Made by a program: the position numbers and the translations under genes | Assembly: GCA_035295165.1 (NCBI GenBank) | Contig: DATGJN010000115.1 | Span: 1-64,000 of the forward strand | Source: a bacterium | GTDB lineage: Bacteria; Sysuimicrobiota; Sysuimicrobiia; Sysuimicrobiales; Segetimicrobiaceae | Direction: 5' to 3' | Length of the DNA: 64,000 nucleotides | Shown here: in pieces, positions 1-64,000 of the stretch | Layout of the letters: each line of letters begins with the position of its first letter | How positions within the stretch are numbered: position 1 is the first letter of the stretch | The notes under the pieces: model-generated | The model's database searches: none | What the model saw: the letters and a program-made list of their open reading frames with translations, nothing else | Told to the model about the DNA's origin: nothing

Positions 1-51
1 GCGTTGCATGAGCATGAGCCGATGATGGCGAACGCTGTCCTCGAGGGTCAC
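1..51 (-). CDS. 5' end of a gene cut by the window edge; possible IS481-type helper/transposase start
   Basis: Reading leftwards from a GTG at 49-51 gives 17 codons, beginning MTLEDSVRHHRLMLMQR, that run off the window. A strong ribosome site (AAGGAGGGAG) lies 7-9 bases upstream, so a real start is likely. The first residues resemble the N-terminus of helix-turn-helix proteins at the start of IS481/integrase-core transposases, but 17 residues are too few to be sure. The right-hand flank to about 180 holds no other gene. Confidence 0.35.
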   Translation of the reverse strand, partial: MTLEDSVRHHRLMLMQR

Positions 52-176
52 GTCCGTCTCCCTCCTTCCGAAACCCGCCAGGTCTCGGTTGGAGTATTCG
101 GAGGTTGGACTGTGACCCTCTTGCTGTCACGGGAGGTACCCCTCCAAGTGTCAACACTACATCCAATCAGTACAGT

Positions 177-773
177 CTAGTGACCTCGGACGAGCCTCGT
201 CTTGACCTGCTCAAACTCCGCGTCCGTCAACACGCCCTCGTCTCGGACCCGTGCGAGCTCGGCGAGCTGCGCCGCAAGGTCGCCGGGCGGCTCGGGACCC
301 GGCGCGACCTGGGTACCACGTACCTTGTCCACGATGATCGCCGCGACGCGCTGCATGTAGGGCTTCCGCCGTGGGCCGAAGCTGACCCCGTTCTCGTCGT
401 TGTTGAACTTGAACGATGTCGCATCGGCGGGACGCGGCAGTCCGGTGGTGACCACCTTGAGGTGCCCGCCGAGCAACGCGAGCCGCAGGTCCACGGCCGC
501 GATGCGCGAGTACGGGATCGACCGCGCGCGCACGCCGAACAGTCCGGCGCCGGTGACGAACCCGGCTTTGAGGATGAGGACGCGGCGGTCGGTTACGACC
601 AGGGCCTCCCCCGTGGACGTGCGGGCGGCCGTCTCGACGAGCTCGCCGTCCTGAAGGGTGCCCGCAAGCCCCTTGCCGAGATTGCCTGGCAGCGGTTCGA
701 CGAGCTCATCCGGCGGGTGCTCGGCGGGCACGGTCGCGGCGCGCTCGGATCCCTGCTGGTCGTCCGCGGACAT
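177..773 (-). CDS. PH-like domain protein with C-terminal SHOCT motif
   Basis: A protein of about 198 residues. The middle has the pattern of bacterial pleckstrin-homology domains (bPH_2): a VVTDRRVLILKAG strand pair, then SIPYSRIAAVDLR and a later SFKFNNDENG strand. The last 35 residues (LAELARVRDEGVLTDAEFEQVKTRLV) are a classic SHOCT helix pair, which often ends such proteins and is thought to mediate oligomerisation. There is no signal peptide or membrane segment. I chose the ATG at 773, which starts MSADDQQ, because the upstream 21 residues are unlike the family; the ribosome site there is weak. Function is unknown. The gene is divergent from the dioxygenase/esterase pair at 1164. Confidence 0.72.
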   Translation of the reverse strand: MSADDQQGSERAATVPAEHPPDELVEPLPGNLGKGLAGTLQDGELVETAARTSTGEALVVTDRRVLILKAGFVTGAGLFGVRARSIPYSRIAAVDLRLALLGGHLKVVTTGLPRPADATSFKFNNDENGVSFGPRRKPYMQRVAAIIVDKVRGTQVAPGPEPPGDLAAQLAELARVRDEGVLTDAEFEQVKTRLVRGH

Positions 774-1163
774 CGACGCGATGCACCTCGTATGGTCGAA
801 GACGGTCGAGATACAAACGGCGACACACTCTGGCACTGGGGGGCATTCGACGCGACACCAAGGGGTCCTACGATCGGGAAACGACGGCGGCTGCCGTCGG
901 TCCGGAGGTCGAGCGCCGCGCCTTGTTTTGCGAACGCTTCCACGCTATCATGGCCACAACGCGTCCGAGGCACGCTTCCTCTCGGGCCTGCGTTGCTGGG
1001 GCTGGCGCGTTGGCCGCAGCGTCCGTGCCGCGGGCGATCCCCGGTCGAGACCGAATCACCGGGTTCACCGAGGGAGCCGCGCTCGGGGCGACCCCGCACA
1101 CGCAGGACGACGCTCGGCCACCCCGTACCGGCGTCGAGGCACTCACTCGGGGAGGATGCGACG
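774..1163. other. 390-base intergenic region between divergent genes
   Basis: GC-rich spacer between the divergent PH/SHOCT gene and the dioxygenase gene. Open frames here lack ribosome sites and family resemblance. It must carry promoters for both sides, but I see no convincing -35/-10 pair. Confidence 0.5.
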
Positions 1164-2240
1164 ATGAGCATTGAGGGCCTGCACCACATCACGCTCATTT
1201 GTTCCGACGCCCAGCGCACCGTGGATTTCTACACCCGGGTGCTCGGGCTCCGCTTCATCAAGAAGACGGTGAATTTCGATGATCCGCGGAGCTACCATCT
1301 GTATTTCGGCGATGGACGGGGGCGGCCGGGCTCTGTCGTGACGTTCTTTGTATGGCAGGGAGCCTCCAGGGGGGCTCCGGGGATTGGAGGAACGCATCAC
1401 TTCGCGCTCACGGTTGCGGACTATGACGGCTTGTTGCGATGGAAGCGGCGGTTGACCGATCTCGGGCTCTCGGTCAAGGGCCCACTCGACCGTCGGTATT
1501 TCACATCGATCTATTTCAACGACCCGGACGGAACGATCATTGAGATCGCCACCCTCGGGCCCGGCTGGACCGTGGACGAGGCAGCAGATCGCCTCGGGAC
1601 CGACCATCGTGACCCACCGGCGGAGCTCATCGCAAGCAACCGGGACGCCGCGCGCATCCTGGCCGAAACCTGGGCCGAGCCCGTGCCCGAGATCACGGCG
1701 GACATGGCGCTTCGGCGAGGCATGCATCATATCACCGCGATCGGCACGAACATCGAGCGCACCCACGCGTTCTTTGGCGAACAGCTCGGAATGCGGCGCG
1801 TCAAGATGACGGCGAACTTCGACGATCCTCGCTCGGCCCACTGGTACTGGGGAGTCGGAGACGGTCGGCCGGGCACTGTGGTCACCTATTTTGAGCGAGA
1901 CCCGCGCCTCGAACGACGGGCGCAGATGGGGGCCGGCCAGACTCACCACTTTGCGCTCACCGTCGCCGACGACGCGACCCAAGCCGCGTGGCGCGAGACA
2001 CTCATCGGGGCGGGGTTGCGTGTCTCGCCCGTAATGGATCGGATTTACTTCAAGAGCATCTACACGAACGACCCAGACGGGCACATCGTCGAGCTCGCGA
2101 CAGCCGGTCCCGGGTTCGAGGTCGACGAAGCGCCGGCCGATCTGGGGCACCGGCTGACGCTGCCACCATGGCTGGAGGCGAATCGACGGGAGCTCGAGCG
2201 GACGCTGGCCCCGCTTACGACCCCTCGATGGGACGGTTGA
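1164..2240 (+). CDS. mhqO: ring-cleaving dioxygenase, two-domain VOC protein (MhqO/MhqA type)
   Basis: A 358-residue protein with two tandem glyoxalase/VOC modules of the same design. Module 1 (about 5-150) starts GLHHITLICSD and module 2 (about 190-330) starts GMHHITAIGTN. Each also has a THHFALTV strand and a late ND-PDG-xIxE(I/L)A metal-site strand. Proteins of this layout are iron-dependent ring-cleaving dioxygenases that remove hydroquinone-type aromatics, as in the Bacillus mhq operons. The start at 1164 has GGGGAGGAT about 8 bases upstream; the open frame extends far upstream but that part is not VOC-like. The stop is 3 bases before an MhqD-like hydrolase, so the two form an operon. 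The true substrate is not known. Confidence 0.85.
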   Translation: MSIEGLHHITLICSDAQRTVDFYTRVLGLRFIKKTVNFDDPRSYHLYFGDGRGRPGSVVTFFVWQGASRGAPGIGGTHHFALTVADYDGLLRWKRRLTDLGLSVKGPLDRRYFTSIYFNDPDGTIIEIATLGPGWTVDEAADRLGTDHRDPPAELIASNRDAARILAETWAEPVPEITADMALRRGMHHITAIGTNIERTHAFFGEQLGMRRVKMTANFDDPRSAHWYWGVGDGRPGTVVTYFERDPRLERRAQMGAGQTHHFALTVADDATQAAWRETLIGAGLRVSPVMDRIYFKSIYTNDPDGHIVELATAGPGFEVDEAPADLGHRLTLPPWLEANRRELERTLAPLTTPRWDG

Positions 2241-2243
2241 CGA

Positions 2244-2906
2244 GTGTCGAATTCACCGAGGCGGCCTCAGGACCCTCACCACAGGTCTCCGGTGTTCGCT
2301 GCCGGTGAATCACTCAGCGCCGCGCGGGCGGCCATGGTGATGGTGCACGGGCGGGGCGCGACGGCGGAGAGCATCCTCACGCTCGCCGATGCCCTCAACC
2401 AGGACGGGTTTGCCTACATGGCGCCGCAGGCAGCCGGGGGGACGTGGTACCCCAACAGTTTCCTCGCCCCCATCGCGAGCAACGAGCCGTGGCTCACCTC
2501 GGCGCTGGCGGTGGTGGGGAACGTGTGTGATCGCGTCACCGCATCCGGTCTAACGCCGGAGCGCACGATCCTCTTGGGCTTCTCGCAGGGCGCCTGCCTT
2601 GTGCTGGAGTTCGCGGCGCGCCGCGCGCGACGGTACGGCGGGGTCGTTGGGTTGAGCGGTGGACTGATCGGCCCCGACGGCACACCGCGTGACTATCCGG
2701 GTTCGCTCGATGGCACCCCGGTGTTTCTCGGGTGCAGCGATGCCGATGCTCACATTCCCAAAGCGCGGGTCCTGCACACTGCCGCCGTCCTTCGGCGACT
2801 CGGAGGGAGCGTGGCGGACAGACTCTACCCAGGGATGGGGCACACCGTGAACGAGGATGAGCTCGAGGTTGCTCGCGGAATGATGAGGGCGCTGCGCGTC
2901 ACGTAG
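2244..2906 (+). CDS. mhqD: alpha/beta hydrolase, phospholipase/carboxylesterase family (MhqD-like)
   Basis: A 220-residue cytoplasmic hydrolase starting at GTG 2244, three bases after the dioxygenase stop. It shows the oxyanion-hole strand MVHGRGAT (34-40), the nucleophile elbow GFSQGA with Ser114, a probable acid Asp168 in the CSDADAHIP segment and His200 in PGMGHT, a complete Ser-Asp-His triad. The family includes the esterases paired with ring-cleaving dioxygenases in mhq operons, and the adjacent MhqO-like gene supports a joint role in handling quinones or their cleavage products. No signal peptide. The exact ester or thioester substrate cannot be read from sequence. Confidence 0.83.
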   Translation: MSNSPRRPQDPHHRSPVFAAGESLSAARAAMVMVHGRGATAESILTLADALNQDGFAYMAPQAAGGTWYPNSFLAPIASNEPWLTSALAVVGNVCDRVTASGLTPERTILLGFSQGACLVLEFAARRARRYGGVVGLSGGLIGPDGTPRDYPGSLDGTPVFLGCSDADAHIPKARVLHTAAVLRRLGGSVADRLYPGMGHTVNEDELEVARGMMRALRVT

Positions 2907-3038
2907 GGGACGTCATCCACGGTTCGTCGTTCAAACACCAGCACGCCGCGCCTCATCTTGCCTCCCACGTGATCGCCTCTTCGACGAAGCGTCGGCGGCG
3001 TTGCACTGCCGACGCGGCGGTTCGGGAGTCGTCGCCCT

Positions 3039-3066
3039 TGGACAAGGGGAGGGTCTGTGGTACATT
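3039..3066 (+). promoter_or_regulatory. candidate sigma70-type promoter for tRNA-Arg
   Basis: TGGACA (5 of 6 matches to TTGACA), a 16-base spacer and TACATT (4 of 6 matches to TATAAT). The tRNA begins 85 bases downstream. This is the only plausible pair in the 245-base gap after the hydrolase gene. Confidence 0.4.
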
Positions 3067-3151
3067 CTGCTATGGGAACCTGCGGGGTATGTTGACGCCA
3101 GGTAAGGAACCTACGCTGGCCCCAGGACCGTTCACTTCGGCGATTTTTTGC

Positions 3152-3227
3152 GCGCCCGTAGCTCAGGGGATAGAGCGGCTGCCTTCTAAGCAGCGGGTCG
3201 GGAGTTCAAATCTCCCCGGGCGCTCCA
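3152..3227 (+). tRNA. tRNA-Arg (anticodon TCT)
   Basis: A full cloverleaf. The acceptor arms GCGCCCG/CGGGCGC pair perfectly, the D-arm is GCTC...GAGC, the anticodon stem is GCTGC/GCAGC with loop CTTCTAA (anticodon TCT at 3185-3187), and the T-arm is GGGAG TTCAAAT CTCCC. The discriminator is T and the 3' CCA is encoded. It reads AGA codons, which are rare in such GC-rich DNA. tRNA 3' ends are common integration sites, and accessory-looking DNA follows directly. Confidence 0.97.
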
Positions 3228-3265
3228 AACCTTATACAGTAAGCCCTAGCGATGAGGCGAGGGTG

Positions 3266-3497
3266 ATGAGAGAGGCGGAAAAAGCAGCCGGACTCAGTAT
3301 CGTAGTCAGCCGAAGTCGAATGGCTCCTCCGATTACGCGGCGGCACCGGCTACCACGTGATTCGCACCGTCGTGGAACTCGACGCGGTGTTTGCGGAATC
3401 CGCCGCGCCGTCCTCAGTGTCCCTGTACGTGAGAGAAGACCTTCTCGATGAAACGCGGCATCGCTGGGAGGCGATGACACACAAGCGCAAGCACTAG
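3266..3497 (+). pseudogene. decayed or frameshifted small gene downstream of tRNA-Arg
   Basis: The frame 3306-3497 is open and protein-like (EVEWLLRLRGGTGYHVIRTV, later SLYVREDLLDETRHRW) but begins right after a stop. A separate frame beginning at ATG 3266 (MREAEKAAGLSIVVS) runs into the same region and would join it after one base shift. No family recognised. The position just 3' of a tRNA fits the remains of an integrated element. It could also be a short gene starting at GTG 3357. Confidence 0.35.
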
Positions 3498-3524
3498 TTC
3501 GCGCTGAAGAGATGCGATGACCAG

Positions 3525-3830
3525 TTATCTGATGGGGCGCCCGCGCCGGACTCCTTGGGCTCGCTTCGCAAACGCCCCGCCAGAGAGATGGATGCGCTTT
3601 AGCCGCGCCACCTCCCTGCGCAACGCACTCTCTGCAAAGTCTGATAGCATCAGTCTATCTGGCGGTCCCGACAGCGCAACGACCACGTCTCGCACTTCGT
3701 TGATCAGTTCTGCCGAAAGATGAAAGGTCACTCTGACTTTCTGCCCACGGCGCTCATCTGATGGTATGAGTCGCCCGGATGCCGTGACTACTTCCTTGGT
3801 GTTCGCCGTACGCTTCCTACCCCGGGCCAA
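3525..3830 (-). CDS. small basic protein, ribbon-helix-helix-like DNA-binding candidate
   Basis: 101 residues, strongly basic at both ends (MARGRKRTAN... and ...GVRRGRPIR). The centre reads KVRVTFHLSAELINEVRDV, which looks like the strand plus first helix of a ribbon-helix-helix (CopG/Arc/ParG-type) domain, followed by a second helix (LSDFAESALRREVARLKR). Such proteins act as dimers on operator or centromere DNA and are common on mobile elements. It faces away from the STAS cluster, and its upstream region overlaps the 3895 promoter region, so cross-regulation is possible. Assignment is from pattern only. Confidence 0.6.
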   Translation of the reverse strand: MARGRKRTANTKEVVTASGRLIPSDERRGQKVRVTFHLSAELINEVRDVVVALSGPPDRLMLSDFAESALRREVARLKRIHLSGGAFAKRAQGVRRGRPIR

Positions 3831-3894
3831 GAAGTATCACCACCCCGACGCCTCTGTTCCGTACATATCCCCAAATCTATAACATAGAGCCCCC

Positions 3895-3924
3895 TTGACA
3901 AAAATCGGGTCACGAAGGTATTCT
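3895..3924 (+). promoter_or_regulatory. sigma70-type promoter for the STAS cluster
   Basis: A perfect -35 (TTGACA, 3895-3900), an 18-base spacer and TATTCT (3919-3924; 4 of 6 matches). Transcription would start near 3931, inside the 9-bp tandem repeat and about 100 bases before the STAS start codon. It is one of the clearest vegetative promoters in the window. Confidence 0.65.
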
Positions 3925-3967
3925 TTATTTGCTTTATTTGCTTTATTTGCTTTATTTGCTTTACTTG
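3923..3967 (+). repeat. 9-bp tandem repeat (CTTTATTTG), five copies
   Basis: Four exact copies of CTTTATTTG and a fifth with one change (CTTTACTTG), 45 bases in all, very AT-rich against its surroundings. The array overlaps the end of the -10 box and the expected transcription start. Gain or loss of a unit would alter the initial transcribed region, so it may tune or switch expression of the cluster at 4031. Read from TTG 3895 it would also encode a repeated Leu-Phe-Ala signal-like segment. Confidence 0.9.
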
Positions 3968-4030
3968 CTTTCGGCTGCACGCCGAAGCGGGTCACCTCGC
4001 TAGGGGGGAGAACTCTAGGGGGGGAGGCCG

Positions 4031-4426
4031 ATGAGTCCGGGGCAAGAGGCCACGGGCGACAACAATACAGATGCGCGCAATATCCTCGATTGCCGCCTCG
4101 AAGAACGCCACGGCGCAACAGTCGTGCATGTCTCCGGTGAGGCCGACCTGGGCGCACACGATGTCCTGGGTGACGCGTTGGCCGTTGCCTTTGACTTGGG
4201 CAAGCCCGTTATCCTACACTTCCACGACTTAACCTACGTCGACAGTAAGGGCATCAGCCTCTTGCTTCGGTGCCAACAACGCGCCGTCACGGCGAGCCTC
4301 CGTTTGGTCATCGCGAATCCGTCACGCATCGTGCGTCGCGTTCTGGACACCCTAGAACTCGATGAGGTGCTCCCCGTCTTTTCGAGTGTCGAAGTTGCGT
4401 TGCAAGTGGTGGACGGGAGGCGCTGA
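4031..4426 (+). CDS. STAS-domain anti-sigma factor antagonist
   Basis: 131 residues, nearly all one STAS domain: a VVHVSGEADLGAHD strand-helix, then HFHDLTYVDSKGISLLLRC containing the phosphorylation-type motif DSKG, with Ser72 as the expected phospho-acceptor. Family members bind an anti-sigma kinase when unphosphorylated and so release a sigma factor. No RsbW-like kinase lies in this window, so the partner is elsewhere. The ATG follows a G-rich ribosome site; two near-copies of CTAGGGGGGAG stand at 4000-4010 and 4015-4026. It leads a four-gene run with DUF2582, a small protein and a second STAS protein. Confidence 0.85.
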   Translation: MSPGQEATGDNNTDARNILDCRLEERHGATVVHVSGEADLGAHDVLGDALAVAFDLGKPVILHFHDLTYVDSKGISLLLRCQQRAVTASLRLVIANPSRIVRRVLDTLELDEVLPVFSSVEVALQVVDGRR

Positions 4427-4431
4427 ATACT

Positions 4432-4680
4432 ATGGGGCCGACCAAGGGTGCGCCCGCTGCATCGCCAGAGACAATGACCGTGCATGCCATCGGCGCGGCG
4501 GCGGGCAAGATTTGGCACGTTCTGCACCAGCACGGCGGGCACGTTCGTCTGACGAACGTGCGGCGTGAGGTAGCGATGCCCGAATCTCTTGTCTATATGG
4601 CTCTAGGTTGGCTCGCGCGAGAAGGAAAGTTGGACCTGCGGCAGCAGGGCCGCGTGATCTACGTCGGACTCAAACCGTAG
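4432..4680 (+). CDS. winged-helix protein, DUF2582 type
   Basis: 82 residues; 5 bases after the STAS gene. From residue about 20 it matches the small winged-helix DUF2582 pattern: IGAAAGKIWHVLHQHG, a recognition-helix region ending ESLVYMALGWLAREGKL and a final strand wing (RVIYVGL). Such proteins are thought to bind nucleic acid or partner proteins. The ATG at 4474 (MTVHAIG) is an alternative start that would lose only a disordered leader. Placement between two STAS genes suggests co-regulation with that switch. Confidence 0.8.
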   Translation: MGPTKGAPAASPETMTVHAIGAAAGKIWHVLHQHGGHVRLTNVRREVAMPESLVYMALGWLAREGKLDLRQQGRVIYVGLKP

Positions 4681-4708
4681 ACGCTTCGAGATCGGAAGAA
4701 GGTGCGCG

Positions 4709-4912
4709 ATGGTCCGAATGCTCCTTGAGAACTGGGACCGGTTTGGGAGGAACGCCAGATGGATTGACCCGGACACGGGACAGCGGTACGTGCGCCTCCA
4801 CATTGGCAATAGCGAGACGTGGGAAGAGGTGGAAATCATCCGGCCTGACCGGCGCGTTGCGTTGCCACCTTCACTCGGGGAGGTGAACCGTGGGCTACGC
4901 ACTCTATCGTAA
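4709..4912 (+). CDS. small hypothetical protein in the STAS operon
   Basis: 67 residues, not recognised. It has a purine-rich ribosome site (GAAGAAGGTG) before ATG 4709 and overlaps the next gene by 23 bases, as in a coupled operon. The sequence alternates charged and aromatic residues (WIDPDTGQRYVRLHIGN, TWEEVEIIRP) and looks like a compact beta-rich domain. No signal peptide or cysteines. Confidence 0.5.
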   Translation: MVRMLLENWDRFGRNARWIDPDTGQRYVRLHIGNSETWEEVEIIRPDRRVALPPSLGEVNRGLRTLS

Positions 4913-5528
4913 GGGACGGATCGTCGAGGAGCATGAGGCCTGTACGCGCTGCAAGGGCGTTGGCGCGGTACGCGGCGGCACCGGCCCGGCGGGAGTGATG
5001 CTTTGTCCACAATGCGGCGGCACCGGCATGGAACCCGCCCCGCTGATGGATTCGGCCCTGTGGCCCCAGGAGGATACGATGGCGGTCCGGGCCGATGATC
5101 GTCTCGACGGCAAGTCCGACGCGTTCCTTCAATGCCGATACACTCGACGCAACGGGGCGAGCATCGTCCGAGCATCCGGAGAGATCGACCTGAATAACGT
5201 TCACCTCGTCGAAGAGATGCTGGGCCGCGCTCTCAGCGATAGCCGGACCGTCGTCGTGGACCTTGCGGAGACCTCCTACATGGACAGCACCGGCCTCAAC
5301 ATGCTAGTGCGGGTACACGAACAGGCGGCGCGGCGTCACACGACGATGGCCGTGGTCGTTACGTCGCGGAGCTTGTCGCGAATTTTCTCAGTCTTGTCCC
5401 TGCAAAACGTGTTTCGCATCTTCCAGTCAGTAGATGCGGCGTTGCAGGCATTGTCGCACCCGGCTGGCCCGACGCGTTCATCCCCTCGTGGACCGGAGGC
5501 CGACATCTCCATCGGGGGCCGAGACTAG
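4890..5528 (+). CDS. zinc-finger-like segment fused to a STAS domain, with a possible internal start
   Basis: From GTG 4890 (ribosome site GGGGAGGTG) the 212-residue product has two CxxC knuckles, C18-x2-C21 with KGVG and C39-x2-C42 with GGTG, in the style of a half DnaJ zinc finger, followed by a STAS domain (about 80-185) with SYMDSTGLNML, putative phospho-Ser133. ATG 5079 (codon 64) has its own good ribosome site (CCAGGAGG), so a second, STAS-only product of 149 residues is likely. The tail after 190 is Pro/Ser/Arg-rich. The fusion is unusual; whether the long form, the short form or both are made needs protein data. Confidence 0.72.
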   Translation: MGYALYRKGRIVEEHEACTRCKGVGAVRGGTGPAGVMLCPQCGGTGMEPAPLMDSALWPQEDTMAVRADDRLDGKSDAFLQCRYTRRNGASIVRASGEIDLNNVHLVEEMLGRALSDSRTVVVDLAETSYMDSTGLNMLVRVHEQAARRHTTMAVVVTSRSLSRIFSVLSLQNVFRIFQSVDAALQALSHPAGPTRSSPRGPEADISIGGRD

Positions 5529-6028
5529 ACCTTGTAGCGGTTCGGAGCCTACCCTCCTTTGCGAACGAGGCGAGTCCGCGGCAAGGGGGGGATCGTGACA
5601 CAGACTAGGGACTACCCCGCATGAAAGGTGCGTTTTGCACGCCTGCGTGCGCCCCTTCGTAACAGGGCCGTACCCCCGGTCTTGTGGAGACTTGCTGACA
5701 ACACGGGAGTGACAGGACCAGGGAAGAGGCGACACGGTGAATCGGGGCCAAGATCACCTGCCCCTCCGGGTGAACTCACGCCGCGAGCAGGATAGGTTAT
5801 TCGCCCGATGGCGGAGGAAGAGTCTCGCAGGTTATCATTAATTTTAAGATAAATTTCCGGCAGCTTCAGTATCACCTTCGGGAGACGAAGCGGAGCTGCT
5901 CTGCTAGGCAAGGCCGGGCCATCGCGACGCGTACCCGGTGAGTGTAGCGCAGAAACGGGCTGGTTTGGCATGGGAAACGACTTCGCCGGACCGACCCAGA
6001 TGACGGGCGTGGTTGGTAGGTGATGGCC
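5529..6028. other. 500-base gap with an AT-rich patch
   Basis: No supported gene. Around 5830-5860 there is an AT-rich stretch (TTATCATTAATTTTAAGATA) that stands out from the background and may be a promoter region for the CBM48 gene. I looked for a riboswitch core and recognised none. Confidence 0.45.
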
Positions 6029-6319
6029 ATGGCTACGTTGGTGCCGCATCAAGTGCTTCGGGAAGTGACATTCACGCTGGACCGGCGGCACGCCGACAAT
6101 GTTAGGTCGGTTGTGCTCGTTGGATCGTTCAACCGCTGGGACTCGTCGGTGCATCGGTTGCGACGCGACCCCGACGGTGCATGGAGTATCTCCGTGGCCC
6201 TCGCGCAGGGGCGATACCGGTACGTTTTTGTCGTCGATGGCATCCCGCGCAACGATCCTACGGAGGATGATCGGGAACTAGCCGACGGAGAATCGTATTC
6301 CGTGCGCATTGTCCGGTAA
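6029..6319 (+). CDS. stand-alone CBM48/isoamylase-N-type glycogen-binding domain protein
   Basis: About 96 residues forming one early-set domain. It shows the hallmark VVLVGSFNRWDS (the loop and tryptophan that contact glucan), then a DPDGAWSISVAL strand pair, a RYRYVFVVDG strand and a charged tail (DPTEDDRELADG). CBM48 domains normally precede branching or debranching enzymes or act as AMPK-beta-like adaptors; here there is no catalytic domain. Several starts are possible (6020 GTG, 6023, 6029); 6029 has the best spacing from GTAGGTG. Flanked by long gene-poor DNA, so its partner is unknown. Confidence 0.75.
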   Translation: MATLVPHQVLREVTFTLDRRHADNVRSVVLVGSFNRWDSSVHRLRRDPDGAWSISVALAQGRYRYVFVVDGIPRNDPTEDDRELADGESYSVRIVR

Positions 6320-7156
6320 TGGAAGACCCGGGGTTTGCATCGGGACGCCGCCATCTCACAAGCCTAAAACCGAAGCCGGGAAGATGGCGGGCGGCTTCGG
6401 CAGTATCGCGTTCATCGGTGCCCGCGTTTACTATCTGCAACGTGCAACGCGATCTCGGTCGGGGTAATTGGATTCTTCAAAGCACTGTTGTGGTGTGCAA
6501 TGGTGATGTACTGGATGCTTGACCTTCTGAAGATGTGACAAGAGAGGCTCCACCAACTGCTAGTGCGGCGGCTGAAACAGCGAACCCGGGAGTCGCGTCG
6601 GTCCTGAAGCATGAACTCTAAGACGCCAGAGTGAATGTTGCTGGCCTTGCCGTGCGCGGATACCGACGACTCCGGTATCTAGGCCCCTGCGACTGTAGCA
6701 TCATTGACCCAAGGCATAGTAGCAAGACGAGGTTTGTGTTTGTGAAGTGTAGCCGCGTCGCGATAAGTGAGTACCAAAGCAAGCTCCTATGCAAGCGTCA
6801 TAAAGAGGCCTTGCAACGGTGCCGCCCGGCACCCTGCCCGGCGCTCACACTCCGGGCGGCCCTCATGCCGGCCGCGGCTAAGTAATCCGGGCTCCTTCGC
6901 GCAGGGCCCTTGAGGCCGCAATGGCTGGGATGATGAACAGTGCTGATCGCTCAACGATCACTCAGCGCCCCGAGAGGTAGTCAGCGTCTTCTGTCTCTTC
7001 GTCCGTGGTCGTAAACGGACCCACTTCCTACTTCCCCGGGAAGCGTGTCGCCCGACCGGTAGGGGACAATCGGTCTATCTTACTCCCAGAGGACCGGAAG
7101 CAACTGTCCGCGTCGGAGTCATCCCGTCGGCTTGGGCGCCGATACCCTCGCGGCGT
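6320..7156. other. 837-base gene-poor region
   Basis: No supported gene. An open frame at 6631-6885 has a GTG start but codon usage unlike the neighbours, no clear ribosome site and no family resemblance. A 9-bp inverted repeat (GCCGCCCGG at 6821-6829, CCGGGCGGC at 6852-6860) is present without a T-run. Lower GC and lack of coding signal suggest degraded accessory DNA. Confidence 0.5.
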
Positions 7157-9823
7157 TCAGCGAAGGGGGATTATCCCTACGGCCCGATAGGGATGGCGCC
7201 AACGTGCCAGCACGCGCCGCACCCGCCGGTGCTCGCGAGGGGGAGCGACCGGTCCGGTCGTGGGGCGTGGCTCGATTGTACGAAAGAACCATGTCTTCGC
7301 AGCGTCGACGAGCACGATGTAGACGATCATCAACCCGGCGAGCACGCCGAAAAACGCCGGGGGCAACGGAGCAAACCCTAGTGGCACGCCAATCGGCAGG
7401 AACGGCAGGCCGGCGCCGACGATCGCGACCCCGATCGTCGTGACCGCCAGTTGCCAGCTGGGCCGGCTGCGAAGGAACGGCACCCGGCGCGTGCGGAGCG
7501 CGAAGATGATCAGCGTCTGCGTGACGAAGGTTTCGACGAAGTACCCGGATCGGAACAGCGTCGGGCCGGCGTGAAACACGAGCAGCATGACGGCGAAGAT
7601 CAAGTAGTCGAAGAGGGAGTTGATGGGACCGAACACCGACATGAAGCGCCGGATCAGCCGCATGTCCCAATGGGCGGGTCGGCGCAGCTGTTCCTCATCG
7701 ACGTTATCGGTCGGGATCGTCATCTCACTTCCGTCGTAGAGCAAGTTACCTAGCAACACCTGCGACGGCAGCAGCGGCAGAAACGGCAGGAACAGCGAGC
7801 CGCCGGCCGTGCTGAGCATGTTGCCGAAGTTCGAGGACGTCCCCATCACGAGGTACTTGATCGTGTTGGCGAAGATGCGCCGGCCCTCGGCGACGCCGTC
7901 GGCGAGCAGCCCGAGATCCTTCGTCACCAGGACGATGTCCGCGGCATCCTTGGCCACGTCCGTCGCGGATTCCACGGAGATCCCGACGTCCGCGTCATGG
8001 AGGGCGACCGCGTCGTTGACGCCGTCGCCGAGGAATCCCACGTCGACACCGGTCTTGCGCTGTAGGCGGATGAGCTTCGCCTTCTGCTCGGGGGAGACAC
8101 GTGCAAAGATGGATGTCGTCGCCAGCGCGGCGGTGAGTTGCAGATCGCTCATCTGCGCCAGCGCCGTCCCGGTCAGGGTTCCGCCAATCGCGATCCCCAG
8201 GTCGTCGCAGATCTTTTTGGCGACGAGCTCGTTGTCGCCCGTGACGATCTTGACCGTGATGCCGAGCCGTTGGAGGCGGTCGATCGACGCGGCGGCATCC
8301 GTTTTCGGCGGGTCGGCGAACACGAGGAGGCCTGCCGGGGTCAGATCGCGTTCGTCGGCCGGGGTGATCGCTTGGAGCTCAGGAGCCTCGCGGGTCGCGA
8401 CCGCGACGACGCGCGCACCGGCGGCGAACTGCGCCGTGAGCAGCGCCTCGAGCGCGGGCGGCCGCTCGGCACACCGCGTGAGCACCGACTCCGGCGCGCC
8501 CTTCGTAATGAGCCGGCGACGGGTCCCGTCGTCCACCAACACGGACATAAGGCGGCGCTCGTAGTCGAACGGTGCGTCGGCGATGCGCCGCCACCGGCCG
8601 AAGTCCAGATCCCGGGCCGCCGGTGACGCCCAGAGCGCCGCGTCGAGCACGCTGGTCGCGCCACCCGCCACGACGCCATCCCCGGCCGCGGACGCGGTGG
8701 AGCAGAGCAACCCCAGCCGCAGCACTTCGGGGGACGGAGCGCCGCTGGGGTCGAGGGCCGCCGCGAATGTCGTGTGGCCCTCGGTCAGGGTCCCCGTCTT
8801 GTCGGTGAACAGTACCACCATATTGCCGAGATCCTCGATGCTCACGAGGCGCTTGACGAGGACCGAGCGCGCAGCCATGCGGCGCGCCCCGGTCGCCAGG
8901 CTCACGGTGACGATCGCCGGCAGCAGTTGGGGCGTCAGACTGACCGCGATGGCCAACGCAAACAGGATTGACTCGACCACCGAATGATGCACGAGCGCGT
9001 TGACGACGAAAACGACGCTTGTCACGACCGTGGTGATCCAAACCAACAATCCCGAGAAGGTACGCAAGCCGTGTTGAAACGCAGTCTCCGGCACCTGCTC
9101 GCCGAGGCGCGTCGCAATCTGGCCGAGCTGGGTCGCGGGTCCGGTCCGCACCACGACGCCGCGGCCGGTCCCGGCACGGATCACCGTTCCCATCAGCGCG
9201 CACGATGACGGACTGAACGATGCACCAACCGCGGCGGCTGTCGCCGTCTTTTCGACCGGCCCCGACTCACCCGTCAGCACCGCCTCATCGCACTCCAAGA
9301 CCTGCGTGTCGAGCAATCGCAGGTCCGCAGGAACGATGTCACCGACGTCGAGCACGACGACGTCACCCGGGACCAGCATCCTCACATCGAGGGCGGTCAG
9401 GCGGCCGTCACGCCAGGTTCGCGCCGTGTGGAGCACCCGTGCGTGGAGATCTGCGATCGCCCGAACGGATCGGTACTCGCTGACAAACCCGAGCCCCACG
9501 CTCAGAACGACGATCCCCAGGATGATGAGCGCATCAGTCTGGTCCTTGAGAACCAGTGAGGTTACGGCGGTCGCAGCGAGCAGCAGCAAGAAGGGGTTCT
9601 TCAGCTGGCTGCCCAGCACGCCGAGAGGCCCGACGACGTGGCCGCGCAGAGCGTTCGGGCCAACCAGCGCCAGCCGGCGCACGGCCTCGCTCGATGTCAG
9701 ACCGATTCGCGCCGTACTCAGGCCTGCGAGAACGTCCTCGGCCGGGAGGCGGGCCACCGCGGCAAGGTCAGGGCTCCCCCCGCTGGGCGACCAGTCCGCG
9801 GATATCTTCCCGACGGTCGGCAT
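7157..9823 (-). CDS. mgtA: magnesium-translocating P-type ATPase (MgtA/MgtB type)
   Basis: About 888 residues, the usual length of a P3B ATPase, in the inner membrane. Visible motifs, numbered from the GTG just before ATG 9823: actuator TGES (185-188), the MgtA-type lead-in KRLVSIEDLGNM before phosphorylation site DKTGT (Asp342), hinge GDGVNDAVALHDADVG, and hydrophobic pairs near 70-115, 255-310 and in the last 200 residues. The MgtA subfamily imports Mg2+. It is divergent from a universal stress protein gene; the 187-base space between them is too short for a full M-box leader. The C-terminus ends in a basic tail. Confidence 0.92.
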   Translation of the reverse strand: MPTVGKISADWSPSGGSPDLAAVARLPAEDVLAGLSTARIGLTSSEAVRRLALVGPNALRGHVVGPLGVLGSQLKNPFLLLLAATAVTSLVLKDQTDALIILGIVVLSVGLGFVSEYRSVRAIADLHARVLHTARTWRDGRLTALDVRMLVPGDVVVLDVGDIVPADLRLLDTQVLECDEAVLTGESGPVEKTATAAAVGASFSPSSCALMGTVIRAGTGRGVVVRTGPATQLGQIATRLGEQVPETAFQHGLRTFSGLLVWITTVVTSVVFVVNALVHHSVVESILFALAIAVSLTPQLLPAIVTVSLATGARRMAARSVLVKRLVSIEDLGNMVVLFTDKTGTLTEGHTTFAAALDPSGAPSPEVLRLGLLCSTASAAGDGVVAGGATSVLDAALWASPAARDLDFGRWRRIADAPFDYERRLMSVLVDDGTRRRLITKGAPESVLTRCAERPPALEALLTAQFAAGARVVAVATREAPELQAITPADERDLTPAGLLVFADPPKTDAAASIDRLQRLGITVKIVTGDNELVAKKICDDLGIAIGGTLTGTALAQMSDLQLTAALATTSIFARVSPEQKAKLIRLQRKTGVDVGFLGDGVNDAVALHDADVGISVESATDVAKDAADIVLVTKDLGLLADGVAEGRRIFANTIKYLVMGTSSNFGNMLSTAGGSLFLPFLPLLPSQVLLGNLLYDGSEMTIPTDNVDEEQLRRPAHWDMRLIRRFMSVFGPINSLFDYLIFAVMLLVFHAGPTLFRSGYFVETFVTQTLIIFALRTRRVPFLRSRPSWQLAVTTIGVAIVGAGLPFLPIGVPLGFAPLPPAFFGVLAGLMIVYIVLVDAAKTWFFRTIEPRPTTGPVAPPREHRRVRRVLARWRHPYRAVGIIPLR

Positions 9824-10010
9824 CACCCTAGATGTTGCTCCTCATCAGGGTGGTTGTCCAGTGTAGTGGTCTGACAGGTACCAAGGTCAGAGGCGTAAAG
9901 GGTGATCGACGTTCGGATGGGGAAAAGGGGTAGCCGATCCGAGTTCCGTGGACCGCCGCCGGCGCCGCCGTCTGATGCGCCCGCAGCGGGATACAAGGAG
10001 GAGGAGACCT

Positions 10011-10445
10011 ATGAAACTTGTCGTCGCAACGGACGGCTCGCCGCACGCGATTCTTGCCGCCGCATACGCTGTCCGCCTCGCGCGGGAGATCCGGAAGGCT
10101 GAGATCACGATCGTCAACGTAGGGCACATCCCGACGGTCGCGCTGGGCGGCCCTGGGACCGGTGCGATGGTGAACTTCGGGGAGCTGGAGCAGGCGCTCG
10201 AGCAGGCCGGCCAGGCCATCCTGGAGCAGACGAAGCGGCAGTTCGAAAGCGGCAACGCACCGGTCGCCGCCGTGTACCGCACGGGCGACCCGGCGGCTGA
10301 GATTATCAAAGTCGCGCAAGAGACCAAGGCCGATCTGATCATCATCGGTAGCCGCGGGCTCGGCCAGATCGGCGGGCTCATCCTCGGGAGCGTCAGCGAG
10401 CGCGTCTTGCACGCGGCGCCCGTGCCCGTCTTGGTCGTGCGGTGA
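10011..10445 (+). CDS. universal stress protein UspA family
   Basis: 144 residues, a single Usp domain. The start MKLVVATDGSPHA provides the first nucleotide-binding Asp, and the C-terminal ATP loop is complete (GSRGLGQIGGLILGS), so this is the ATP-binding class. The ATG at 10011 follows AAGGAGGAGGAG. It is divergent from mgtA and 191 bases before a DksA-like gene. An 18-base near-palindrome (10523-10540) lies in that gap and could be an operator or weak terminator. Likely role: adaptation to starvation or stress. Confidence 0.92.
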   Translation: MKLVVATDGSPHAILAAAYAVRLAREIRKAEITIVNVGHIPTVALGGPGTGAMVNFGELEQALEQAGQAILEQTKRQFESGNAPVAAVYRTGDPAAEIIKVAQETKADLIIIGSRGLGQIGGLILGSVSERVLHAAPVPVLVVR

Positions 10446-10636
10446 CGCGGTGCCAGGCGCGTCCCTCGCTGGGAGCTGCTCAGCCGGTTGCAGGCGCAGG
10501 GCAGTCAATGGCCCCGGGGAGGATCAGGCGCCCGCCTGATAGCCTGGCATGGCGCTCACAGTTATCTTGGCGGTGTATCGCGCATTCGTATCGTGGTTGG
10601 GGCTGCGGTCCACTGATGTTTTGGGGGGTGGGTGAA

Positions 10637-11020
10637 GTGGCCACGAACGTGACGCAGCGGCAGGAGTCGCTTCGCCGACGCCTGCGACAAGCGCGAGCGC
10701 GCTTGCAAACGGATCTCCGATTCGCCGTCGAGGCGTCGAGCGATTGGGGACAGACAGCTCGCAACGAGCCAGAACGCGAAGAGAATGGGGCGCTGTCGTA
10801 CGAGCGTGACACCAGCCTGGCAGTGGCCAGTCAGGTCCGAGGTGAGTTGGCAGATATCGAGGCGGCGCTGGCGCGCTTAGACGCCGGTACCTTTGGCATC
10901 TGCGAGCGGTGCAGGCGCCCGATCGAGGCAGAGCGGCTGCAGGCAATACCGGAGGCCCTCTACTGCTTGCCGTGCGCTCGCGACCTCGCGTTGTTCCTTC
11001 GTGTTGGCCGACGCCGCTAG
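10637..11020 (+). CDS. TraR/DksA-type C4 zinc-finger protein
   Basis: About 127 residues. An N-terminal coiled-coil (ESLRRRLRQARARLQTDLR), a central charged helix (SQVRGELADIEAALARLD), then the family signature GTFGICERCRRPI...LQAIPEALYCLPCAR, which gives a CxxC...CxxC zinc site. Family members enter the RNA polymerase secondary channel or regulate stress genes. The GTG at 10637 sits after a G-rich ribosome site; ATG 10616 is an alternative. Next to UspA and MgtA it suggests a small stress group. Confidence 0.82.
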   Translation: MATNVTQRQESLRRRLRQARARLQTDLRFAVEASSDWGQTARNEPEREENGALSYERDTSLAVASQVRGELADIEAALARLDAGTFGICERCRRPIEAERLQAIPEALYCLPCARDLALFLRVGRRR

Positions 11021-11227
11021 CACCGCACCGGCAGGCGTTGGACGGGGCGAGGGATGGGTCCCGGGTGCCGGCGACAGCGAGTATCTGGTAGCTGGGGGAG
11101 TTCCTCCGATGGCGAAGCGGAAGCGACGGGTAGAGTGCACCATCGAGCCACAGAGCCGACCGGGTTCGACAGATGACATAGCGGCGTGCCGCAACATCTG
11201 CCGCACCAGGTCAAGGTTGCCCGTGCC

Positions 11228-11956
11228 GTGTGTAGACTAAACGATCCGGGATATGTTCGCGAGGAGTATCGCGTGGAGACGGGGCTCGCCGCGCGCGCGG
11301 CGATCTACCGCTATGTCGAGCCGGGCGCATTGGACCCGCGTCGGGTTGCTTTTCACGCCGTGACCGCCGTCGCGCCACAGCGAGTCCTCGACGTAGGTTG
11401 CGGTACCGGCGAGTTCGCGGGCTGGCTCGCGCACGAGACTTCCAGCAACGTGGTCGGGCTCGACCTCTCCGAACGGATGGTCGAACTTACACGGCAGCGG
11501 GACGTCGATGCGGTGGTAGGCGACGTGCAGTATCTACCGTTCCACAACGGCGCGTTCGACTGTGTGACCGCGTTGTGGATGCTCTTCCATGTGCCCGATC
11601 TGAATCGCGCCCTTGTTGAGATCGCACGCGCGCTGCGGCCAGGCGGTTCGTTGGTGGCCGTCACGAACGGAGTAGAACATCTCCACGAACTATTCCGTCT
11701 CCTCGACGTGGAACCCGGCGAACCGCCATTCAGTCGCGAGAATGGGGAGAGAGCGCTAAGGCAGTATTTCTCGCGTGTCGAACGGCGCGACATCAACGAT
11801 TGGCTCATCTTCCCGGACCGCGAGTCGGTGATGGCCTACACTGGCGCATCACTGAGACTGCGTCACATCGCGTATAAGATGCCAGCGGACTTGCCGCTGC
11901 CATTTCGGGCTCGGCGCGCCGTCTCGATCTTCACTGCGGAGACCTCGCCTGCCTAG
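11228..11956 (+). CDS. class I SAM-dependent methyltransferase
   Basis: About 242 residues. Motif I is VLDVGCGTGEFAGWLA, motif II is VVGLDLSERMVELT, then GDVQYLPFHNGAFDCV and motif post-III RALRPGGSLVAVTNG. This is the Methyltransf_11/25 fold. The methyl acceptor is not predictable. The N-terminus RLNDPGYVREEYR matches usual starts of this family, so I prefer GTG 11228; the frame also opens at 11186. Followed by a Nudix gene with no obvious link. Confidence 0.85.
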   Translation: MCRLNDPGYVREEYRVETGLAARAAIYRYVEPGALDPRRVAFHAVTAVAPQRVLDVGCGTGEFAGWLAHETSSNVVGLDLSERMVELTRQRDVDAVVGDVQYLPFHNGAFDCVTALWMLFHVPDLNRALVEIARALRPGGSLVAVTNGVEHLHELFRLLDVEPGEPPFSRENGERALRQYFSRVERRDINDWLIFPDRESVMAYTGASLRLRHIAYKMPADLPLPFRARRAVSIFTAETSPA

Positions 11957-12119
11957 GCGCGCGGATTTGGAGCGCTGCGGCGACTTGATCTTCCAGTTCT
12001 TCGCCCCATTTGCACGAGAGGTAGCGGCGGGTGCGCGATGCTACGTCTGTCTTGTGAGAAGATCGCAGTGGACTACGTTCACGTTGTGCCGATGATGCGG
12101 TTACGTGGATGAGCGGAGT

Positions 12120-12551
12120 ATGCGTGCCGACGTGAGAATGACCTGCATCATGCGCCAAGAAGTACAGGTACTCTTTTACCGATGCGGTGCCGACGGGTAC
12201 GACGTGTTGGCGTTTCGTCGCGCGCCTCGTCACGGAGGATATTGGCATACTGTGGCGGGTGTCGTTGAGCACGGCGAAACGGCGGTGCAAGCGGCGATTC
12301 GAGAAGTGCGGGAAGAGACGGGACTTGATGCACATGGCGGGCTTGTCGCCCTTGAGCACAGGTACGAATACCCTGTGGAGTCGGTGTTCGTGGAATCCTT
12401 CGCGATCGAAGTGCCGTGGGAGTGGAAGCCGTACCTGAATGAAGAACCCGATGCCTATGAATGGTGGCAGGTTGAAGGAGCCGGGCGTGGGTTGTATTGG
12501 GAAGGAACTCGGGAGGCCGTCGAGGTCCTGTTACGTTGCCTGAAATCATAG
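12120..12551 (+). CDS. Nudix hydrolase
   Basis: About 143 residues with a perfect Nudix box, GVVEHGETAVQAAIREVREE followed by TGL (G-x5-E-x7-REUxEExGU), so a Mg2+-dependent nucleoside-diphosphate-X pyrophosphatase fold is sure. The rest (FYRCGADGYDVLAFRRAP; YEWWQVEGA) resembles the dihydroneopterin-triphosphate pyrophosphatase-like group, but the substrate is open. Starts at 12105, 12120, 12138 and 12150 are possible; none has an ideal ribosome site. Confidence 0.87.
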   Translation: MRADVRMTCIMRQEVQVLFYRCGADGYDVLAFRRAPRHGGYWHTVAGVVEHGETAVQAAIREVREETGLDAHGGLVALEHRYEYPVESVFVESFAIEVPWEWKPYLNEEPDAYEWWQVEGAGRGLYWEGTREAVEVLLRCLKS

Positions 12552-12682
12552 GCTCGGGTATACTGACCCTCCGCTAGAAGCCCGTCAGAGCCCCTGGATT
12601 GCCCCGTACGGCTGGTGTGTGAACCGATTCCACCGAGGAGGGGGCAGGCGACAAACGGGATATCTCAGTGGTTTGGCAACAA

Positions 12683-12709
12683 GGTCGATTTCAGGCCGGT
12701 TCGTTCGAC
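12683..12709 (+). promoter_or_regulatory. ECF42-type promoter before the DUF1801 gene
   Basis: GGTCGA, a 17-base spacer, then CGAC followed by TAGGTAG. The -35 element differs by one base from the TGTCGA seen at three other sites in this window, and the -10 context (GTTCGACTAG) is almost the same as at 18033-18042. The start codon lies 33 bases downstream. Confidence 0.65.
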
Positions 12710-12742
12710 TAGGTAGTGAAGTCGAGCGAAAGGAGTGAAACG

Positions 12743-13150
12743 ATGCGCACCAAGCGAGAGCACGTTGCCACGACCGAGTTCAAGTCCGTGAACAAGTACA
12801 TTGCGGCGCAACCCGAGGCCGTGCGGGCCATACTCAGGCGCGTGCGGAGCACAATCCGTACGGCCGTGCCGGGAGCCGAGGAAGTGATCTTGTACAAAAT
12901 CCCCGCGTACAAACTGCACAGTGACCCGGTGCTCTATTTCGCTGCGTGGAAGCGGCACTACTCACTCTACCCCGCGAGCGCGAGGGTCGTCGCGGTGTTC
13001 AAGGACGAGCTTGCATCGTACGAGGTCAACAAGGGCACAATCCGCTTCTTGTTCTCCCAGCCTGTGCCCGTGAAGTTGATCGGACGCATCGCGAAGTTCC
13101 GCGCGAAGGAAGTCGCGGAGCGCAAGAAAGCCAAGGCGGCGTTCAAATGA
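12743..13150 (+). CDS. DUF1801 family protein (YdhG/Fra-like)
   Basis: 135 residues with an AGGAG ribosome site. The DUF1801 core is clear: VNKYIAAQPEAVRAILRRVR, AVPGAEEVILYKIPAYKLH and a hydrophobic strand FAAWKRHYSLYPAS, ending in a Lys/Ala-rich tail. The Bacillus member of the fold acts as a frataxin-like iron chaperone; others are unassigned. The stop overlaps the ATG of a broken helix-hairpin-helix gene (ATGA). An ECF42-type promoter lies upstream, linking it to the sigma factor at 16074. Confidence 0.85.
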   Translation: MRTKREHVATTEFKSVNKYIAAQPEAVRAILRRVRSTIRTAVPGAEEVILYKIPAYKLHSDPVLYFAAWKRHYSLYPASARVVAVFKDELASYEVNKGTIRFLFSQPVPVKLIGRIAKFRAKEVAERKKAKAAFK

Positions 13151-13378
13151 GCAATTCGCGGCACGACCGCGAACAAGCGAATGCGACCCCGAGCGTATGG
13201 CCAACGAGCGTAACGAAACCGGCGCAGCGCGCGCTTGCGGACGTGGGCTATTGGCGCCCATAGCAACGCGCTCAGGCGACCGAGGTCGGCCCCCGCCCTC
13301 TATGGGATGGAATCGAATGCGCTCACAAGTTTGCGCGCCGCGCTCAACGCGGCGCGACGAGGAGTCGAGGGAACGTGA
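13147..13378 (+). pseudogene. helix-hairpin-helix domain protein, frameshifted
   Basis: The first frame starts in an ATGA overlap with the DUF1801 gene and gives a typical lead-in (SVTKPAQRALADVGY) to the short HhH proteins often found beside DUF1801 genes, but stops after 38 residues. The second half of the domain continues in another frame at about 13295-13378 (PALYGMESNALTSLRAALNA), equivalent to the usual LHGMGPKA...LRxAL. One or more base changes around 13255-13295 break it. This is either real decay or an assembly indel. Confidence 0.6.
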
Positions 13379-13440
13379 TTTGGTCGCGCCGCGCGCGAGG
13401 TGCGTCTCGCGCGAGCCGCCGAGGCGGCCCGATCCCGGCA

Positions 13441-13740
13441 TCACACCTTGTGCAAGCGGAGCGGTTTGGTTTTCTCTCTCGCAATGATCGCTTTCGCCTC
13501 CAGATCCAGTTGCACGGTCTTCATCCACCAGCCGGCCTTCGCGCCTTCCGGAAAGAGCGCCTCGGGTAGATGGGCCATCACTCGTTCTTGAATCTCAGCG
13601 ACCGTTAGCCCTGGCCTTGCCTTCGGCAGAATCTTCAGGATGGCCCGTTTCATCGCTTCGTGCGCGGCCGCGTCGCCGCGCGTGACGCGCCCGGGATGGT
13701 TCACATTTTCTATCTCGACCTGCGCACTCTTGTTCGCCAT
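13441..13740 (-). CDS. DUF6958-type protein
   Basis: 99 residues from ATG 13740, which has GAGGAG upstream. Recognisable conserved blocks: VEIENVNHPGRVTRGDAAAH, KARPGLTVAEIQERVMAHLP and FPEGAKAGWWMKTVQLDLEA, then KPLRLHKV. The fold looks like a small winged helix (a linked pair of helices followed by a strand-rich end), but no function is established. An ECF42-type promoter stands 32 bases upstream on the same strand, so it probably belongs to the sigma-factor regulon. It converges on the DUF1801/HhH operon. Confidence 0.75.
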   Translation of the reverse strand: MANKSAQVEIENVNHPGRVTRGDAAAHEAMKRAILKILPKARPGLTVAEIQERVMAHLPEALFPEGAKAGWWMKTVQLDLEAKAIIAREKTKPLRLHKV

Positions 13741-13771
13741 GTCGCTTCTCCTCTTCACGTCTTAGTGCATA

Positions 13772-13798
13772 GTCGAACGCAGTCGCCGGAGATCGACA
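13772..13798 (-). promoter_or_regulatory. ECF42-type promoter before the DUF6958 gene
   Basis: On the minus strand: TGTCGA (13793-13798), a 17-base spacer ending GTT, then CGAC (13772-13775). It is a full match to the motif at 17745 and 18013. The rest of the gap to mreB (13799-14051) is GC-rich, with no gene that I can support. Confidence 0.7.
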
Positions 13799-14051
13799 CA
13801 TTCCAGGTTGGGGCTTCTGGCCATGCGATGCCGTGCCGGCGTTTCATGCAGCGACACCAATGCGGATGGCCTCCGGTGTAGGCGAAAGGGACTGACGAGA
13901 CATTCGTGTTCTCCTGAGACCCCCTAAGCCTCGCGGGAACGCCACGCATGGGCAGCCCCCCGCGCGCCGCGGCCCTCGCTCGCCGGGCATGGGGGATGGC
14001 GCGTCAGCGGGTCGAATATGGGGTACCGGGGGTGTCTGGGAGGAACGACCA

Positions 14052-15137
14052 GTGTCTACGCAAGGGAAACCCCGACTCCATGCACCTACGCGCGTGATGG
14101 CCACCGTCCGGGGGGTTCTCGCGCGTCTGACCCGGGAATTGGGCATCGATCTCGGCACCGCCAACACCCTCGTCTACCTGCGTGGAGAAGGTATCGTCGT
14201 GCGCGAGCCGTCCGTGATCGCGCACCGTACGGACCGCCGGGGCGTGCTGGCCGTCGGGGACGAGGCGAAGCGGATGATCGGCCGCACGCCGGCTGAGATC
14301 GTCGCGACGCGGCCGCTCAGGCACGGCGTCATCGCCGATTTCGAGATCACCGCCTCCATGCTCTCGTACTTCATCCGGCGTGGGCTCACGGGGCGGTCAT
14401 CCCGACGGCCTCGAGTGATCGTCGGCGTCCCTCACGGGGTGACGGAGGTCGAGAAGCGTGCCGTGCTCGACGCGACCCTACACGCCGGCGCGCGGGAAGC
14501 GTACCTGATCGAGCAACCGCTCGCGGCGGCGATCGGAGCGGGCGCGCCGATCTCAGACCCGGTTGGGAGCATGATCGTGGACATTGGCGGCGGAACGACC
14601 GAGGTCGCGACCATCGCCCTTGGCGGGATCGTCACCGCCCGCAGCATCCGCGTGGCGGGTGATGAGATGGACGAGGCAATCATTCAGTACGTCCGACGGG
14701 CGTACAATCTCCTGATTGGCGAGCGCACGGCAGAGGAGATCAAGATCGCGATTGGGTCCGCCTACCCCGAGCACGAGGAGCAGACGATTAAGGCGCGGGG
14801 GCGCGATCTCGTGTCGGGGTTACCGCGGACGCTTGTACTCACGAGCGGGGAGATCCGCGACGCGATCGCGCAGCCGGTGCAAACGATCCTCGAGACCGTT
14901 CGTACGACGCTGGAGCGAACCCCGCCCGAGCTTGCCGCCGACATCATGGAACGCGGGGTGTTGCTCACCGGCGGCGGTTCGCTCCTCCGCGGCCTTGCCA
15001 CGTTGCTCGCCGACCATCTGGAGATCCCCGTCCGGCCGACGCGCGATCCGCTGAGCGACGTGGTCGTCGGGACCGGCAAGGCGCTCGAACAGATGGAGAC
15101 GCTCCGAAGGGTGCTCGTGACGAGCAAAGAGCTCTGA
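14052..15137 (+). CDS. mreB: rod shape-determining protein MreB
   Basis: 361 residues, typical MreB length after a 30-residue leader. The actin-fold nucleotide motifs are present: phosphate-1 ELGIDLGTANTLVYLRG, phosphate-2 MIVDIGGGTTEVATIALGG, and adenosine motif GVLLTGGGSLLRGLATLLA. The conserved ERTAEEIKIAIGSA helix is also there. It polymerises under the membrane to guide cell-wall synthesis. GTG 14052 has GGGAGGA upstream; ATG 14097 is the only rival. No mreCD follows, so this may be an extra or orphan MreB. It sits between stress genes. Confidence 0.93.
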   Translation: MSTQGKPRLHAPTRVMATVRGVLARLTRELGIDLGTANTLVYLRGEGIVVREPSVIAHRTDRRGVLAVGDEAKRMIGRTPAEIVATRPLRHGVIADFEITASMLSYFIRRGLTGRSSRRPRVIVGVPHGVTEVEKRAVLDATLHAGAREAYLIEQPLAAAIGAGAPISDPVGSMIVDIGGGTTEVATIALGGIVTARSIRVAGDEMDEAIIQYVRRAYNLLIGERTAEEIKIAIGSAYPEHEEQTIKARGRDLVSGLPRTLVLTSGEIRDAIAQPVQTILETVRTTLERTPPELAADIMERGVLLTGGGSLLRGLATLLADHLEIPVRPTRDPLSDVVVGTGKALEQMETLRRVLVTSKEL

Positions 15138-15287
15138 CATGGGCGGCCCGGCGGTCGCCCTCTTTCGCACTCGGCCTTGCCTTGACGGGGTCTTGCGTGC
15201 GGGGCTGCGTCAAGAAGGTTTACGCTCACGCGCATCGGAGGGAGTTCCTCGGCATCATCGGCCTCGCGCGCCCAGCAGGGACGCGCC

Positions 15288-16019
15288 GTGGCGATCAGGA
15301 ATGCGACAGAGGACGTCATTCGACCACACACCGAAGCTCGGGCGGAGTCGCATGCTCCCCCAATCGACGCTGACTGGATGCCAACGTTCTTGGCCGTCAG
15401 GGACATCGTCGTGGCGGGGAGGGTTTGCGTGCACACGTCTACGGCACCAGGAAGGCCTCGGTATGTGCTTGCCCGCAATCGTGCCGGCGTGTTGCTGGCG
15501 CTCACCGGGCGGCGCCCGCCCGTGAACATCGCCGCGTTGATCGAGCGCACTGGCATCGCGGTCGTCGACCGAGTGCTACCCGACGGCGTCCGAGGCACGA
15601 TCGGCGACATCGCGGGCCGGCGCGCCATCATTCTGAATCGGCACTGGCGCTTCGCTTCGGAGAACGAGAGGCGGTGGGTGCTGGCGGAGGAGCTCGGCCA
15701 CATCCTCCTCGAGCATCAGCTCGTCGCAAGTACCCAGCCCGGAGTGCCCGAGCCCGGGCTCTTTGAAGCACGTCGTCTCATTGATGAACGAGAAGCTCGG
15801 GCCTTTGCCGCCGAGCTGCTGATGCCGCTGGTCGAGGTGCGCGCCCGCTGGTGCGCGGCCGTGAACCGGCGGTTCGGGCCATCGAGAGAGGCATCCACCG
15901 ACGACCTTGTTCGCGCCCTGGCCCAGGAATTTGGGGTGACGCCGGGCGCGATGCGAATCCGGCTTCAAGAGTTGCGCCTCGTCGGGCGTGCGGCGTCAGT
16001 CATGCCTTCCGGACGCTGA
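15288..16019 (+). CDS. ImmA/IrrE-type metallopeptidase homologue with altered zinc motif
   Basis: 243 residues. The family pattern is clear: VNIAALIERTGIAVV, then RRWVLAEELGHILLEH and FAAELLMP, with a C-terminal helix (LVRALAQEFGVTPGAM). In active members the zinc helix reads HExxH; here position 134 is Glu (AEELGH), so the first His ligand is missing while the second (His138) remains. The codon is GAG, not a single-base misread of CAC/CAT. It may be inactive, a sensor, or bind metal differently. Family members cleave repressors in stress or mobile-element switches. GTG 15288 is the likely start; ATG 15378 is possible. Confidence 0.75.
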   Translation: MAIRNATEDVIRPHTEARAESHAPPIDADWMPTFLAVRDIVVAGRVCVHTSTAPGRPRYVLARNRAGVLLALTGRRPPVNIAALIERTGIAVVDRVLPDGVRGTIGDIAGRRAIILNRHWRFASENERRWVLAEELGHILLEHQLVASTQPGVPEPGLFEARRLIDEREARAFAAELLMPLVEVRARWCAAVNRRFGPSREASTDDLVRALAQEFGVTPGAMRIRLQELRLVGRAASVMPSGR

Positions 16020-16073
16020 CGCGATGCGCTCAACACCCGATGCAGGCCCGCGGTGACGGCAGCGCTGGCCGCT

Positions 16074-17327
16074 TCAGGCTGGTAGCGCGCCCAACCGTCG
16101 CTCGAGAAACCGTCGCTCCTGCTCCTGCCGCGCGAGGCCGAGGGCCCGCGTGTAGGAGACACGGGCTTCCGCGGTTCTCCCCAGTCGCCGGCACAGGTCC
16201 GCCCGCGCCGAGTGCGCCAGATGGTAGTCTTCCAGGTCCCCACGCGCGAGGATGGCGTCAATGAGCGCCAGCCCCGCCGCCGGGCCGTCGCGCATCGCCA
16301 CCGCCACAGCGCGATTGAGTTCGACGACAGGCGACGGTTCCGACCGCATCAGGACGTCGTACAGTCCGACGATCTGGGCCCAGTCCGTTGCGCCGGCGGT
16401 GGGCGCCGAGGCGTGCACTGCGGCGATCGCCGCTTGGAGCGTGTAGGGGCCGATCCGACGCGACGACAGCGCTCGTTCCACCAGTGCCGATCCCTCCGCG
16501 ATCTGGTCGCGGTTCCACAGCGAGCGGTCCTGGTCGTCCAGCAGGACCAACTCGCCGGCCGGGGACGTGCGCGCCGCGCGCCGCGATTCTTGCAGCAACA
16601 TCAGCGCCAGGAGTCCCAGCGCCTCGGGCTCTGACAGCAACTCGATGAGCAGCCGCCCCAGGCGGATCGCCTCGCCGGACAGATCGGCCCGTGTCAGGGA
16701 GGTGCCCGATGACGCGGCATACCCTTCGTTGAACACCAGGTAGACCACGCGGAGCACCGTATCCAGCCGGTCCGCAAGATCGGCCCGCGACGGCACGCGA
16801 TACGGAATGCGCGCGTCGCGGATCTTCCGCTTCGCGCGCACGATCCGCTGAGCCACCGTGGGCGCCGCGGTGAGGAAGGCACGCGCGATCTCCTCGGTTG
16901 TGAGGCCGCATACCTCGCGTAAGGTCAGCGCCACCTGAGCGTCGGGCGGCAAGGCGGGGTGGCAGCAGGTGAAGACCAGCCGCAGCCGGTCGTCCTCGAT
17001 GCCCTCGGTGTTCCCTTCCGCGGCATCACTGGTGTTGGCATCGAGTTGCTCGGCGAGTTCTGCCAGGGACGCGTCGAACCGGGCGCGCCGGCGCATGGTG
17101 TCGATGGCCTTGAAGCGACCGGTCGACACGAGCCAGGCCCGAGGGTTGCCAGGCACGCCATCCCGCGGCCATTGCTCAATCGCCGCGGCGAAGGCGTCGT
17201 GCAGCGCCTCCTCCGCGAGGTCGAAGTCGCCGAGCAGGCGAATCAGGGTGGCCAGGACGCGGCGCGACTCGGAACGGTAGGCGGCGTCCACCGCGTCGCG
17301 CACCTGTTGCCCGGTGTTGTCGCTCAT
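16074..17327 (-). CDS. ECF42 RNA polymerase sigma factor with TPR-like C-terminal extension
   Basis: 417 residues. The N-terminal third holds sigma regions 2 and 4: LLGDFDLAEEALHDAFAAA and GNPRAWLVSTGRFKAIDTMR (region 2), then LTLREVCGLTTEEIARAFL followed by RIVRAKRKIRDA (region 4 helix-turn-helix). The long C-terminal part (from about 180) is the DUF6596/TPR-like extension that defines the ECF42 group, including VYLVFNEGYAAS and the ELNRAVAVAM block. ECF42 genes usually sit with YCII/DGPF proteins and have no anti-sigma factor; here the YCII gene is 16 bases upstream in the same operon, and no anti-sigma gene is visible. Confidence 0.92.
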   Translation of the reverse strand: MSDNTGQQVRDAVDAAYRSESRRVLATLIRLLGDFDLAEEALHDAFAAAIEQWPRDGVPGNPRAWLVSTGRFKAIDTMRRRARFDASLAELAEQLDANTSDAAEGNTEGIEDDRLRLVFTCCHPALPPDAQVALTLREVCGLTTEEIARAFLTAAPTVAQRIVRAKRKIRDARIPYRVPSRADLADRLDTVLRVVYLVFNEGYAASSGTSLTRADLSGEAIRLGRLLIELLSEPEALGLLALMLLQESRRAARTSPAGELVLLDDQDRSLWNRDQIAEGSALVERALSSRRIGPYTLQAAIAAVHASAPTAGATDWAQIVGLYDVLMRSEPSPVVELNRAVAVAMRDGPAAGLALIDAILARGDLEDYHLAHSARADLCRRLGRTAEARVSYTRALGLARQEQERRFLERRLGALPA

Positions 17328-17343
17328 CAGCGTCGGGCCTCTC

Positions 17344-17700
17344 TTACTGGTGCTCGGGCTCCCGGATCGGCCGCACTTCGATGCTCCCGAGACGCGCTCC
17401 TGGGTTCTTCGCGGCCACCTGGATGGCCTCGTTCAGGTCCTTCGCGTTGATCAGGTAGAATCCGCCTAACTGCTCCTTGGTCTCGGCGAAGGGACCGTCG
17501 GTCGTGGATAGCGTGCCGCTGCGGACCCGCACGATCGTGGCCGCCCGAGCGGATTGGAGGGCCTCCGCGAGAACAAAGTAGCCTCTCTTCCTGAGCTCCC
17601 CCTCGTAGGCGAGGACTTCGCTTTCCAACGTGTCCCACTCGCTCTTGGACATTGCGCCGAGTTTCGTCTCCTCAGTATAGATCAGGCATAGGTACCTCAT
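17344..17700 (-). CDS. YCII/DGPF family protein, first gene of the ECF42 operon
   Basis: 118 residues, one YCII domain (MRYLCLIYTEETKLG...) with the DGPF signature STTDGPFAETKEQLGGFYLI. These proteins are constant partners of ECF42 sigma factors; a regulatory or enzymatic role is suspected but not settled. The ATG at 17700 follows GGAGGAACC. Its stop is 16 bases before the sigma-factor start, and an ECF42-type promoter lies 45 bases upstream, suggesting autoregulation. Confidence 0.92.
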   Translation of the reverse strand: MRYLCLIYTEETKLGAMSKSEWDTLESEVLAYEGELRKRGYFVLAEALQSARAATIVRVRSGTLSTTDGPFAETKEQLGGFYLINAKDLNEAIQVAAKNPGARLGSIEVRPIREPEHQ

Positions 17701-17744
17701 TGGTTCCTCCTCAATGGTGACGGGCCCGACCCACCCAAGAGGTA

Positions 17745-17771
17745 GTCGACGGCGGAGGCCCAGAATCGACA
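17745..17771 (-). promoter_or_regulatory. ECF42-type promoter of the YCII-sigma operon
   Basis: On the minus strand: TGTCGA (17766-17771), 17-base spacer, CGAC (17745-17748). As I recall, ECF42 promoters characterised in Streptomyces have TGTCGA at -35 and CGA/CGTC-like bases at -10, so this is a good candidate for autoregulation. The divergent gap 17701-18184 holds this site, the one at 18013, and no gene. Confidence 0.75.
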
Positions 17772-18012
17772 AGGGGCGTATCTGTAACGAACATTCAGGC
17801 GTCTTCGCCGCCCGGTCCGGCCAAAGGCCCAGGCGGCCCCACACGCGATCAGCGCGCGGCAACGCCACTCGGCGAAACGCGTCCGGCCTGACCGAAGGTC
17901 AACGGGGGTGGCGTCACGTGCCGGCGGGACGACAGGGTGGGGCTCCCGTTCGCGCCGGCGCCGTCGCTTCCGCACCCCTGGACGCCGGTCCCGACTTCTT
18001 GTTCGCCGGCCA

Positions 18013-18039
18013 TGTCGATGTCGGGCCACTCCGTTCGAC
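18013..18039 (+). promoter_or_regulatory. ECF42-type promoter before the VOC gene pair
   Basis: TGTCGA (18013-18018), 17-base spacer, CGAC (18036-18039), context GTTCGACTAG. The first start codon is 146 bases downstream, a longer leader than at the other sites; I see no small gene in the leader. Confidence 0.65.
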
Positions 18040-18184
18040 TAGATAGCGAGACGGGGAACACCGATCTCCCGCGCACGGCGAACGGCGGGCGACGACCGAG
18101 ACCGACACGGAGGCGACGCGAGGGGGTCGAACGCTCTCGCGCGAACCGGACTTCTCAGTCACGACGTGGCAAAGGAGGCGCACC

Positions 18185-18587
18185 GTGCAACTGAATCCTT
18201 ACCTGTTGTTCAGCGGCCAATGCGAGGCGGCATTCAAGTTCTATGAACGATGTCTGGGCGGCAAGATCGTCGCGATGATGACCCATGAAGGTACGCCGGC
18301 GGCGGAACATGTGCCGGCTGAGTGGCGCAAGACGATCCTGCACGGCCGCCTCGTTGTGGGCGACGGGGTGTTGATGGGGTCTGACGCTCCGCCTGATCGC
18401 TATGAGGTACCCAAAGGCTTCTCCGTCTCCCTGCAGATCAACGACCCGGCAGATGCCGAACGCGTATTTCACGCGTTCGGCGGAGAACGGGACGGTGCGG
18501 ATGCCGATCCAAAAGACATTTTGGGCCGCCCGTTTCGGCATGCTTGTCGACCAATTCGACATCCCGTGGATGGTGAACTGTGAGTAG
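18185..18587 (+). pseudogene. PhnB-like VOC protein with a single-base frameshift
   Basis: Starts at GTG 18185 behind AAAGGAGG. The frame matches PhnB-like glyoxalase-fold proteins through ERVFHAF, then one extra G near 18479-18482 throws it out of frame. In the next frame the family C-terminus resumes exactly (ENGTVRMPIQKTFWAARFGM...IPWMVNCE) and ends at TAG 18585-18587, overlapping the next gene's GTG at 18580. With the base removed it would be a normal protein of about 133 residues. An uncorrected reading gives an abnormal tail ending at 18583. Either recent decay or an assembly error. Confidence 0.75.
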
Positions 18588-19098
18588 GCTGACGCACAAC
18601 TCCACGCAAAAGATCACGCCGGTCTTGTGGTTCGACGGCAACGCGGAGGAGGCGGCGACTTTCTACGTTTCGATCTTTCAGAATTCAAAGGTGCTGAGCG
18701 TCACTCGATATGGCGAGGCGGGGCCGGGGCCGAAGGGAACCGTCATGATCGCGGTCTTCCAACTCGATGGGCAAAGATTCTTTGCCCTCAACGGCGGCCC
18801 CCAGTTCACCTTTTCGCCGGCTATCTCGTTCCTGGTGAACTGTGAGACGCAGGAAGAAGTCGATGAATTGTGGGAGAAGCTGTCTGAAGGCGGGGAAAAG
18901 AATCAACGCGGCTGGCTAAAAGACAAATATGGGCTGTCATGGCAAATCGTTCCCTCGATCCTTGGCAAGCTGATGCAAGACAACGACGCCGAGAAATCCA
19001 AACGCGTCATGAAGGCCATGCGCAAATGGACAAACTTGACATACAGCGCCTCAAGCAGGCTTACGATCACGGATAGCTCGGCCGCACGGGTCGTCTGA
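18580..19098 (+). CDS. PhnB-like VOC protein with shifted C-terminus
   Basis: 172 residues as read. The N-terminal 145 residues are a clear PhnB/3-demethylubiquinone-methyltransferase-like VOC domain: [20 protein letters not shown], a [18 protein letters not shown] strand and [15 protein letters not shown]. After VMKAMRK the usual end ([16 protein letters not shown]) is found in another frame ending at TAG 19074-19076, implying one base lost from an A run near 19024. The true gene may therefore be 18580-19076. Translationally coupled to the preceding VOC gene by overlap. Function unknown; often found with YCII genes. Confidence 0.78.
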
Positions 19099-19192
19099 TC
19101 TCGCGTGGTTGCGGTACGGGATCGCGGGGTTCGCGCCGATCGAGGGTCGGACGCGCCGCTCCGAACCCGGAACTCACAAGGAGGTATGACGA

Positions 19193-19621
19193 ATGCGGTT
19201 CATGATGCTGATGATCCCGAAGGGGTACGAGAAGGCCGAGCCGGGTGCCACGCCCGACGCCAAGGCTGTGGCGGTCATGATGAAGTACAACGAATCTCTC
19301 CAGAAGGCCGGGGTGCTGCTCGCGCTCGATGGGCTCCATCCCCCGTCGGCGGGTGCGCGCGTCTCGTTCTCGGGCGGGAAGCCGATCGTCACCGACGGGC
19401 CCTTCACCGAGACGAAAGAGGCACTCGGCGGATACTGGATGATTCAAGTGAAGTCGAAGCAAGAGGCGATCGAATGGGCATCGCGGTGCCCCGCGTCGAA
19501 CAACGAGGTCATCGAGGTTCGTCAGGTATTCGAGATGTCCGACTTCCCTGCCGATGTCCAGCAGGCCGCCGCCACGTTTCCCGAGGTGCAGGCACGCTCC
19601 GAACAGCGCAGAGGATCGTAA
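19193..19621 (+). CDS. YCII/DGPF family protein
   Basis: 142 residues, longer than the other two YCII proteins here because of a C-terminal tail. Domain features: MRFMMLMIPKGYEKAEPG at the start, LLALDGLHPPSAGARV, and the signature IVTDGPFTETKEALGGYWMI. The ATG follows GGAGG with 8-base spacing. It lies downstream of the two VOC genes with about 100 bases between. I see no ECF42-type site of its own, so it may be read from 18013. Confidence 0.9.
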   Translation: MRFMMLMIPKGYEKAEPGATPDAKAVAVMMKYNESLQKAGVLLALDGLHPPSAGARVSFSGGKPIVTDGPFTETKEALGGYWMIQVKSKQEAIEWASRCPASNNEVIEVRQVFEMSDFPADVQQAAATFPEVQARSEQRRGS

Positions 19622-19753
19622 TACCGAAGTCGCGCACCTCCGCGGCGGCGGAGTGGGTCAGGTGGTCGATCTGACAGGCTCGTTCGACACGGCTCCTGGT
19701 GGACGCGAGGTTCGCGGGTGGGTATCGCTCGAAGCGCAGAAGGGGGTAGAACG

Positions 19754-20869
19754 ATGAGCGGGGTACGGGTCCTGGTCGGTACACGCAAGGGCGCGTTCAT
19801 CCTGACGGCCGATGGAAAGCGAGACCGGTGGAGCGTGAGCGGTCCGCATTTCGCGGGTTGGGAGATCTACCACGTCAAGGGCTCGCCGGTGAACCCCAAC
19901 CTGCTGTATGCGTCGCAGTCGAGCGGGTGGTTCGGGCAGCTGATCCAGCGCTCGAACGACGGCGGCAAGACGTGGGAGCCGGTGGGCAACGAGTTCGCAT
20001 ACGATGGGATCCCCGGTTCGCACCAATGGTACGACGGCACGCAGCACCCTTGGAAGTTTGCGCGCGTCTGGCATCTCGAGCCCTCGCTGACCGATCCGGA
20101 CACCGTTTGCGCCGGGGTGGAGGACGCCGCTTTGTTCCGTTCGGTGGACGCCGGCCGGACGTGGCAGGAACTCCCCGGGCTGCGCGGGCACGGCTCCGGG
20201 CCGTCCTGGCAGCCGGGCGCCGGCGGGATGTGCCTGCACACGATCGTGCAGGACCCGAGCGACCCCAAGCGGATCTTCGTCGCCATCTCGGCCGCGGGCG
20301 CGTTCCGGACCGACGACGGCGGTACGACTTGGCGTCCGGTGAACCGCGGCCTGCGGTCCGAAGGCATTCCCGACCCGAACGCGGAGGTCGGCCACTGCGT
20401 CCACCGCATCGCGATGCACCCGTCGCGTCCGGGCGTCCTGTTCATGCAGAAGCATTGGGACGTGATGCGCAGCGACAACGCCGGGGACTCGTGGCAAGAG
20501 GTGAGCGGCAATCTGCCGACCGACTTCGGATTCCCGATCGACGTGCACGCGCACGAGCCGAATACCATCTACGTCGTTCCGATCAAGAGCGACTCCGAGC
20601 ATTTCCCGCCCGACGGGAAGCTGCGAGTCTACCGCAGCCGCACGGGCGGCAACGAATGGGAGGCACTCACGAAGGGGCTGCCGCAGCGGGACTGCTACGT
20701 GAACGTGCTGCGCGATGCGATGGCCGTCGACGCGCTCGATGCGTGCGGCGTGTACTTCGGCACCACCGGCGGGCAGGTGTACGGGTCGGCCGACGCCGGG
20801 GATAGCTGGTCGCCCATCGTCCGCGATCTTCCGGCCGTGCTGTCCGTCGAGGTCCAAACGCTCGGATGA
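19754..20869 (+). CDS. beta-propeller protein with Asp-box (BNR-like) repeats
   Basis: 371 residues, no signal peptide, so likely cytoplasmic. At least five Asp-box motifs of the S-x-D-x-G-x-x-W type are visible: [32 protein letters not shown] and SADAGDSW, spaced as in sialidase-like propellers. The catalytic residues of sialidases are not evident; it resembles generic glycosyl-hydrolase/WD40-like propellers. Its stop overlaps the start of a MoaD-like gene (ATGA). A possible ECF42-like element (GGTCGA, 15-base spacer, CGAC at 19685) is upstream but has non-standard spacing. Confidence 0.85.
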
Positions 20870-21162
20870 TCAGGGTCGGGCTGCCGGTGCATCTGAGGAC
20901 GCTCGCGCACGTCGACGGCGAGGTGACGCTCCACGTCGAGGGTCGGGCCACGCAACGCTCGGTGCTCGACGCGCTCGAAGCCTCCTATCCGATGCTGCGC
21001 GGGACGATCCGCGACCACGTCACGCAACAGCGCAGACCGTTCGTGCGGTTCTTCGCGTGCGAGCAGGATCTCTCCCACGAACCGCCCGACGCTCCGCTAC
21101 CGGACGCGGTCGCGGTGGGGGCGGAGCCCTTTCTTGTCGTCGGGGCCATGGCCGGCGGTTAA
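20866..21162 (+). CDS. MoaD/ThiS-like ubiquitin-fold protein with C-terminal Gly-Gly
   Basis: 98 residues that start inside the preceding gene's stop (ATGA). The sequence has the beta-grasp pattern ([29 protein letters not shown]) and ends in AMAGG, the diglycine tail that family members use as a thiocarboxylate or conjugation site. MoaD and ThiS carry sulfur to molybdopterin or thiazole; no molybdopterin, thiamin or E1-like gene is in this window, so its partner is unknown. The fixed pairing with a propeller protein suggests a joint role. Confidence 0.82.
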
Positions 21163-21185
21163 CCAGGGCGAACTGGAGGTGCCAG

Positions 21186-21542
21186 ATGAGATACATGCTG
21201 CTGGTCTACGGTGATGAGCAGGCCTCGGATGAGGCCGAGAAGGAGCAGTGTCGCGACGAGTCCGCGCAGCTGGTGCACCAGATGAGGTCGCAGGGGCAGC
21301 ATCTCGCCGCCGCGCCGCTGCAACCGGTTTCGACGGCGACCAGCGTCCGGGTACGCGATGGCAAGCGGTTCGTCACCGACGGTCCGTTCGCGGAGACGCG
21401 TGAGCAACTCGGTGGCTACTTCCTGGTGGATGCTAAGGATCTCGACGAGGCGATCGACATCGCGGGACGGATTCCCGGCGCGCGCTTGGGGACCGTCGAA
21501 ATCCGGCCGCTCATCGAGATCGTTGGCCTCCCTGCGTACTAG
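21186..21542 (+). CDS. YCII/DGPF family protein
   Basis: 118 residues with GGAGGTG before the ATG. Layout is like the YCII protein of the sigma operon: MRYMLLVYGDEQASDEA, then FVTDGPFAETREQLGGYFLV and GARLGTVEIRPL. It is the third DGPF protein in 4 kb and closes the propeller-MoaD operon, 23 bases after the MoaD-like stop. Confidence 0.92.
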   Translation: MRYMLLVYGDEQASDEAEKEQCRDESAQLVHQMRSQGQHLAAAPLQPVSTATSVRVRDGKRFVTDGPFAETREQLGGYFLVDAKDLDEAIDIAGRIPGARLGTVEIRPLIEIVGLPAY

Positions 21543-21806
21543 CGCGGCCAAGCACTAGCCGGCGACACGGATGGTGGGTCGACACAGCCCTCCACGCACT
21601 CAGGAGGGACACTCGTCCGTGACATGCAGTGGCGACGGGGACCTCGCGACTCGATGTCAACGGCGGTGCCCGACGCGACGACAGCTGCGGAACGCCGCGG
21701 AGCGCAGAGATCGGCCAATCGAGGACTGTGCAGGGCGCGTAGGAACGGCTGGTCCGCCCCTGGAACCTTCACTGCAGCCTTGACCACCAGGAGCTTTGCC
21801 GGCCGG

Positions 21807-23507
21807 ATGGACCGCAACGAGCAAGCCCTCGCATCGCTGAAGCCTGACGGCCCGCTGTCCGACGGTGTCGCCGAGGGTTGGAACGCGCTGAACCGCGGGG
21901 AGTGGGCGGACGCCCGCGCCCGATTCGAGACGGCGTTGGCCGCCGAGGAGACGGGCGAGGGCTGGGAAGGCCTCGCGTGGGCGGCCTGGTGGCTCGACGA
22001 CACCACCGTGATGATGGACGCCCGCGAACGGGCGTACCGGCTCTACCGCGAGCGGGGCGACGCTCGTGGGGCCGCGCGCAGCGCGATGTGGCTCGCCATC
22101 GACTACGTGGACCTCCGCAACGATACGGCCGTCGCGAACGGCTGGATGCAGCGTGCGCACCGCTTGCTGGAACAGCACACGCAATCTCCCGAGTACGCGT
22201 GGCTGGCCGCGTGCGACGCGCACCATGCGCTCATGGCCGACAAGAATCCGGTGACGGCCCAGCGGTTGGCCACGGAGGCGGTGAGCGTCAGCGAAGCGCT
22301 CGGCATCATCGACGTGGAAATGGTGGGGCGGGCTCTGGAAGGACTCGCGCTGGTCAGCCAGGGTCAGGTGCGCGACGGGATGCAGCGCCTGGACGAGGCT
22401 GCGGCCGCCGCCGTGGCCGGGGAGTTGGCGGACCGCCAGGCGATCAGCCTGACGTGCTGCTACATGATCTTCGCGTGCGAGCGGGTACGCGACTATCCGC
22501 GCGCCGCGCAGTGGTGCGACCGGGTGAAAGAGTTCTGCCGCCGGTGGCGGTTCAACATGTTGTTCGCCGTGTGCCGGACGCAGTACGCGGGCGTGTTGAT
22601 CTGGCGGGGCGAGTGGGCGCAGGCCGAAACGGAGCTCACCGCTGCGGCCAGGGAGTTGACCGTGATCCGCCCGGCATTCGCGTTCTCGGCGATGTTCCGG
22701 CTGGCGGAGCTCCGTCGCCGCCAGGGGCGTTGGGACGAAGCCGCGGCCCTGTTCCAACGGGCGGAGACATCGACCGCGGCCCTGCTCGGTCGTGCCGAAC
22801 TGGCGCTCGATCAGGGGAGTCCCGCCGTCGCGGTCGAATGCGCGGAGCGCTACTTGCGCCGCTACGCACCCGAGAGCCGCACCGAGCGGGCCCCCGGCCT
22901 GGAGGTGTTGGCGCGGGCGTTCGCCGCGCTCGGAGATCTCGAGCGAGGGCGTGCCGTGCTCGCCGAGCTCGAGGCGACGACGCAGGCCGTCGCGGCCGAG
23001 CCCCTGAAGGCGTTCGCCTGCGTCGCGCGGGGGACACTGGCGACGTGCGCAGGGGACTACGCGCAGGCCCGGACGGCGTTTGAGGATGCCGCCGACCTGT
23101 TCGCCAGGTTTGGGGCGCCGTTCGAACTCGGGCGCGCCCGGATGGAGCTCGGGCGCGCGCTGGCCGCGCTGGACCGTCGGGACGCGGCCGCTGCAGAGCT
23201 CCGAACCGCCGTCGCGGTGCTGCAACACCTCGGAGCGGCTCACGAGGCCGAGCGTGCCGCGTCGCTGCTCCGCGATGTCACCGCCAAGTCGACGAAGCGA
23301 ACGGCCGGTTCGCCCGTCCGGCTGACCGGCAAGGAGCTTGAGGTCCTCCGCCTGGCCGCCCAAGGCTTGACCGATAAGGAGATCGCGGCCCGGTTGCGTC
23401 GCAGCGAGCACACGATCCACCGCCACGTCGCGAACATCCTGGTCAAGCTCGATCTGCCGTCCCGCACCGCCGCGGTCGCCTACGCCGTGCGCGAAGGGTT
23501 GCTGTAG
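21807..23507 (+). CDS. TPR-containing LuxR-family transcriptional regulator
   Basis: 566 residues. Most of the protein is helical repeats of TPR type (AEGWNALNRGEWADARARFE, GDYAQARTAFEDAADLFARF), giving a sensor or scaffold array. The last 65 residues are a LuxR/GerE helix-turn-helix: LTGKELEVLRLAAQGLTDKE and HTIHRHVANILVKLDLPSRT. There is no receiver or obvious nucleotide-binding domain, unlike full MalT/LAL proteins. I start at ATG 21807; an open frame reaches 21624 but codes low-complexity residues. The 264-base gap before it holds nothing clear. Confidence 0.87.
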   Translation: MDRNEQALASLKPDGPLSDGVAEGWNALNRGEWADARARFETALAAEETGEGWEGLAWAAWWLDDTTVMMDARERAYRLYRERGDARGAARSAMWLAIDYVDLRNDTAVANGWMQRAHRLLEQHTQSPEYAWLAACDAHHALMADKNPVTAQRLATEAVSVSEALGIIDVEMVGRALEGLALVSQGQVRDGMQRLDEAAAAAVAGELADRQAISLTCCYMIFACERVRDYPRAAQWCDRVKEFCRRWRFNMLFAVCRTQYAGVLIWRGEWAQAETELTAAARELTVIRPAFAFSAMFRLAELRRRQGRWDEAAALFQRAETSTAALLGRAELALDQGSPAVAVECAERYLRRYAPESRTERAPGLEVLARAFAALGDLERGRAVLAELEATTQAVAAEPLKAFACVARGTLATCAGDYAQARTAFEDAADLFARFGAPFELGRARMELGRALAALDRRDAAAAELRTAVAVLQHLGAAHEAERAASLLRDVTAKSTKRTAGSPVRLTGKELEVLRLAAQGLTDKEIAARLRRSEHTIHRHVANILVKLDLPSRTAAVAYAVREGLL

Positions 23508-23689
23508 GCCGCTCGCCACCGCTTCCCGATCTTGTTCCCGATGGCCGGTTCCGGCCATGCCTCGACCCATCCCGACAATAGCGCGAAAAAGCGAAGCTCC
23601 GACACCCGCGCGGGTGTAGACTGACCCCGCAGGCTCGGGCATCGCGACGGAGTCGCCCCGGGCCCAGCACGATCGCGGGAGGGATCTCG

Positions 23690-23839
23690 ATGAAGAAAGT
23701 CGTCTGCCCACCGTGCGGCACGGAGATCAGCGCCCAGACCGATGACGACCTCGTGCGGAAGGTTCAGGAGCACGCAAAGAAAGAACACGGGCAAGACCTC
23801 ACGCGCGAGCACATCCTGGCGGTCGCGAAGGAGGCGTAA
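23690..23839 (+). CDS. DUF1059 small protein
   Basis: 49 residues: MKKVVCPPCGTEISAQTDDD then a helix-rich second half (LVRKVQEHAKKEHGQDLT). The CxxC start and the KxHxKxxHG pattern are those of DUF1059 proteins, probably a small Cys/His metal-binding module. GGGAGGG lies before the ATG. Its stop is 4 bases before the methyltransferase start, and its end (GAAGGAGG) supplies that gene's ribosome site, so they are coupled. Confidence 0.8.
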   Translation: MKKVVCPPCGTEISAQTDDDLVRKVQEHAKKEHGQDLTREHILAVAKEA

Positions 23840-23843
23840 GGTC

Positions 23844-24647
23844 GTGGCTTCCGCGCAGTCCGCATGCGGATCGGCCTCCGTCCACGGGGCGCTGTGGGGA
23901 GCCCGGGGGCGCGACTGGGCCGAGGTGCAGGAGCGTTTCTCGCGCCCGCTCCACGAGGCGGTCTTCGCGAAGACCCGCGTGGGGGTCGGGACGGCCGTGC
24001 TCGACATCGGGTGCGGGGCGGGGCTCTTTTGCGCGATGGCCTCGGAGCGGGGCGCTCGGGTCTGCGGGCTCGATGCCTCCGATGCGCTGGTCGCGATCGC
24101 GCGGAGACGGGTTCCGCTGGCAGCGTTTCAGGTCGGGGAGATGGAGACGCTGCCGCACGCGGACCGCACCTTCGACGTGGTAACCGGGTTGAACGCGTTC
24201 CAGTTCGGCGTCCGCCCGGTGGCCGCGCTGGCCGAGGCACGCCGTGTGGCGCGGCCACACGCCCGCGTCGTGGTCGCGACCTGGGGGAAGCCCGAGCGCG
24301 TCGAGGCCGCTCAGTATCTGGCTGCCGTGTGCTCCCTGTTGCCGCCGGCGCCGCCGAGAGCGCCTGGTCCGTTTGCACTGTCGGCCGATGGGGCGCTGGA
24401 AGCGTTCGCTAAGGACGCCGGGCTGACCCCCCGGAGCGTCGATGAGGTCGAGTGTCCGTTCGAGTACCCGGACCTCGACACGGCGCTTCGGGGGCTCCTC
24501 TCTGAGGGTCCGGCGATCCGCGCGATGCAGGAGTCCGGAGAGGATCGGGTTCGGCGCGCCGTCGAGCCGGCGCTCGCGCCATATCGCCTCATGTCTGGCG
24601 GCTACCGGCTCGAGAACAGCGTGCTGGTGATGGTCGCCACCGCGTAG
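23844..24647 (+). CDS. class I SAM-dependent methyltransferase
   Basis: 267 residues from GTG 23844. Motif I VLDIGCGAGLFCAMA, motif II RVCGLDASDALVAIA, GEMETLPHADRTFDVV and VVVATWGKPERVEAA mark a Methyltransf_11-type enzyme of the UbiE-like group. The acceptor is unknown. Co-transcribed with the DUF1059 gene. Followed after 119 bases by a GNAT gene on the same strand. Confidence 0.87.
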   Translation: MASAQSACGSASVHGALWGARGRDWAEVQERFSRPLHEAVFAKTRVGVGTAVLDIGCGAGLFCAMASERGARVCGLDASDALVAIARRRVPLAAFQVGEMETLPHADRTFDVVTGLNAFQFGVRPVAALAEARRVARPHARVVVATWGKPERVEAAQYLAAVCSLLPPAPPRAPGPFALSADGALEAFAKDAGLTPRSVDEVECPFEYPDLDTALRGLLSEGPAIRAMQESGEDRVRRAVEPALAPYRLMSGGYRLENSVLVMVATA

Positions 24648-24766
24648 CCCGGACGCGTACCACATCTGGGACGACCAGACAGGTGGTGGTCGCGGTAGGG
24701 ATCGCGGCACGCGTCGCGCGCGGCGGCCCCGACGCGACCACATCAACGACAGGGGAGGCAACGCGG

Positions 24767-25786
24767 ATGACGCATGCGGGTAACGCTGGCAGCGGGTCCC
24801 AATCGCGAACTCCGACGCGCGACAGACACCCGCAGCCCGGCATCACGGGGCTTGTGATTCGTCCGCTCCACGAGCACGATCTGTCGGCGGCGGACCGTAT
24901 CCTGCGCCTCGCGTTCGGCACCTTTGTTGGCCATCCCGATCCGCCGAAGCTCTGGCCGGGCAAGGACTACATTCGCACGCGATGGCTCGCCGATCCCTCG
25001 GCGGCGTTTGGGGCCGAACTCGATGGCGAGCTGGTTGGGTCTAACTTTGCGGCCCGATGGGGCAGCGTCGGATCCTTCGGGCCGTTGACCGTGCACCCCG
25101 ACCGGTGGGATCAGGGCGTTGCCAGGCGCCTCCTCGACCCCGTCGTCGCGCTGTTTGCCAGATGGGGAACCGCGCACGCGGGTCTCTTCACCTTTCCCCA
25201 CAGCCCGAAACACATCCATCTCTACCAGAAGTTCGACTTCTGGCCTCGGTACCTTACCGCGATCATGTCGAAGTCGGTGACGCGTCTCGCGCCCGTTCGC
25301 GGATCGGTGCGATATTCTGAACTCTCGGAGCACGAGCGGGGAGGGCAGCTCGCTGCCTGTCGCGAACTGGCGGACGCGATCTACCCGGGGCTCGACCTGG
25401 AGCGAGAGATCTGCGCGGTGCAGGCTCAAGGGCTCGGCGACACGCTGCTGGCCCGTGACGACGCGGGGCTGCTGGGGTTTGCGGTCTGCCACTGCGGGGT
25501 CGGCACTGAGGCTGGGGACGGTGCCTGCTATGTCAAGTTCGCGGCGACGCGGCCGGGGCCGACCGCTGCGCAACGCTTCGACGGGCTGCTCGAGGCGTGT
25601 GAGACGTTCGCTGCCGCGCGGAACCTGACGCGACTCGTGGGCGGCGTCAATCTCGCCCGTCACGAGGCGTATCGTCGGATGATCGCCCGCGGGTTCCGTA
25701 CGGATTTCCAGGGCGTGACGATGCACCTGCCCAACGATCCTGGGTACGATCGACCGGACGTGTTCCTGATCGACGATTGGCGCTAG
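24767..25786 (+). CDS. two-domain GNAT-like acetyltransferase
   Basis: 339 residues. Domain 1 (about 28-170) has the acetyl-CoA loop region FGPLTVHPDRWDQGVARRLL, where the R/QxxGx(G/A) motif appears as DQGVAR, and FPHSPKHIHLYQKFDFWPR. Domain 2 (about 180-335) repeats the fold less clearly (LGFAVCHCGVG; NLARHEAYRRMIARGFR). The substrate is unknown. ATG 24767 follows GGGGAGG; upstream codons in frame are not family-like. Confidence 0.82.
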   Translation: MTHAGNAGSGSQSRTPTRDRHPQPGITGLVIRPLHEHDLSAADRILRLAFGTFVGHPDPPKLWPGKDYIRTRWLADPSAAFGAELDGELVGSNFAARWGSVGSFGPLTVHPDRWDQGVARRLLDPVVALFARWGTAHAGLFTFPHSPKHIHLYQKFDFWPRYLTAIMSKSVTRLAPVRGSVRYSELSEHERGGQLAACRELADAIYPGLDLEREICAVQAQGLGDTLLARDDAGLLGFAVCHCGVGTEAGDGACYVKFAATRPGPTAAQRFDGLLEACETFAAARNLTRLVGGVNLARHEAYRRMIARGFRTDFQGVTMHLPNDPGYDRPDVFLIDDWR

Positions 25787-25898
25787 CTCGACCGCGGCAC
25801 GCGGAATCGGGGAGGCCTGTCGCCCGATCGGTGCCCGGCCGCGCCCGGTGCGGCGGCGTGTGCTGCGCCACGGCGTCACCACACATTGGGGGGATCAT

Positions 25899-27335
25899 AT
25901 GACAGACACATCCAAGCCGAACGTTGCCGCATCCGTGGGAGAGGCTGCTCTTCAGGAATTAAGGGGGCAGATGCGCGGCGAGGTAATCGCCCCGGGGGAC
26001 AGCGCGTACGACGCCGCCCGCTCGGTGTGGAACGGCATGATCGACAAGCGTCCGGCGGCCGTTGCTCGATGCATGGGCGTGTCCGACGTGCTTGCCGCTG
26101 TCCGGTTTGCGCGGGCCCGCGACGTCCTGACCGCGGTGCGCGGCGGGGGACACAACGTTGCCGGGTTCGGCACGTGCGACGGCGGGTTGGTCATCGACCT
26201 GTCTGCGCTGAAGGGCGTCCGGGTGGACCCGGTGGCGCACACGGCTCGCGCGCAGCCCGGTCTCACCTGGGGCGAGTTCGATCGCGAGACTCAGGCGTTC
26301 GGCCTCGCCACGACGGGGGGCTTGGTCACGACGACCGGGATCGCCGGGTTCACGCTCGGGGGCGGCATCGGGTGGCTGATGCGAAAGCACGGCCTCACGA
26401 TCGATAATCTTGTGTCGGCCGACGTGGTCACGGCCGACGGGACGCTCGTTACCGCGAGCCCCGCCAGTCACCCCGATCTGTTTTGGGGGCTCCGCGGGGG
26501 CGGAGGAAACTTCGGGATCGTGACCTCGTTCGAGTACCGCCTCCATCCGGTCGGGCCCGTCGTGCTTGGCGGCGCCGTCCTGCACCCGGCCGAGAACGCG
26601 CGGGAACTGCTGCGATTCTACAACCGGTGGGTCACCACACTGCCGGACGAGATGACGTCCATGGTCGCCTTCATCACGGCGCCGCCGCTGCCGTTCATTC
26701 CTCAGTCGCTGCACGGAACGCCGATGGTCGCGGTGGCCGTGTGCTACGCTGGGGCGGTGACCGACGGGGAGCGCGTGGTGCAACCGCTGACGTCGTTCGG
26801 GCCGCCCGCGGTCGCGCACGTCGGGCCGGTCCCGTACACGGTCCTCCAGGGGATGTTTGACGCGAGCGCGCCGCGCGGGATTCACAGCTACTGGAAGACC
26901 CACTACGTGCCGGACTTCTCCGACGCCGCCATTGACGCACTCGTCGCGCAGACGGCGCGCATGCGAGCGCTGTCCCCGTTCACGACGTTGCACCTCCACC
27001 ATTTGGAGGGCGCGGTCAGCCGCGTGGATCCGGAGGCGACCGCGTTCCGGCATCGAACGCCGCGTTACGCCATGAACATCGTGGGGCTTTGGACGGCCGC
27101 GGAACAGCCCGACCCTCACATCGCTTGGGTGCGCCGGACGTACGACGCGATGCATCCGTTTTCGACGGGGGCGCCGTACCTCAACTTCCTCGGCGACGAA
27201 GGCGGCGATCGGGTCAGGGCGGCCTACGGGGCCGCCACATACGACCGGCTGGTCGAGGTGAAGACCCGATATGATCCGACGAACTTCTTCCGGGTCAATC
27301 AGAACATCCGTCCCGCTGGGAAGGAGGACGCGTAA
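25899..27335 (+). CDS. FAD-binding oxidoreductase of the berberine-bridge/BBE type
   Basis: 478 residues. The PCMH-type FAD domain includes RGGGHNVAGFGTCDGGLVID, where the His in GGGHN is the usual covalent FAD attachment site, then GFTLGGGIGWLMRKHGLTID and WGLRGGGGNFGIVTSFEYRL. The C-terminal BBE segment is present (RYDPTNFFRVNQNI). Such enzymes oxidise sugars, alkaloid-like or aromatic alcohols; the substrate cannot be told. No twin-arginine or signal peptide, so cytoplasmic. A strong hairpin follows about 110 bases after the stop. Confidence 0.9.
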   Translation: MTDTSKPNVAASVGEAALQELRGQMRGEVIAPGDSAYDAARSVWNGMIDKRPAAVARCMGVSDVLAAVRFARARDVLTAVRGGGHNVAGFGTCDGGLVIDLSALKGVRVDPVAHTARAQPGLTWGEFDRETQAFGLATTGGLVTTTGIAGFTLGGGIGWLMRKHGLTIDNLVSADVVTADGTLVTASPASHPDLFWGLRGGGGNFGIVTSFEYRLHPVGPVVLGGAVLHPAENARELLRFYNRWVTTLPDEMTSMVAFITAPPLPFIPQSLHGTPMVAVAVCYAGAVTDGERVVQPLTSFGPPAVAHVGPVPYTVLQGMFDASAPRGIHSYWKTHYVPDFSDAAIDALVAQTARMRALSPFTTLHLHHLEGAVSRVDPEATAFRHRTPRYAMNIVGLWTAAEQPDPHIAWVRRTYDAMHPFSTGAPYLNFLGDEGGDRVRAAYGAATYDRLVEVKTRYDPTNFFRVNQNIRPAGKEDA

Positions 27336-27447
27336 GAGCGACCGGTGCCGGGGTGGGACTCCCTCCGTCGCGCCGGGTCCGAGTGCCACGTGAGGGCAGG
27401 GACGTCCCGTCTCGTTGACGACGCACGGCTTTCGGCATGGGCCCGGT

Positions 27448-27480
27448 GGCCCGAGGCGTGTAGGATAGGCGCCTCGGGCC
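27448..27480. terminator. hairpin terminator after the BBE gene
   Basis: A perfect 11-bp stem, GGCCCGAGGCG at 27448-27458 pairing with CGCCTCGGGCC at 27470-27480, with an 11-base loop. The tail (CTTCCCTGTCTT) is only moderately T-rich. It is the main feature of the 304-base gap before the XRE-type gene. Confidence 0.65.
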
Positions 27481-27639
27481 CTTCCCTGTCTTGCGACGTC
27501 TTGCGACCGAAGCTGCGCATCTTTATGCCCTATTTTCTCACGGTCTTCGGAACTCCCTAACGTTGCGAAAACGCTCCTATTATTCGCGACCTCCAGAATA
27601 GACGCGCGGGTGGGAATGAGGGAGCGGAGGCTGTTGAGC

Positions 27640-27939
27640 ATGGCTGAGCGTCACGCGGCGGCGCGGGCTGCTAGGGGCCTTGCCGGGATGGATACGAAAC
27701 CGACCGTACCGGTCCTGTCCCCAGGCGCGGCGCCCGGCGCAGGGGCCCAGCAGTCATCTCTGTTCGGGCTTCGAACATCGGTGAGGGCGTGGTGCGCCGA
27801 GCAGCGTGTGAGCCAGTCGGCGTTGGCAATGAGGGCGGGCATCAGCGCGTCGCATCTGAACCAGATCATCCGGGGTCGTTCGCGTCCGAGTCCGGCGCTG
27901 GCGCAGCGCATTCGCGGGTTGATCGGGGGCGCCCCCTAG
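27640..27939 (+). CDS. XRE/Cro-type helix-turn-helix protein
   Basis: 99 residues. The C-terminal half is an XRE-type domain: VRAWCAEQRVSQSALAMRAG, SASHLNQIIRGRSRPSPALA and AQRIRGLI, with helix 2-turn-helix 3 at SQSALAMRAGISASHLNQII. The N-terminal half is Ala/Pro-rich and probably disordered. ATG 27640 has GGAGG nine bases upstream; 27616 is possible. Likely a DNA-binding regulator of unknown target. Confidence 0.75.
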   Translation: MAERHAAARAARGLAGMDTKPTVPVLSPGAAPGAGAQQSSLFGLRTSVRAWCAEQRVSQSALAMRAGISASHLNQIIRGRSRPSPALAQRIRGLIGGAP

Positions 27940-28393
27940 CCGGTTCGCCACGGGCGCGAGTGTGCCAGCGAAGTTCGGCCATCGACGCCGCCTGCGGTAG
28001 GACGAGCGGTCCACCTACACACGCGGCTTGTTCCAGCGAGGCGCTCAATGTCGAGTGCCGGGACCTGTCGCCGTACGTCGTCTCGTCGACGGGTCTCACA
28101 CCGTATCGGCCCGCGCCGAAGCACCGGGCCGCGCTCATCGCTGCCCTGAACGGAAGGAAACGCAGCCGATCGGTTCCTTCCTGCAGGCCAAACGGGCTGC
28201 CCCGATCGCACGACACCCCAAGAGTCCTCTCTTTGGATGAGATAAGCGGACACGAAGCGCGGGTACATCGTATCGACAGCGACGGTGTCTCATCTCCGTT
28301 GACCGCCTGCCGTCATGATGGGCCCGGGTTCTTGATCGCCAGGGCGGCCCGTACGCGTACCGGAGAGTTCGCCGGGCTGGGGAGGGCTGAACC
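27940..28393. other. 454-base gap with one inverted repeat
   Basis: No supported gene. An 8-bp inverted repeat, GGAAGGAA (28152-28159) and TTCCTTCC (28174-28181) with a 14-base loop, is the only structure I see. It may be a weak terminator or an operator for the exported-protein operon that follows. Confidence 0.45.
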
Positions 28394-30310
28394 GTGGCCA
28401 AACGAACGGTCCTGTGGGTCGTCGCGCTCGCTAGCGTCGTCGGGATATTCAGCACGTTGGCCTCGTCCGGGGCAACGCAGTGGCCAAGTACACGATCCCT
28501 GCCTGCGGTGTCAGCGTCCACCGTCGGCACGTCACACGCCAGATTCTTACCGCCCGTGTCTCCGGGCGACCGCAGCGCGCGGTCCGTGTTGATCACACCG
28601 GATGCGGTCCCCGCGACGGTGCTCGCGTACCAATCGCTGTCGTACACCAACGATCGTGCGCCAGCGCCTCGGTCCTACCTGGCACAACGGGTTCCTTCGA
28701 TCGTCCCGCAAACGGTGCCGCGCGACGGGTTGCCACGGCCGAAGTCGGTGCCGCCGGTAGCGCCTCAATGGGGTCCCGAGAATGTGACCCAACCCGCCGT
28801 CCCCGCAGAGCCGACGCTATCAGCGGGTCTCCTCCAATCCGTGGATTGCCGGCTCGGGCGTGTGGTCGTCCGCGAGAAGCACGGAGCCATGGCGTTTTCC
28901 GCGAGCCGTGGCACCGCGATCTATGCCGGGGCGGAGACGCTCACGGAGGTCTGCGCGCTGACCCACTTTGTGGGAGCGCAGGCGGTCGTCTGGTGGACCG
29001 CGAGCGGTCCAGAGCGGGTCGCGAGCCGGATCGACGTGGTGGCGCTGTCCACCCGGACGCCGGCCACGTCCGGTCCTGACCACCAGGGCGCCGACGCCGC
29101 GCGGGGCGAGACCCCCGTGCCGCTCACCGCGCCGACCATGAGCGGCGATCCGCCAACGGTCGCCGCTGATCCCCCGGGCGATCCGCAGGGATCGGCCCCG
29201 GTCGCGACCGATGCGACCCTCGACGGCGTCGTCACGGCCCGCACATCGAAGGCGCTGCTCGTGGACACGAACGCGGGAGCCCGGCCCGTCGTGTTTGGTC
29301 CGGGCGTCGGCGTGAGCGGCATCCGAACCACGCCGAACGCGATCGCCCCCTTGGACGTGGTAGCCGTCCGCGGGGTCGCGACGACCGCCGGGACGCTCGT
29401 CGCAACTCGGATCGACGTCGTGGGCAGAGTTAGCAAAGAGGTGACGGGGTACGTGACCGCCATCGGACGCGGGGTCATCGTGCTGAACGGTTCGCTCGTA
29501 ATTCCGATCCGCAACGCAATCGTGATCAACAACGGATTGGTGCCGTTCTCGTCGGTGACTGTAGGACAGACCGTGGCGATCGGGCTGAGGACGGGTAGTG
29601 TTGCGGCGGGCGCGGCCGGTCCGGCGGACGACGGGACGAGTGTCGGAGCGTCTGGCGCAGCCGCGCCCTCGAGTGCGGGTGTGTCCGGGGGCGCGACTGT
29701 GTCCGGCAACGCGGTCGGCGTTTCCGGTAACGCGGGCGTGGGGGCGAACGCCAACGCCTCGGGAGGAGGCGCCGTCTCAGGCAACATCGGTGCGGCGGCA
29801 AACGTCGGTTCGTCGGGGAACGGGAGTGCAGCGGGCAGCGCGTCGGCGAACGCCGGCGCGGCGGCAAACGTCGGTTCATCGGGGAACAGTAGTACAGCGG
29901 GCAGCGCGAACGCGTCGGCGAACGCCGGCGCGGGGGCAAACGTCGGTTCGTCGGGGAACGGGAGCGCAGCGGGCAGCGCGTCGGCGAACGCCGGCGCGGC
30001 GGCAAACGTCGGTTCGTCAGGGAACGGTAGCGCAGCGGGCAACGCAAACGCGTCGGTGAATGCGAGCGCCTCGGGGAGCGCGACGGCTGGGTCGGCGAAC
30101 GCGAGCGCCTCGGCCGGCGCCAGCACGTCGGCAAGCACGGGTGCCCGCGGCGGCGCGTCGGTGGGCGCGGGGGCTTCGACCAGCGTCGGTACGGGAAGCG
30201 GTGGCCCGTCGCTCAATCTCGGTGTGACAGGGAGCGTCGGCGTCTCAGGAGGAGGCGTATCCGGAAACGCGGGGGCTTCCATCGGTCACGATCCGAGCAC
30301 CCAAAAGTGA
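28394..30310 (+). CDS. exported DUF5666-like protein with a long Gly/Ala/Ser/Asn repeat tail
   Basis: 638 residues from GTG 28394, which follows GGGGAGGG. An N-terminal signal-type segment (VLWVVALASVVGIFSTLASS) is followed by a low-complexity linker. DUF5666-like beta modules stand at about 145-225 and 275-400 (GVVTARTSKALLVDTNAG, EVTGYVTAIGRGVIVLNGSL, VTVGQTVAIGL). From about residue 405 to the end the protein is almost only G, A, S, N, V and T, built in part from tandem 22-24-residue units (ANVGSSGNGSAAGSASANAG). It is probably surface-exposed. A second exported protein gene starts one base after its stop. Confidence 0.8.
   Translation: MAKRTVLWVVALASVVGIFSTLASSGATQWPSTRSLPAVSASTVGTSHARFLPPVSPGDRSARSVLITPDAVPATVLAYQSLSYTNDRAPAPRSYLAQRVPSIVPQTVPRDGLPRPKSVPPVAPQWGPENVTQPAVPAEPTLSAGLLQSVDCRLGRVVVREKHGAMAFSASRGTAIYAGAETLTEVCALTHFVGAQAVVWWTASGPERVASRIDVVALSTRTPATSGPDHQGADAARGETPVPLTAPTMSGDPPTVAADPPGDPQGSAPVATDATLDGVVTARTSKALLVDTNAGARPVVFGPGVGVSGIRTTPNAIAPLDVVAVRGVATTAGTLVATRIDVVGRVSKEVTGYVTAIGRGVIVLNGSLVIPIRNAIVINNGLVPFSSVTVGQTVAIGLRTGSVAAGAAGPADDGTSVGASGAAAPSSAGVSGGATVSGNAVGVSGNAGVGANANASGGGAVSGNIGAAANVGSSGNGSAAGSASANAGAAANVGSSGNSSTAGSANASANAGAGANVGSSGNGSAAGSASANAGAAANVGSSGNGSAAGNANASVNASASGSATAGSANASASAGASTSASTGARGGASVGAGASTSVGTGSGGPSLNLGVTGSVGVSGGGVSGNAGASIGHDPSTQK
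29795..30070 (+). repeat. tandem 66/72-bp coding repeats
   Basis: Four direct units starting at about 29795, 29861, 29933 and 29999, all beginning G(C/G)GGCAAACGTCGGTTC. Lengths are 66, 72, 66 and about 72 bases, in frame, so copy-number change would lengthen or shorten the protein without breaking it. Units differ by a few bases. Confidence 0.88.
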
Positions 30311-30311
30311 G

Positions 30312-31076
30312 ATGGGGACGCACGCAAGCGCACCGGTCAGGACATCGACGACGCGGCGTTGGTGTCAACGATGGGCCGCGGCCGTGCTGTTTGCGTGCCT
30401 GATCGCCGCAGGCGCACCGCAGGCGAACGCGGTGCCCGGCGTCTCTGTGACGTATCTGCTCCGCGCCATCACGACGCAGCTGACGTTTCGAAATCGCGAC
30501 AGCGGTGCGTCCACCCGCTGCCTCGGTTTCGTCGTGACGGTGAGGGGCCCCGATGCGTACGTAGCGGCGGCGAGATCCTGTCTCGAGCCCCTTCTGAGTA
30601 CTCGGTTTGCGACCGGCGTGTCCTTTGCAAAGTTGGGTGTCGACATCACCGTCGTGTACGCGGACGGGAGCGAGGGCACGGTCGGGGATCTCGCCTGGAT
30701 GGACGATATCCTCTCCCTCGTCGCGTCGTTCGTGACGCGGCCGGAGTCGTACAACAAACTGTGTCCGTCCTGCTCCATGTACGAGGATTTTGGCTCTGAG
30801 CAGACGATCCCCGTCGCCTTTGCACCGGACGTGCCGACGCGCGCGACCGTGTCGCACGGCACGGTGGTCTCGGACGTCCACGGGAACTACGGGTTCCGGC
30901 TCGCCGGTGCGTCGGTTCTCCGCGGTTCCGCAGTCATCGACTCGCGTAACGGCGATTTGGTCGGGGTGCTGACGGCTCTCGGCCCAGGCGACGCCGGTCA
31001 AGAAGAAGGGCGCCTGGTGGCCGGCAAGGCCGTCAACGACCTTACGGGCTACACAGTGGCGATGTTCGAGCGGTAA
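30312..31076 (+). CDS. exported protein, possibly a degenerate trypsin-like fold
   Basis: 254 residues. A basic start followed by a signal segment (AAAVLFACLIAAGAPQANA) predicts export. The mature part contains FVVTVRGPDAYVAAARSCLE and ends GSAVIDSRNGDLVGVLTALG, which recalls the last barrel of trypsin-like proteases (GxSGGPVxx..GxLVG), but the catalytic Ser position (RGSAV) and the His/Asp sites are not convincing. A CPSC motif could form a disulfide. It begins one base after the repeat-protein stop, so the two are co-expressed. Assignment is tentative. Confidence 0.7.
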   Translation: MGTHASAPVRTSTTRRWCQRWAAAVLFACLIAAGAPQANAVPGVSVTYLLRAITTQLTFRNRDSGASTRCLGFVVTVRGPDAYVAAARSCLEPLLSTRFATGVSFAKLGVDITVVYADGSEGTVGDLAWMDDILSLVASFVTRPESYNKLCPSCSMYEDFGSEQTIPVAFAPDVPTRATVSHGTVVSDVHGNYGFRLAGASVLRGSAVIDSRNGDLVGVLTALGPGDAGQEEGRLVAGKAVNDLTGYTVAMFER

Positions 31077-31431
31077 CGCGCCCGCCCGAGCCCCGAACGC
31101 CGCTCCGTGTGCGCGGGCCCGCGGCGCCGCGTCCTGCCAACGTTCCGCAACCGCCCGGGCCGAGTCGGTGCCCGTTGCTGGGTGCATCTCGCGGTGCCGC
31201 TGACTCGTGCGTCGGTCGGAGGGATTGGTGGACAGCGCGCGAACTGCGCTCGTGGACTGACCGAATGCACCATCGAGCGTTCGACCACCGGGAGGCACGG
31301 GCCGTCGCCGGGTCGACGATTTCGTTTCCGATTCCCGCCTTCGTGTCGCGCATGCGCCACCACCGTCTGCGAGGCCTCGCGGGCCCACCCAGCGGGATAC
31401 ACGCATCTCCCGTCACCAGGAGGGCGCGTCG
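31077..31431. other. 355-base gap
   Basis: GC-rich spacer between the exported-protein operon and the ROK gene. I see no gene, promoter pair or hairpin I can support. Confidence 0.45.
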
Positions 31432-32343
31432 TTGAACATCGTCGGCATCGACATCGGTGCCTCCAACCTGCGCATCGTCCTGTCCGACCGAAGCGGCAGG
31501 CTCCGAGAGGTTTCCTCGGAGAAGACGAACGCCGCGGAGCTCATGGAGCAGATCTTCGCTGGGCTGCGCCGGCTCTCCGGCTTCGACGCGATCGGCATCG
31601 CCGCGGTGGGACCGCTCGACGTGAAAGAGGGCGTCATCCTGAACCCGCCCAACGTCCGGGTCAGGAACCTCGAGATCGTGCGGCTGGTTCGAACGCGATT
31701 CAAGCGGCCGTGCTACCTCGTGAACGACTGCGTCGCCGCCGTGCTCGGGGAGAAAATGTTCGGGGCGGGGCGAGGTGTCCCGAACCTCGTCTACGTCACG
31801 TTGAGCACCGGCGTCGGGTGCGGGGTGATCGTGGATGGTCGCGTGCTGCAAGGCAAGGACGGCAACGCCCACGAGATAGGGCACTGCACCGTGGACGTCT
31901 CGGGCGCGCTCCGATGCGGCTGTGGAAGCTATGGGCATTGGGAAGCGTACTGTGGCGGAGCGCACATTCCGGCGTTCGCACGACTCCTGCTTCGGACGGA
32001 GTACCGCCACGCGGCGAGCGCGCTGCGCGGGGCGCGACGGACGCTCAGTCCTGAAGCACTGTTCCGCGCGGCCCGGTCTGACCGGGTGGCCGCCCAGATC
32101 GTGGAACGGATCGGCATGTTCAACGGCGTGGGCGTCGCGAACGCGATCAACGCCTACGATCCCGAGCTGGTGACGATCGGCGGGCCGATCGCCCTGCGGC
32201 ACGCCCGGGAGGTGATGACGCCAATTCGGCGCCACGCGCGGCGGTATGCGATCAATCGGGTGCCGCGCATCGTACTGACCCCGTTGAAGGACCTGGTCGT
32301 CGTGTACGGCGCCGTGGCCAGCGTGCTCTCCCGCCACGCCTGA
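31432..32343 (+). CDS. ROK family protein (sugar kinase-like)
   Basis: 303 residues from TTG 31432, supported by AGGAGG nine bases upstream. ATP motif GIDIGASNLRIVLSD, catalytic Asp99 in YLVNDCVAAVLGE, and STGVGCGVIVDGRVLQGKDG followed by NAHEIGHC are all standard. The zinc site is CGCGSYGHWE: C162 and C164 are present but the third Cys of the usual CxCGxxGCxE is His169. There is no N-terminal helix-turn-helix, so it is a kinase rather than a repressor. The substrate (glucose, N-acetylmannosamine or other) is not clear; no sugar transporter is nearby. Confidence 0.87.
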   Translation: MNIVGIDIGASNLRIVLSDRSGRLREVSSEKTNAAELMEQIFAGLRRLSGFDAIGIAAVGPLDVKEGVILNPPNVRVRNLEIVRLVRTRFKRPCYLVNDCVAAVLGEKMFGAGRGVPNLVYVTLSTGVGCGVIVDGRVLQGKDGNAHEIGHCTVDVSGALRCGCGSYGHWEAYCGGAHIPAFARLLLRTEYRHAASALRGARRTLSPEALFRAARSDRVAAQIVERIGMFNGVGVANAINAYDPELVTIGGPIALRHAREVMTPIRRHARRYAINRVPRIVLTPLKDLVVVYGAVASVLSRHA

Positions 32344-32487
32344 CACGAGCTCGGCGCACCGAGGGGCTCCCGTAGCCGCGCGCGTCTTGGCTCGGAACGT
32401 CCTGGGTATGGTGAAGGCAGTGGATCACAGCGCGGCGCATCCGGCCGCGCGACGCCTTCAACATGCAGGGCGAGGGAGGGAGGAGCG

Positions 32488-32835
32488 GTGAAGCAGCTCG
32501 CGATCGGCGTGGCGATCGGACTCGTCTTGGGCCTGACGGTATCGGCGGTGGCCACCAATGCGTTCGAGACCGGCAAGTCCTGGCAGGAGTCTGGGTCAGA
32601 CTACCAGCTCGGGTTCACGGTCGGCGCGGCGGACATGATCCTCAACCTCGAAGGGCCTTCCGATGTCGACGACATCCAAGCGGCGGCGAGCTGCCTGAAG
32701 CGGCACTCGGCCGATTGGAACGCGGGCAATCTTCGAACCGTCGTCAACGACTATCTGAGCGCGCACCAGGAGATGCTCCAGTACACGATGGCGAGCGACG
32801 TCCTCGGGGCCATCAACGCGGCATGCGCTAAATAG
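32488..32835 (+). CDS. small exported protein, Rap1a/Tai-like pattern
   Basis: 115 residues. It has a signal peptide (LAIGVAIGLVLGLTVSAVAT) and then an all-helical mature domain with two Cys (AAASCLKRHSADWNAGNLR and the final AACAK). The spacing of Cys, the Leu-x-x-Val-Val-x-x-Tyr-Leu helix (LRTVVNDYLSAH) and the end Cys recall the Rap1a/Tai immunity-protein fold, but the match is by eye only. GTG start behind GGGAGGGAGGAG. Not linked to any toxin or type VI gene here. Confidence 0.65.
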   Translation: MKQLAIGVAIGLVLGLTVSAVATNAFETGKSWQESGSDYQLGFTVGAADMILNLEGPSDVDDIQAAASCLKRHSADWNAGNLRTVVNDYLSAHQEMLQYTMASDVLGAINAACAK

Positions 32836-33044
32836 ACGATCGGCTGCGTGCGCGGCGCTCGACGCGTCTGGTCCCGAGGAACAGCGCACGCTGGAATCCT
32901 GCGCCGCAGCGATCCGGCCGTTCTGGAGCGAGTCGCCGCCATAGATCGGCCCCGCGAGGGGGGGACGTCGGGCGCCACGAACTGGTCCGATGGCACGCGC
33001 ACCGACCGTGCCGAAAGGCGAGACGTCTGACGACGGGGCGGCCC

Positions 33045-34187
33045 ATGGAACCGTTTGACGGCGAGAGACTGCGGCGTGCGATGGCCGCGCGCGGCGTGCA
33101 CGTGATCGTCGCCACGAGCCGTCACAACGTCGAGTACCTGACTGGTGGCTACTACAACCCGTTCTTCGCCTGGGGCCCCCGGTTTGGGACCGGCCAGTAT
33201 CTCTCGGCCGTGGCCGTTCCGGCGGCGCGATTGGAGTCCGCGTTCTACGTCGCTCGGGAAAACGAGCAAGACTTTCTCCAGGCGTTCGGCCCGCTGTGGA
33301 TCACCGACGTCCACTGGGCGCCCCGGCGGCCGAACATCGCCGTGGAGGTCGCGGCCAAGACGGCCGAGATACTCCGCGCGCAGGGCATGGCCGGTGGGAC
33401 GATCGGGGTCGAATGCCCGTTTCTGCCGGTGGACGCGTTCGAGGCCCTTCGCCGTGATCTGCCGGAAGCCATGTTCGTCGACGCGAGCCCGATCCTCGCG
33501 GCGCTGCGGGCGATCAAGCGACCGACGGAACTCGAGCGGCTTGAGGTCGTGCACCGGATCACGTCCGAGGCGATCCGGGCCACGATTGCGGCCGGCCGAA
33601 GCGAGCACAGCATGCGGGACCTCGCCGAGGCGGTGCAGCGGCAGGTTGAACAGCGCGGCGGCCGGTATCTGTACGCGCTCACCAACGTCGGGCCGGGGCT
33701 GGTCCGGGCGGCCACATCCGAACCGTGGGGCCGCGGGCGGCCCCTGCATGTCGACGCGGGTGCCGAACTTGCCGGCTACCGGTCGGACGTGGCGCGCATG
33801 GGATCCATCGGCCCGGCGCCGGCGCGCGCCCTGGACCTGTTCGATGCCTGCGTCCGGGCCCAGGCCCGCATCCGCGCGCGCATCGGTCCCGCCATCTCCG
33901 CCCGCGAGTTGTGGAAGATCGGGACCGACGCGGTCGCCGCCGGGCCGTGGGGTCGGTTCGGGAAGTTCCAGGCGCACGGGCTCGGGATGGTGAGCCACGA
34001 ACTGCCCGAAGTGACGCCGGATGCGGACGGCGCCCTGGAGGCCGGGATGGTGATCTCCGTCGAGACCGACTGTCTCGACCCCGACACCGGTCACATCAAG
34101 TTGGAGGACACGGTGGTCGTCACCGCAACCGGGTGCGCCGGGCTCGGTGACGCGCACCGCGACTGGTGCGTCGCCTCGGGGGCGTAG
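33045..34187 (+). CDS. M24 family metallopeptidase (Xaa-Pro dipeptidase/creatinase type)
   Basis: 380 residues, two domains: an N-terminal creatinase-like domain (1-160; RHNVEYLTGG) and a pita-bread catalytic domain. All five metal ligands are visible: two Asp in HVDAGAELAGYRSDVAR, His in KFQAHGLGMVSHE, and Glu in VISVETDC and HIKLEDTVVV. It should be a dimetal Xaa-Pro hydrolase or a creatinase-like amidohydrolase. Cytoplasmic. A strong terminator follows about 100 bases downstream. Confidence 0.9.
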   Translation: MEPFDGERLRRAMAARGVHVIVATSRHNVEYLTGGYYNPFFAWGPRFGTGQYLSAVAVPAARLESAFYVARENEQDFLQAFGPLWITDVHWAPRRPNIAVEVAAKTAEILRAQGMAGGTIGVECPFLPVDAFEALRRDLPEAMFVDASPILAALRAIKRPTELERLEVVHRITSEAIRATIAAGRSEHSMRDLAEAVQRQVEQRGGRYLYALTNVGPGLVRAATSEPWGRGRPLHVDAGAELAGYRSDVARMGSIGPAPARALDLFDACVRAQARIRARIGPAISARELWKIGTDAVAAGPWGRFGKFQAHGLGMVSHELPEVTPDADGALEAGMVISVETDCLDPDTGHIKLEDTVVVTATGCAGLGDAHRDWCVASGA

Positions 34188-34288
34188 ACGCGGCCGCCGT
34201 CCTGACAGCGGGAGCGATGCCGTGAGATCCAACGGACACGCAAGCAGGCCCGATCGACTGTGCGTCGCCGTCGTGCGAAGTTGGCCGC

Positions 34289-34315
34289 GACGCCAACCCG
34301 ATTCGGGTTGGCGTC
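34289..34315. terminator. hairpin terminator between convergent genes
   Basis: An 11-bp perfect stem, GACGCCAACCC (34289-34299) with GGGTTGGCGTC (34305-34315), five-base loop GATTC, followed by TTGATTCTG. It lies between the plus-strand M24 gene and the minus-strand kinase gene and could serve both. Confidence 0.8.
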
Positions 34316-34357
34316 TTGATTCTGCCCTGCGACATCGCGGCGTCGAAACCTCGGCGG

Positions 34358-35686
34358 CTACCGCTTCGCCGCCGGTGACCGGTTGTCTCCGAGCAGGGCG
34401 TCGACGCACCGCATCAGGGTGTCTGACGTGCCCACCAACCCGCCCTTGGTCACGACCGGTCGCCGCGCGTGCGGGCCGGTGACCAGGTACCCGGCCGCGC
34501 AGAACGGGGAGACCTCATGGGCGATCTCGAGGCTACCGACAGCCAGCCGGTCGCACACCGCCGCGGCGACGTCGCCGCCGCAGATGATGACGCCGGCGTC
34601 GCACCGGTCGAGGACCGCCTGCGTGATCTCGGCGAGCGCGGTCGCGACGGCGCGGTCCCGTCGGGCGAGCGTTCGACCGACGACCTTGACGCCCGCGACG
34701 CGGTGGGCGCCCAGGTGGTCGCACAGCACGCGCGTCACCTCCGTGAGGTGTGCCGGACGTTGGGCCTCTTCGGCGCTGAGGACGGCACACACGCACGTCC
34801 GCGTCCGCTCGAGCGTCTCGACCTGTAACGCGGTGAGGGCGGTGGGGCTGCCCGCCAGCACAAGGACGCGGTCGGCGTGGGGGCACCGCGTCGGCCGGCC
34901 GGGGCCGGGGAATCGCCGCGCGGTCAGCGCGGCCGTAAACGGGCCCGGATCCACGGGCAACACCGGGAGGTCGGCGAGACCGGCGGCGATCGCCGCGATG
35001 TCGGCGTCGGTCTCGGCATCAAACGTCACGATCCGGGCGGCGCGCATCAGGAACGCGTCGCGCACGGCGCCGGGTCCTCGGCGGACGACCGGCAAAGCCA
35101 CGTGTTCGACACGGAGGCCGGTCTGATGTTCCATCAGCGCGAGTACGCTCGAGCTCTCGGGCGGCGGAATCGCATCGTCACCCGCTTCGGTGGTCGCGAC
35201 GAGGCGCCCGTCGACATAGTGCCGGCCTTCTACCGTGGTGCGCCCCAGCATCGGGACCGCCGCCACCACCGCCGCCCGGAAGGGCCGCGCGTCCAGGAAC
35301 GCGCGGACGGCGATGCCGATGTGGCCGCGCAGCGTCGAGTCGATGCGGACGGCGACCAGGCCGGGGCGGCATGCGAGCAGATCCCGCGCCGCGTCCCGAC
35401 AGTGTGTCCGCGCCTCGTCGGGAGCACACGTCCGGGTGTTGGTCGAGACGACGCGCATGTCGGTCGGCCACGCGGCGGCGGCCGGCGAGACCTGCACGGC
35501 CACCCGCCCCAGGCGGGCGAGCAGCGCGCCGGTTGCGCAGGCGCCGGTGAGATCGTCGGCGGCGACGCCGAGCTTCAAGGTCGACGGTGCCGTGTCGCTG
35601 GAGGGCATCTTGCGGTTCACGCTTCGCGGAGCGTTGGCTCCGGCCTGCCCGTCTAGGAGCAGTCTCCGCGGGGCATCGGTGTGCAT
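34358..35686 (-). CDS. four-carbon acid sugar kinase family protein (DUF1537)
   Basis: About 442 residues from ATG 35686. N-terminal substrate motif LGVAADDLTGACATGALLA and RIDSTLRGHIG, and C-terminal nucleotide motifs VIICGGDVAAAVCDRL and VVTKGGLVGTSDTL, are typical of the family that phosphorylates threonate, erythronate or similar acids at the 4-OH. Family members usually sit with pdxA2 and an aldolase or dehydrogenase; none is beside it, though an oxidoreductase lies 650 bases away. ATG 35608 (MPSSDTAP) is a second possible start just before the conserved domain. Confidence 0.85.
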   Translation of the reverse strand: MHTDAPRRLLLDGQAGANAPRSVNRKMPSSDTAPSTLKLGVAADDLTGACATGALLARLGRVAVQVSPAAAAWPTDMRVVSTNTRTCAPDEARTHCRDAARDLLACRPGLVAVRIDSTLRGHIGIAVRAFLDARPFRAAVVAAVPMLGRTTVEGRHYVDGRLVATTEAGDDAIPPPESSSVLALMEHQTGLRVEHVALPVVRRGPGAVRDAFLMRAARIVTFDAETDADIAAIAAGLADLPVLPVDPGPFTAALTARRFPGPGRPTRCPHADRVLVLAGSPTALTALQVETLERTRTCVCAVLSAEEAQRPAHLTEVTRVLCDHLGAHRVAGVKVVGRTLARRDRAVATALAEITQAVLDRCDAGVIICGGDVAAAVCDRLAVGSLEIAHEVSPFCAAGYLVTGPHARRPVVTKGGLVGTSDTLMRCVDALLGDNRSPAAKR

Positions 35687-35725
35687 AGAGGCCACCGTGA
35701 CGTCGACAGGGGAGGTTCCCGCGGA

Positions 35726-35998
35726 ATGGTCAGGAGAGACTGTCCCGAGCCCGCGCCCGCGTCCCAAGGACGGTACGTGTACGCCATCGCGATCACGCGG
35801 ACGGGTCCTGCCGGGGGATACGAGTGGAAGGTCATGCGACGGCTAGAGGCCGCGGCGCTCCGTCGTGGGGCCGCGGTCGAGCCCGCCCTCCCGGCGTGTC
35901 GAGGCACGGCGCGCACCTGTGACGAAGCGCAACGGAAGGCGCAGGCGGCACGGAAGACGATCATGGAGCAACACCGCACGGCGGACGCCCCGCGGTAG
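35726..35998 (+). CDS. small hypothetical protein
   Basis: 90 residues, not recognised. Central part GRYVYAIAITRTGPAGGYEW looks like a beta hairpin, and the rest is a charged helix (TCDEAQRKAQAARKTIMEQH). GGGAGG stands 12 bases before ATG 35726. It lies divergently from the DUF1537 gene and converges with the Gfo/Idh gene. Only moderate coding evidence. Confidence 0.5.
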   Translation: MVRRDCPEPAPASQGRYVYAIAITRTGPAGGYEWKVMRRLEAAALRRGAAVEPALPACRGTARTCDEAQRKAQAARKTIMEQHRTADAPR

Positions 35999-36009
35999 CA
36001 CCGCGCCGG

Positions 36010-36999
36010 TCACGCGACCGGTTCCCGACGCCCGCTTCGCAGCGACGCGTGGAGCGCCGACAGCACGCGGATGTTGCCGACGGCGTCCTGCGGCGACAGG
36101 GCGAGCGTCGCGCCCGATAGGACGTCGCCGAAATGCTCGACCATCCGCTGGTACTGGTCGACCCCGGGAAACCGCGTCACCTCTCGCTCGCGTCCCCGCT
36201 CGAGGACACACTCCGTCTCCGCGACGCCCGGGAGGAACGCGTCTGGTGCCGAAACGCGGAGGATGCCCTCCGTCCCGACGATCTCGTACTCCTGCCGCCG
36301 GGGCAGCGTCAGGCCGCAGTCGATCACCGCCAGGCGGCGGTCGTGGAAGCGGAGGACGCCGCCGGTTACCTCGTCGATGCCGCTTGGGCCGAGCGCGCCG
36401 AACGCCACGGCGTCCGTGGGTGCCCCCAGGACCGCGCGGCAGATGTTGACCGCGTAGCACCCCACGTCGAAGAGCGCGCCACCGCCGAGGCCCGGATCGA
36501 AGCGGATGTTGCCCCGAGGCGTCTGCACTTGGAACGTGAACGACGCCCGCACGAGCCGGAGGTCGCCGAGGGCCCCCGAGGCTGCGATCTCGAGGACCCG
36601 CTGCGTGCGCGGGTGGAACCGGTACATGAACGCCTCCATCAGCGTCACGCCGCGGCGCTGGCACCCGTCGACCATCGCCTCGCAGTCGGCTGCGGAAACG
36701 GCCAGCGGTTTCTCGCAGAGCACGTGCTTGCCCGCCTCCGCGCACCGCAGGGTCCACTCGCGGTGCAGCGTGTTGGGGAGGGGGATGTAGATCGCGTGCA
36801 CCTCGCGATCGGCCAGCAACGCCTCGTACGATCCGTACGCGCGCGGCACGCCGAGGCGCTGCGCCGCCTCCTGCGCGCGGGAGAGCGTGCGGCTGGCGAT
36901 GGCCACGAGGCGCGCGTTCCGCGCGCCTCGCAGCGCGGGGATCACCGCGATCGTGGCGATTCTCGCGACGCCTAGCACTCCCCAGTTGACGGTGTCCAC
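36010..36999 (-). CDS. Gfo/Idh/MocA family oxidoreductase
   Basis: 329 residues from GTG 36999, which has AGGAG eight bases upstream. The Rossmann start reads VNWGVLGVARIATIAVIPAL, followed by the family signature HVLCEKPLAVSAADCEAMV (EKP with catalytic Lys) and the C-terminal domain GGALFDVGCYAVNICRAVLG. It is an NAD(P)-dependent sugar, inositol or diol dehydrogenase or dihydrodiol-dehydrogenase-like enzyme. The substrate cannot be fixed. An earlier GTG at 37014 is in frame but lacks a ribosome site. Confidence 0.9.
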   Translation of the reverse strand: MDTVNWGVLGVARIATIAVIPALRGARNARLVAIASRTLSRAQEAAQRLGVPRAYGSYEALLADREVHAIYIPLPNTLHREWTLRCAEAGKHVLCEKPLAVSAADCEAMVDGCQRRGVTLMEAFMYRFHPRTQRVLEIAASGALGDLRLVRASFTFQVQTPRGNIRFDPGLGGGALFDVGCYAVNICRAVLGAPTDAVAFGALGPSGIDEVTGGVLRFHDRRLAVIDCGLTLPRRQEYEIVGTEGILRVSAPDAFLPGVAETECVLERGREREVTRFPGVDQYQRMVEHFGDVLSGATLALSPQDAVGNIRVLSALHASLRSGRREPVA

Positions 37000-37246
37000 C
37001 GACGGTCTCCTCACCCGGCGGCCTCCTGCGCGGACGGTGCCGGTTCAAGTCAAGCTACGTTGCGGTTGCGGTGATTCCTCCGCCGCAGGCTCGACCGTGC
37101 TCGGCGCGGCCGGCCCAGCCTCGCTCGCGGGGGAGGGTCTCCAGCGTACGCGGGCGCTGACGCATGTCGCAGGGTTCCGATTCCTCGACGACACGGACGG
37201 CGGCGCCCAAGCAGGAGCCTGTCCCCGTACTGCGAACCGAGTCAGC

Positions 37247-38233
37247 GTGCAGGAATCGCGCACCTTCTCTCAGGCCCTGAGCGCCGCCGCCGGCCGGATC
37301 TCCGGCGAGTGGGCCGACCGGTTGACCGCGATTCCCATCTTTGGAACCCGGTCGGGCGAGTCGCTCCGTGCCACATGCCTGACATATCTCCACTCGCTGG
37401 CCCGCTGGCTCGTCCAACGCGATGACGAAGAGTTGCGGCAGGCGGTGACGGGGCAGACGAAGGCGGATATCCAGGCGGGGCTGACCGCGGCGGACGCGGT
37501 GAAGGTGTACTTGGCGCTCCAGGACGTCCTCTGGGACGAGCTCGATCGCTGGGCGGTTGGGCGGCCTACGCTCGCCTCGTTCGAGGCCGTGGCGAAACAC
37601 CTGGCGGCGGGCATGGGGCTGAGCGTCCAGGCGGCCATGGTGGAGTATCAGCGCGTCACTGCCACACAACTTGCGTTGCAGCGCGAAGAGCAGGAACGAC
37701 TGGCGCTGAGCCTCGAGCGCGCGCAAGTCAACGACGCCCTCACCGGTCTGTACACGCGGGCTTACTGTTTGGAATACCTCGATCGCGAGGTCCGACGGGC
37801 GCACCGGTACGGCTATGCGGTGTCGCTGCTCGTGGTCGACGTGGACGGGTTCGACGCTGTCGTCGCCTCGCTGGACGCGACCGGCGGTGACGCGGTCATC
37901 CGCGGGATCGCCGAACAGCTCGCGTCGGCGGTCCGCGAGGTCGATCTCGTCTGCCGGCTCGGTACGGACGTGTTTGGCGTCGTGCTCCCGCACATTCGGG
38001 CCCGCCCCGCGTCCGTGGTGGCGGAACGCCTGCGGACGATCGTGGAGAACTGGATGCCCGCGGTGTCGAACATCCAACTCGATCGGCAGGTCACGGTTTC
38101 GGTGGGCGTAGCCGGCCTTCCCGACGACGCGTCGACCGCCGACGAGTTGCTCCTTCGGGCGGAGGCCGCGCGCACACACGCCAAACGCATCGGCAAGAAC
38201 GTGGTGGTCGCCGCCGCGGACCTCCCGACGTAA
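37247..38233 (+). CDS. RsbRD-like N-domain plus degenerate GGDEF domain protein
   Basis: About 328 residues. Residues 10-140 are helical and resemble globin-like/RsbRD N-terminal sensor regions (LARWLVQRDDEELRQAVTGQ, YLALQDVLWDELDRW). A coiled linker leads to a GGDEF-fold domain (160-325) with DALTGLYTRAYCLEYLDREV and VDVDGFDAVVASLDATGGDA. The signature loop, normally GGDEF, is GTDVF (239-243), so the catalytic Glu is lost. It is probably catalytically dead, acting as a GTP or protein sensor. The start is uncertain: GTG 37247 fits domain limits, while the frame opens at 36887. Convergent with none; divergent from the Gfo/Idh gene. Confidence 0.78.
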   Translation: MQESRTFSQALSAAAGRISGEWADRLTAIPIFGTRSGESLRATCLTYLHSLARWLVQRDDEELRQAVTGQTKADIQAGLTAADAVKVYLALQDVLWDELDRWAVGRPTLASFEAVAKHLAAGMGLSVQAAMVEYQRVTATQLALQREEQERLALSLERAQVNDALTGLYTRAYCLEYLDREVRRAHRYGYAVSLLVVDVDGFDAVVASLDATGGDAVIRGIAEQLASAVREVDLVCRLGTDVFGVVLPHIRARPASVVAERLRTIVENWMPAVSNIQLDRQVTVSVGVAGLPDDASTADELLLRAEAARTHAKRIGKNVVVAAADLPT

Positions 38234-38409
38234 TCGGCAGTCGGCCCGGTCACGCCAGACGCGCGTGCACTGCGCACCGAGCGACCGGATCGCTGGGCGC
38301 GGATCACGTACCCACCGTTCGCACGTGCGCCGGGCGCTGCCCCCGCGCAGGAGGTTCCCGCGGTCCGGGTCAATTACCGAGGGACACTCTACGCTGAGAG
38401 GAGATTCCC

Positions 38410-38838
38410 ATGGCACCCGTCGATGAGGACTTGAAACAGTTTGTGGACGGCGGGGACGGCATCCTGACCGTTCGTGGGAGCAAGTTGCACCGGGCGTGGA
38501 ACAACATCCAGTACAAGACGGGGCTGTCCGCAAAGAACGTGGGGGCCACGAAGCTCTCCATGAATGTGGCCACGATTCCGCCTGGCGGGGTCGCCTACGC
38601 CCACATCCACGTTGATTTCGAAGTGATGCTCTACATCTTGCAAGGACGGGTCCGGCACGAGTACGGCCCCAACTGCTCCCTCAGTGTCGACAACGACGCG
38701 GGCGACTTCATTTTCATCGAGCCGGGCATACCGCACGAGGTCCGCAACCTCAGCGAGATCGAGCCCGTCGTGGCGGTGGTCGCGAGGTCCGACGCGTCCG
38801 AGTGGGAACACATTATCGCGTACGACCGGCGGAAGTAA
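38410..38838 (+). CDS. cupin-domain protein
   Basis: 142 residues with GAGAGGAG before the ATG. Cupin motif 1 is GVAYAHIHVDFEVMLYILQG and motif 2 is GDFIFIEPGIPHEVRNLS; the His residues could bind a metal, though the first motif has HIH rather than the usual HxH with a distant Glu. Single-cupin proteins act as isomerases, dioxygenase-like enzymes or ligand sensors. It is 123 bases upstream of tcuA on the same strand and may serve that pathway. Confidence 0.85.
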   Translation: MAPVDEDLKQFVDGGDGILTVRGSKLHRAWNNIQYKTGLSAKNVGATKLSMNVATIPPGGVAYAHIHVDFEVMLYILQGRVRHEYGPNCSLSVDNDAGDFIFIEPGIPHEVRNLSEIEPVVAVVARSDASEWEHIIAYDRRK

Positions 38839-38961
38839 CCGCGGGTCGACTGGCGACTGCACCACGGCCTGGGGGGACGGCGCACGTCGCGCGGGCTGGG
38901 CTCGGCGGGTCGCCGGCGACGGGAAGGATGATGCCGGTACGATGAAGATCCGGCGAAGCGC

Positions 38962-40389
38962 ATGAGCGTCGCGTCCGACGGCCCCGATCCGCGTGACGCC
39001 GGCGCGTCCTACGACGTGATCGTGGTCGGCGGCGGCCACGCGGCGCTCAGCGCGGCGCTGTCGGCTCGGCGCACCGCGGCGCGGGTGCTGATTCTGGAGC
39101 GGGCGCCCCGTCACATGCGCGGCGGAAACAGCCGGCACACCCGGAACGTCCGCTGCGCCCACGACCCGGGCGACGCCTACCTCACCGGCGAGTACGGCGA
39201 GGACGAATTTCTCGACGACCTGCGCAACGTCGGCGGCGGGCAACTCGACGCGGCGCTGGCCCGCTTCGCCGTTCGAGAGTCCAAGCTCCTCCCCGCGTGG
39301 ATGACGGCACACGGCGTCGGGTGGCAGCGGGCGCTGCGGGGCACGCTGTCGCTGAGCCGGACGAACCGGTTCTTCCTCGGCGGCGGGAAGGCGCTCGTCA
39401 ACACGTACTACGAAACGTGCCGACGCCTCGGGGTGGAGGTACGCTACGAGTCGAGCGTCGCGGACATTCGGATGGCGGGGCGCCGCGCCGAGGCGGTGGT
39501 CGTGGACTGCGGCGGGTCGCGCACGCTGGTGCGCGGGCACGCCGTGGTGGTCGCGGCCGGCGGGTTCGAGGCGAATCTCGATTGGCTCAGGCGCTACTGG
39601 GGAGACGCCGCGGACAACTTCGCCGTCCGCGGCACCCCCTACAACGACGGGACGATGCTCGCGGTGTTGCTGGACAAGGGCGCGATGCAGGTCGGGGACC
39701 CCAAGGGGTTCCATGCAATCGCCGTCGACGCCCGCGCGCCCAAGTACGACGGGGGCATCGCGACGCGTCTGGATTCGATCCCGTTCGGCATCGTCGTGAA
39801 CCGGGTCGGCGAACGATTTTCCGACGAAGGCGAAGACCTGTGGCCGAAGCGGTACGCGACGTGGGGGGCCCGCGTGGCCGCGCAGCCGGGACAGATCGCC
39901 TACAGCATCGTCGATGCGAAGGCGATCGGGTGCTTTCTGCCGCCGCTGTACAAGCCGGTCCAGGCGGACTCCGTCGCGGCGCTGGCCGCGCGTCTTCAGA
40001 TCGATGCTGGCGCGCTCGTGCGCACGGTGGACGACTACAACCGTGCCACCGTGGGGAACACGGCGTTTCGCGCGGACGTGCTGGACGGGCTTGCGACGCG
40101 CGGGCTCCGGCCCGCGAAGAGCAATTGGGCCCGTCCGCTCGATCGGCCGCCGTTCTCCGCCCTGCCGCTGCGCCCAGGCATCACCTTCACGTACATGGGA
40201 GTGGGCGTCGACGAGACGGCGCGCGTGGTCGACCGCCACGGGCAACCGTTCGTCAACCTCTACGCGGCAGGAGAGATCATGTCGGGAAACATCCTGGCAA
40301 GCGGCTACCTGGCCGGGTTCGGCATGACGATCGGCGGCGTCTTCGGGCGTCTGGCCGGCCGAGAGGCGGCGACGCATGCCGGGCACTGA
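38962..40389 (+). CDS. tcuA: FAD-dependent tricarballylate dehydrogenase (TcuA-like)
   Basis: 475 residues. N-terminal FAD dinucleotide fold DVIVVGGGHAALSAALSA, then RHMRGGNSRHTRNVRCAH, which is characteristic of TcuA among FAD_binding_2 proteins, and a C-terminal FAD motif VNLYAAGEIMSGNILASGYL. TcuA oxidises tricarballylate to cis-aconitate and passes electrons to TcuB. The tcuB gene overlaps its end by 14 bases, so the operon assignment is firm. The transporter tcuC and regulator tcuR are not seen. A related substrate such as citraconate-type acids is possible. Confidence 0.9.
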   Translation: MSVASDGPDPRDAGASYDVIVVGGGHAALSAALSARRTAARVLILERAPRHMRGGNSRHTRNVRCAHDPGDAYLTGEYGEDEFLDDLRNVGGGQLDAALARFAVRESKLLPAWMTAHGVGWQRALRGTLSLSRTNRFFLGGGKALVNTYYETCRRLGVEVRYESSVADIRMAGRRAEAVVVDCGGSRTLVRGHAVVVAAGGFEANLDWLRRYWGDAADNFAVRGTPYNDGTMLAVLLDKGAMQVGDPKGFHAIAVDARAPKYDGGIATRLDSIPFGIVVNRVGERFSDEGEDLWPKRYATWGARVAAQPGQIAYSIVDAKAIGCFLPPLYKPVQADSVAALAARLQIDAGALVRTVDDYNRATVGNTAFRADVLDGLATRGLRPAKSNWARPLDRPPFSALPLRPGITFTYMGVGVDETARVVDRHGQPFVNLYAAGEIMSGNILASGYLAGFGMTIGGVFGRLAGREAATHAGH

Positions 40390-41473
40390 CCTGTTTCAGG
40401 AAGCCGAGCGCCAGTTGGTGGTCTGCAACGCGTGCCGGTACTGCGAAGGGTACTGCGCGGTCTTCCCCGCGATGGAGTTGCGGCAGGCGTTCACCCGGGG
40501 CGACATCACGTACCTGGCCAACCTGTGCCACGACTGCCGCGCGTGCTACTACGCGTGCATGTACTCGCCGCCGCACGAGTTCGGCGTGAACATCCCGCAG
40601 GTGCTCTCCGAGGTGCGGCGGGACGGCTACCGGCGGTACGGGTGGCCGCGGGCGTTCGCGCGCGCGCTGCACGGTGCGCGGGCGACGTGGGCGGTCGCCG
40701 CGGCGGCGATCGTCGTGGTGCTGGGGCTCGCCGTGCTGCTGGCCGGTCCCGGTCGGTTGCTCGGCGCGTACTTGGGGCCCGGCGCATTCTATCAGGTCGT
40801 CGCCTATTGGGCGATCGTGCTGCCGGGCGTCGCCGCGCTCTGCTACTGGCTCGGCGTCTGGACGGCCGGCGGCCTGTGGTTTTGGCGTGAGATCGGGGTG
40901 GGGCGCCCCGAGGCGCTGACGCTCCGCGCGGTGGGCGGCGCGGTGTGGGAAGCGCTGACCCTGCGCTGGCTCCGCGGCGGCGGGCCGGGATGTCCGTATC
41001 CCGAGGAACGAGCCTCGCCCCTGCGCGGCACCCTCCACGCGCTCGTATTCTACGGGTTTCTCGCGGCGCTCGCCTCGACGACCCTCGCCGCGATCGACCA
41101 AGATCTGTTGGGTCGAATGCCCCCATATCCGCTCGCCAGCGCGCCGGTCGTGCTCGGCACGTTTGGCGGGCTCGCGATCATCGTCGGCACCGCGGGGATG
41201 CTCGTTGCGAAGGCGCGGAGCGACCGGAGGCCGGCCGGCGGCGAGGCGCTCGCCATCGACTACGCGTTCGTGATCACGCTCGGGCTCGCGTCACTGACCG
41301 GCATGCTCACGCTGGCGCTCCGGGCGACCCACGTCATGGGCCTGACCCTCGTGATCCATCTGGGGATCGTCGCGGCGCTGTTCGTGACCGCACCCTACGG
41401 GAAGTTCGTGCACCTCGTCTACCGGGTCCTCGCGTTGGTGCGGAACCGGCTCGAGCGCGGCGCGGAACGATGA
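40376..41473 (+). CDS. tcuB: tricarballylate utilisation membrane Fe-S protein (TcuB-like)
   Basis: 365 residues. Two 4Fe-4S clusters are set by CNACRYCEGYC (Cys 17, 20, 23, 27) and CHDCRACYYAC (Cys 51, 54, 57, 61). A membrane part follows, with hydrophobic segments near 100-125, 135-165, 215-235, 250-275 and 295-345. TcuB is thought to move electrons from TcuA's FADH2 into the membrane. Its stop overlaps an ATG that would give a 23-residue Gly/Ala/Arg peptide ending at 41541, which I take as chance. Confidence 0.9.
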   Translation: MPGTDLFQEAERQLVVCNACRYCEGYCAVFPAMELRQAFTRGDITYLANLCHDCRACYYACMYSPPHEFGVNIPQVLSEVRRDGYRRYGWPRAFARALHGARATWAVAAAAIVVVLGLAVLLAGPGRLLGAYLGPGAFYQVVAYWAIVLPGVAALCYWLGVWTAGGLWFWREIGVGRPEALTLRAVGGAVWEALTLRWLRGGGPGCPYPEERASPLRGTLHALVFYGFLAALASTTLAAIDQDLLGRMPPYPLASAPVVLGTFGGLAIIVGTAGMLVAKARSDRRPAGGEALAIDYAFVITLGLASLTGMLTLALRATHVMGLTLVIHLGIVAALFVTAPYGKFVHLVYRVLALVRNRLERGAER

Positions 41474-41537
41474 ACGGACGAGAGGCGGGGGCCCGTGCGG
41501 CCGGCGCCATCCCCGGCGGGCCTCGCGAGACGGCGGT

Positions 41538-41888
41538 CTAGCGGGACCGGCGCGCGCCGACCAGGGTGCCGCGGCGCCACAAGGTGCCCGCCGACCTCGC
41601 CGCGCTCAGGTCGACGTTCGTGACGGTGAGTTCGACCCGCCTCGCGTAGGGATCGTGATGCCTCAGCAGGACCGTGACGTTCACGTCCCGGCGCGGCTCT
41701 GTGGCGCTCGCTTCGGTCCCGACCACGATGGCGAGCGTTGTGCCGCGGGCGATGTCCTTCGCCAGCCAGCGTCGGTAGTCGAAGTAAGTGTGGCACTCCC
41801 GGCACCAGATCGGCTTGGCGTCGAGTGAATGCGCAATCGCAAGCGTGATGATGGGCTTGGCCGTGGAACCGCACTCGGGACACGTCAT
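41538..41888 (-). CDS. zinc-ribbon hypothetical protein
   Basis: 116 residues. The N-terminus forms a zinc ribbon: CPEC (3-6) and CREC (29-32). The middle is a hydrophobic strand (GTTLAIVVGTEASATEP), and the C-terminal half is beta-rich (NVTVLLRHHDPYARRVELTV). No family recognised. GAGAGGG lies upstream of ATG 41888. Convergent with tcuB. Confidence 0.6.
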   Translation of the reverse strand: MTCPECGSTAKPIITLAIAHSLDAKPIWCRECHTYFDYRRWLAKDIARGTTLAIVVGTEASATEPRRDVNVTVLLRHHDPYARRVELTVTNVDLSAARSAGTLWRRGTLVGARRSR

Positions 41889-42259
41889 GGTCGCGACCCT
41901 CTCGGTGTAAGGCGTTAATTCTTCTCACCCTCAGGGTCGCGCCGAATGGGTTGAGGTTCAGCCGTTCATGGGGATGATTCCGGGCCGTCGTCGGAATATG
42001 GCGGTTCCCTCGCCCGAGGGCCCACCCGCGCGGCCGACGGAAGCGGGTGATTGGGCGCGTGGCGTCAATGGGAGGCGGGTACGCGTTTATCGCAGCGGGG
42101 CTGCGCGGCCGCGCGCGCTCGGGCGGGGGCGGACGTCGCCGTGCAGGCCGTCGTGTTCGTCGCAAGACGGGGACGCGGCGGCCGGAATGTGACGCTTCGA
42201 GGCGACCAGGTGATCACCGAGGCGGTGTTGGGGGGTGTGGTTCGGGCGCGGCACGCTTC
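41889..42259. other. 371-base gap
   Basis: Between the zinc-ribbon gene and the pterin dehydratase hairpin. Extremely GC-rich, with overlapping short frames on both strands but no ribosome sites or family matches. Confidence 0.4.
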
Positions 42260-42289
42260 GGGCCGGGACGCGCCGCGGCGTCCCGGCCC
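42260..42289 (-). terminator. hairpin terminator after the pterin dehydratase gene
   Basis: A 12-bp perfect stem, GGGCCGGGACGC (42260-42271) pairing with GCGTCCCGGCCC (42278-42289), loop of six. It lies 31 bases past the minus-strand stop at 42320. No T-run is present. Confidence 0.6.
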
Positions 42290-42319
42290 GGCGTCACGCG
42301 GTCAGGTGCCGGCGACGTC

Positions 42320-42661
42320 CTACGTCCGCTCCGCCGCCGCGCGATCGATCTTGGCCGCCATGAAGAAATCGCTCTCGGTCAACCCGTCGATCTTGTGCGT
42401 CCACAGGTAGACGCGCACCTCGCCCCAGCGGACATACAGATCCGGATGGTGACCCTCGCGCTCGGCGACCGGCGTGACGGCGTTGACGAAGTCGACGGCC
42501 TGCACGAAGTTCTTGAACCGGTATGATTTGATGAGCTTCTTGTTCGCCTCGACCTGCCAGCCGTCGAGTTGGGCGAGGAGCGGGGCGATCTGATCCGCTG
42601 TCAGCGGTGGTGTTCCGCCCAAACATGGAACGCACGTGCGATCGGCGAGTTCGTCGGCCAT
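42320..42661 (-). CDS. phhB: 4a-hydroxytetrahydrobiopterin dehydratase (pterin-4a-carbinolamine dehydratase)
   Basis: 113 residues. The family core is unmistakable: LDGWQVEANKKLIKSYRFKN, FVNAVTPVAEREGHHPDLYV (catalytic His pair) and VRVYLWTHKIDGLTESDF. It regenerates quinonoid dihydropterin after aromatic amino-acid hydroxylases and can also act as a transcription cofactor. ATG 42661 has GGAGG nine bases upstream. No phenylalanine hydroxylase gene is in the window. Confidence 0.95.
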   Translation of the reverse strand: MADELADRTCVPCLGGTPPLTADQIAPLLAQLDGWQVEANKKLIKSYRFKNFVQAVDFVNAVTPVAEREGHHPDLYVRWGEVRVYLWTHKIDGLTESDFFMAAKIDRAAAERT

Positions 42662-42803
42662 CACGGATCCCTCCGGCGCATGGACGTGCTGTGGGACTAT
42701 TATACGGCGTGGGCTTCGCGATCGTGGCGGCGAGCGGTCGCGGAAATGCGGCGAGGTACCGCGCGCGGGCGCGCCCGTCGTGCCGGACCACGGCGGCGCG
42801 ACG

Positions 42804-42947
42804 CTACTCGTCCTCCGGATCGACCCACTCCTCTTCGTCGGGCACGAAGGAACGCCGGCATTGCGGACAGTCGACTGTTTGCTCCTCCTCCGTCGGGACG
42901 AGGAGCAACACCGGAGAGGAACAGTAGGGGCATACGACCCGGATCAC
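42804..42947 (-). CDS. 47-residue zinc-ribbon protein
   Basis: Starts at GTG 42947 and reads MIRVVCPYCSSPVLLLVPTE, then a CPQC knuckle and a highly acidic tail (PDEEEWVDPEDE). Cys 6/9 and 27/30 make a two-knuckle zinc ribbon. The composition is coherent and the frame is stop-bounded just upstream. The ribosome site (GGGGGC) is very close to the GTG, which is the main doubt. It is convergent with nothing and divergent from the VOC gene at 42983. Function unknown. Confidence 0.6.
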   Translation of the reverse strand: MIRVVCPYCSSPVLLLVPTEEEQTVDCPQCRRSFVPDEEEWVDPEDE

Positions 42948-42982
42948 GCCCCCTATGATACCATGGCGGGGAGGTGATCCCG

Positions 42983-43936
42983 ATGTCGGATGTGGCCATC
43001 AACCCGCGCGCGTCGGTCGGGCACGTTCGTCTCGGTGTGGCCGACCTGGGCGCGATGCTGGAATTCTACCGCGGCGTGCTTGGGCTCCGCCATGCGCTCA
43101 CCGAGCGCGACGGCACCGTGCACCTCTCGGCCGATGGTCGGTACCCGTTTCTGTTCGGGCTGACCCCCGTGCCCGGCGCGTCGCGCCCGCCGAGGCGGGC
43201 GACGGGGCTGTATCATACGGCAATCCTGGTGCCCAGCCGGGCGTGGCTTGGGCGGGTGCTGCGGCACCTCATCGCCAGGGGGATCGGCCTGGACGGCGCG
43301 TCCGACCACCTCGTCAGCGAGGCGTTGTACCTACGCGACCCCGAAGGGAACGGCGTCGAACTGTACGCCGACCGGCCGCGCGAGGCGTGGCCGCACGTCG
43401 ACGGGCAGGTGATGATGACCTCGGAGCCACTCGACCTGGATGCGCTCATCGCCGAGGGGCGCGACGGTGACGCGCCGTGGGACGGGGTACCGCCGGACAC
43501 GCGGGTGGGTCACGTGCACCTCAGAGTCTCCGCGCTCGATCGGGCGGAGGCTTTCTACCGCGGCGTGCTCGGGTTCGACGTGACGCTGCGGAGATACCCG
43601 GGAGCCCTGTTCTTTTCCGCGGGCGGCTATCATCACCATTTGGGGACGAACGTCTGGGGCAGCGCGGGCGCGGCTCCGCCGCCTCCCAACGCGACGGGGC
43701 TGCGGTCGTTCGCCGTGCATTGTCCCGATGCGGCGGAGCTCGCGCGGATCGTTCGGAACGCGGAACGGGCGCACGTCCAGGTCGAGGGAGCGGTCGACCA
43801 CGGAGTCAGCCAGGTCGTGACGCTCCGGGACGGGGACGGGATCGCGGTCGACCTCACCGTCGACCGCCCCGGCGCCGGCGACCCAGGCGGGTGGACGCAG
43901 AGGCCGGTGGGGCTCGCCGCGGTGGTCGACACGTAG
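42983..43936 (+). CDS. two-domain VOC protein, catechol 2,3-dioxygenase-like (CatE type)
   Basis: 317 residues with GGGGAGGTG before the ATG. Two VOC modules: VGHVRLGVADLGAMLEFYRG with LYHTAILVPS and LYLRDPEGNGVELYADRPRE (1-140), then VGHVHLRVSALDRAEAFYRG with YHHHLGTNVW (170-300). This layout is that of Bacillus CatE/YfiE extradiol dioxygenases. Candidate iron ligands include the His in GHVHL and the Glu in GVELYAD, but the second module's end (GIAVDLTVD) has Asp where Glu is normal. The substrate, a catechol or otherwise, is open. Confidence 0.85.
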   Translation: MSDVAINPRASVGHVRLGVADLGAMLEFYRGVLGLRHALTERDGTVHLSADGRYPFLFGLTPVPGASRPPRRATGLYHTAILVPSRAWLGRVLRHLIARGIGLDGASDHLVSEALYLRDPEGNGVELYADRPREAWPHVDGQVMMTSEPLDLDALIAEGRDGDAPWDGVPPDTRVGHVHLRVSALDRAEAFYRGVLGFDVTLRRYPGALFFSAGGYHHHLGTNVWGSAGAAPPPPNATGLRSFAVHCPDAAELARIVRNAERAHVQVEGAVDHGVSQVVTLRDGDGIAVDLTVDRPGAGDPGGWTQRPVGLAAVVDT

Positions 43937-44095
43937 CGACGCGCCCGGCTTGCTCCCGCCGCCGGCGCGCGTCGCGCCGCGCGTGAAGGAGCCGGCATCC
44001 CGCACGCAGAAGAGCGCGACGAACAGCAGTGGGCACCCGCACCCTGAGACGCACTCACGGTCGCACTCTCATCGCAGCACACGGAGGTGGGAACG

Positions 44096-44164
44096 ATGTT
44101 GCTGGCCTTCATGCTGGTCGCGCTCGGCATCTTGTACGCCACGGGGCACATGGTTCTGCGCTAA
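44096..44164 (+). CDS. 22-residue hydrophobic peptide
   Basis: ATG 44096 follows an excellent ribosome site (GGAGGTGGGAACG). The product MLLAFMLVALGILYATGHMV plus two residues is a single membrane-spanning helix. It stands alone in the 371-base gap before the large dehydrogenase gene and could be a small membrane protein or a translated leader. Evidence is the ribosome site and composition only. Confidence 0.45.
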   Translation: MLLAFMLVALGILYATGHMVLR

Positions 44165-44307
44165 CCTGACCACCGCCGATTCTGTACCATTGACGACGCA
44201 GGGACGGCGGGCGTCGAGGTCTCGCGGTACGCCTCCCGACCACCGGGACGGCGGACGGTGTTTGCGCCCGAGGACCGATCACGCCGGGCACGGAGGCAGT
44301 GTCACCC

Positions 44308-47238
44308 ATGGCTGATCGGACGCTGGGGCGAGACCTCGCCCACGACCTGCGGCAACGAATCCGCGGCGAGGTCCGGTTCGACGCGGTTTCCCGGGTGCTC
44401 TACAGCACCGACGCCAGCATCTACGAGATCGAACCCCTCGGCGCGGTGCTCCCGCGCGACGCCGACGACGTGCAGGCGGTTCTGGAAGTGACCCGCGCCG
44501 CGCAGGTGCCGGTGCTGCCGCGGGGGGGCGGGACGAGCCTCGCCGGACAGACCGTTGGGCGCGCGGTGGTGCTCGATTTCTCCAAGTACATGAACCGCGT
44601 CGTCGAAGTGGACGCGGAGGCCGGGTGGGCCAAGGTCGAGCCCGGCGTCGTCCGGAACGAGCTGTTGGCGGCCCTGGCGCCGGTCGGGCTCATCTTCGGA
44701 CCCGAGACGTCCACGAGCAGCCGCGCGACGATCGGCGGCATGATCGGGAACAACTCCTCGGGATCGCGCTCGATCGTGTACGGAAAGACGATCGACACGG
44801 TCCTCGAGTTGCGGGCGATGCTCGCCGGCGGCACGGCGGTCACGTTCGGGCGGGTCGAGGCCGCCGAGGCGGCCTCGCGCGCTCACGCGAGCGACGCGGA
44901 GGGCCGGATCTACCGCGCGGTGGGCCGGATCGTCGAGGCGACGCGCGACGAGGTGGCCCGGCGGTTCCCCAAGATTCAGCGCCGCGTGGGCGGTTACAAT
45001 CTGGACGAGTTCCCGGCTGGGGGAGCCGTCAACCTCGCGAAACTGCTCGTGGGATCCGAAGGCACGCTCGGCGTCGTGACGGAAGCGACGCTTCGCTTGG
45101 CGCGGCGGCCTCCCGCGACGGTGCTGGCGGTGTTCCAGTTCGACGACATCGTGCCGGCGCTCGAGTATACGTCCGAGATCCTCGACACCGAGCCCACCGC
45201 AGTCGAACTGACCGACAAGTTCATTCTGGACATGGCGCGTCAGGCGCGTGAGCACCGGCACCGGCTGACCTTCGTCGACGGCGACCCTGGTGCGATTCTC
45301 GCGGTGGAGTATGCCGGCGAGAGCCGGGAGGCGCTCGTCCCGAAGCTCGATGCGCTCGAGGCGCGGATGCACCGTGCGGGATTCCGCGGCCCTATGCGCC
45401 GGATCGTCGACCCCGGCGCCCAGGCGAACCTGTGGGCGGTGCGGGAGGCGGGCGTGGGCCTCCTGCTCGGCATGAAGACCGCCCGCAAGCCGGTCGCGTT
45501 TGTGGAGGACAGCGCGGTGCGGCCGGACCGGATCGCGGAGTACACACGGCGGTTCCGCGACATCGTCCGGCGGCACGGGACGGAGGCGTCGTTCTACGGG
45601 CACGCCAGCGTCGGGCTGCTCCACACGCGCCCGATTTTGGACCTCAAACAGGCTCGGGACGTTCAGGAGATGCGTGAGATCGCCGAGGAGATCAGCGATC
45701 TGGTGCTGGAGTTCGGCGGCGCGCTGAGCGGGGAACACGGGGACGGCCTCTCGCGCGGCGCGTTCATGACGAAGATGTTCGGGCCGGTGCTGTACCAAGC
45801 GTTCCGGGAGGTCAAGGCGGCGTTCGACCCCGACGGACTGATGAACCCCGGCAAGATCGTGGATGTCGCGCCGATGACGGAGTCCCTCCGCTACGGGCCT
45901 GCGTACCACGCCGTCGAGCCCGCAACGATCCAGGACTTCAGCCGAGACGGTGGATTCGCGAACGCGGTTGAGCTGTGCAGCGGCGTCGGGGCGTGTCGCA
46001 AGCAGCGCGGCGGGACGATGTGCCCGTCCTACATGGTGACGCTGGAGGAGGCGCACAGCACTCGCGGTCGCGCCGATGCGCTGCGCGCGGCGATCTCCGG
46101 CCGGTTGCCCGCGGATGCGCTCACGGGCCGGGAGCTCTACGACGTCATGGATCTCTGCATCGCCTGCAAAGCCTGCAAGGCCGAGTGTCCCAGCAACGTG
46201 GATATGGCCAAGCTGAAGCACGAGGTCCTCGCCCACTACTATGACGTGCACGGGCTGCCGCTCCGTGCGCGTGTGTTCGGCTCGGTCGCGGCGATGGGCC
46301 CGCTCGGGTGCGCGACGGCCCCGGTCTCGAACTGGCTGCTCCGGAGCGCCCCGGTGCGCTGGGCCCTCGACCGCGGGCTCGGGATCGACGCCCGCCGCCG
46401 CCTGCCGGCGTTCGCCCGCCACCGCTTCAGCCAATGGTTCGCGGCTCACCGGCGCGCCTCGGGCGCGCGGAAGACAGCGGAACGCGCAGGCTCGGGGGCA
46501 CCCGCCGCGGGCCGCCGCGTGCTGCTGCTCGTGGACACCTTCACCGAGTTCTACTACCCTGCGATCGGTCGGGGTGCGGTGCGGTTGCTCGAGGCGGCCG
46601 GCTGTCGCGTCGAACTCGCGCCGACCCGGTGCTGTGGGCGGCCCATGATCTCGAACGGGATGCTCCGGGAGGCGCGGGCGCTCGCCGACGCCAACGTCGC
46701 GCGCCTGAGGCCGTACGCGGACGAGGGCGTCCCGATCGTGGGGCTCGAGCCGTCATGCGCGGTGACGTTCAAGGACGAGTACCCAGACCTCGCGCCGGGT
46801 GCGGCCGCGGACGCGGTCGCCCGGCAGACCTACCTGTTCGAGGAGTTCCTCGCCGCCCTCCAAAGCGCGGGGACCCGCCTGCCGTACGCGCGGCAGGAGC
46901 GCCGCGTCCTGCTCCACGGCCACTGCCACCAGAAGGCCATGGTAGGGATCGGTCCCTCCGTGGCCGTGTTGACGTCGGTGCCGGGCTGGCGCGTCGAGCC
47001 GATCGACTCGGGATGCTGCGGCATGGCCGGATCGTTCGGGGTGGAGCGCGAACACTACGACGTGTCGCTCTCGATGGGAGAGCGCGTGCTGTTCAAGGCC
47101 CTGCGCGGCGCCCCCGCGGACGCCGTGGTCGTCGCCGCCGGGGCGTCGTGCCGCCAGCAGATCGCGCACGGCACCGGCCGGCGGGCGCTCCACCCGGCGG
47201 AAGCACTTGCCGGGGCGCTCGCCCAGACCGACGGGTGA
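44308..47238 (+). CDS. FAD-linked 2-hydroxyacid dehydrogenase fused to an Fe-S/CCG electron-transfer module
   Basis: 976 residues, a GlcD+GlcF-type fusion like YdiJ. FAD_binding_4 domain: VLPRGGGTSLAGQTVGRAVV, SSRATIGGMIGNNSSGSRS and RVGGYNLDEF. FAD-oxidase C domain: GTEASFYGHASVGLLHTRP and LSGEHGDGLSRG. Then GVGACRKQRGGTMCPSY and CIACKACKAECPSNVDM bind Fe-S clusters, and two CCG domains (CCGRPMISNGML; CCGMAGSFG) follow. These enzymes oxidise D-2-hydroxyacids (lactate, 2-hydroxyglutarate, longer acids) into the quinone pool. It opens a co-directional block with a GGT-like gene, a DAO oxidase and a 2-oxoacid decarboxylase. GTG 44299 is an alternative start. Confidence 0.92.
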   Translation: MADRTLGRDLAHDLRQRIRGEVRFDAVSRVLYSTDASIYEIEPLGAVLPRDADDVQAVLEVTRAAQVPVLPRGGGTSLAGQTVGRAVVLDFSKYMNRVVEVDAEAGWAKVEPGVVRNELLAALAPVGLIFGPETSTSSRATIGGMIGNNSSGSRSIVYGKTIDTVLELRAMLAGGTAVTFGRVEAAEAASRAHASDAEGRIYRAVGRIVEATRDEVARRFPKIQRRVGGYNLDEFPAGGAVNLAKLLVGSEGTLGVVTEATLRLARRPPATVLAVFQFDDIVPALEYTSEILDTEPTAVELTDKFILDMARQAREHRHRLTFVDGDPGAILAVEYAGESREALVPKLDALEARMHRAGFRGPMRRIVDPGAQANLWAVREAGVGLLLGMKTARKPVAFVEDSAVRPDRIAEYTRRFRDIVRRHGTEASFYGHASVGLLHTRPILDLKQARDVQEMREIAEEISDLVLEFGGALSGEHGDGLSRGAFMTKMFGPVLYQAFREVKAAFDPDGLMNPGKIVDVAPMTESLRYGPAYHAVEPATIQDFSRDGGFANAVELCSGVGACRKQRGGTMCPSYMVTLEEAHSTRGRADALRAAISGRLPADALTGRELYDVMDLCIACKACKAECPSNVDMAKLKHEVLAHYYDVHGLPLRARVFGSVAAMGPLGCATAPVSNWLLRSAPVRWALDRGLGIDARRRLPAFARHRFSQWFAAHRRASGARKTAERAGSGAPAAGRRVLLLVDTFTEFYYPAIGRGAVRLLEAAGCRVELAPTRCCGRPMISNGMLREARALADANVARLRPYADEGVPIVGLEPSCAVTFKDEYPDLAPGAAADAVARQTYLFEEFLAALQSAGTRLPYARQERRVLLHGHCHQKAMVGIGPSVAVLTSVPGWRVEPIDSGCCGMAGSFGVEREHYDVSLSMGERVLFKALRGAPADAVVVAAGASCRQQIAHGTGRRALHPAEALAGALAQTDG

Positions 47239-47311
47239 GCCGGTCCCGGTCGCCGGCCTGGCCGGTCGCGCGTGTGAGCACCGTACGCATACGTACGAGG
47301 TGAGGTGACCG

Positions 47312-49051
47312 ATGATGCCGGTGGAATTCGCTCCGTTCTCGACCTACCGCCCGCCGGTGCTGGGGACGCGCTGCATGGTGGCGTCGGGCCACTATCTCGC
47401 GAGCGCGGCGGCGGCGCGGATGCTCGACCGCGGCGGGAACGTCGTGGACGCCGGCGTCGCGGCGGGTCTCTGCATCAACGTTGTGCAGCCCGACATGACG
47501 AACCTCGGCGGCGTCGCGCCGATCATCCTGCACCAGGCCCGGACGGGGGAGACGGTCACGATCAGCGGCCTCGGGTGGTGGCCTCGGGCGGCGACGATCG
47601 AAGACCTCCGCCGCCGCGAGGCGACGACGTTTCGCGGCATCCTCACGTCCGTCATGCCCGCCGCGCTCGACGCCTGGGTGGAGGCGCTCGACCGCTACGG
47701 GACGATGGCGTTTGCCGATGTGGCGGCGCCCGCGATCGAGCTCGCCGAGCGAGGCGTCCCCGTGAACCGTCACCTCGCGGCGAACATCGTGGAGCACGCG
47801 CCGCAGATCGCCGCGTGGCCGTCGTCGCGGGAGATCTTCCTCGGCCGCGGCCGTCCGCCGCGCGTCGGGGAGCGTCTGGTGCAGGCGGATCTCGCCCGGA
47901 CGCTGCACCGGCTGGTCGACGCCGAACGCGGCGCGCCGGGACGGCACGAGGGGCTCGAGCGCGTGCGCGATCTGTTCTACCGCGGCGACGTCGCCCGCGC
48001 GATGGCCGCGTTCTCGCAGGCGCAGGGCGGGTTCGTGACCACGGCGGACCTCGCGGGGTTTCGGGTGCGGCGGGAGCCGGCGTACTCGACGACGTACCGC
48101 GGGCACGAGGTGTACGCCTGCGGCCCATGGTGCCAGGGGCCGGTCGTGCTCGAAGCGCTGAACGTGCTCGAAGGCTACGACATCGCGTCGATGCCCCGGA
48201 ACAGTGCGCCGGTGCTGCACCTCGTCGTCGAGGCGCTCAAGGCGGCGTTCGCCGACCGGCACGCGTACTACGGCGATCCGGAGTTCGTGCGCGTGCCGAT
48301 GAAGGGCTTGCTGTCCAAGGCCTATGCGGCCGACTGGCGAGCCCGCATCGACGCCGACGCCGCCGCGCCTGGGCTGCCCGAGGCCGGCGACGCGTGGCGT
48401 CACGAGGCCGGCGGGATCGAGGCCGGACGCGCGCCGCATCCTGTGCCGGTGCGGGGACCGGCGCCTCCCGACACGAGCTACGTCTGTGTGATGGACGCCG
48501 ACGGCAATGCGTTCTCCGCCACCCCGAGCGATCCGGTGTTCGGCGCGCCGGTGGTGCCGGGGCTTGGACTGATCATCTCGCCGCGCGGTTCGCAGTCGTG
48601 GGATGATGTCCGGCATCCGAGCTGCCTCGCGCCCGGCAAACGCCCGCGCCTCACACCGAACCCCGGACTCGTGCTGCGGGATGGACACGTCGTGATGGCC
48701 TATGGCACCCCGGGCCTCGACGTGCAGCCGCAGGCGATGGTGCAGTTTCTCTTGAACGTGCTGGACTACGGGCTTGACGTGCAGCAAGCGATCGAGGCGC
48801 CGCGGCTGGCGACGTACAGCTTTCCCTTGAGTAGCCACCCGCACGCCTACGAACCCGGTAAGTTGTGCGTGGAGGGGCGGGTGCCCGCCGACGCCGTGCA
48901 CGGTCTCGCGCGGCGCGGGCACCGTGTCACGGGGTGGCCCGAGTGGACCCCGCAGGCCGGCTCGGTGTGCGGGATCGTCCGCGACCCGGCCGAGGGCGTC
49001 CTCGCCGGCGGCGCGGATCCGCGCCGATTGTCGTACGCGATCGGGTGGTGA
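47312..49051 (+). CDS. gamma-glutamyltransferase family protein
   Basis: 579 residues, standard length. N-terminal large-subunit block MVASGHYLASAAAARMLDRG and GLCINVVQPDMTNLGGVAPI; the autocleavage site fits PPDTSYVCVMDADGNAFS, with the Thr of DTS as nucleophile; the small subunit has GQRL-like GPLxxxSQSW blocks (SPRGSQSWDDV, PGKRPRLTPNPGL). No signal peptide, so a cytoplasmic Ntn-hydrolase, closer to the GGT-like acylases and amidases of catabolic clusters than to secreted GGT. The substrate is unknown. It lies 73 bases after the dehydrogenase and 10 before the DAO gene. Confidence 0.9.
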   Translation: MMPVEFAPFSTYRPPVLGTRCMVASGHYLASAAAARMLDRGGNVVDAGVAAGLCINVVQPDMTNLGGVAPIILHQARTGETVTISGLGWWPRAATIEDLRRREATTFRGILTSVMPAALDAWVEALDRYGTMAFADVAAPAIELAERGVPVNRHLAANIVEHAPQIAAWPSSREIFLGRGRPPRVGERLVQADLARTLHRLVDAERGAPGRHEGLERVRDLFYRGDVARAMAAFSQAQGGFVTTADLAGFRVRREPAYSTTYRGHEVYACGPWCQGPVVLEALNVLEGYDIASMPRNSAPVLHLVVEALKAAFADRHAYYGDPEFVRVPMKGLLSKAYAADWRARIDADAAAPGLPEAGDAWRHEAGGIEAGRAPHPVPVRGPAPPDTSYVCVMDADGNAFSATPSDPVFGAPVVPGLGLIISPRGSQSWDDVRHPSCLAPGKRPRLTPNPGLVLRDGHVVMAYGTPGLDVQPQAMVQFLLNVLDYGLDVQQAIEAPRLATYSFPLSSHPHAYEPGKLCVEGRVPADAVHGLARRGHRVTGWPEWTPQAGSVCGIVRDPAEGVLAGGADPRRLSYAIGW

Positions 49052-49061
49052 GGAGGCGCAC

Positions 49062-50270
49062 ATGACATCGACGGCGGACGTGGTTGTTGTCGGGGGAGGC
49101 GTGGTCGGCGCCAGCGTGGCGTTCCACCTCGCGGCGCGCGGCGTCACGCGCGTGGTGCTCTGCGAGCGTCGGTGGCCGGCCGCGGGCGCCACCGGCAAGT
49201 CGGGCGCGCTCGTGCGCATGCACTACACGAACGAGCCGGAGGCGCGGCTCGCGTTCGCGAGCCTGGAGTACTTTCAGCATTGGGGCGACGTCGTGGGCGC
49301 CGGGTCCGCGGGCTTCGCGAAAACCGGAATGGTGCGGTTCGTGGCCCCCGCCGACGACGCGAAGCTCCGCGCGAACGTCGCCATGCTGCGCGGGCTCGGC
49401 GTCGAGACGGCGCTCCTGGAGCGCGAGGATCTGCGCGCCATCGTGCCGTGGTGGTACGTGGACGATGTCGCGGCGGCCGCCTACGAGCCGGAGTCGGGGT
49501 GTGCCGATCCGGTCGCGACGACCCACGGGTTCCTGGCGCGGGCCCGCGAGCTGGGCGCGGACGTCCGGCTCGGCACTGAGGTGACGGCGGTGCGGACGTC
49601 CGGCGACCGCGTCGTGGGTGTGGACACGAGCGGTGGGGCGATCGCTGCGCCGGCGGCGGTGGTGGCCGGGGGCGCGTGGACGGTGCCGATGTTGCGCGGC
49701 CTCGGTGTTCGCGCGACGTTGCAGCCGATGCGTACCCAGGTGGCCGTGTTCCGCCGACCGCCGGCCATTGAGACGCCGCACCCGGTGTGCATCGACGGCG
49801 CGTACGAGATGTGGCTACGGCCGGAAGGTCCGAACTTCTTCTCCACGCTCGTCGGTATCTCGCAGCGGCAGGAGATCAGCGACCTCGATGGGTGGAGCGA
49901 GGGGGTGGACGGCGACTACACGTGGCGGGCCCGCGGGCGCATGATCCGGCGCATCCCCGGGATGGCCGACGCCCCGATGCGGGGCGGCTGGGCCGGCGCC
50001 ATCACGCTGACCGAGGACGGCAAGCCGGTGATCGACCGTCACCCGCGCCTCGCGGGGTTGTGGTTCTGTACCGGAGACAACGGATCGTCGTTCAAGACCG
50101 CGCCGGCTGTGGGCCGGGCGGTCGCCGAGTGGATCACGGACGGGACGCCCCGCGTCGTCGACCTCCATCCGTTCCGCGCCAGCCGGTTCGACGAAGGCGC
50201 CCCGCTCGTCGGTGCACACGAGTATACGATCGGAGAACCCGATCGGCCGAAGGGCGTCATGCTCGGCTGA
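49062..50270 (+). CDS. FAD-dependent amine/amino-acid oxidase (DAO/sarcosine oxidase-like)
   Basis: 402 residues with AGGAGG before ATG 49062. FAD fold ADVVVVGGGVVGASVAFHLA, then RRWPAAGATGKSGALVRMHY, the flavin-contact segment of DadA/sarcosine-oxidase-like proteins, and AAVVAGGAWTVPMLRGLG. The C-terminal FAD motif is GLWFCTGDNGSSFKTAPAVG. It probably oxidises a secondary amine or amino acid. Ten bases after the GGT-like stop; together they suggest hydrolysis of an amide followed by oxidation of the freed amine. Confidence 0.9.
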   Translation: MTSTADVVVVGGGVVGASVAFHLAARGVTRVVLCERRWPAAGATGKSGALVRMHYTNEPEARLAFASLEYFQHWGDVVGAGSAGFAKTGMVRFVAPADDAKLRANVAMLRGLGVETALLEREDLRAIVPWWYVDDVAAAAYEPESGCADPVATTHGFLARARELGADVRLGTEVTAVRTSGDRVVGVDTSGGAIAAPAAVVAGGAWTVPMLRGLGVRATLQPMRTQVAVFRRPPAIETPHPVCIDGAYEMWLRPEGPNFFSTLVGISQRQEISDLDGWSEGVDGDYTWRARGRMIRRIPGMADAPMRGGWAGAITLTEDGKPVIDRHPRLAGLWFCTGDNGSSFKTAPAVGRAVAEWITDGTPRVVDLHPFRASRFDEGAPLVGAHEYTIGEPDRPKGVMLG

Positions 50271-50376
50271 GACACGTGGGCCACGCCGGACGGGTGTCGA
50301 CCGCGCGGGCCCGGCCGGAACGGGCGCCGTGGCGCGCGATCGGAATCGCGGAATCGGTGATGCCATGGGGTGGGCG

Positions 50377-52059
50377 ATGAACCAGCCTCGTCCCCGTACT
50401 GCGGCCGATGCGTTTGTCGCGACCCTGCGGGACGCAGGTGTCCGCCACCTGTTCGGCCTTCCGGGGTCCACCGAGGCGAGTCTGTTGGACGCGCTCGCGC
50501 GCGACGGCCAGCTCCGCTACGTGATGGCGCTCCACGAGAGCGCCGCGGTCGGCATGGCGGACGGGTACGCGCGCGCGACCGGCCGGCCGGCGGTTGTGAG
50601 CCTCCACACGTCCGTCGGCGTCATGAACGGGATGGGGCACACGTACAACGCGTGGCGGGACCAATCGCCGGTCGTCGTCACCGCGGGGCACAAAGACCGC
50701 GACGTCCTGGCGCAGGACGGCTTCTGCGCGCTGCCGGACCTGCCCGGACTGCTGGCCTCGTTTACGAAGTGGACGTGGCAGAGCCTGAGCGCGTCCGCGG
50801 TGGCGAGCGATCTTCGTCGCGCGCTGCACGTCGCCTCGGTGCCGCCGCGGGGACCGGTGTTTCTCGCGATCCCCGAGGACATGCTCGGCGAGCCGGTCAC
50901 CACGGGAACGCCAGCTCCGTCCCATCCGGAGGCGGACGGGCACGCGGATGCATCGCTGGCGCGGCGGCCGGACGCCGCCGCCGTGCGCCTCGCCGCAATC
51001 CGGTTGCTCCAGGCGCGGGCGCCCGTGCTCCTCCTGGGGAACGACGTGGCGCCGGCGGGCCCGGACGCCGTCGCGCTCGCGGAGGCGCTCGCGGTGCCCG
51101 TCCTCGTTTCCGATCCGACGGAACTCGCTGTGCTGCCGTTCCCGACCGGGCATCCCCACTATCTCGGCGTTTACGGCGGCGAGCCGGCGGTGCTGGACGG
51201 ATGCGACGTGCTCGCGGCGATCGGAGGCCGCGTGTTCTTCCCGTTCTCGGGGCCGCGGGCTCCGCAGCTCCCGGCGGGGGCGACGCTGATCCACGTGCAC
51301 CCGGATCCCCGGCAGGTCGGGTGGAGCGTCCGGCCGAGCGTGGGCATGGCGGCGGACGCGGGCCCGACGCTGCGCGACCTCGCCGCGGCCGCGGCGTCGC
51401 TCGGCGGTCTCGACCCAGCGGCGCGGACGGCGCGTGAGGCGCGCGTCGCGTCGCTTCGCCACGCCAGGCGCGCACGTCTCGCGCAGGAACGAGACGCGCG
51501 ATGGGACGCCGTTCCGATCTCCGTGCCCCGCGTGATGACCGAGATCGGCCGCGTGCTGCCGAAGGGCACGGTGGTCGTGGATGAGGCGGTGCGCTCGACG
51601 AACGTCGCGTTGTCGCATCTCCCGCTGCCCTCCGAAGCGGCGTGGCACCATACGGGCGGCGGCGCGCTGGGGTGGGGCGTGCCGGTGTCGATCGGCATGC
51701 GACTCGCGCAGCCCGAGCGCGCCGTGGTCGCGCTCGTCGGGGATGGAGCGTTTCACTTCAGCGCCCAAGCGCTGTGGACCGCAGCCCGGGAAGGGGTGTC
51801 CGTCGTGACCGTTGTGCTCGACAACGGAGGGTACCTCGCCGTGAAGCGCGCGATCGAAGGGTTCGTGGGCGCGCCCGCCCAACTCGGGGCCTACCCGGGG
51901 ACGATCATCTCGCACCTCGATCACTGCGCGGTGGCCCGCGGCTATGGCGCGCGGGCCACGCTCGTCATGCGGCCCGACGAGCTCGCTCCCGCGATCGAGG
52001 CCGCGATGGCCTCGACCGGTCCGGCCGTCGTCGTGGTGCGCGTGGAGGAGGTGCGATAG
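50377..52059 (+). CDS. thiamin-diphosphate enzyme, benzoylformate-decarboxylase-like
   Basis: 560 residues. Domain order is PYR (1-165), central (190-330) and PP (375-540). The PYR domain closely resembles benzoylformate decarboxylase: FGLPGSTEAS (Ser31), ALHESAAVGMADGYARATGR (Glu54) and VVSLHTSVGVMNGMGHTYNA (His77), which correspond to its catalytic Ser, Glu and His. The ThDP-Mg motif is GDGAFHFSAQALWTAARE ending in LDN. It should decarboxylate or ligate an aryl or branched 2-oxoacid. It is the last gene of the catabolic block. ATG 50365 is an alternative start. Confidence 0.88.
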   Translation: MNQPRPRTAADAFVATLRDAGVRHLFGLPGSTEASLLDALARDGQLRYVMALHESAAVGMADGYARATGRPAVVSLHTSVGVMNGMGHTYNAWRDQSPVVVTAGHKDRDVLAQDGFCALPDLPGLLASFTKWTWQSLSASAVASDLRRALHVASVPPRGPVFLAIPEDMLGEPVTTGTPAPSHPEADGHADASLARRPDAAAVRLAAIRLLQARAPVLLLGNDVAPAGPDAVALAEALAVPVLVSDPTELAVLPFPTGHPHYLGVYGGEPAVLDGCDVLAAIGGRVFFPFSGPRAPQLPAGATLIHVHPDPRQVGWSVRPSVGMAADAGPTLRDLAAAAASLGGLDPAARTAREARVASLRHARRARLAQERDARWDAVPISVPRVMTEIGRVLPKGTVVVDEAVRSTNVALSHLPLPSEAAWHHTGGGALGWGVPVSIGMRLAQPERAVVALVGDGAFHFSAQALWTAAREGVSVVTVVLDNGGYLAVKRAIEGFVGAPAQLGAYPGTIISHLDHCAVARGYGARATLVMRPDELAPAIEAAMASTGPAVVVVRVEEVR

Positions 52060-52104
52060 AGGCCGCGTGGCCGCGCGCGGGGCCGTCTGGAGCGGCTCCA
52101 GGTA

Positions 52105-52134
52105 TTGCGCCGACCGCTCCCGGCGGGGTAAAGT
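52105..52134 (+). promoter_or_regulatory. candidate promoter of tRNA-His
   Basis: TTGCGC (4 of 6 matches), an 18-base spacer and TAAAGT (4 of 6), ending 14 bases before the tRNA 5' end, a good distance for a stable-RNA promoter. Confidence 0.45.
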
Positions 52135-52147
52135 GTTCTATGCGAGC

Positions 52148-52223
52148 GGTGGCCGTAGCTCAAGGGCAGAGCACCAGACTGTGGCTCTGGGGGTTGCGGG
52201 TTCAAGTCCCGTCGGCCACCCCA
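52148..52223 (+). tRNA. tRNA-His (anticodon GTG)
   Basis: The acceptor arms GTGGCCG/CGGCCAC pair fully, with the His-specific extra G at the 5' end (52148) opposite discriminator C (52220). Anticodon stem CCAGA/TCTGG with loop CTGTGGC gives GTG at 52181-52183. The T-loop TTCAAGT and an encoded CCA (52221-52223) complete it. A small inverted repeat (CCGCAT, ATGCGG at 52240-52259) follows and may end transcription. Confidence 0.97.
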
Positions 52224-52324
52224 TAGTTCACCCGACTGACCGCATCGCGTGGAATGCGGAATTCACATACTCGCCGAAGTGGTGTTCCGATCTCGACGAG
52301 CGTCGCAGGTCGGCCGCGCCTGCG

Positions 52325-53194
52325 CTACGCGAATGCCAACAGCATGAGTGCGGTGGTCGCGGCGCACAGGCCGGCGACCTTGCGTGCGGTCCACGCTTCA
52401 TTGAAGAACACGACGAAGAACACGACGCCGAACACCGCGGCGACCACGAAGCCCATCCGGGCGATCGGAACGACAACGCTTGCGTCGCCGTGTTTCAGAC
52501 CGTGCAGCAGGAACAGGAAGGCCGCGATGAGCACGACGGCGGCCGGGCCCGAATGGATGGCGAATCCACGCGGTGGCCGGAGCGTGCGATTCGTCGCATA
52601 GGTCATCGCGGTCACGAGACCAGAGAACACAACCGCCTGAGCAGCGAGGATGGTTTCCGGCGTCGCGCCGCCGACAAGGCCGAGCTTATAACAGAAATTC
52701 GCCGCGCCGGTCGCAACCGTAGCGACGAGCACCTGACTGAGTGAACGACGCACCGCCGCCGGATCGATGCTCTCGCGCTGCAACGGACCGCCCAGCAGCA
52801 GCCAGCCGGCCGCAAGGGCGAGGAGGAAGCCGGCAAACCTGTCGCGTGTCAGCGGTTCATGGAGCACGCCGATCGCTAGCGCCGCCGTCACGATGAAATT
52901 GAGCCGGAACACCGGCGCGATGACGCTGACCGCACCGGTCCGCAGGCTGCGAGCGTAGTTGTAGAAGCCGATGAGAATGACCAGACCCGCGACGCCGCCC
53001 CATATGGCAGGCGGGGTGAATTCGAGCGTGCCGGTAATCCACGCATAGACAACGATCGCCGGGCAGAAAAACCAGGCCTGCCCGGTGAGGAAATGGTCGG
53101 CCGCGAGGCCGGCGCTCGCGGCGCGTGTGTAGATGACGTCGCCGAGGCCATAACAGATCAGCGCGGCGAGGGCATACGCAATCTCGCTTGTCAC
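52325..53194 (-). CDS. EamA/DMT-family membrane transporter
   Basis: 289 residues from GTG 53194, about ten membrane segments in two EamA repeats (first ALAALICYGLGDVIY, second LVATVATGAANFCYKLGL), ending in hydrophobic FVVAAVFGVVFFVVFFNEAW. The drug/metabolite superfamily includes exporters and importers of amino acids and other small metabolites. The upstream in-frame extension is not membrane-like, so the GTG is the likely start. Its start overlaps the end of a small upstream frame (GTGA). Codon use is a little less GC-rich than its neighbours. Confidence 0.85.
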   Translation of the reverse strand: MTSEIAYALAALICYGLGDVIYTRAASAGLAADHFLTGQAWFFCPAIVVYAWITGTLEFTPPAIWGGVAGLVILIGFYNYARSLRTGAVSVIAPVFRLNFIVTAALAIGVLHEPLTRDRFAGFLLALAAGWLLLGGPLQRESIDPAAVRRSLSQVLVATVATGAANFCYKLGLVGGATPETILAAQAVVFSGLVTAMTYATNRTLRPPRGFAIHSGPAAVVLIAAFLFLLHGLKHGDASVVVPIARMGFVVAAVFGVVFFVVFFNEAWTARKVAGLCAATTALMLLAFA

Positions 53195-53385
53195 TCTGTG
53201 GCTGCGCGCTCGAGTACCGCACGCGCTTGTGGGATCGTCGCGACGGTTTTGGTGCGCCGCGTGCGCCGGGCGTGGCAAGCGACCGGGATCGGGCCACCCT
53301 CGCAGGCAACGCGCGATCCTGGGAACTCCACCGTCAACGCCGCGTCACACATGCGCTGAAACGGCTGGGTTGCTCTCTCACCCAT
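53191..53385 (-). CDS. small hypothetical frame coupled to the EamA gene
   Basis: 64 residues beginning MGERATQPFQRMCDAALTV. Its stop overlaps the EamA GTG (GTGA), which suggests coupling, but the residues (RTRRTKTVATIPQARAVLER) match nothing I know and the ribosome site is weak. It may be chance. Confidence 0.28.
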   Translation of the reverse strand: MGERATQPFQRMCDAALTVEFPGSRVACEGGPIPVACHARRTRRTKTVATIPQARAVLERAATE

Positions 53386-53738
53386 GACGTACCGGTCTCC
53401 ACGCCATCATGCTCGCGCCCAAACACGCATCAACCAACGGTCTTCGACGCCTGCCCGAGGGTCTCGGTGCGCCCCTCGGAACCCGCCGCGTCGATGTGAC
53501 GTGACTTACGATACCACACAGGTTCGTTCCGATGGGGTGTTAACGGTTGGACGGCGCGCGTCGGGTGCGCGGTCGGGGCTTCACGAGTCTCACACGTCAT
53601 CGGGCTGCGCGGGCCCCGGCCAAGGAATGCAGGCCGCTGCGTCGAACCCTGAACCCCGCTGGCGCGCGCACGGCGCGCCGCGGCGACGTCCGGCAACTCG
53701 GTCGTCACGTGCACTCGCGGTCCTTCGAGGCGTCCCCA
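53386..53738. other. 353-base gap before larA
   Basis: Intergenic region between the minus-strand EamA group and the lar operon. It must carry the lar promoter. I see no strong -35/-10 pair; an AT-richer patch with ACTTACGATACCAC near 53503-53516 is the best candidate. Confidence 0.4.
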
Positions 53739-55084
53739 TGACAGAGGCGCAAAGGCATCAGTCTAACGCAGTCGTGGTGCAAGGGATCCGGGCGCCCGGG
53801 ACAGTCTCCCTGCCTCGGATGGTTCGCGTCCGTCAAGCGTTCCCGACGCCGGGCCGGTGCGACGTCGAGGCGGAGATTCACCGGCGGGTCGACGCGCCGG
53901 GGATCGCACGGCGCATCCCGCGCGGGCCGGTTGCGGTCGCGGTCGGTAGTCGAGGCGTCGCGGAGCTGCCGGCGATCACGAAGGCGGTCGTGGACGCGCT
54001 GCGTCGGCACGGGGCCGAGCCGTTTGTTGTCCCCGCGATGGGAAGCCACGGTGGGGCGACGGCAGAAGGCCAGCGGGAGGTGCTCGTCGGTCTTGGTGTG
54101 ACCGAGGCGACGGTGGGTGCCCCCGTGATCTCGTCGATGGACGTCGTGGATCTCGGCCGGCTGGGCGACGGCTCGCACGTGTACTGGGATCGGGAGGCGC
54201 AACGGGCCGGCGCGGCAGTCGTGATCGGCCGCGTCAAACCGCATACGGCATTCCGCGGCGTCATCGAGAGTGGCCTCATCAAGATGGCCGTGATCGGCAT
54301 CGGAAAGCAGCGGGGCGCGCAATCCCTGCACGCGCCCGGCTTCGGTGCGTTTGCCGAACGCCTTATCGAGGCGTGGGGGGTTGTCGCGCAGCGCGCGCCG
54401 CTGTTGTTCGGCGTGGCGGTGATCGAGGACGCGTACGACGCGCCGGTGGAACTGGACGTCGTGGTCCCGGAGGCGTTCCTCGACCGGGAACCTCAATTGC
54501 TGGATCGTGCGCGCGGTCTCATGGCGAAACTCCCGGTGACCGAGGCCGACGTGCTCGTCGTGCAGGAGATCGGCAAGAACATCAGCGGCGACGGGATGGA
54601 CCCAAACATCACGGGCCGGTACCCGACACCGTTCGCGTCGGGCGGCCCCACGATTCGGAAGATCGCCGTGCTGGACTTGACTCTCGAGACCCAGGGTAAC
54701 GCGAACGGCGTGGGCCTCGCCGACTTCATCGCGCAGCGGGTGCTCGAAAAGATGGATCTTCACGCAACCTACATGAACGCGCTGACGTCGACGGTCATCG
54801 ACAGCGTGCGCCTGCCCATGCTGCTGGCGACCGACCGGGACGTGCTGGACGCCGCCGTGCTGACCGCGCCTGCGGCCGACGCCGCGGGCCCCCGCCTGGT
54901 GTATATCCGAAACACGCTCGCGCTGCGCGAGGTCGCCGTTTCGGAGGCACTCATCCCGCACTTGCTCTCGCACGCCGCGGCCGCCGGCCAACCCTTCACG
55001 TTGGGGTTCTCGGAGAACGGAGCGCTGCGGTCACCGCTCGTCGCCGACCGATCGGGCATGGGGGGCGCATCCGATGCCAGGTGA
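53739..55084 (+). CDS. larA: LarA-like nickel-dependent 2-hydroxyacid racemase/epimerase
   Basis: 448 residues from ATG 53739. Family features: VAVAVGSRGVAELPAITKAV, FVVPAMGSHGGATAEGQREV, then GRVKPHTAFRGVIESGLIKM, where His and Lys match the region that anchors the nickel-pincer cofactor, and IGKNISGDGMDPNITGRYPT. LarA isomerises lactate; many homologues act on other 2-hydroxyacids. Immediate fusion of larE, larB and larC into one operon (each overlapping the last) shows that this homologue uses the cofactor. It is a divergent subfamily, so lactate should not be assumed. Confidence 0.88.
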
Positions 55085-56036
55085 ACGGCGCGGTCACCCC
55101 TCGTCGCCGGACTCGACGACGACGGACGGCGCGGTCCCCTTGACGCCCGGGGCATCGGTCACGGGCACGGCGGCGCCGTCGGTGGGTGAGCAGGAGGAGC
55201 TCGCCGCCAAACAGGAACGTCTTTCGGCATTGCTCCACGGGATCGGGAGCGCGGTGGTGGCGTTTTCCGGCGGCGTCGACAGCGCGTACCTGCTGGCCGT
55301 TACCCACGACGTGCTTCGGGACCGGTGCGTGGCGGCGACCGCGGTATCCGCGTCGTTGGCCGCGGATGAGCTGGCTGGCGCGGAGCGGGTAGCCGCCCGG
55401 CTGGGGGTGCGGCACCTGCGGGTGCACACCAGCGAGTTCGAAGACGCACGGTATCTGCGGAACGACGGGCAGCGGTGCTACTTCTGCAAGCATGCGCTGT
55501 TCACGGTTCTCACGCGGCTCGCTCGCGAGTTGGATTTCGCGGCGGTCGTCTACGGTGCCAACGCCGACGACCGCGGCGACTACCGTCCCGGCATGCGGGC
55601 GGCGTCGGAGTTTGCGGTGCGCGCACCCCTGCTCGAGGCGGGGCTCGGCAAGGCCGACATCCGCACGCTCGCGCGGCGCGCGGGGCTCGAGGTGTGGGAC
55701 AAGCCGGCGGCACCGTGCCTGGCGTCGCGGCTCCCGTATGGATCGCCGGTCACGGTGGCGGCCCTCCGCCAGATCGAGGCAGCGGAGCGCGTCGTGCGGG
55801 ACTTGGGATTCCGCGACGTCCGCGTGCGCCACCATGGGGTGGCGGCGAGCGTCGAGGTGCCGGAGCCCGAGATCGGACGGCTCACGGTGGTGTTCGATCG
55901 CGTCGCGGACGCGCTGCGCGAGATCGGGTTCAGCACGGTACGGATCGCTCCGGACGGATTGCGCTCCGGGCGGTTTTCGGCAGGGCTGGCGCTCGCGGGT
56001 GGGGGCGCGGCGGGGTCCGACGGGCGACGCGCGTGA
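55074..56036 (+). CDS. larE: LarE, ATP-dependent sacrificial sulfur transferase
   Basis: 320 residues, overlapping larA by 11 bases. PP-loop SGGVDS at 65-70 for ATP, then RCYFCKH (Cys135, Cys138) and KPAAPCLASRLPYG (Cys215). The single-Cys type gives up the sulfur of the Cys in the PCLASR motif; forms with three Cys hold a 4Fe-4S cluster that carries the sulfur instead. The CxxC plus Cys pattern here suggests the cluster type. LarE thiolates both carboxyls of the pyridinium precursor. The first 45 residues are low-complexity. Confidence 0.92.
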   Translation: MPGERRGHPSSPDSTTTDGAVPLTPGASVTGTAAPSVGEQEELAAKQERLSALLHGIGSAVVAFSGGVDSAYLLAVTHDVLRDRCVAATAVSASLAADELAGAERVAARLGVRHLRVHTSEFEDARYLRNDGQRCYFCKHALFTVLTRLARELDFAAVVYGANADDRGDYRPGMRAASEFAVRAPLLEAGLGKADIRTLARRAGLEVWDKPAAPCLASRLPYGSPVTVAALRQIEAAERVVRDLGFRDVRVRHHGVAASVEVPEPEIGRLTVVFDRVADALREIGFSTVRIAPDGLRSGRFSAGLALAGGGAAGSDGRRA

Positions 56037-56821
56037 ACGGCGACGCGCTGGCGCGGCTCTTGGAGCAGGTGCGGTTGGGACGGGTGGCCGTGGCCGACGC
56101 GGTGGCGGAGCTGCGCTGGCTGCCGTACGCGGATTTGGGGTTTGCGAAGGCCGATACCCACCGGCCGCTGCGGCGCGGGGCGCCGGAGGCGGTGTACTGC
56201 CCTGGGAAATCGCTGGCGCAGATCGTGGATCTCGCGTCGGCGCTGCGGCAAGCAGGGGAGCCGGTGTTGCTGACGCGGGCGACCCCCGAGGTCGCGGCGG
56301 GAGTGTCGGGGGCGTGTCCCGATGCCCGGTACGTGCCCGAGGCGCGGCTGATGATCCTCGGTCAACTGCCGACCGTGGGCGTCGGCTGCGTCGGCGTGCT
56401 CACCGGCGGGACGGGGGATCTGCCCGTGGCGGAGGAAGCCGCCTGGACCGCCGCGGCCATGGGCGCCGACGTGACCCGCGTCTTCGACGTCGGCGTCAGC
56501 GGTTTGCACCGGTTGGGGCCCCAGCGCGAGCTCCTGGACCGCGCGCGGGCGTTGGTGGTGGTCGCCGGCATGGACGGGGCGCTGCCGGCCGTGGTGGCCG
56601 GGCTCACGCGCGCGCCGGTGATCGGGGTGCCGACGAGCGTGGGGTACGGCGCGCATTTCGGCGGCCTCGCGCCACTGCTGACGATGCTAAACGCGTGCGC
56701 ACCGGGCGTCGCGGTCGTCAACATCGACAATGGGTTCGGCGCGGGCTATCTCGCCGCGCAGATCAACGCGGCCGCCTCGCCGGTGGCGCGCGAGGAGACG
56801 CATGCGCATCGGATACCTTGA
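56033..56821 (+). CDS. larB: LarB, pyridinium-3,5-biscarboxylic acid mononucleotide synthase
   Basis: 262 residues; GTG 56033 overlaps the larE stop (GTGA). N-terminal helix block then an AIR-carboxylase-like domain: YCPGKSLAQIVDLASALRQA, GCVGVLTGGTGDLPVAEEAA, VVVAGMDGALPAVVAGLTRA and VIGVPTSVGYGAHFGGLAPL. LarB carboxylates nicotinic acid adenine dinucleotide and cuts it, the first step to the cofactor. Confidence 0.95.
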   Translation: MNGDALARLLEQVRLGRVAVADAVAELRWLPYADLGFAKADTHRPLRRGAPEAVYCPGKSLAQIVDLASALRQAGEPVLLTRATPEVAAGVSGACPDARYVPEARLMILGQLPTVGVGCVGVLTGGTGDLPVAEEAAWTAAAMGADVTRVFDVGVSGLHRLGPQRELLDRARALVVVAGMDGALPAVVAGLTRAPVIGVPTSVGYGAHFGGLAPLLTMLNACAPGVAVVNIDNGFGAGYLAAQINAAASPVAREETHAHRIP

Positions 56822-58052
56822 TTGCGCCAGCGGGGCGAGCGGCGACATGCTGCTCGGTGCGCTCCTCGGTGCGGGGTGGCCAGAAGCGGCGTTGCAGGAG
56901 GTAGTCTCGGCCCTGGGCGTGCCGGTGCGAGTGACTGTCAGCCGCACCGAGCGCCGGGGGGTGCCGGCGATGCGCGTGGAGGTCGCGGAGGACGACCCGC
57001 CCCACGCTCGCGCGTACCCGCGCCTCCAGGAACTGCTCGCCGGAAGCCGGGTCGAAGTGTCGGTGCGTGCGCGCGCAGGCGCGGTGCTGCGGCGTCTTGC
57101 CGAGGTCGAATCCCAGGTGCACGGCGTGCCACTCGAGCAGGTGCATCTGCACGAGCTCGGCGGCCTGGATACGCTGGTCGACGTGGTGGGCGTACTGGCT
57201 GGCGTGACCGCGCTGAACATAGGGCGCGTCGTCGCGTCCCCCGTGAACGTCGGGCGAGGCTGGGTGCCGATCCAACACGGCGTCGTGCCGGTACCGGCGC
57301 CGGCGACGCAGGTGTTTCTGGAAGGGATGCCTGTGTACGCGGGCGAGGTCGAGGGCGAGTTGCTGACGCCGACCGGTGCCGCGCTGCTGCGGGCCGTCGT
57401 GGCCGAGTGGGGCGTGCTGCCGCCGATGCGTGTGGAGCGGATCGGGACTGGGGCCGGCCGGGCAGACCCCGCGCGGGCGAACGTGCTCCGGCTGTTCGTC
57501 GGCGAGGCGCTCGACGCGCCCCGCGAGAATGATCTGCCCGCGGTGACGCAAGTCGCCGCCCCACTCGGCGCAGAGCGGTTGGTCGTATTGGAAACGTCCA
57601 TCGACGACATGAACCCGCAGGTCTACCCACACGTCACGGCCCGGCTGTTCGAGGCCGGGGCGTTGGACGTCGCGATCCTGCCGGCGGTGATGAAGAAGGG
57701 CCGACCTGGCCAGGTGTTGCGCGTTCTCACCGCGCCCGAGCAGGCGCGCGCGATCTGCGGGATTCTGTTTGCGGAGACGACGACGCTCGGGGTGCGTACC
57801 CACGACGTCACGCGTCTTGCGCTCCGCCGGCGCACCGTGGACGTGGAGACCGAGTACGGCCCAGTCCCGGTGAAGGTGGCGAGCGACGACGACGGCGTAC
57901 TGAACGTGGCGCCGGAGTTCGAGGCGTGCCGCACGCTCGCGCAGCAGCACGGTGTACCGCTCAAGCGCGTCCTCGCCGCCGCACAGCGCGCGTCGGCGAC
58001 GCTGCTCGTGCCGGCGTCGCTCCACCGCCGCGATGCACACACGTCGATCTAG
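56802..58052 (+). CDS. larC: LarC, nickel insertion protein (single uninterrupted frame)
   Basis: 416 residues, overlapping larB by 20 bases. N-terminal part [20 protein letters not shown] and [17 protein letters not shown] (LarC1-like); C-terminal part [20 protein letters not shown] and [19 protein letters not shown] (LarC2-like). In Lactobacillus the two parts are joined by programmed frameshifting; here they are one frame. LarC uses CTP to insert nickel into the pincer nucleotide. It ends the larAEBC operon. Confidence 0.95.
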
Positions 58053-58237
58053 TTCCCGCCGGCGAGGGTGCGGCGCGCGGCCGATCTCGCAGACGGGGCG
58101 TTCGCGACGTCGCGAGACGTCGTCATCGCCGAGGCGGCATTGCGCGGGGCGATGCGGAAGTAGGGCGTCGCGAAGCGTGTAATGGGAAGAGGATGGTGGA
58201 ATCCGCGGCCGGATTCGGCGGCGCAGGGAGGCGGACC

Positions 58238-59095
58238 ATGATCGCCACATCCACGTTCGGGCGGACCGGGCACGCGAGCACGCGGACGATCTTCGGCGCG
58301 GCGGCACTGGCGCGGGTCACACAAGACGACGCCGATCGCACCCTCGACGTCCTGCTCCGGTACGGCGTCAACCACGTCGACGTCGCGGCAAGCTACGGCG
58401 ATGCCGAACTGCGGCTGGCGCCCTGGCTGAAGACCCACCGCGACCGCTTCTTCCTCGCCACGAAGACGGGCGGCCGCACGTACGACGCCGCGAAGCGCCA
58501 GATCCATCTGTCGCTGGAGCGTCTGGGCGTGGAGCGGATCGATCTCATCCAACTCCACAGTCTCTCCGACCCGATCGAGTGGGATACTGCGCTCAGCCCC
58601 GGCGGCGCCCTCGACGCCTGTGTGGAGGCGAGAGCGCAGGGATTGGTGCGGTTCATCGGGGTCACCGGGCACGGCACGCAAATCGCGGCCATGCACCTGC
58701 GCAGCCTCGAGCGGTTCGACTTCGACTCGGTGCTGCTGCCGTACAACTACATCACGATGCAGGATGGTCACTACGCCGCGATGTTCGAACGTGTCGTCGC
58801 CGTGTGCCGCGAACGGAACGTCGCGGTGCAAACCATCAAGGCGATTGCGCTGCGCCCGTGGTGGGGGCGGGAGCGCACGCACGCCACCTGGTACCAACCG
58901 CTTCACGAGCAGCGCGACATCGATGTAGCCGTGCACTGGGTGCTCTCGCGTCCGGGGATCTTCCTCAACACCGTCGGCGACATCACCCTGTTGCCGAAGG
59001 TGCTCGACGCGGCGAGTCGATTCACGTCGGCGCCGGACGCCGCGACGATGCGCGACGCCATCGCGCGGCTGGGGATGGTTTCGCTGTTCGTTTAA
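58238..59095 (+). CDS. aldo/keto reductase
   Basis: 285 residues from ATG 58238 with CAGGGAGG upstream. Catalytic tetrad visible: Asp and Tyr in [14 protein letters not shown], Lys in [13 protein letters not shown], and His in [11 protein letters not shown]. The C-terminal part [20 protein letters not shown] is the NADPH-binding end. It resembles the YhdN/general-stress AKR group. It follows the lar operon after 185 bases, in which only a possible 31-residue frame (GTG near 58067) is seen. It may reduce an aldehyde or keto product of the same pathway. Confidence 0.88.
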
Positions 59096-59111
59096 GAGGC
59101 CGCTCGCGCAC

Positions 59112-59420
59112 TCACCGGCGTCGCCGCTCCGTGTGTCTCGGACGCCGCGAATTCCTACCCGTTCCAGTTGGAGGGGGTGGCGCCAATCGGCCCACCCGCC
59201 AGGCGGACGAGCACATCACCTTGATACGCGGCAGCGTGTTCTCCTCCCTGAGCGTCGTGCCACGCGGTCCGCGCACCGCGGCCGGCCGCTGCCGGCGCGT
59301 CCCTGTCACGACCTCCGCGTACCCGTCGCGCCCAATCTTGCACAGGGTGCCCTGGGCGAACGCTCGGCCGACATCGCCGTCGCCCCGATCGCGTGAACAG
59401 TGTAACACCCGCATCGTCAT
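59112..59420 (-). CDS. hypothetical frame of uncertain coding status
   Basis: 102 residues; the first 75 codons (MTMRVLHCSRDRGDGDVGRA...) have the high third-position GC expected of a gene, the last part does not. No ribosome site or family is clear. It is the only coding hint in the 484-base gap 59096-59579. Confidence 0.25.
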   Translation of the reverse strand: MTMRVLHCSRDRGDGDVGRAFAQGTLCKIGRDGYAEVVTGTRRQRPAAVRGPRGTTLREENTLPRIKVMCSSAWRVGRLAPPPPTGTGRNSRRPRHTERRRR

Positions 59421-59579
59421 GGACGACCGGCGCGCGATCCGGACGGGCGCGCGACAGGGAATGCCTGCGAGACCTTGAAGATAGACGGGGGTGGACGCCG
59501 GCGGACTTGAAACGCGTTGGCCCCGGGGTCGCGGCTTCTGTTCGCGACGACCCCGTCGGGTGCGTTGGGGAGGCCTCCC

Positions 59580-59789
59580 ATGCGAGACGAGAGTCGGGTG
59601 GTGATGACCGGCGTCGACGTGCGGTTTGACGCGTCGACCGGCCGGTGGACGGCTGGCTGCGACGACCCTGTCGGCGAGGCGCGGCTTGTGGTCTCCGCGG
59701 AAACCATGGAGCGAGCCGAGCGCCTGCTCGACGAGCGGTGGCGCGCGCGCATCGAGGGACTGGACCGCGAGGAGGAAGAAGACCGCTAA
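59580..59789 (+). CDS. small hypothetical protein, HicB-like pattern
   Basis: 69 residues with GGGGAGG six bases before the ATG. The layout (VVMTGVDVRFDASTGRWTAG, then GEARLVVSAETMERAERLLD and an acidic end) recalls a partial HicB-like beta-alpha fold, but no HicA partner is seen. Six bases before the MBL gene, so co-transcribed with it. Confidence 0.6.
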   Translation: MRDESRVVMTGVDVRFDASTGRWTAGCDDPVGEARLVVSAETMERAERLLDERWRARIEGLDREEEEDR

Positions 59790-59795
59790 CGGCTT

Positions 59796-60587
59796 ATGTC
59801 GGTTCAGCCTCCGCCGTCGTCCGGGCTCCTCCGGACGATCGTCGCGCCGAATGCCTCACCGTACACCCTGGACGGGACGAACACGTACCTGCTGGGTCGC
59901 CGGCGGGTCGTGGTCATCGATCCGGGGCCGGACGACAGCCGTCATGTTGCGCAGATTGTCGAGCGTGCCGGGGAAAGCGGCGGGCGCGTTGCGCTCATCC
60001 TGGTCACCCACGCGCACAGCGATCACCTGGGTGCCGCCCGCCGGTTGGCAGAGGCGACCCGAGCGCCGGTGGCGCGGTGGCGCGCCGGTGACCGGCCGTT
60101 GGACGAGGGCGAGCTCGTCGCGGAGGAAGAGATCCGCCTCAGGGTCGTGCATACGCCGGGGCACGCTCCCGACCACATCGCGTTTGTCTGGGAGGCCCAG
60201 CGGACCCTGTTCTCGGGCGATCTCGTGCTGGGACGCGGCACCGTCATGGTGTCCCCGCCGACCGGGTCGATCGAGGAGTATCTGCGTTCGCTCGAGCGGG
60301 TCGGCCAGCTCGATCTCGCCGTGATCGCCCCCGGGCACGGCCCGCTCGTCGAGGATCCGGGCCCCCGCGTCGCCGAGTACATCGCTCACCGGCGGTTGCG
60401 GGAGCAGCAGATCCTCGACGTGGTGTCCGCAGGACCGCGGACGCCAGGTGAGGTGGCAGCGTCGCTCTATCCCGATCTGGACCCGCGCCTGCACCCCGGG
60501 GCCGAGGCAACCGTACTGGCACATTTGCTCAAGCTGATGCGCGAGGGACGCGTGGCGCGCGAGAAGAATCGTTTCTACGTGCCGTGA
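59796..60587 (+). CDS. metallo-beta-lactamase-fold hydrolase, LACTB2-like
   Basis: 263 residues. Zinc motif THAHSDHLGA (HxHxDH), then HTPGHAPDHIAFVW, FSGDLVLGRGTVMV and IAPGHGPLV give the full dimetal site. The C-terminal 75 residues form the winged-helix end found in LACTB2-type enzymes (LREQQILDVVSAGPRTPGEV), which in animals is a ribonuclease. Could act on RNA or small thioesters. Cytoplasmic. Confidence 0.9.
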   Translation: MSVQPPPSSGLLRTIVAPNASPYTLDGTNTYLLGRRRVVVIDPGPDDSRHVAQIVERAGESGGRVALILVTHAHSDHLGAARRLAEATRAPVARWRAGDRPLDEGELVAEEEIRLRVVHTPGHAPDHIAFVWEAQRTLFSGDLVLGRGTVMVSPPTGSIEEYLRSLERVGQLDLAVIAPGHGPLVEDPGPRVAEYIAHRRLREQQILDVVSAGPRTPGEVAASLYPDLDPRLHPGAEATVLAHLLKLMREGRVAREKNRFYVP

Positions 60588-60626
60588 TCGTTGGCGAGGA
60601 ACAGGGCGCAAAGGAGGGGGGACGCG

Positions 60627-60839
60627 ATGGCCGTGCCCGTGACAGTGACGAACGAGGTGAAGGACCGCACCGGCCGCTCCGTGACGGTAGGCAGCAAAGT
60701 CAAGATCGCCGGGATGCCCGAGCCTGTGGACGTCCACGAGCTCGACTCCCGGTACGGGTCACTGGTGGTCCTCGTGCCTGGCCGCGCGAATCAGCACATG
60801 GGCCTCATGGTGCACGCAGAGGACGTCGAGCTAGCCTGA
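60627..60839 (+). CDS. small conserved-looking hypothetical protein
   Basis: 70 residues from ATG 60627, behind AAAGGAGGGG. All-beta pattern (VTVTNEVKDRTGRSVTVGSK, VDVHELDSRYGSLVVLVPG) with no cysteines. Not recognised. A bidirectional terminator follows 20 bases after its stop. Confidence 0.65.
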   Translation: MAVPVTVTNEVKDRTGRSVTVGSKVKIAGMPEPVDVHELDSRYGSLVVLVPGRANQHMGLMVHAEDVELA

Positions 60840-60858
60840 TTCACGGGCACGCAAACAT

Positions 60859-60896
60859 GACACGGGCGAGGGCCGCTTGGCCCCCGCCCGTGTCAT
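60859..60896. terminator. bidirectional hairpin terminator between convergent genes
   Basis: A 17-bp stem with one mismatch (TGACACGGGCG and GGGCC against GGCCC and CGCCCGTGTCA) and a GCTT loop. It lies between the plus-strand small gene and the minus-strand groEL stop. Confidence 0.85.
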
Positions 60897-60940
60897 GCGT
60901 TCCCTGAGTCGCGCGGATCCGGTCCGGCGCGCCCGCGTCG

Positions 60941-62605
<1,665 letters not shown>

Positions 62606-62632
62606 TTAGCACTCTTCGTGGTCAAGTGCTAA
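62606..62632 (-). promoter_or_regulatory. CIRCE operator (HrcA site) of groEL
   Basis: TTAGCACTC (62606-62614), nine-base spacer, AAGTGCTAA (62624-62632). It differs from the standard TTAGCACTC-N9-GAGTGCTAA by one base in the right arm. On the minus strand a TTGACC element overlaps it, so bound HrcA would block the promoter. It lies 28 bases before the groEL start. Confidence 0.92.
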
Positions 62633-62844
62633 CTACCTCTATTTTTCATTGTCTCGAGGGCGCAATCAAGGACAGTTCGCGGCATTGGATGGCGTGGACC
62701 GACGAATGCCGCATTTTACATCGAGAATATCGCATATATCGCCGGATATCTCGATATATCTCACCAAATCGTCCTGCCCAGACGCGGCGTCTCCAAGCAA
62801 GACCGCGGCGGGAGTTACACGGACGTCTGTCAAATCTCTCGTCA

Positions 62845-63585
62845 ATGTCTCCCCTGTCGACCCCGCGTCGAACGCGGGACGCACGGCTGACGGTGTGGCA
62901 ACGTGGTGGCGTCGCCGCCCTGTTGTTCCTGGCCGGGTTCCTGCTGATTCTGCAGCTTCGGGCAAACCAGGTGCTTCGCGCAGGGGGCGAGCTCCCGTCC
63001 CGCCGGCTCGCGGACCTCGCGGTGTTGATGCGACGGCAACAGGACTCAGAACGCTCGCTGCGGGACGAGATCGTGGCGCTCGAGGCAAAGCAACAACAGA
63101 TCCAAACCGCCGAGGCCGAGGGCCGCAGCATCACCGGCGCGATGCAGCATGAGCTCGCGGGCTACCGCGAGGTGCTCGGCCTGACGCCGGTGCGGGGGCC
63201 GGGGATCACGGTGACCCTTGGGGCGGACGCCCGACGGTTGTCGGTTCCGCAGGCGCAGGACGTTGCCGGCGTGGTCAACGAGCTGTGGGCCGCCGGTGCC
63301 GAGGCCGTCTCGGTGAACGGTATCCGCATGCTCGCGACGGACGGGGTGGGGGCGCTGCCCCGCGGCGTCACGATCGCCGGCCGGGCCACGCAGGATCCGT
63401 ACGTGATCGCCGCGATCGGGGATCCCGTGGCTCTCGAAGGGACCTTGATGGTGCCGGGGGGTGCGGTGGACGGACTGCGGGGCGTGGGCATGACCGTGAC
63501 GCTCGCGCGCGCGGCGATCATGGAGTTGCCGGCGTCTTCCCGGAATCGCGCCTTTCACATCGCCCGCCCGGCCTCGGGTCCGTGA
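62845..63585 (+). CDS. DUF881 family membrane-anchored protein
   Basis: 246 residues. One membrane helix (GVAALLFLAGFLLILQL, about 23-39), a coiled-coil (RRQQDSERSLRDEIVALEAK) and then the DUF881 domain: VRGPGITVTLGADARRLSVP, VVNELWAAGAEAVSVNGIRM and GRATQDPYVIAAIGDP. DUF881 proteins are common in Gram-positive and related groups near division or sporulation genes; function is not known. Divergent from groEL, no clear ribosome site before ATG 62845. Confidence 0.87.
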   Translation: MSPLSTPRRTRDARLTVWQRGGVAALLFLAGFLLILQLRANQVLRAGGELPSRRLADLAVLMRRQQDSERSLRDEIVALEAKQQQIQTAEAEGRSITGAMQHELAGYREVLGLTPVRGPGITVTLGADARRLSVPQAQDVAGVVNELWAAGAEAVSVNGIRMLATDGVGALPRGVTIAGRATQDPYVIAAIGDPVALEGTLMVPGGAVDGLRGVGMTVTLARAAIMELPASSRNRAFHIARPASGP

Positions 63586-63826
63586 CACCCCCGGGTGTGC
63601 GCGGCCCCGATACAAGGCACCGGCGGGTCGCACCGGCCGGGAAAAGTCGACGGCCGCCGCCGAGCGCGGGGTCGACCCCGCTCTAGGCTGTCGCAGCCGT
63701 CGATACCCCATCCTTGAGAAATCGCCTGCGCTTGTGCCGGGGAGACGTCGACTCTTATCTGACTTCCCGGCGCTGCGGGTCGCTCTCGTTGAGACGGGTC
63801 CATAAAGTAGCATACGGCGGGTTCCC

Positions 63827-63855
63827 TTGTCAAGCGAAGGAATCGCGTGTATCGT
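63827..63855 (+). promoter_or_regulatory. sigma70-type promoter of leuC
   Basis: TTGTCA (5 of 6 matches), 17-base spacer, TATCGT (4 of 6), with leuC starting 43 bases downstream. The rest of the gap (63586-63826) has a 16-base palindrome at 63666-63681 but no T-box or attenuator that I can recognise. Confidence 0.6.
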
Positions 63856-63897
63856 TGAACCACCGCAGTCGACGCGAACACGGAGGCGGAGGAGACC

Positions 63898-64000
63898 GTG
63901 AACCCAAGGACGATCATCGACAAGATCTGGGACGCGCACGTGGTGCACCGCGAGCCGGGCACGCCCGATCTGCTCTATGTCGACCTGCATCTCGTGCACG
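63898..64000 (+). CDS. leuC: 3-isopropylmalate dehydratase large subunit, 5' end only
   Basis: 34 codons before the window ends, from GTG 63898 with GGAGGAG upstream. [17 protein letters not shown] and [10 protein letters not shown] are the standard start of aconitase-family LeuC/HacA proteins. The enzyme interconverts 2- and 3-isopropylmalate in leucine synthesis, with LeuD. Confidence 0.85.

Follow-up and report, generated by a model that had tools for sequence, protein, structure and literature searches.

The question raised by this locus is whether the open frame 4890-5528 makes one protein, in which a cysteine-rich finger is joined to a STAS domain, or whether an internal start yields a STAS-only product as well. 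The frame was studied within a window of 64,000 nucleotides, the whole stretch of DNA that was analysed (Table 1). Because it opens one codon upstream of GTG4890, there is no earlier start. As the sequence-only reading had claimed, translation from GTG4890 places C18xxC21 and C39xxC42 ahead of the STAS domain, and the CxxCxGxG motif occurs there exactly twice (C18-T-R-C21-K-G-V-G, residues 18-25, and C39-P-Q-C42-G-G-T-G, residues 39-46). The STAS part scored 70.7 bits against TIGR00377 (anti-sigma factor antagonist), above the cut-off of 53.45. In the AlphaFold model of the whole protein, pLDDT was about 95-98 for residues 81-190 and 35-59 for residues 1-60, and Foldseek ranked solved anti-sigma antagonists, including SpoIIAA, RsbV and RsfB, first for the STAS part. 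The STAS fold is thus predicted with confidence. The DSTG loop with Ser133 is present in the window protein and also in that of genome G004, another genus of the same family, and Ser133 is the one nearly invariant column of alignment A8; we take it to be the place of the phosphorylated serine in SpoIIAA. The window protein therefore resembles RsbV and SpoIIAA (TIGR00377, PF01740) in its STAS domain, its DSTG serine and its fold, but differs from them in the additional N-terminal finger and linker and in having no HATPase_c_2 gene on its contig.

Table 1. Features of the finger-STAS locus and related loci (coordinates refer to the window unless a locus is given).
Feature	Position	Strand	Remarks
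tRNA-Arg(TCT), directly before cassette	3152-3227	+	
Small protein divergent from STAS1	3525..3830	-	63% identical in G004, same place
Promoter-like TTGACA-18-TATTCT before STAS1	3895..3924	+	Consensus match only; 3 such sites in region vs 1.1 in shuffles
STAS1, single-domain STAS protein, first cassette gene	4031..4426	+	PF01740 53.7 bits; 62% identical to L038:2890-3288
DUF2582 winged-helix protein	4432..4680	+	PF10771 58.3 bits; in 2/12 family genomes
67-aa gene, overlaps GTG4890 by 23 bases	4709..4912	+	Residues 2-48 49% identical in G002
GGAGGTGA, ribosome site of GTG4890	4879..4886	+	Anti-SD duplex -12.1 kcal/mol
Finger-STAS fusion gene	4890..5528	+	GTG start, 212 aa; 65% identical full-length relative L038:3377-4000
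Two CxxCxGxG motifs, residues 18-46, putative single Zn(Cys)4 site	4941..5027	+	Sequence; subthreshold Pfam; 4/4 conservation
In-frame ATG codon 47, possible further start past last Cys (GTG in G004)	5028..5030	+	Anti-SD -5.0; G004 -6.5
Linker, residues 53-78, variable past LWPQE	5046..5123	+	12/26 residues as in G004; dN 0.49 vs dS 0.38, few sites; low pLDDT
AGGAGG ahead of ATG5079, coding part of P-Q-E-D	5068..5073	+	Anti-SD duplex -10.3; bases kept in G004
Internal ATG, codon 64, candidate second start	5079..5081	+	GCG in G004
STAS domain, residues 85-184	5142..5441	+	PF01740 68.3 bits, cut-off 22.6; TIGR00377; Foldseek
Ser133 of DSTG loop	5286-5288	+	Inside STAS domain
Free half-finger gene, G001	L039:3099-3350	+	
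Free half-finger gene, G001	L040:2954-3148	-	

The finger stayed below the family cut-offs, with 19.9 bits against 32 for Anti-TRAP (PF15777), 12.4 against 32.7 for DnaJ_CXXCXGXG (PF00684) and 12.6 against 65 for NF058604 (Anti-TRAP), and folded by itself it gave a mean pLDDT of 49.7. Despite these scores it is more than a chance pattern, because it is conserved in the relative: the four Cys and the four motif Gly are invariant in all four aligned module sequences, that of the window included. Chance cysteine motifs were ruled out by this conservation. When the module profile was compared with solved chains, the nearest was the DnaJ cysteine-rich domain 1exk (E 0.0012), and anti-TRAP matched weakly (E 0.15 and 7.4). 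The DnaJ cysteine-rich domain has four CxxCxGxG motifs, whereas the window protein has two and is without a J domain match. Anti-TRAP (AT, RtpA) is likewise a small module with two CXXCXGXG motifs, but it is free-standing, and the window finger is fused to STAS. An excerpt on AT states that its two motifs bind zinc and that zinc is required for the oligomers and for function (PMC2896485). By analogy, the finger probably holds one zinc through its four cysteines, and anti-TRAP would be the best model for its job, though membership of that family fails on score. In PHROGs the best match was phrog_6060 (small phage Q-like finger proteins), to which all four members of the module matched (E 4e-6 for the window); unlike the window protein this 61-position profile is without STAS, and its function is known by annotation only.

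The same Cys-STAS fusion, for which a search in relatives had been proposed, was found once among 147 genomes, as a 207-aa protein of G004 that is 65% identical over its full length. Its finger part is 63% identical, retains every Cys and motif Gly (four of each), and starts with ATG exactly at the position of GTG4890. Between the two fusions, residues 1-63 showed a dN of 0.22 and a dS of 0.63 (dN/dS about 0.34; Nei-Gojobori, as for the following values), residues 79-192 a dN of 0.16 and a dS of 0.88 (0.18), and the 26-codon linker, with few sites, a ratio above 1. The finger part thus diverges faster than the STAS part. The ratio of residues 1-63 against that of the linker suggests that the finger is under constraint as protein while the linker drifts. 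A tree built from 23 chosen STAS rows joined the two fusions as a pair (94/95, just short of the tool's star) and likewise the two STAS1 genes (97/90). Since G004 carries the same fusion in the same cassette, the comparison indicates that the long finger-STAS protein is real and selected. The joining of a half-DnaJ finger to a STAS antagonist, as first read from the sequence, is in this way borne out in a second genus.

Whether the frame also gives a second product depends in part on its ribosome sites. Duplex energies were calculated against a generic anti-SD, which may not equal this genome's own 16S end, and compared with those of 476 ATG, GTG and TTG codons from the central half of 52 open frames in the window, each at least 120 aa long and picked by a greedy procedure; not all of these frames need be genes. 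None of these internal starts reached the value of GTG4890, and eight, ATG5079 itself included, reached that of ATG5079, in 8 of the 52 frames (5 of 107 when internal ATGs are taken alone). The site of GTG4890 is therefore exceptional, and that of ATG5079 is strong but not rare. The two sites are predicted to be equally open (0.51 at each), and ATG5079 sits in the tighter local fold (-25.6, against -16.6 at GTG4890); a third start nearby gave -22.7. SD-like sequences inside genes are, according to an excerpt, generally depleted in bacteria, mis-initiation being one proposed reason (PMC5100845).

In G004 CCCAGGAGGA is unchanged and codon 64 reads GCG, so that the second start is not conserved. 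No in-frame ATG, GTG or TTG occurs there from codon 48 to codon 92, and the next start codon, 93, lies inside the STAS domain. This implies that a STAS product in G004 has to include the finger or begin at a codon further upstream. As codon 47 is a potential start codon in both genomes (ATG in the window, GTG for G004), translation that omits the finger is possible in each; the strength of the site at codon 47 is equalled by 120 of the 476 internal starts at the window value and by 44 at that of G004. Between the window and G004, codons 54-63 show identity in all 7 comparable cases, with a background of 77 of 129, which is a weak hint of constraint on the site at the DNA level. The argument that a conserved ribosome site proves a second start was rejected: the longest run of identical codons along the gene (9) is reached in 37% of shuffles. 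The long-form ATG of G004 (L038:3377) itself has a weak site (-3.1), yet the internal AGGAGG (-10.3), there without a start codon, is kept. These comparisons involve two fusions, both from draft genomes, and since no others were found the conservation of the start is judged from a single comparison.

The sequence-only reading had proposed that two products are made from the one frame, a zinc- or redox-responsive long form from GTG4890 and an indifferent STAS-only antagonist from ATG5079, to which codon 47 can be added as a start. It was right that ATG5079 has a strong ribosome site of its own, and the strength and equal openness of both sites in this genome, the AGGAGG and surrounding synonymous sites kept in G004, and the start codon past the last Cys in both genomes are consistent with two products. 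However, the replacement of ATG5079 by GCG in the only other fusion, equally strong internal starts in other frames, the frequency of sites of the grade of codon 47 and the tighter fold at 5079 argue against it. Two products as a kept design were consequently not borne out, and we consider this reading unlikely. ClpB is a gene with a real internal start and shares with the window gene the idea of two products from one frame, but the internal start of the latter is missing in its nearest relative. Leaky use of ATG5079 in this species is possible.

Among the 43 genomes of the phylum that were examined, all of one order, the whole module was present in three (G000, G001 and G004) and fused to STAS in two. 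With a profile of the module, 18 of 386 genomes drawn outward matched at E <= 1e-4, again along the whole module only in G000, G001 and G004 (the best 16 candidates per genome were scored, so that misses are possible). Of the other 15 matches, 12 lay in open frames of 359-390 aa, which is DnaJ size, and one more (L096) has a J-domain-like beginning, judged by eye. No module was found at 3e-6 in 396 genomes of another phylum, a search without positive control, and the full-length query gave no confirmed match in named genomes; nearly all other listed matches of the fusion protein covered the STAS part only. Homologues lacking the Cys-rich part, or having it as a separate gene with an intervening stop, had been named as evidence against the fusion. 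STAS-only paralogues and free finger genes do exist, but they occupy different loci, and the only orthologue within the same cassette is a fusion with no intervening stop. G001, which is of the same genus, has two free finger genes (64 and about 83 aa), neither of them beside a STAS gene. By eye they lie near a GNAT/acyl-CoA-synthetase-like gene, one directly before it and the other separated from it by a response-regulator-like gene, and both have copies of the same two neighbour genes, as if a block had been duplicated. In G004, a 323-aa frame (L061, G004:C178:2089-2187, minus strand) has the same kind of half-DnaJ finger near its front. A finger-like match on contig C34 of the same genome as the window was discarded, as its locus is without a frame having two CxxCxG motifs. 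A plasmid origin was rejected (of 72,556 plasmid records 27 matched, none of them over 80% of the query), as was a prophage origin (3 of 50,697 phage records, STAS part only; the finger alone had 1 weak match); viral contigs held no fusion and two distant finger matches. In the open-licence full-text literature that was searched, neither a STAS antagonist with CXXCXGXG nor one with a DnaJ zinc finger was found, nor a paper treating the STAS domain together with an N-terminal extension of an anti-sigma antagonist or with zinc, domain fusion and anti-sigma.

The small number of fusions, their restricted spread and the faster divergence of the finger would fit a structural or degenerate add-on with no regulatory effect, neither sensing metal nor binding a partner. 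The invariance of the four Cys and four motif Gly in all four module sequences speaks against this, and we hold such an idle finger to be rather improbable. Less probable again is the most elaborate scheme, a zinc- or thiol-responsive anti-anti-sigma factor in which the finger gates the release of sigma and a second isoform from ATG5079 omits the finger, the ratio of the two setting the sensitive share of the switch. That the true gene is STAS-only from ATG5079, with the Cys part an upstream leader or a chance frame, would agree with the good ribosome site at 5079 and with the many STAS-only matches, but is scarcely credible given G004, where the upstream part is kept as protein, with ATG for GTG and the four Cys, and codon 64 is not a start, and given that in the finger part third codon positions differ most (11, 14 and 22 differences at positions 1, 2 and 3).

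The order common to the window and G004 is small divergent gene, STAS1, finger-STAS. Between its STAS genes the window has two extra small genes, for the DUF2582 protein, which is not there in G004, and for the 67-aa protein, whose overlap makes translational coupling to GTG4890 possible. The divergent gene 3525-3830, present in 5 places in 4 of the 43 genomes, had no Pfam or PHROG match; its product is perhaps ribbon-helix-helix-like, judged by eye. Genes of this type also lie divergent to another STAS gene of the same genome, on contig C37 (L115), and, in G001 (L114) and G002 (L113), to a gene that looks Hsp20-like by eye; the family is perhaps a local stress regulator. The leader of STAS1 contains, right after the promoter-like site (3923-3971), about 5 copies of a 9-base repeat (CTTTATTTG, 97% match), not seen in the aligned G004 leader; its copy number could vary expression. 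An island at tRNA-Arg was rejected, because a 24-base stretch from the 3' end of the tRNA is not repeated elsewhere in the window when up to 3 mismatches are allowed, and ARAGORN found no tRNA in 8 kb taken from the G004 locus. Further downstream (6020-6319, plus strand) lies a free-standing 99-aa glycogen-binding module (AMPK1_CBM, 36.5 bits, cut-off 26.8).

With a probability of roughly 0.6, we favour one two-domain protein that arose from a finger gene and a STAS gene, with the STAS domain binding a kinase and the finger adding a surface. In this protein a half-DnaJ finger with two CxxCxGxG motifs would be linked by a flexible linker to the RsbV/SpoIIAA-like STAS domain. A free small finger gene may have become joined in frame to a STAS gene whose own ribosome site and start codon persisted, and ATG5079 and the AGGAGG would be their remnant; ATG5079 is best read as the former start of the once-separate STAS gene. 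In the STAS-only paralogues L003, L005, L006 and L011 a Met stands 10-19 residues ahead of the first STAS strand (picked by eye, and these may not be their real starts), and Met64 of the fusion lies 17 residues ahead of it. The free fingers of G001 extend 20 and 39 residues past the last motif, and Met64 is 18 past it. Because these free fingers do not adjoin a STAS gene, the ancestral gene order itself is not seen.

With its DSTG serine unphosphorylated, the STAS domain would bind an RsbW-like kinase encoded at another place in the genome, thereby freeing a sigma factor. No kinase or anti-sigma gene lies beside the fusion; HATPase_c_2 was found at 20 places in the genome, 12 of them over the cut-off and 0 on contig C115, and some of these are surely ordinary sensor kinases. 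Orphan anti-sigma antagonists need no neighbouring kinase gene. The finger would add a surface for protein binding or oligomerization, as in anti-TRAP, and might thereby tie the antagonist to a partner or to the zinc supply. Zinc binding, the sigma pathway, the job of the finger and the direction of the fusion event are what we infer. Should the finger control the antagonist, a metal or thiol signal could enter partner switching directly at the antagonist instead of by way of a phosphatase, and the gene would be a clear example of a fusion in which the start codon of the former downstream gene can still be recognized.
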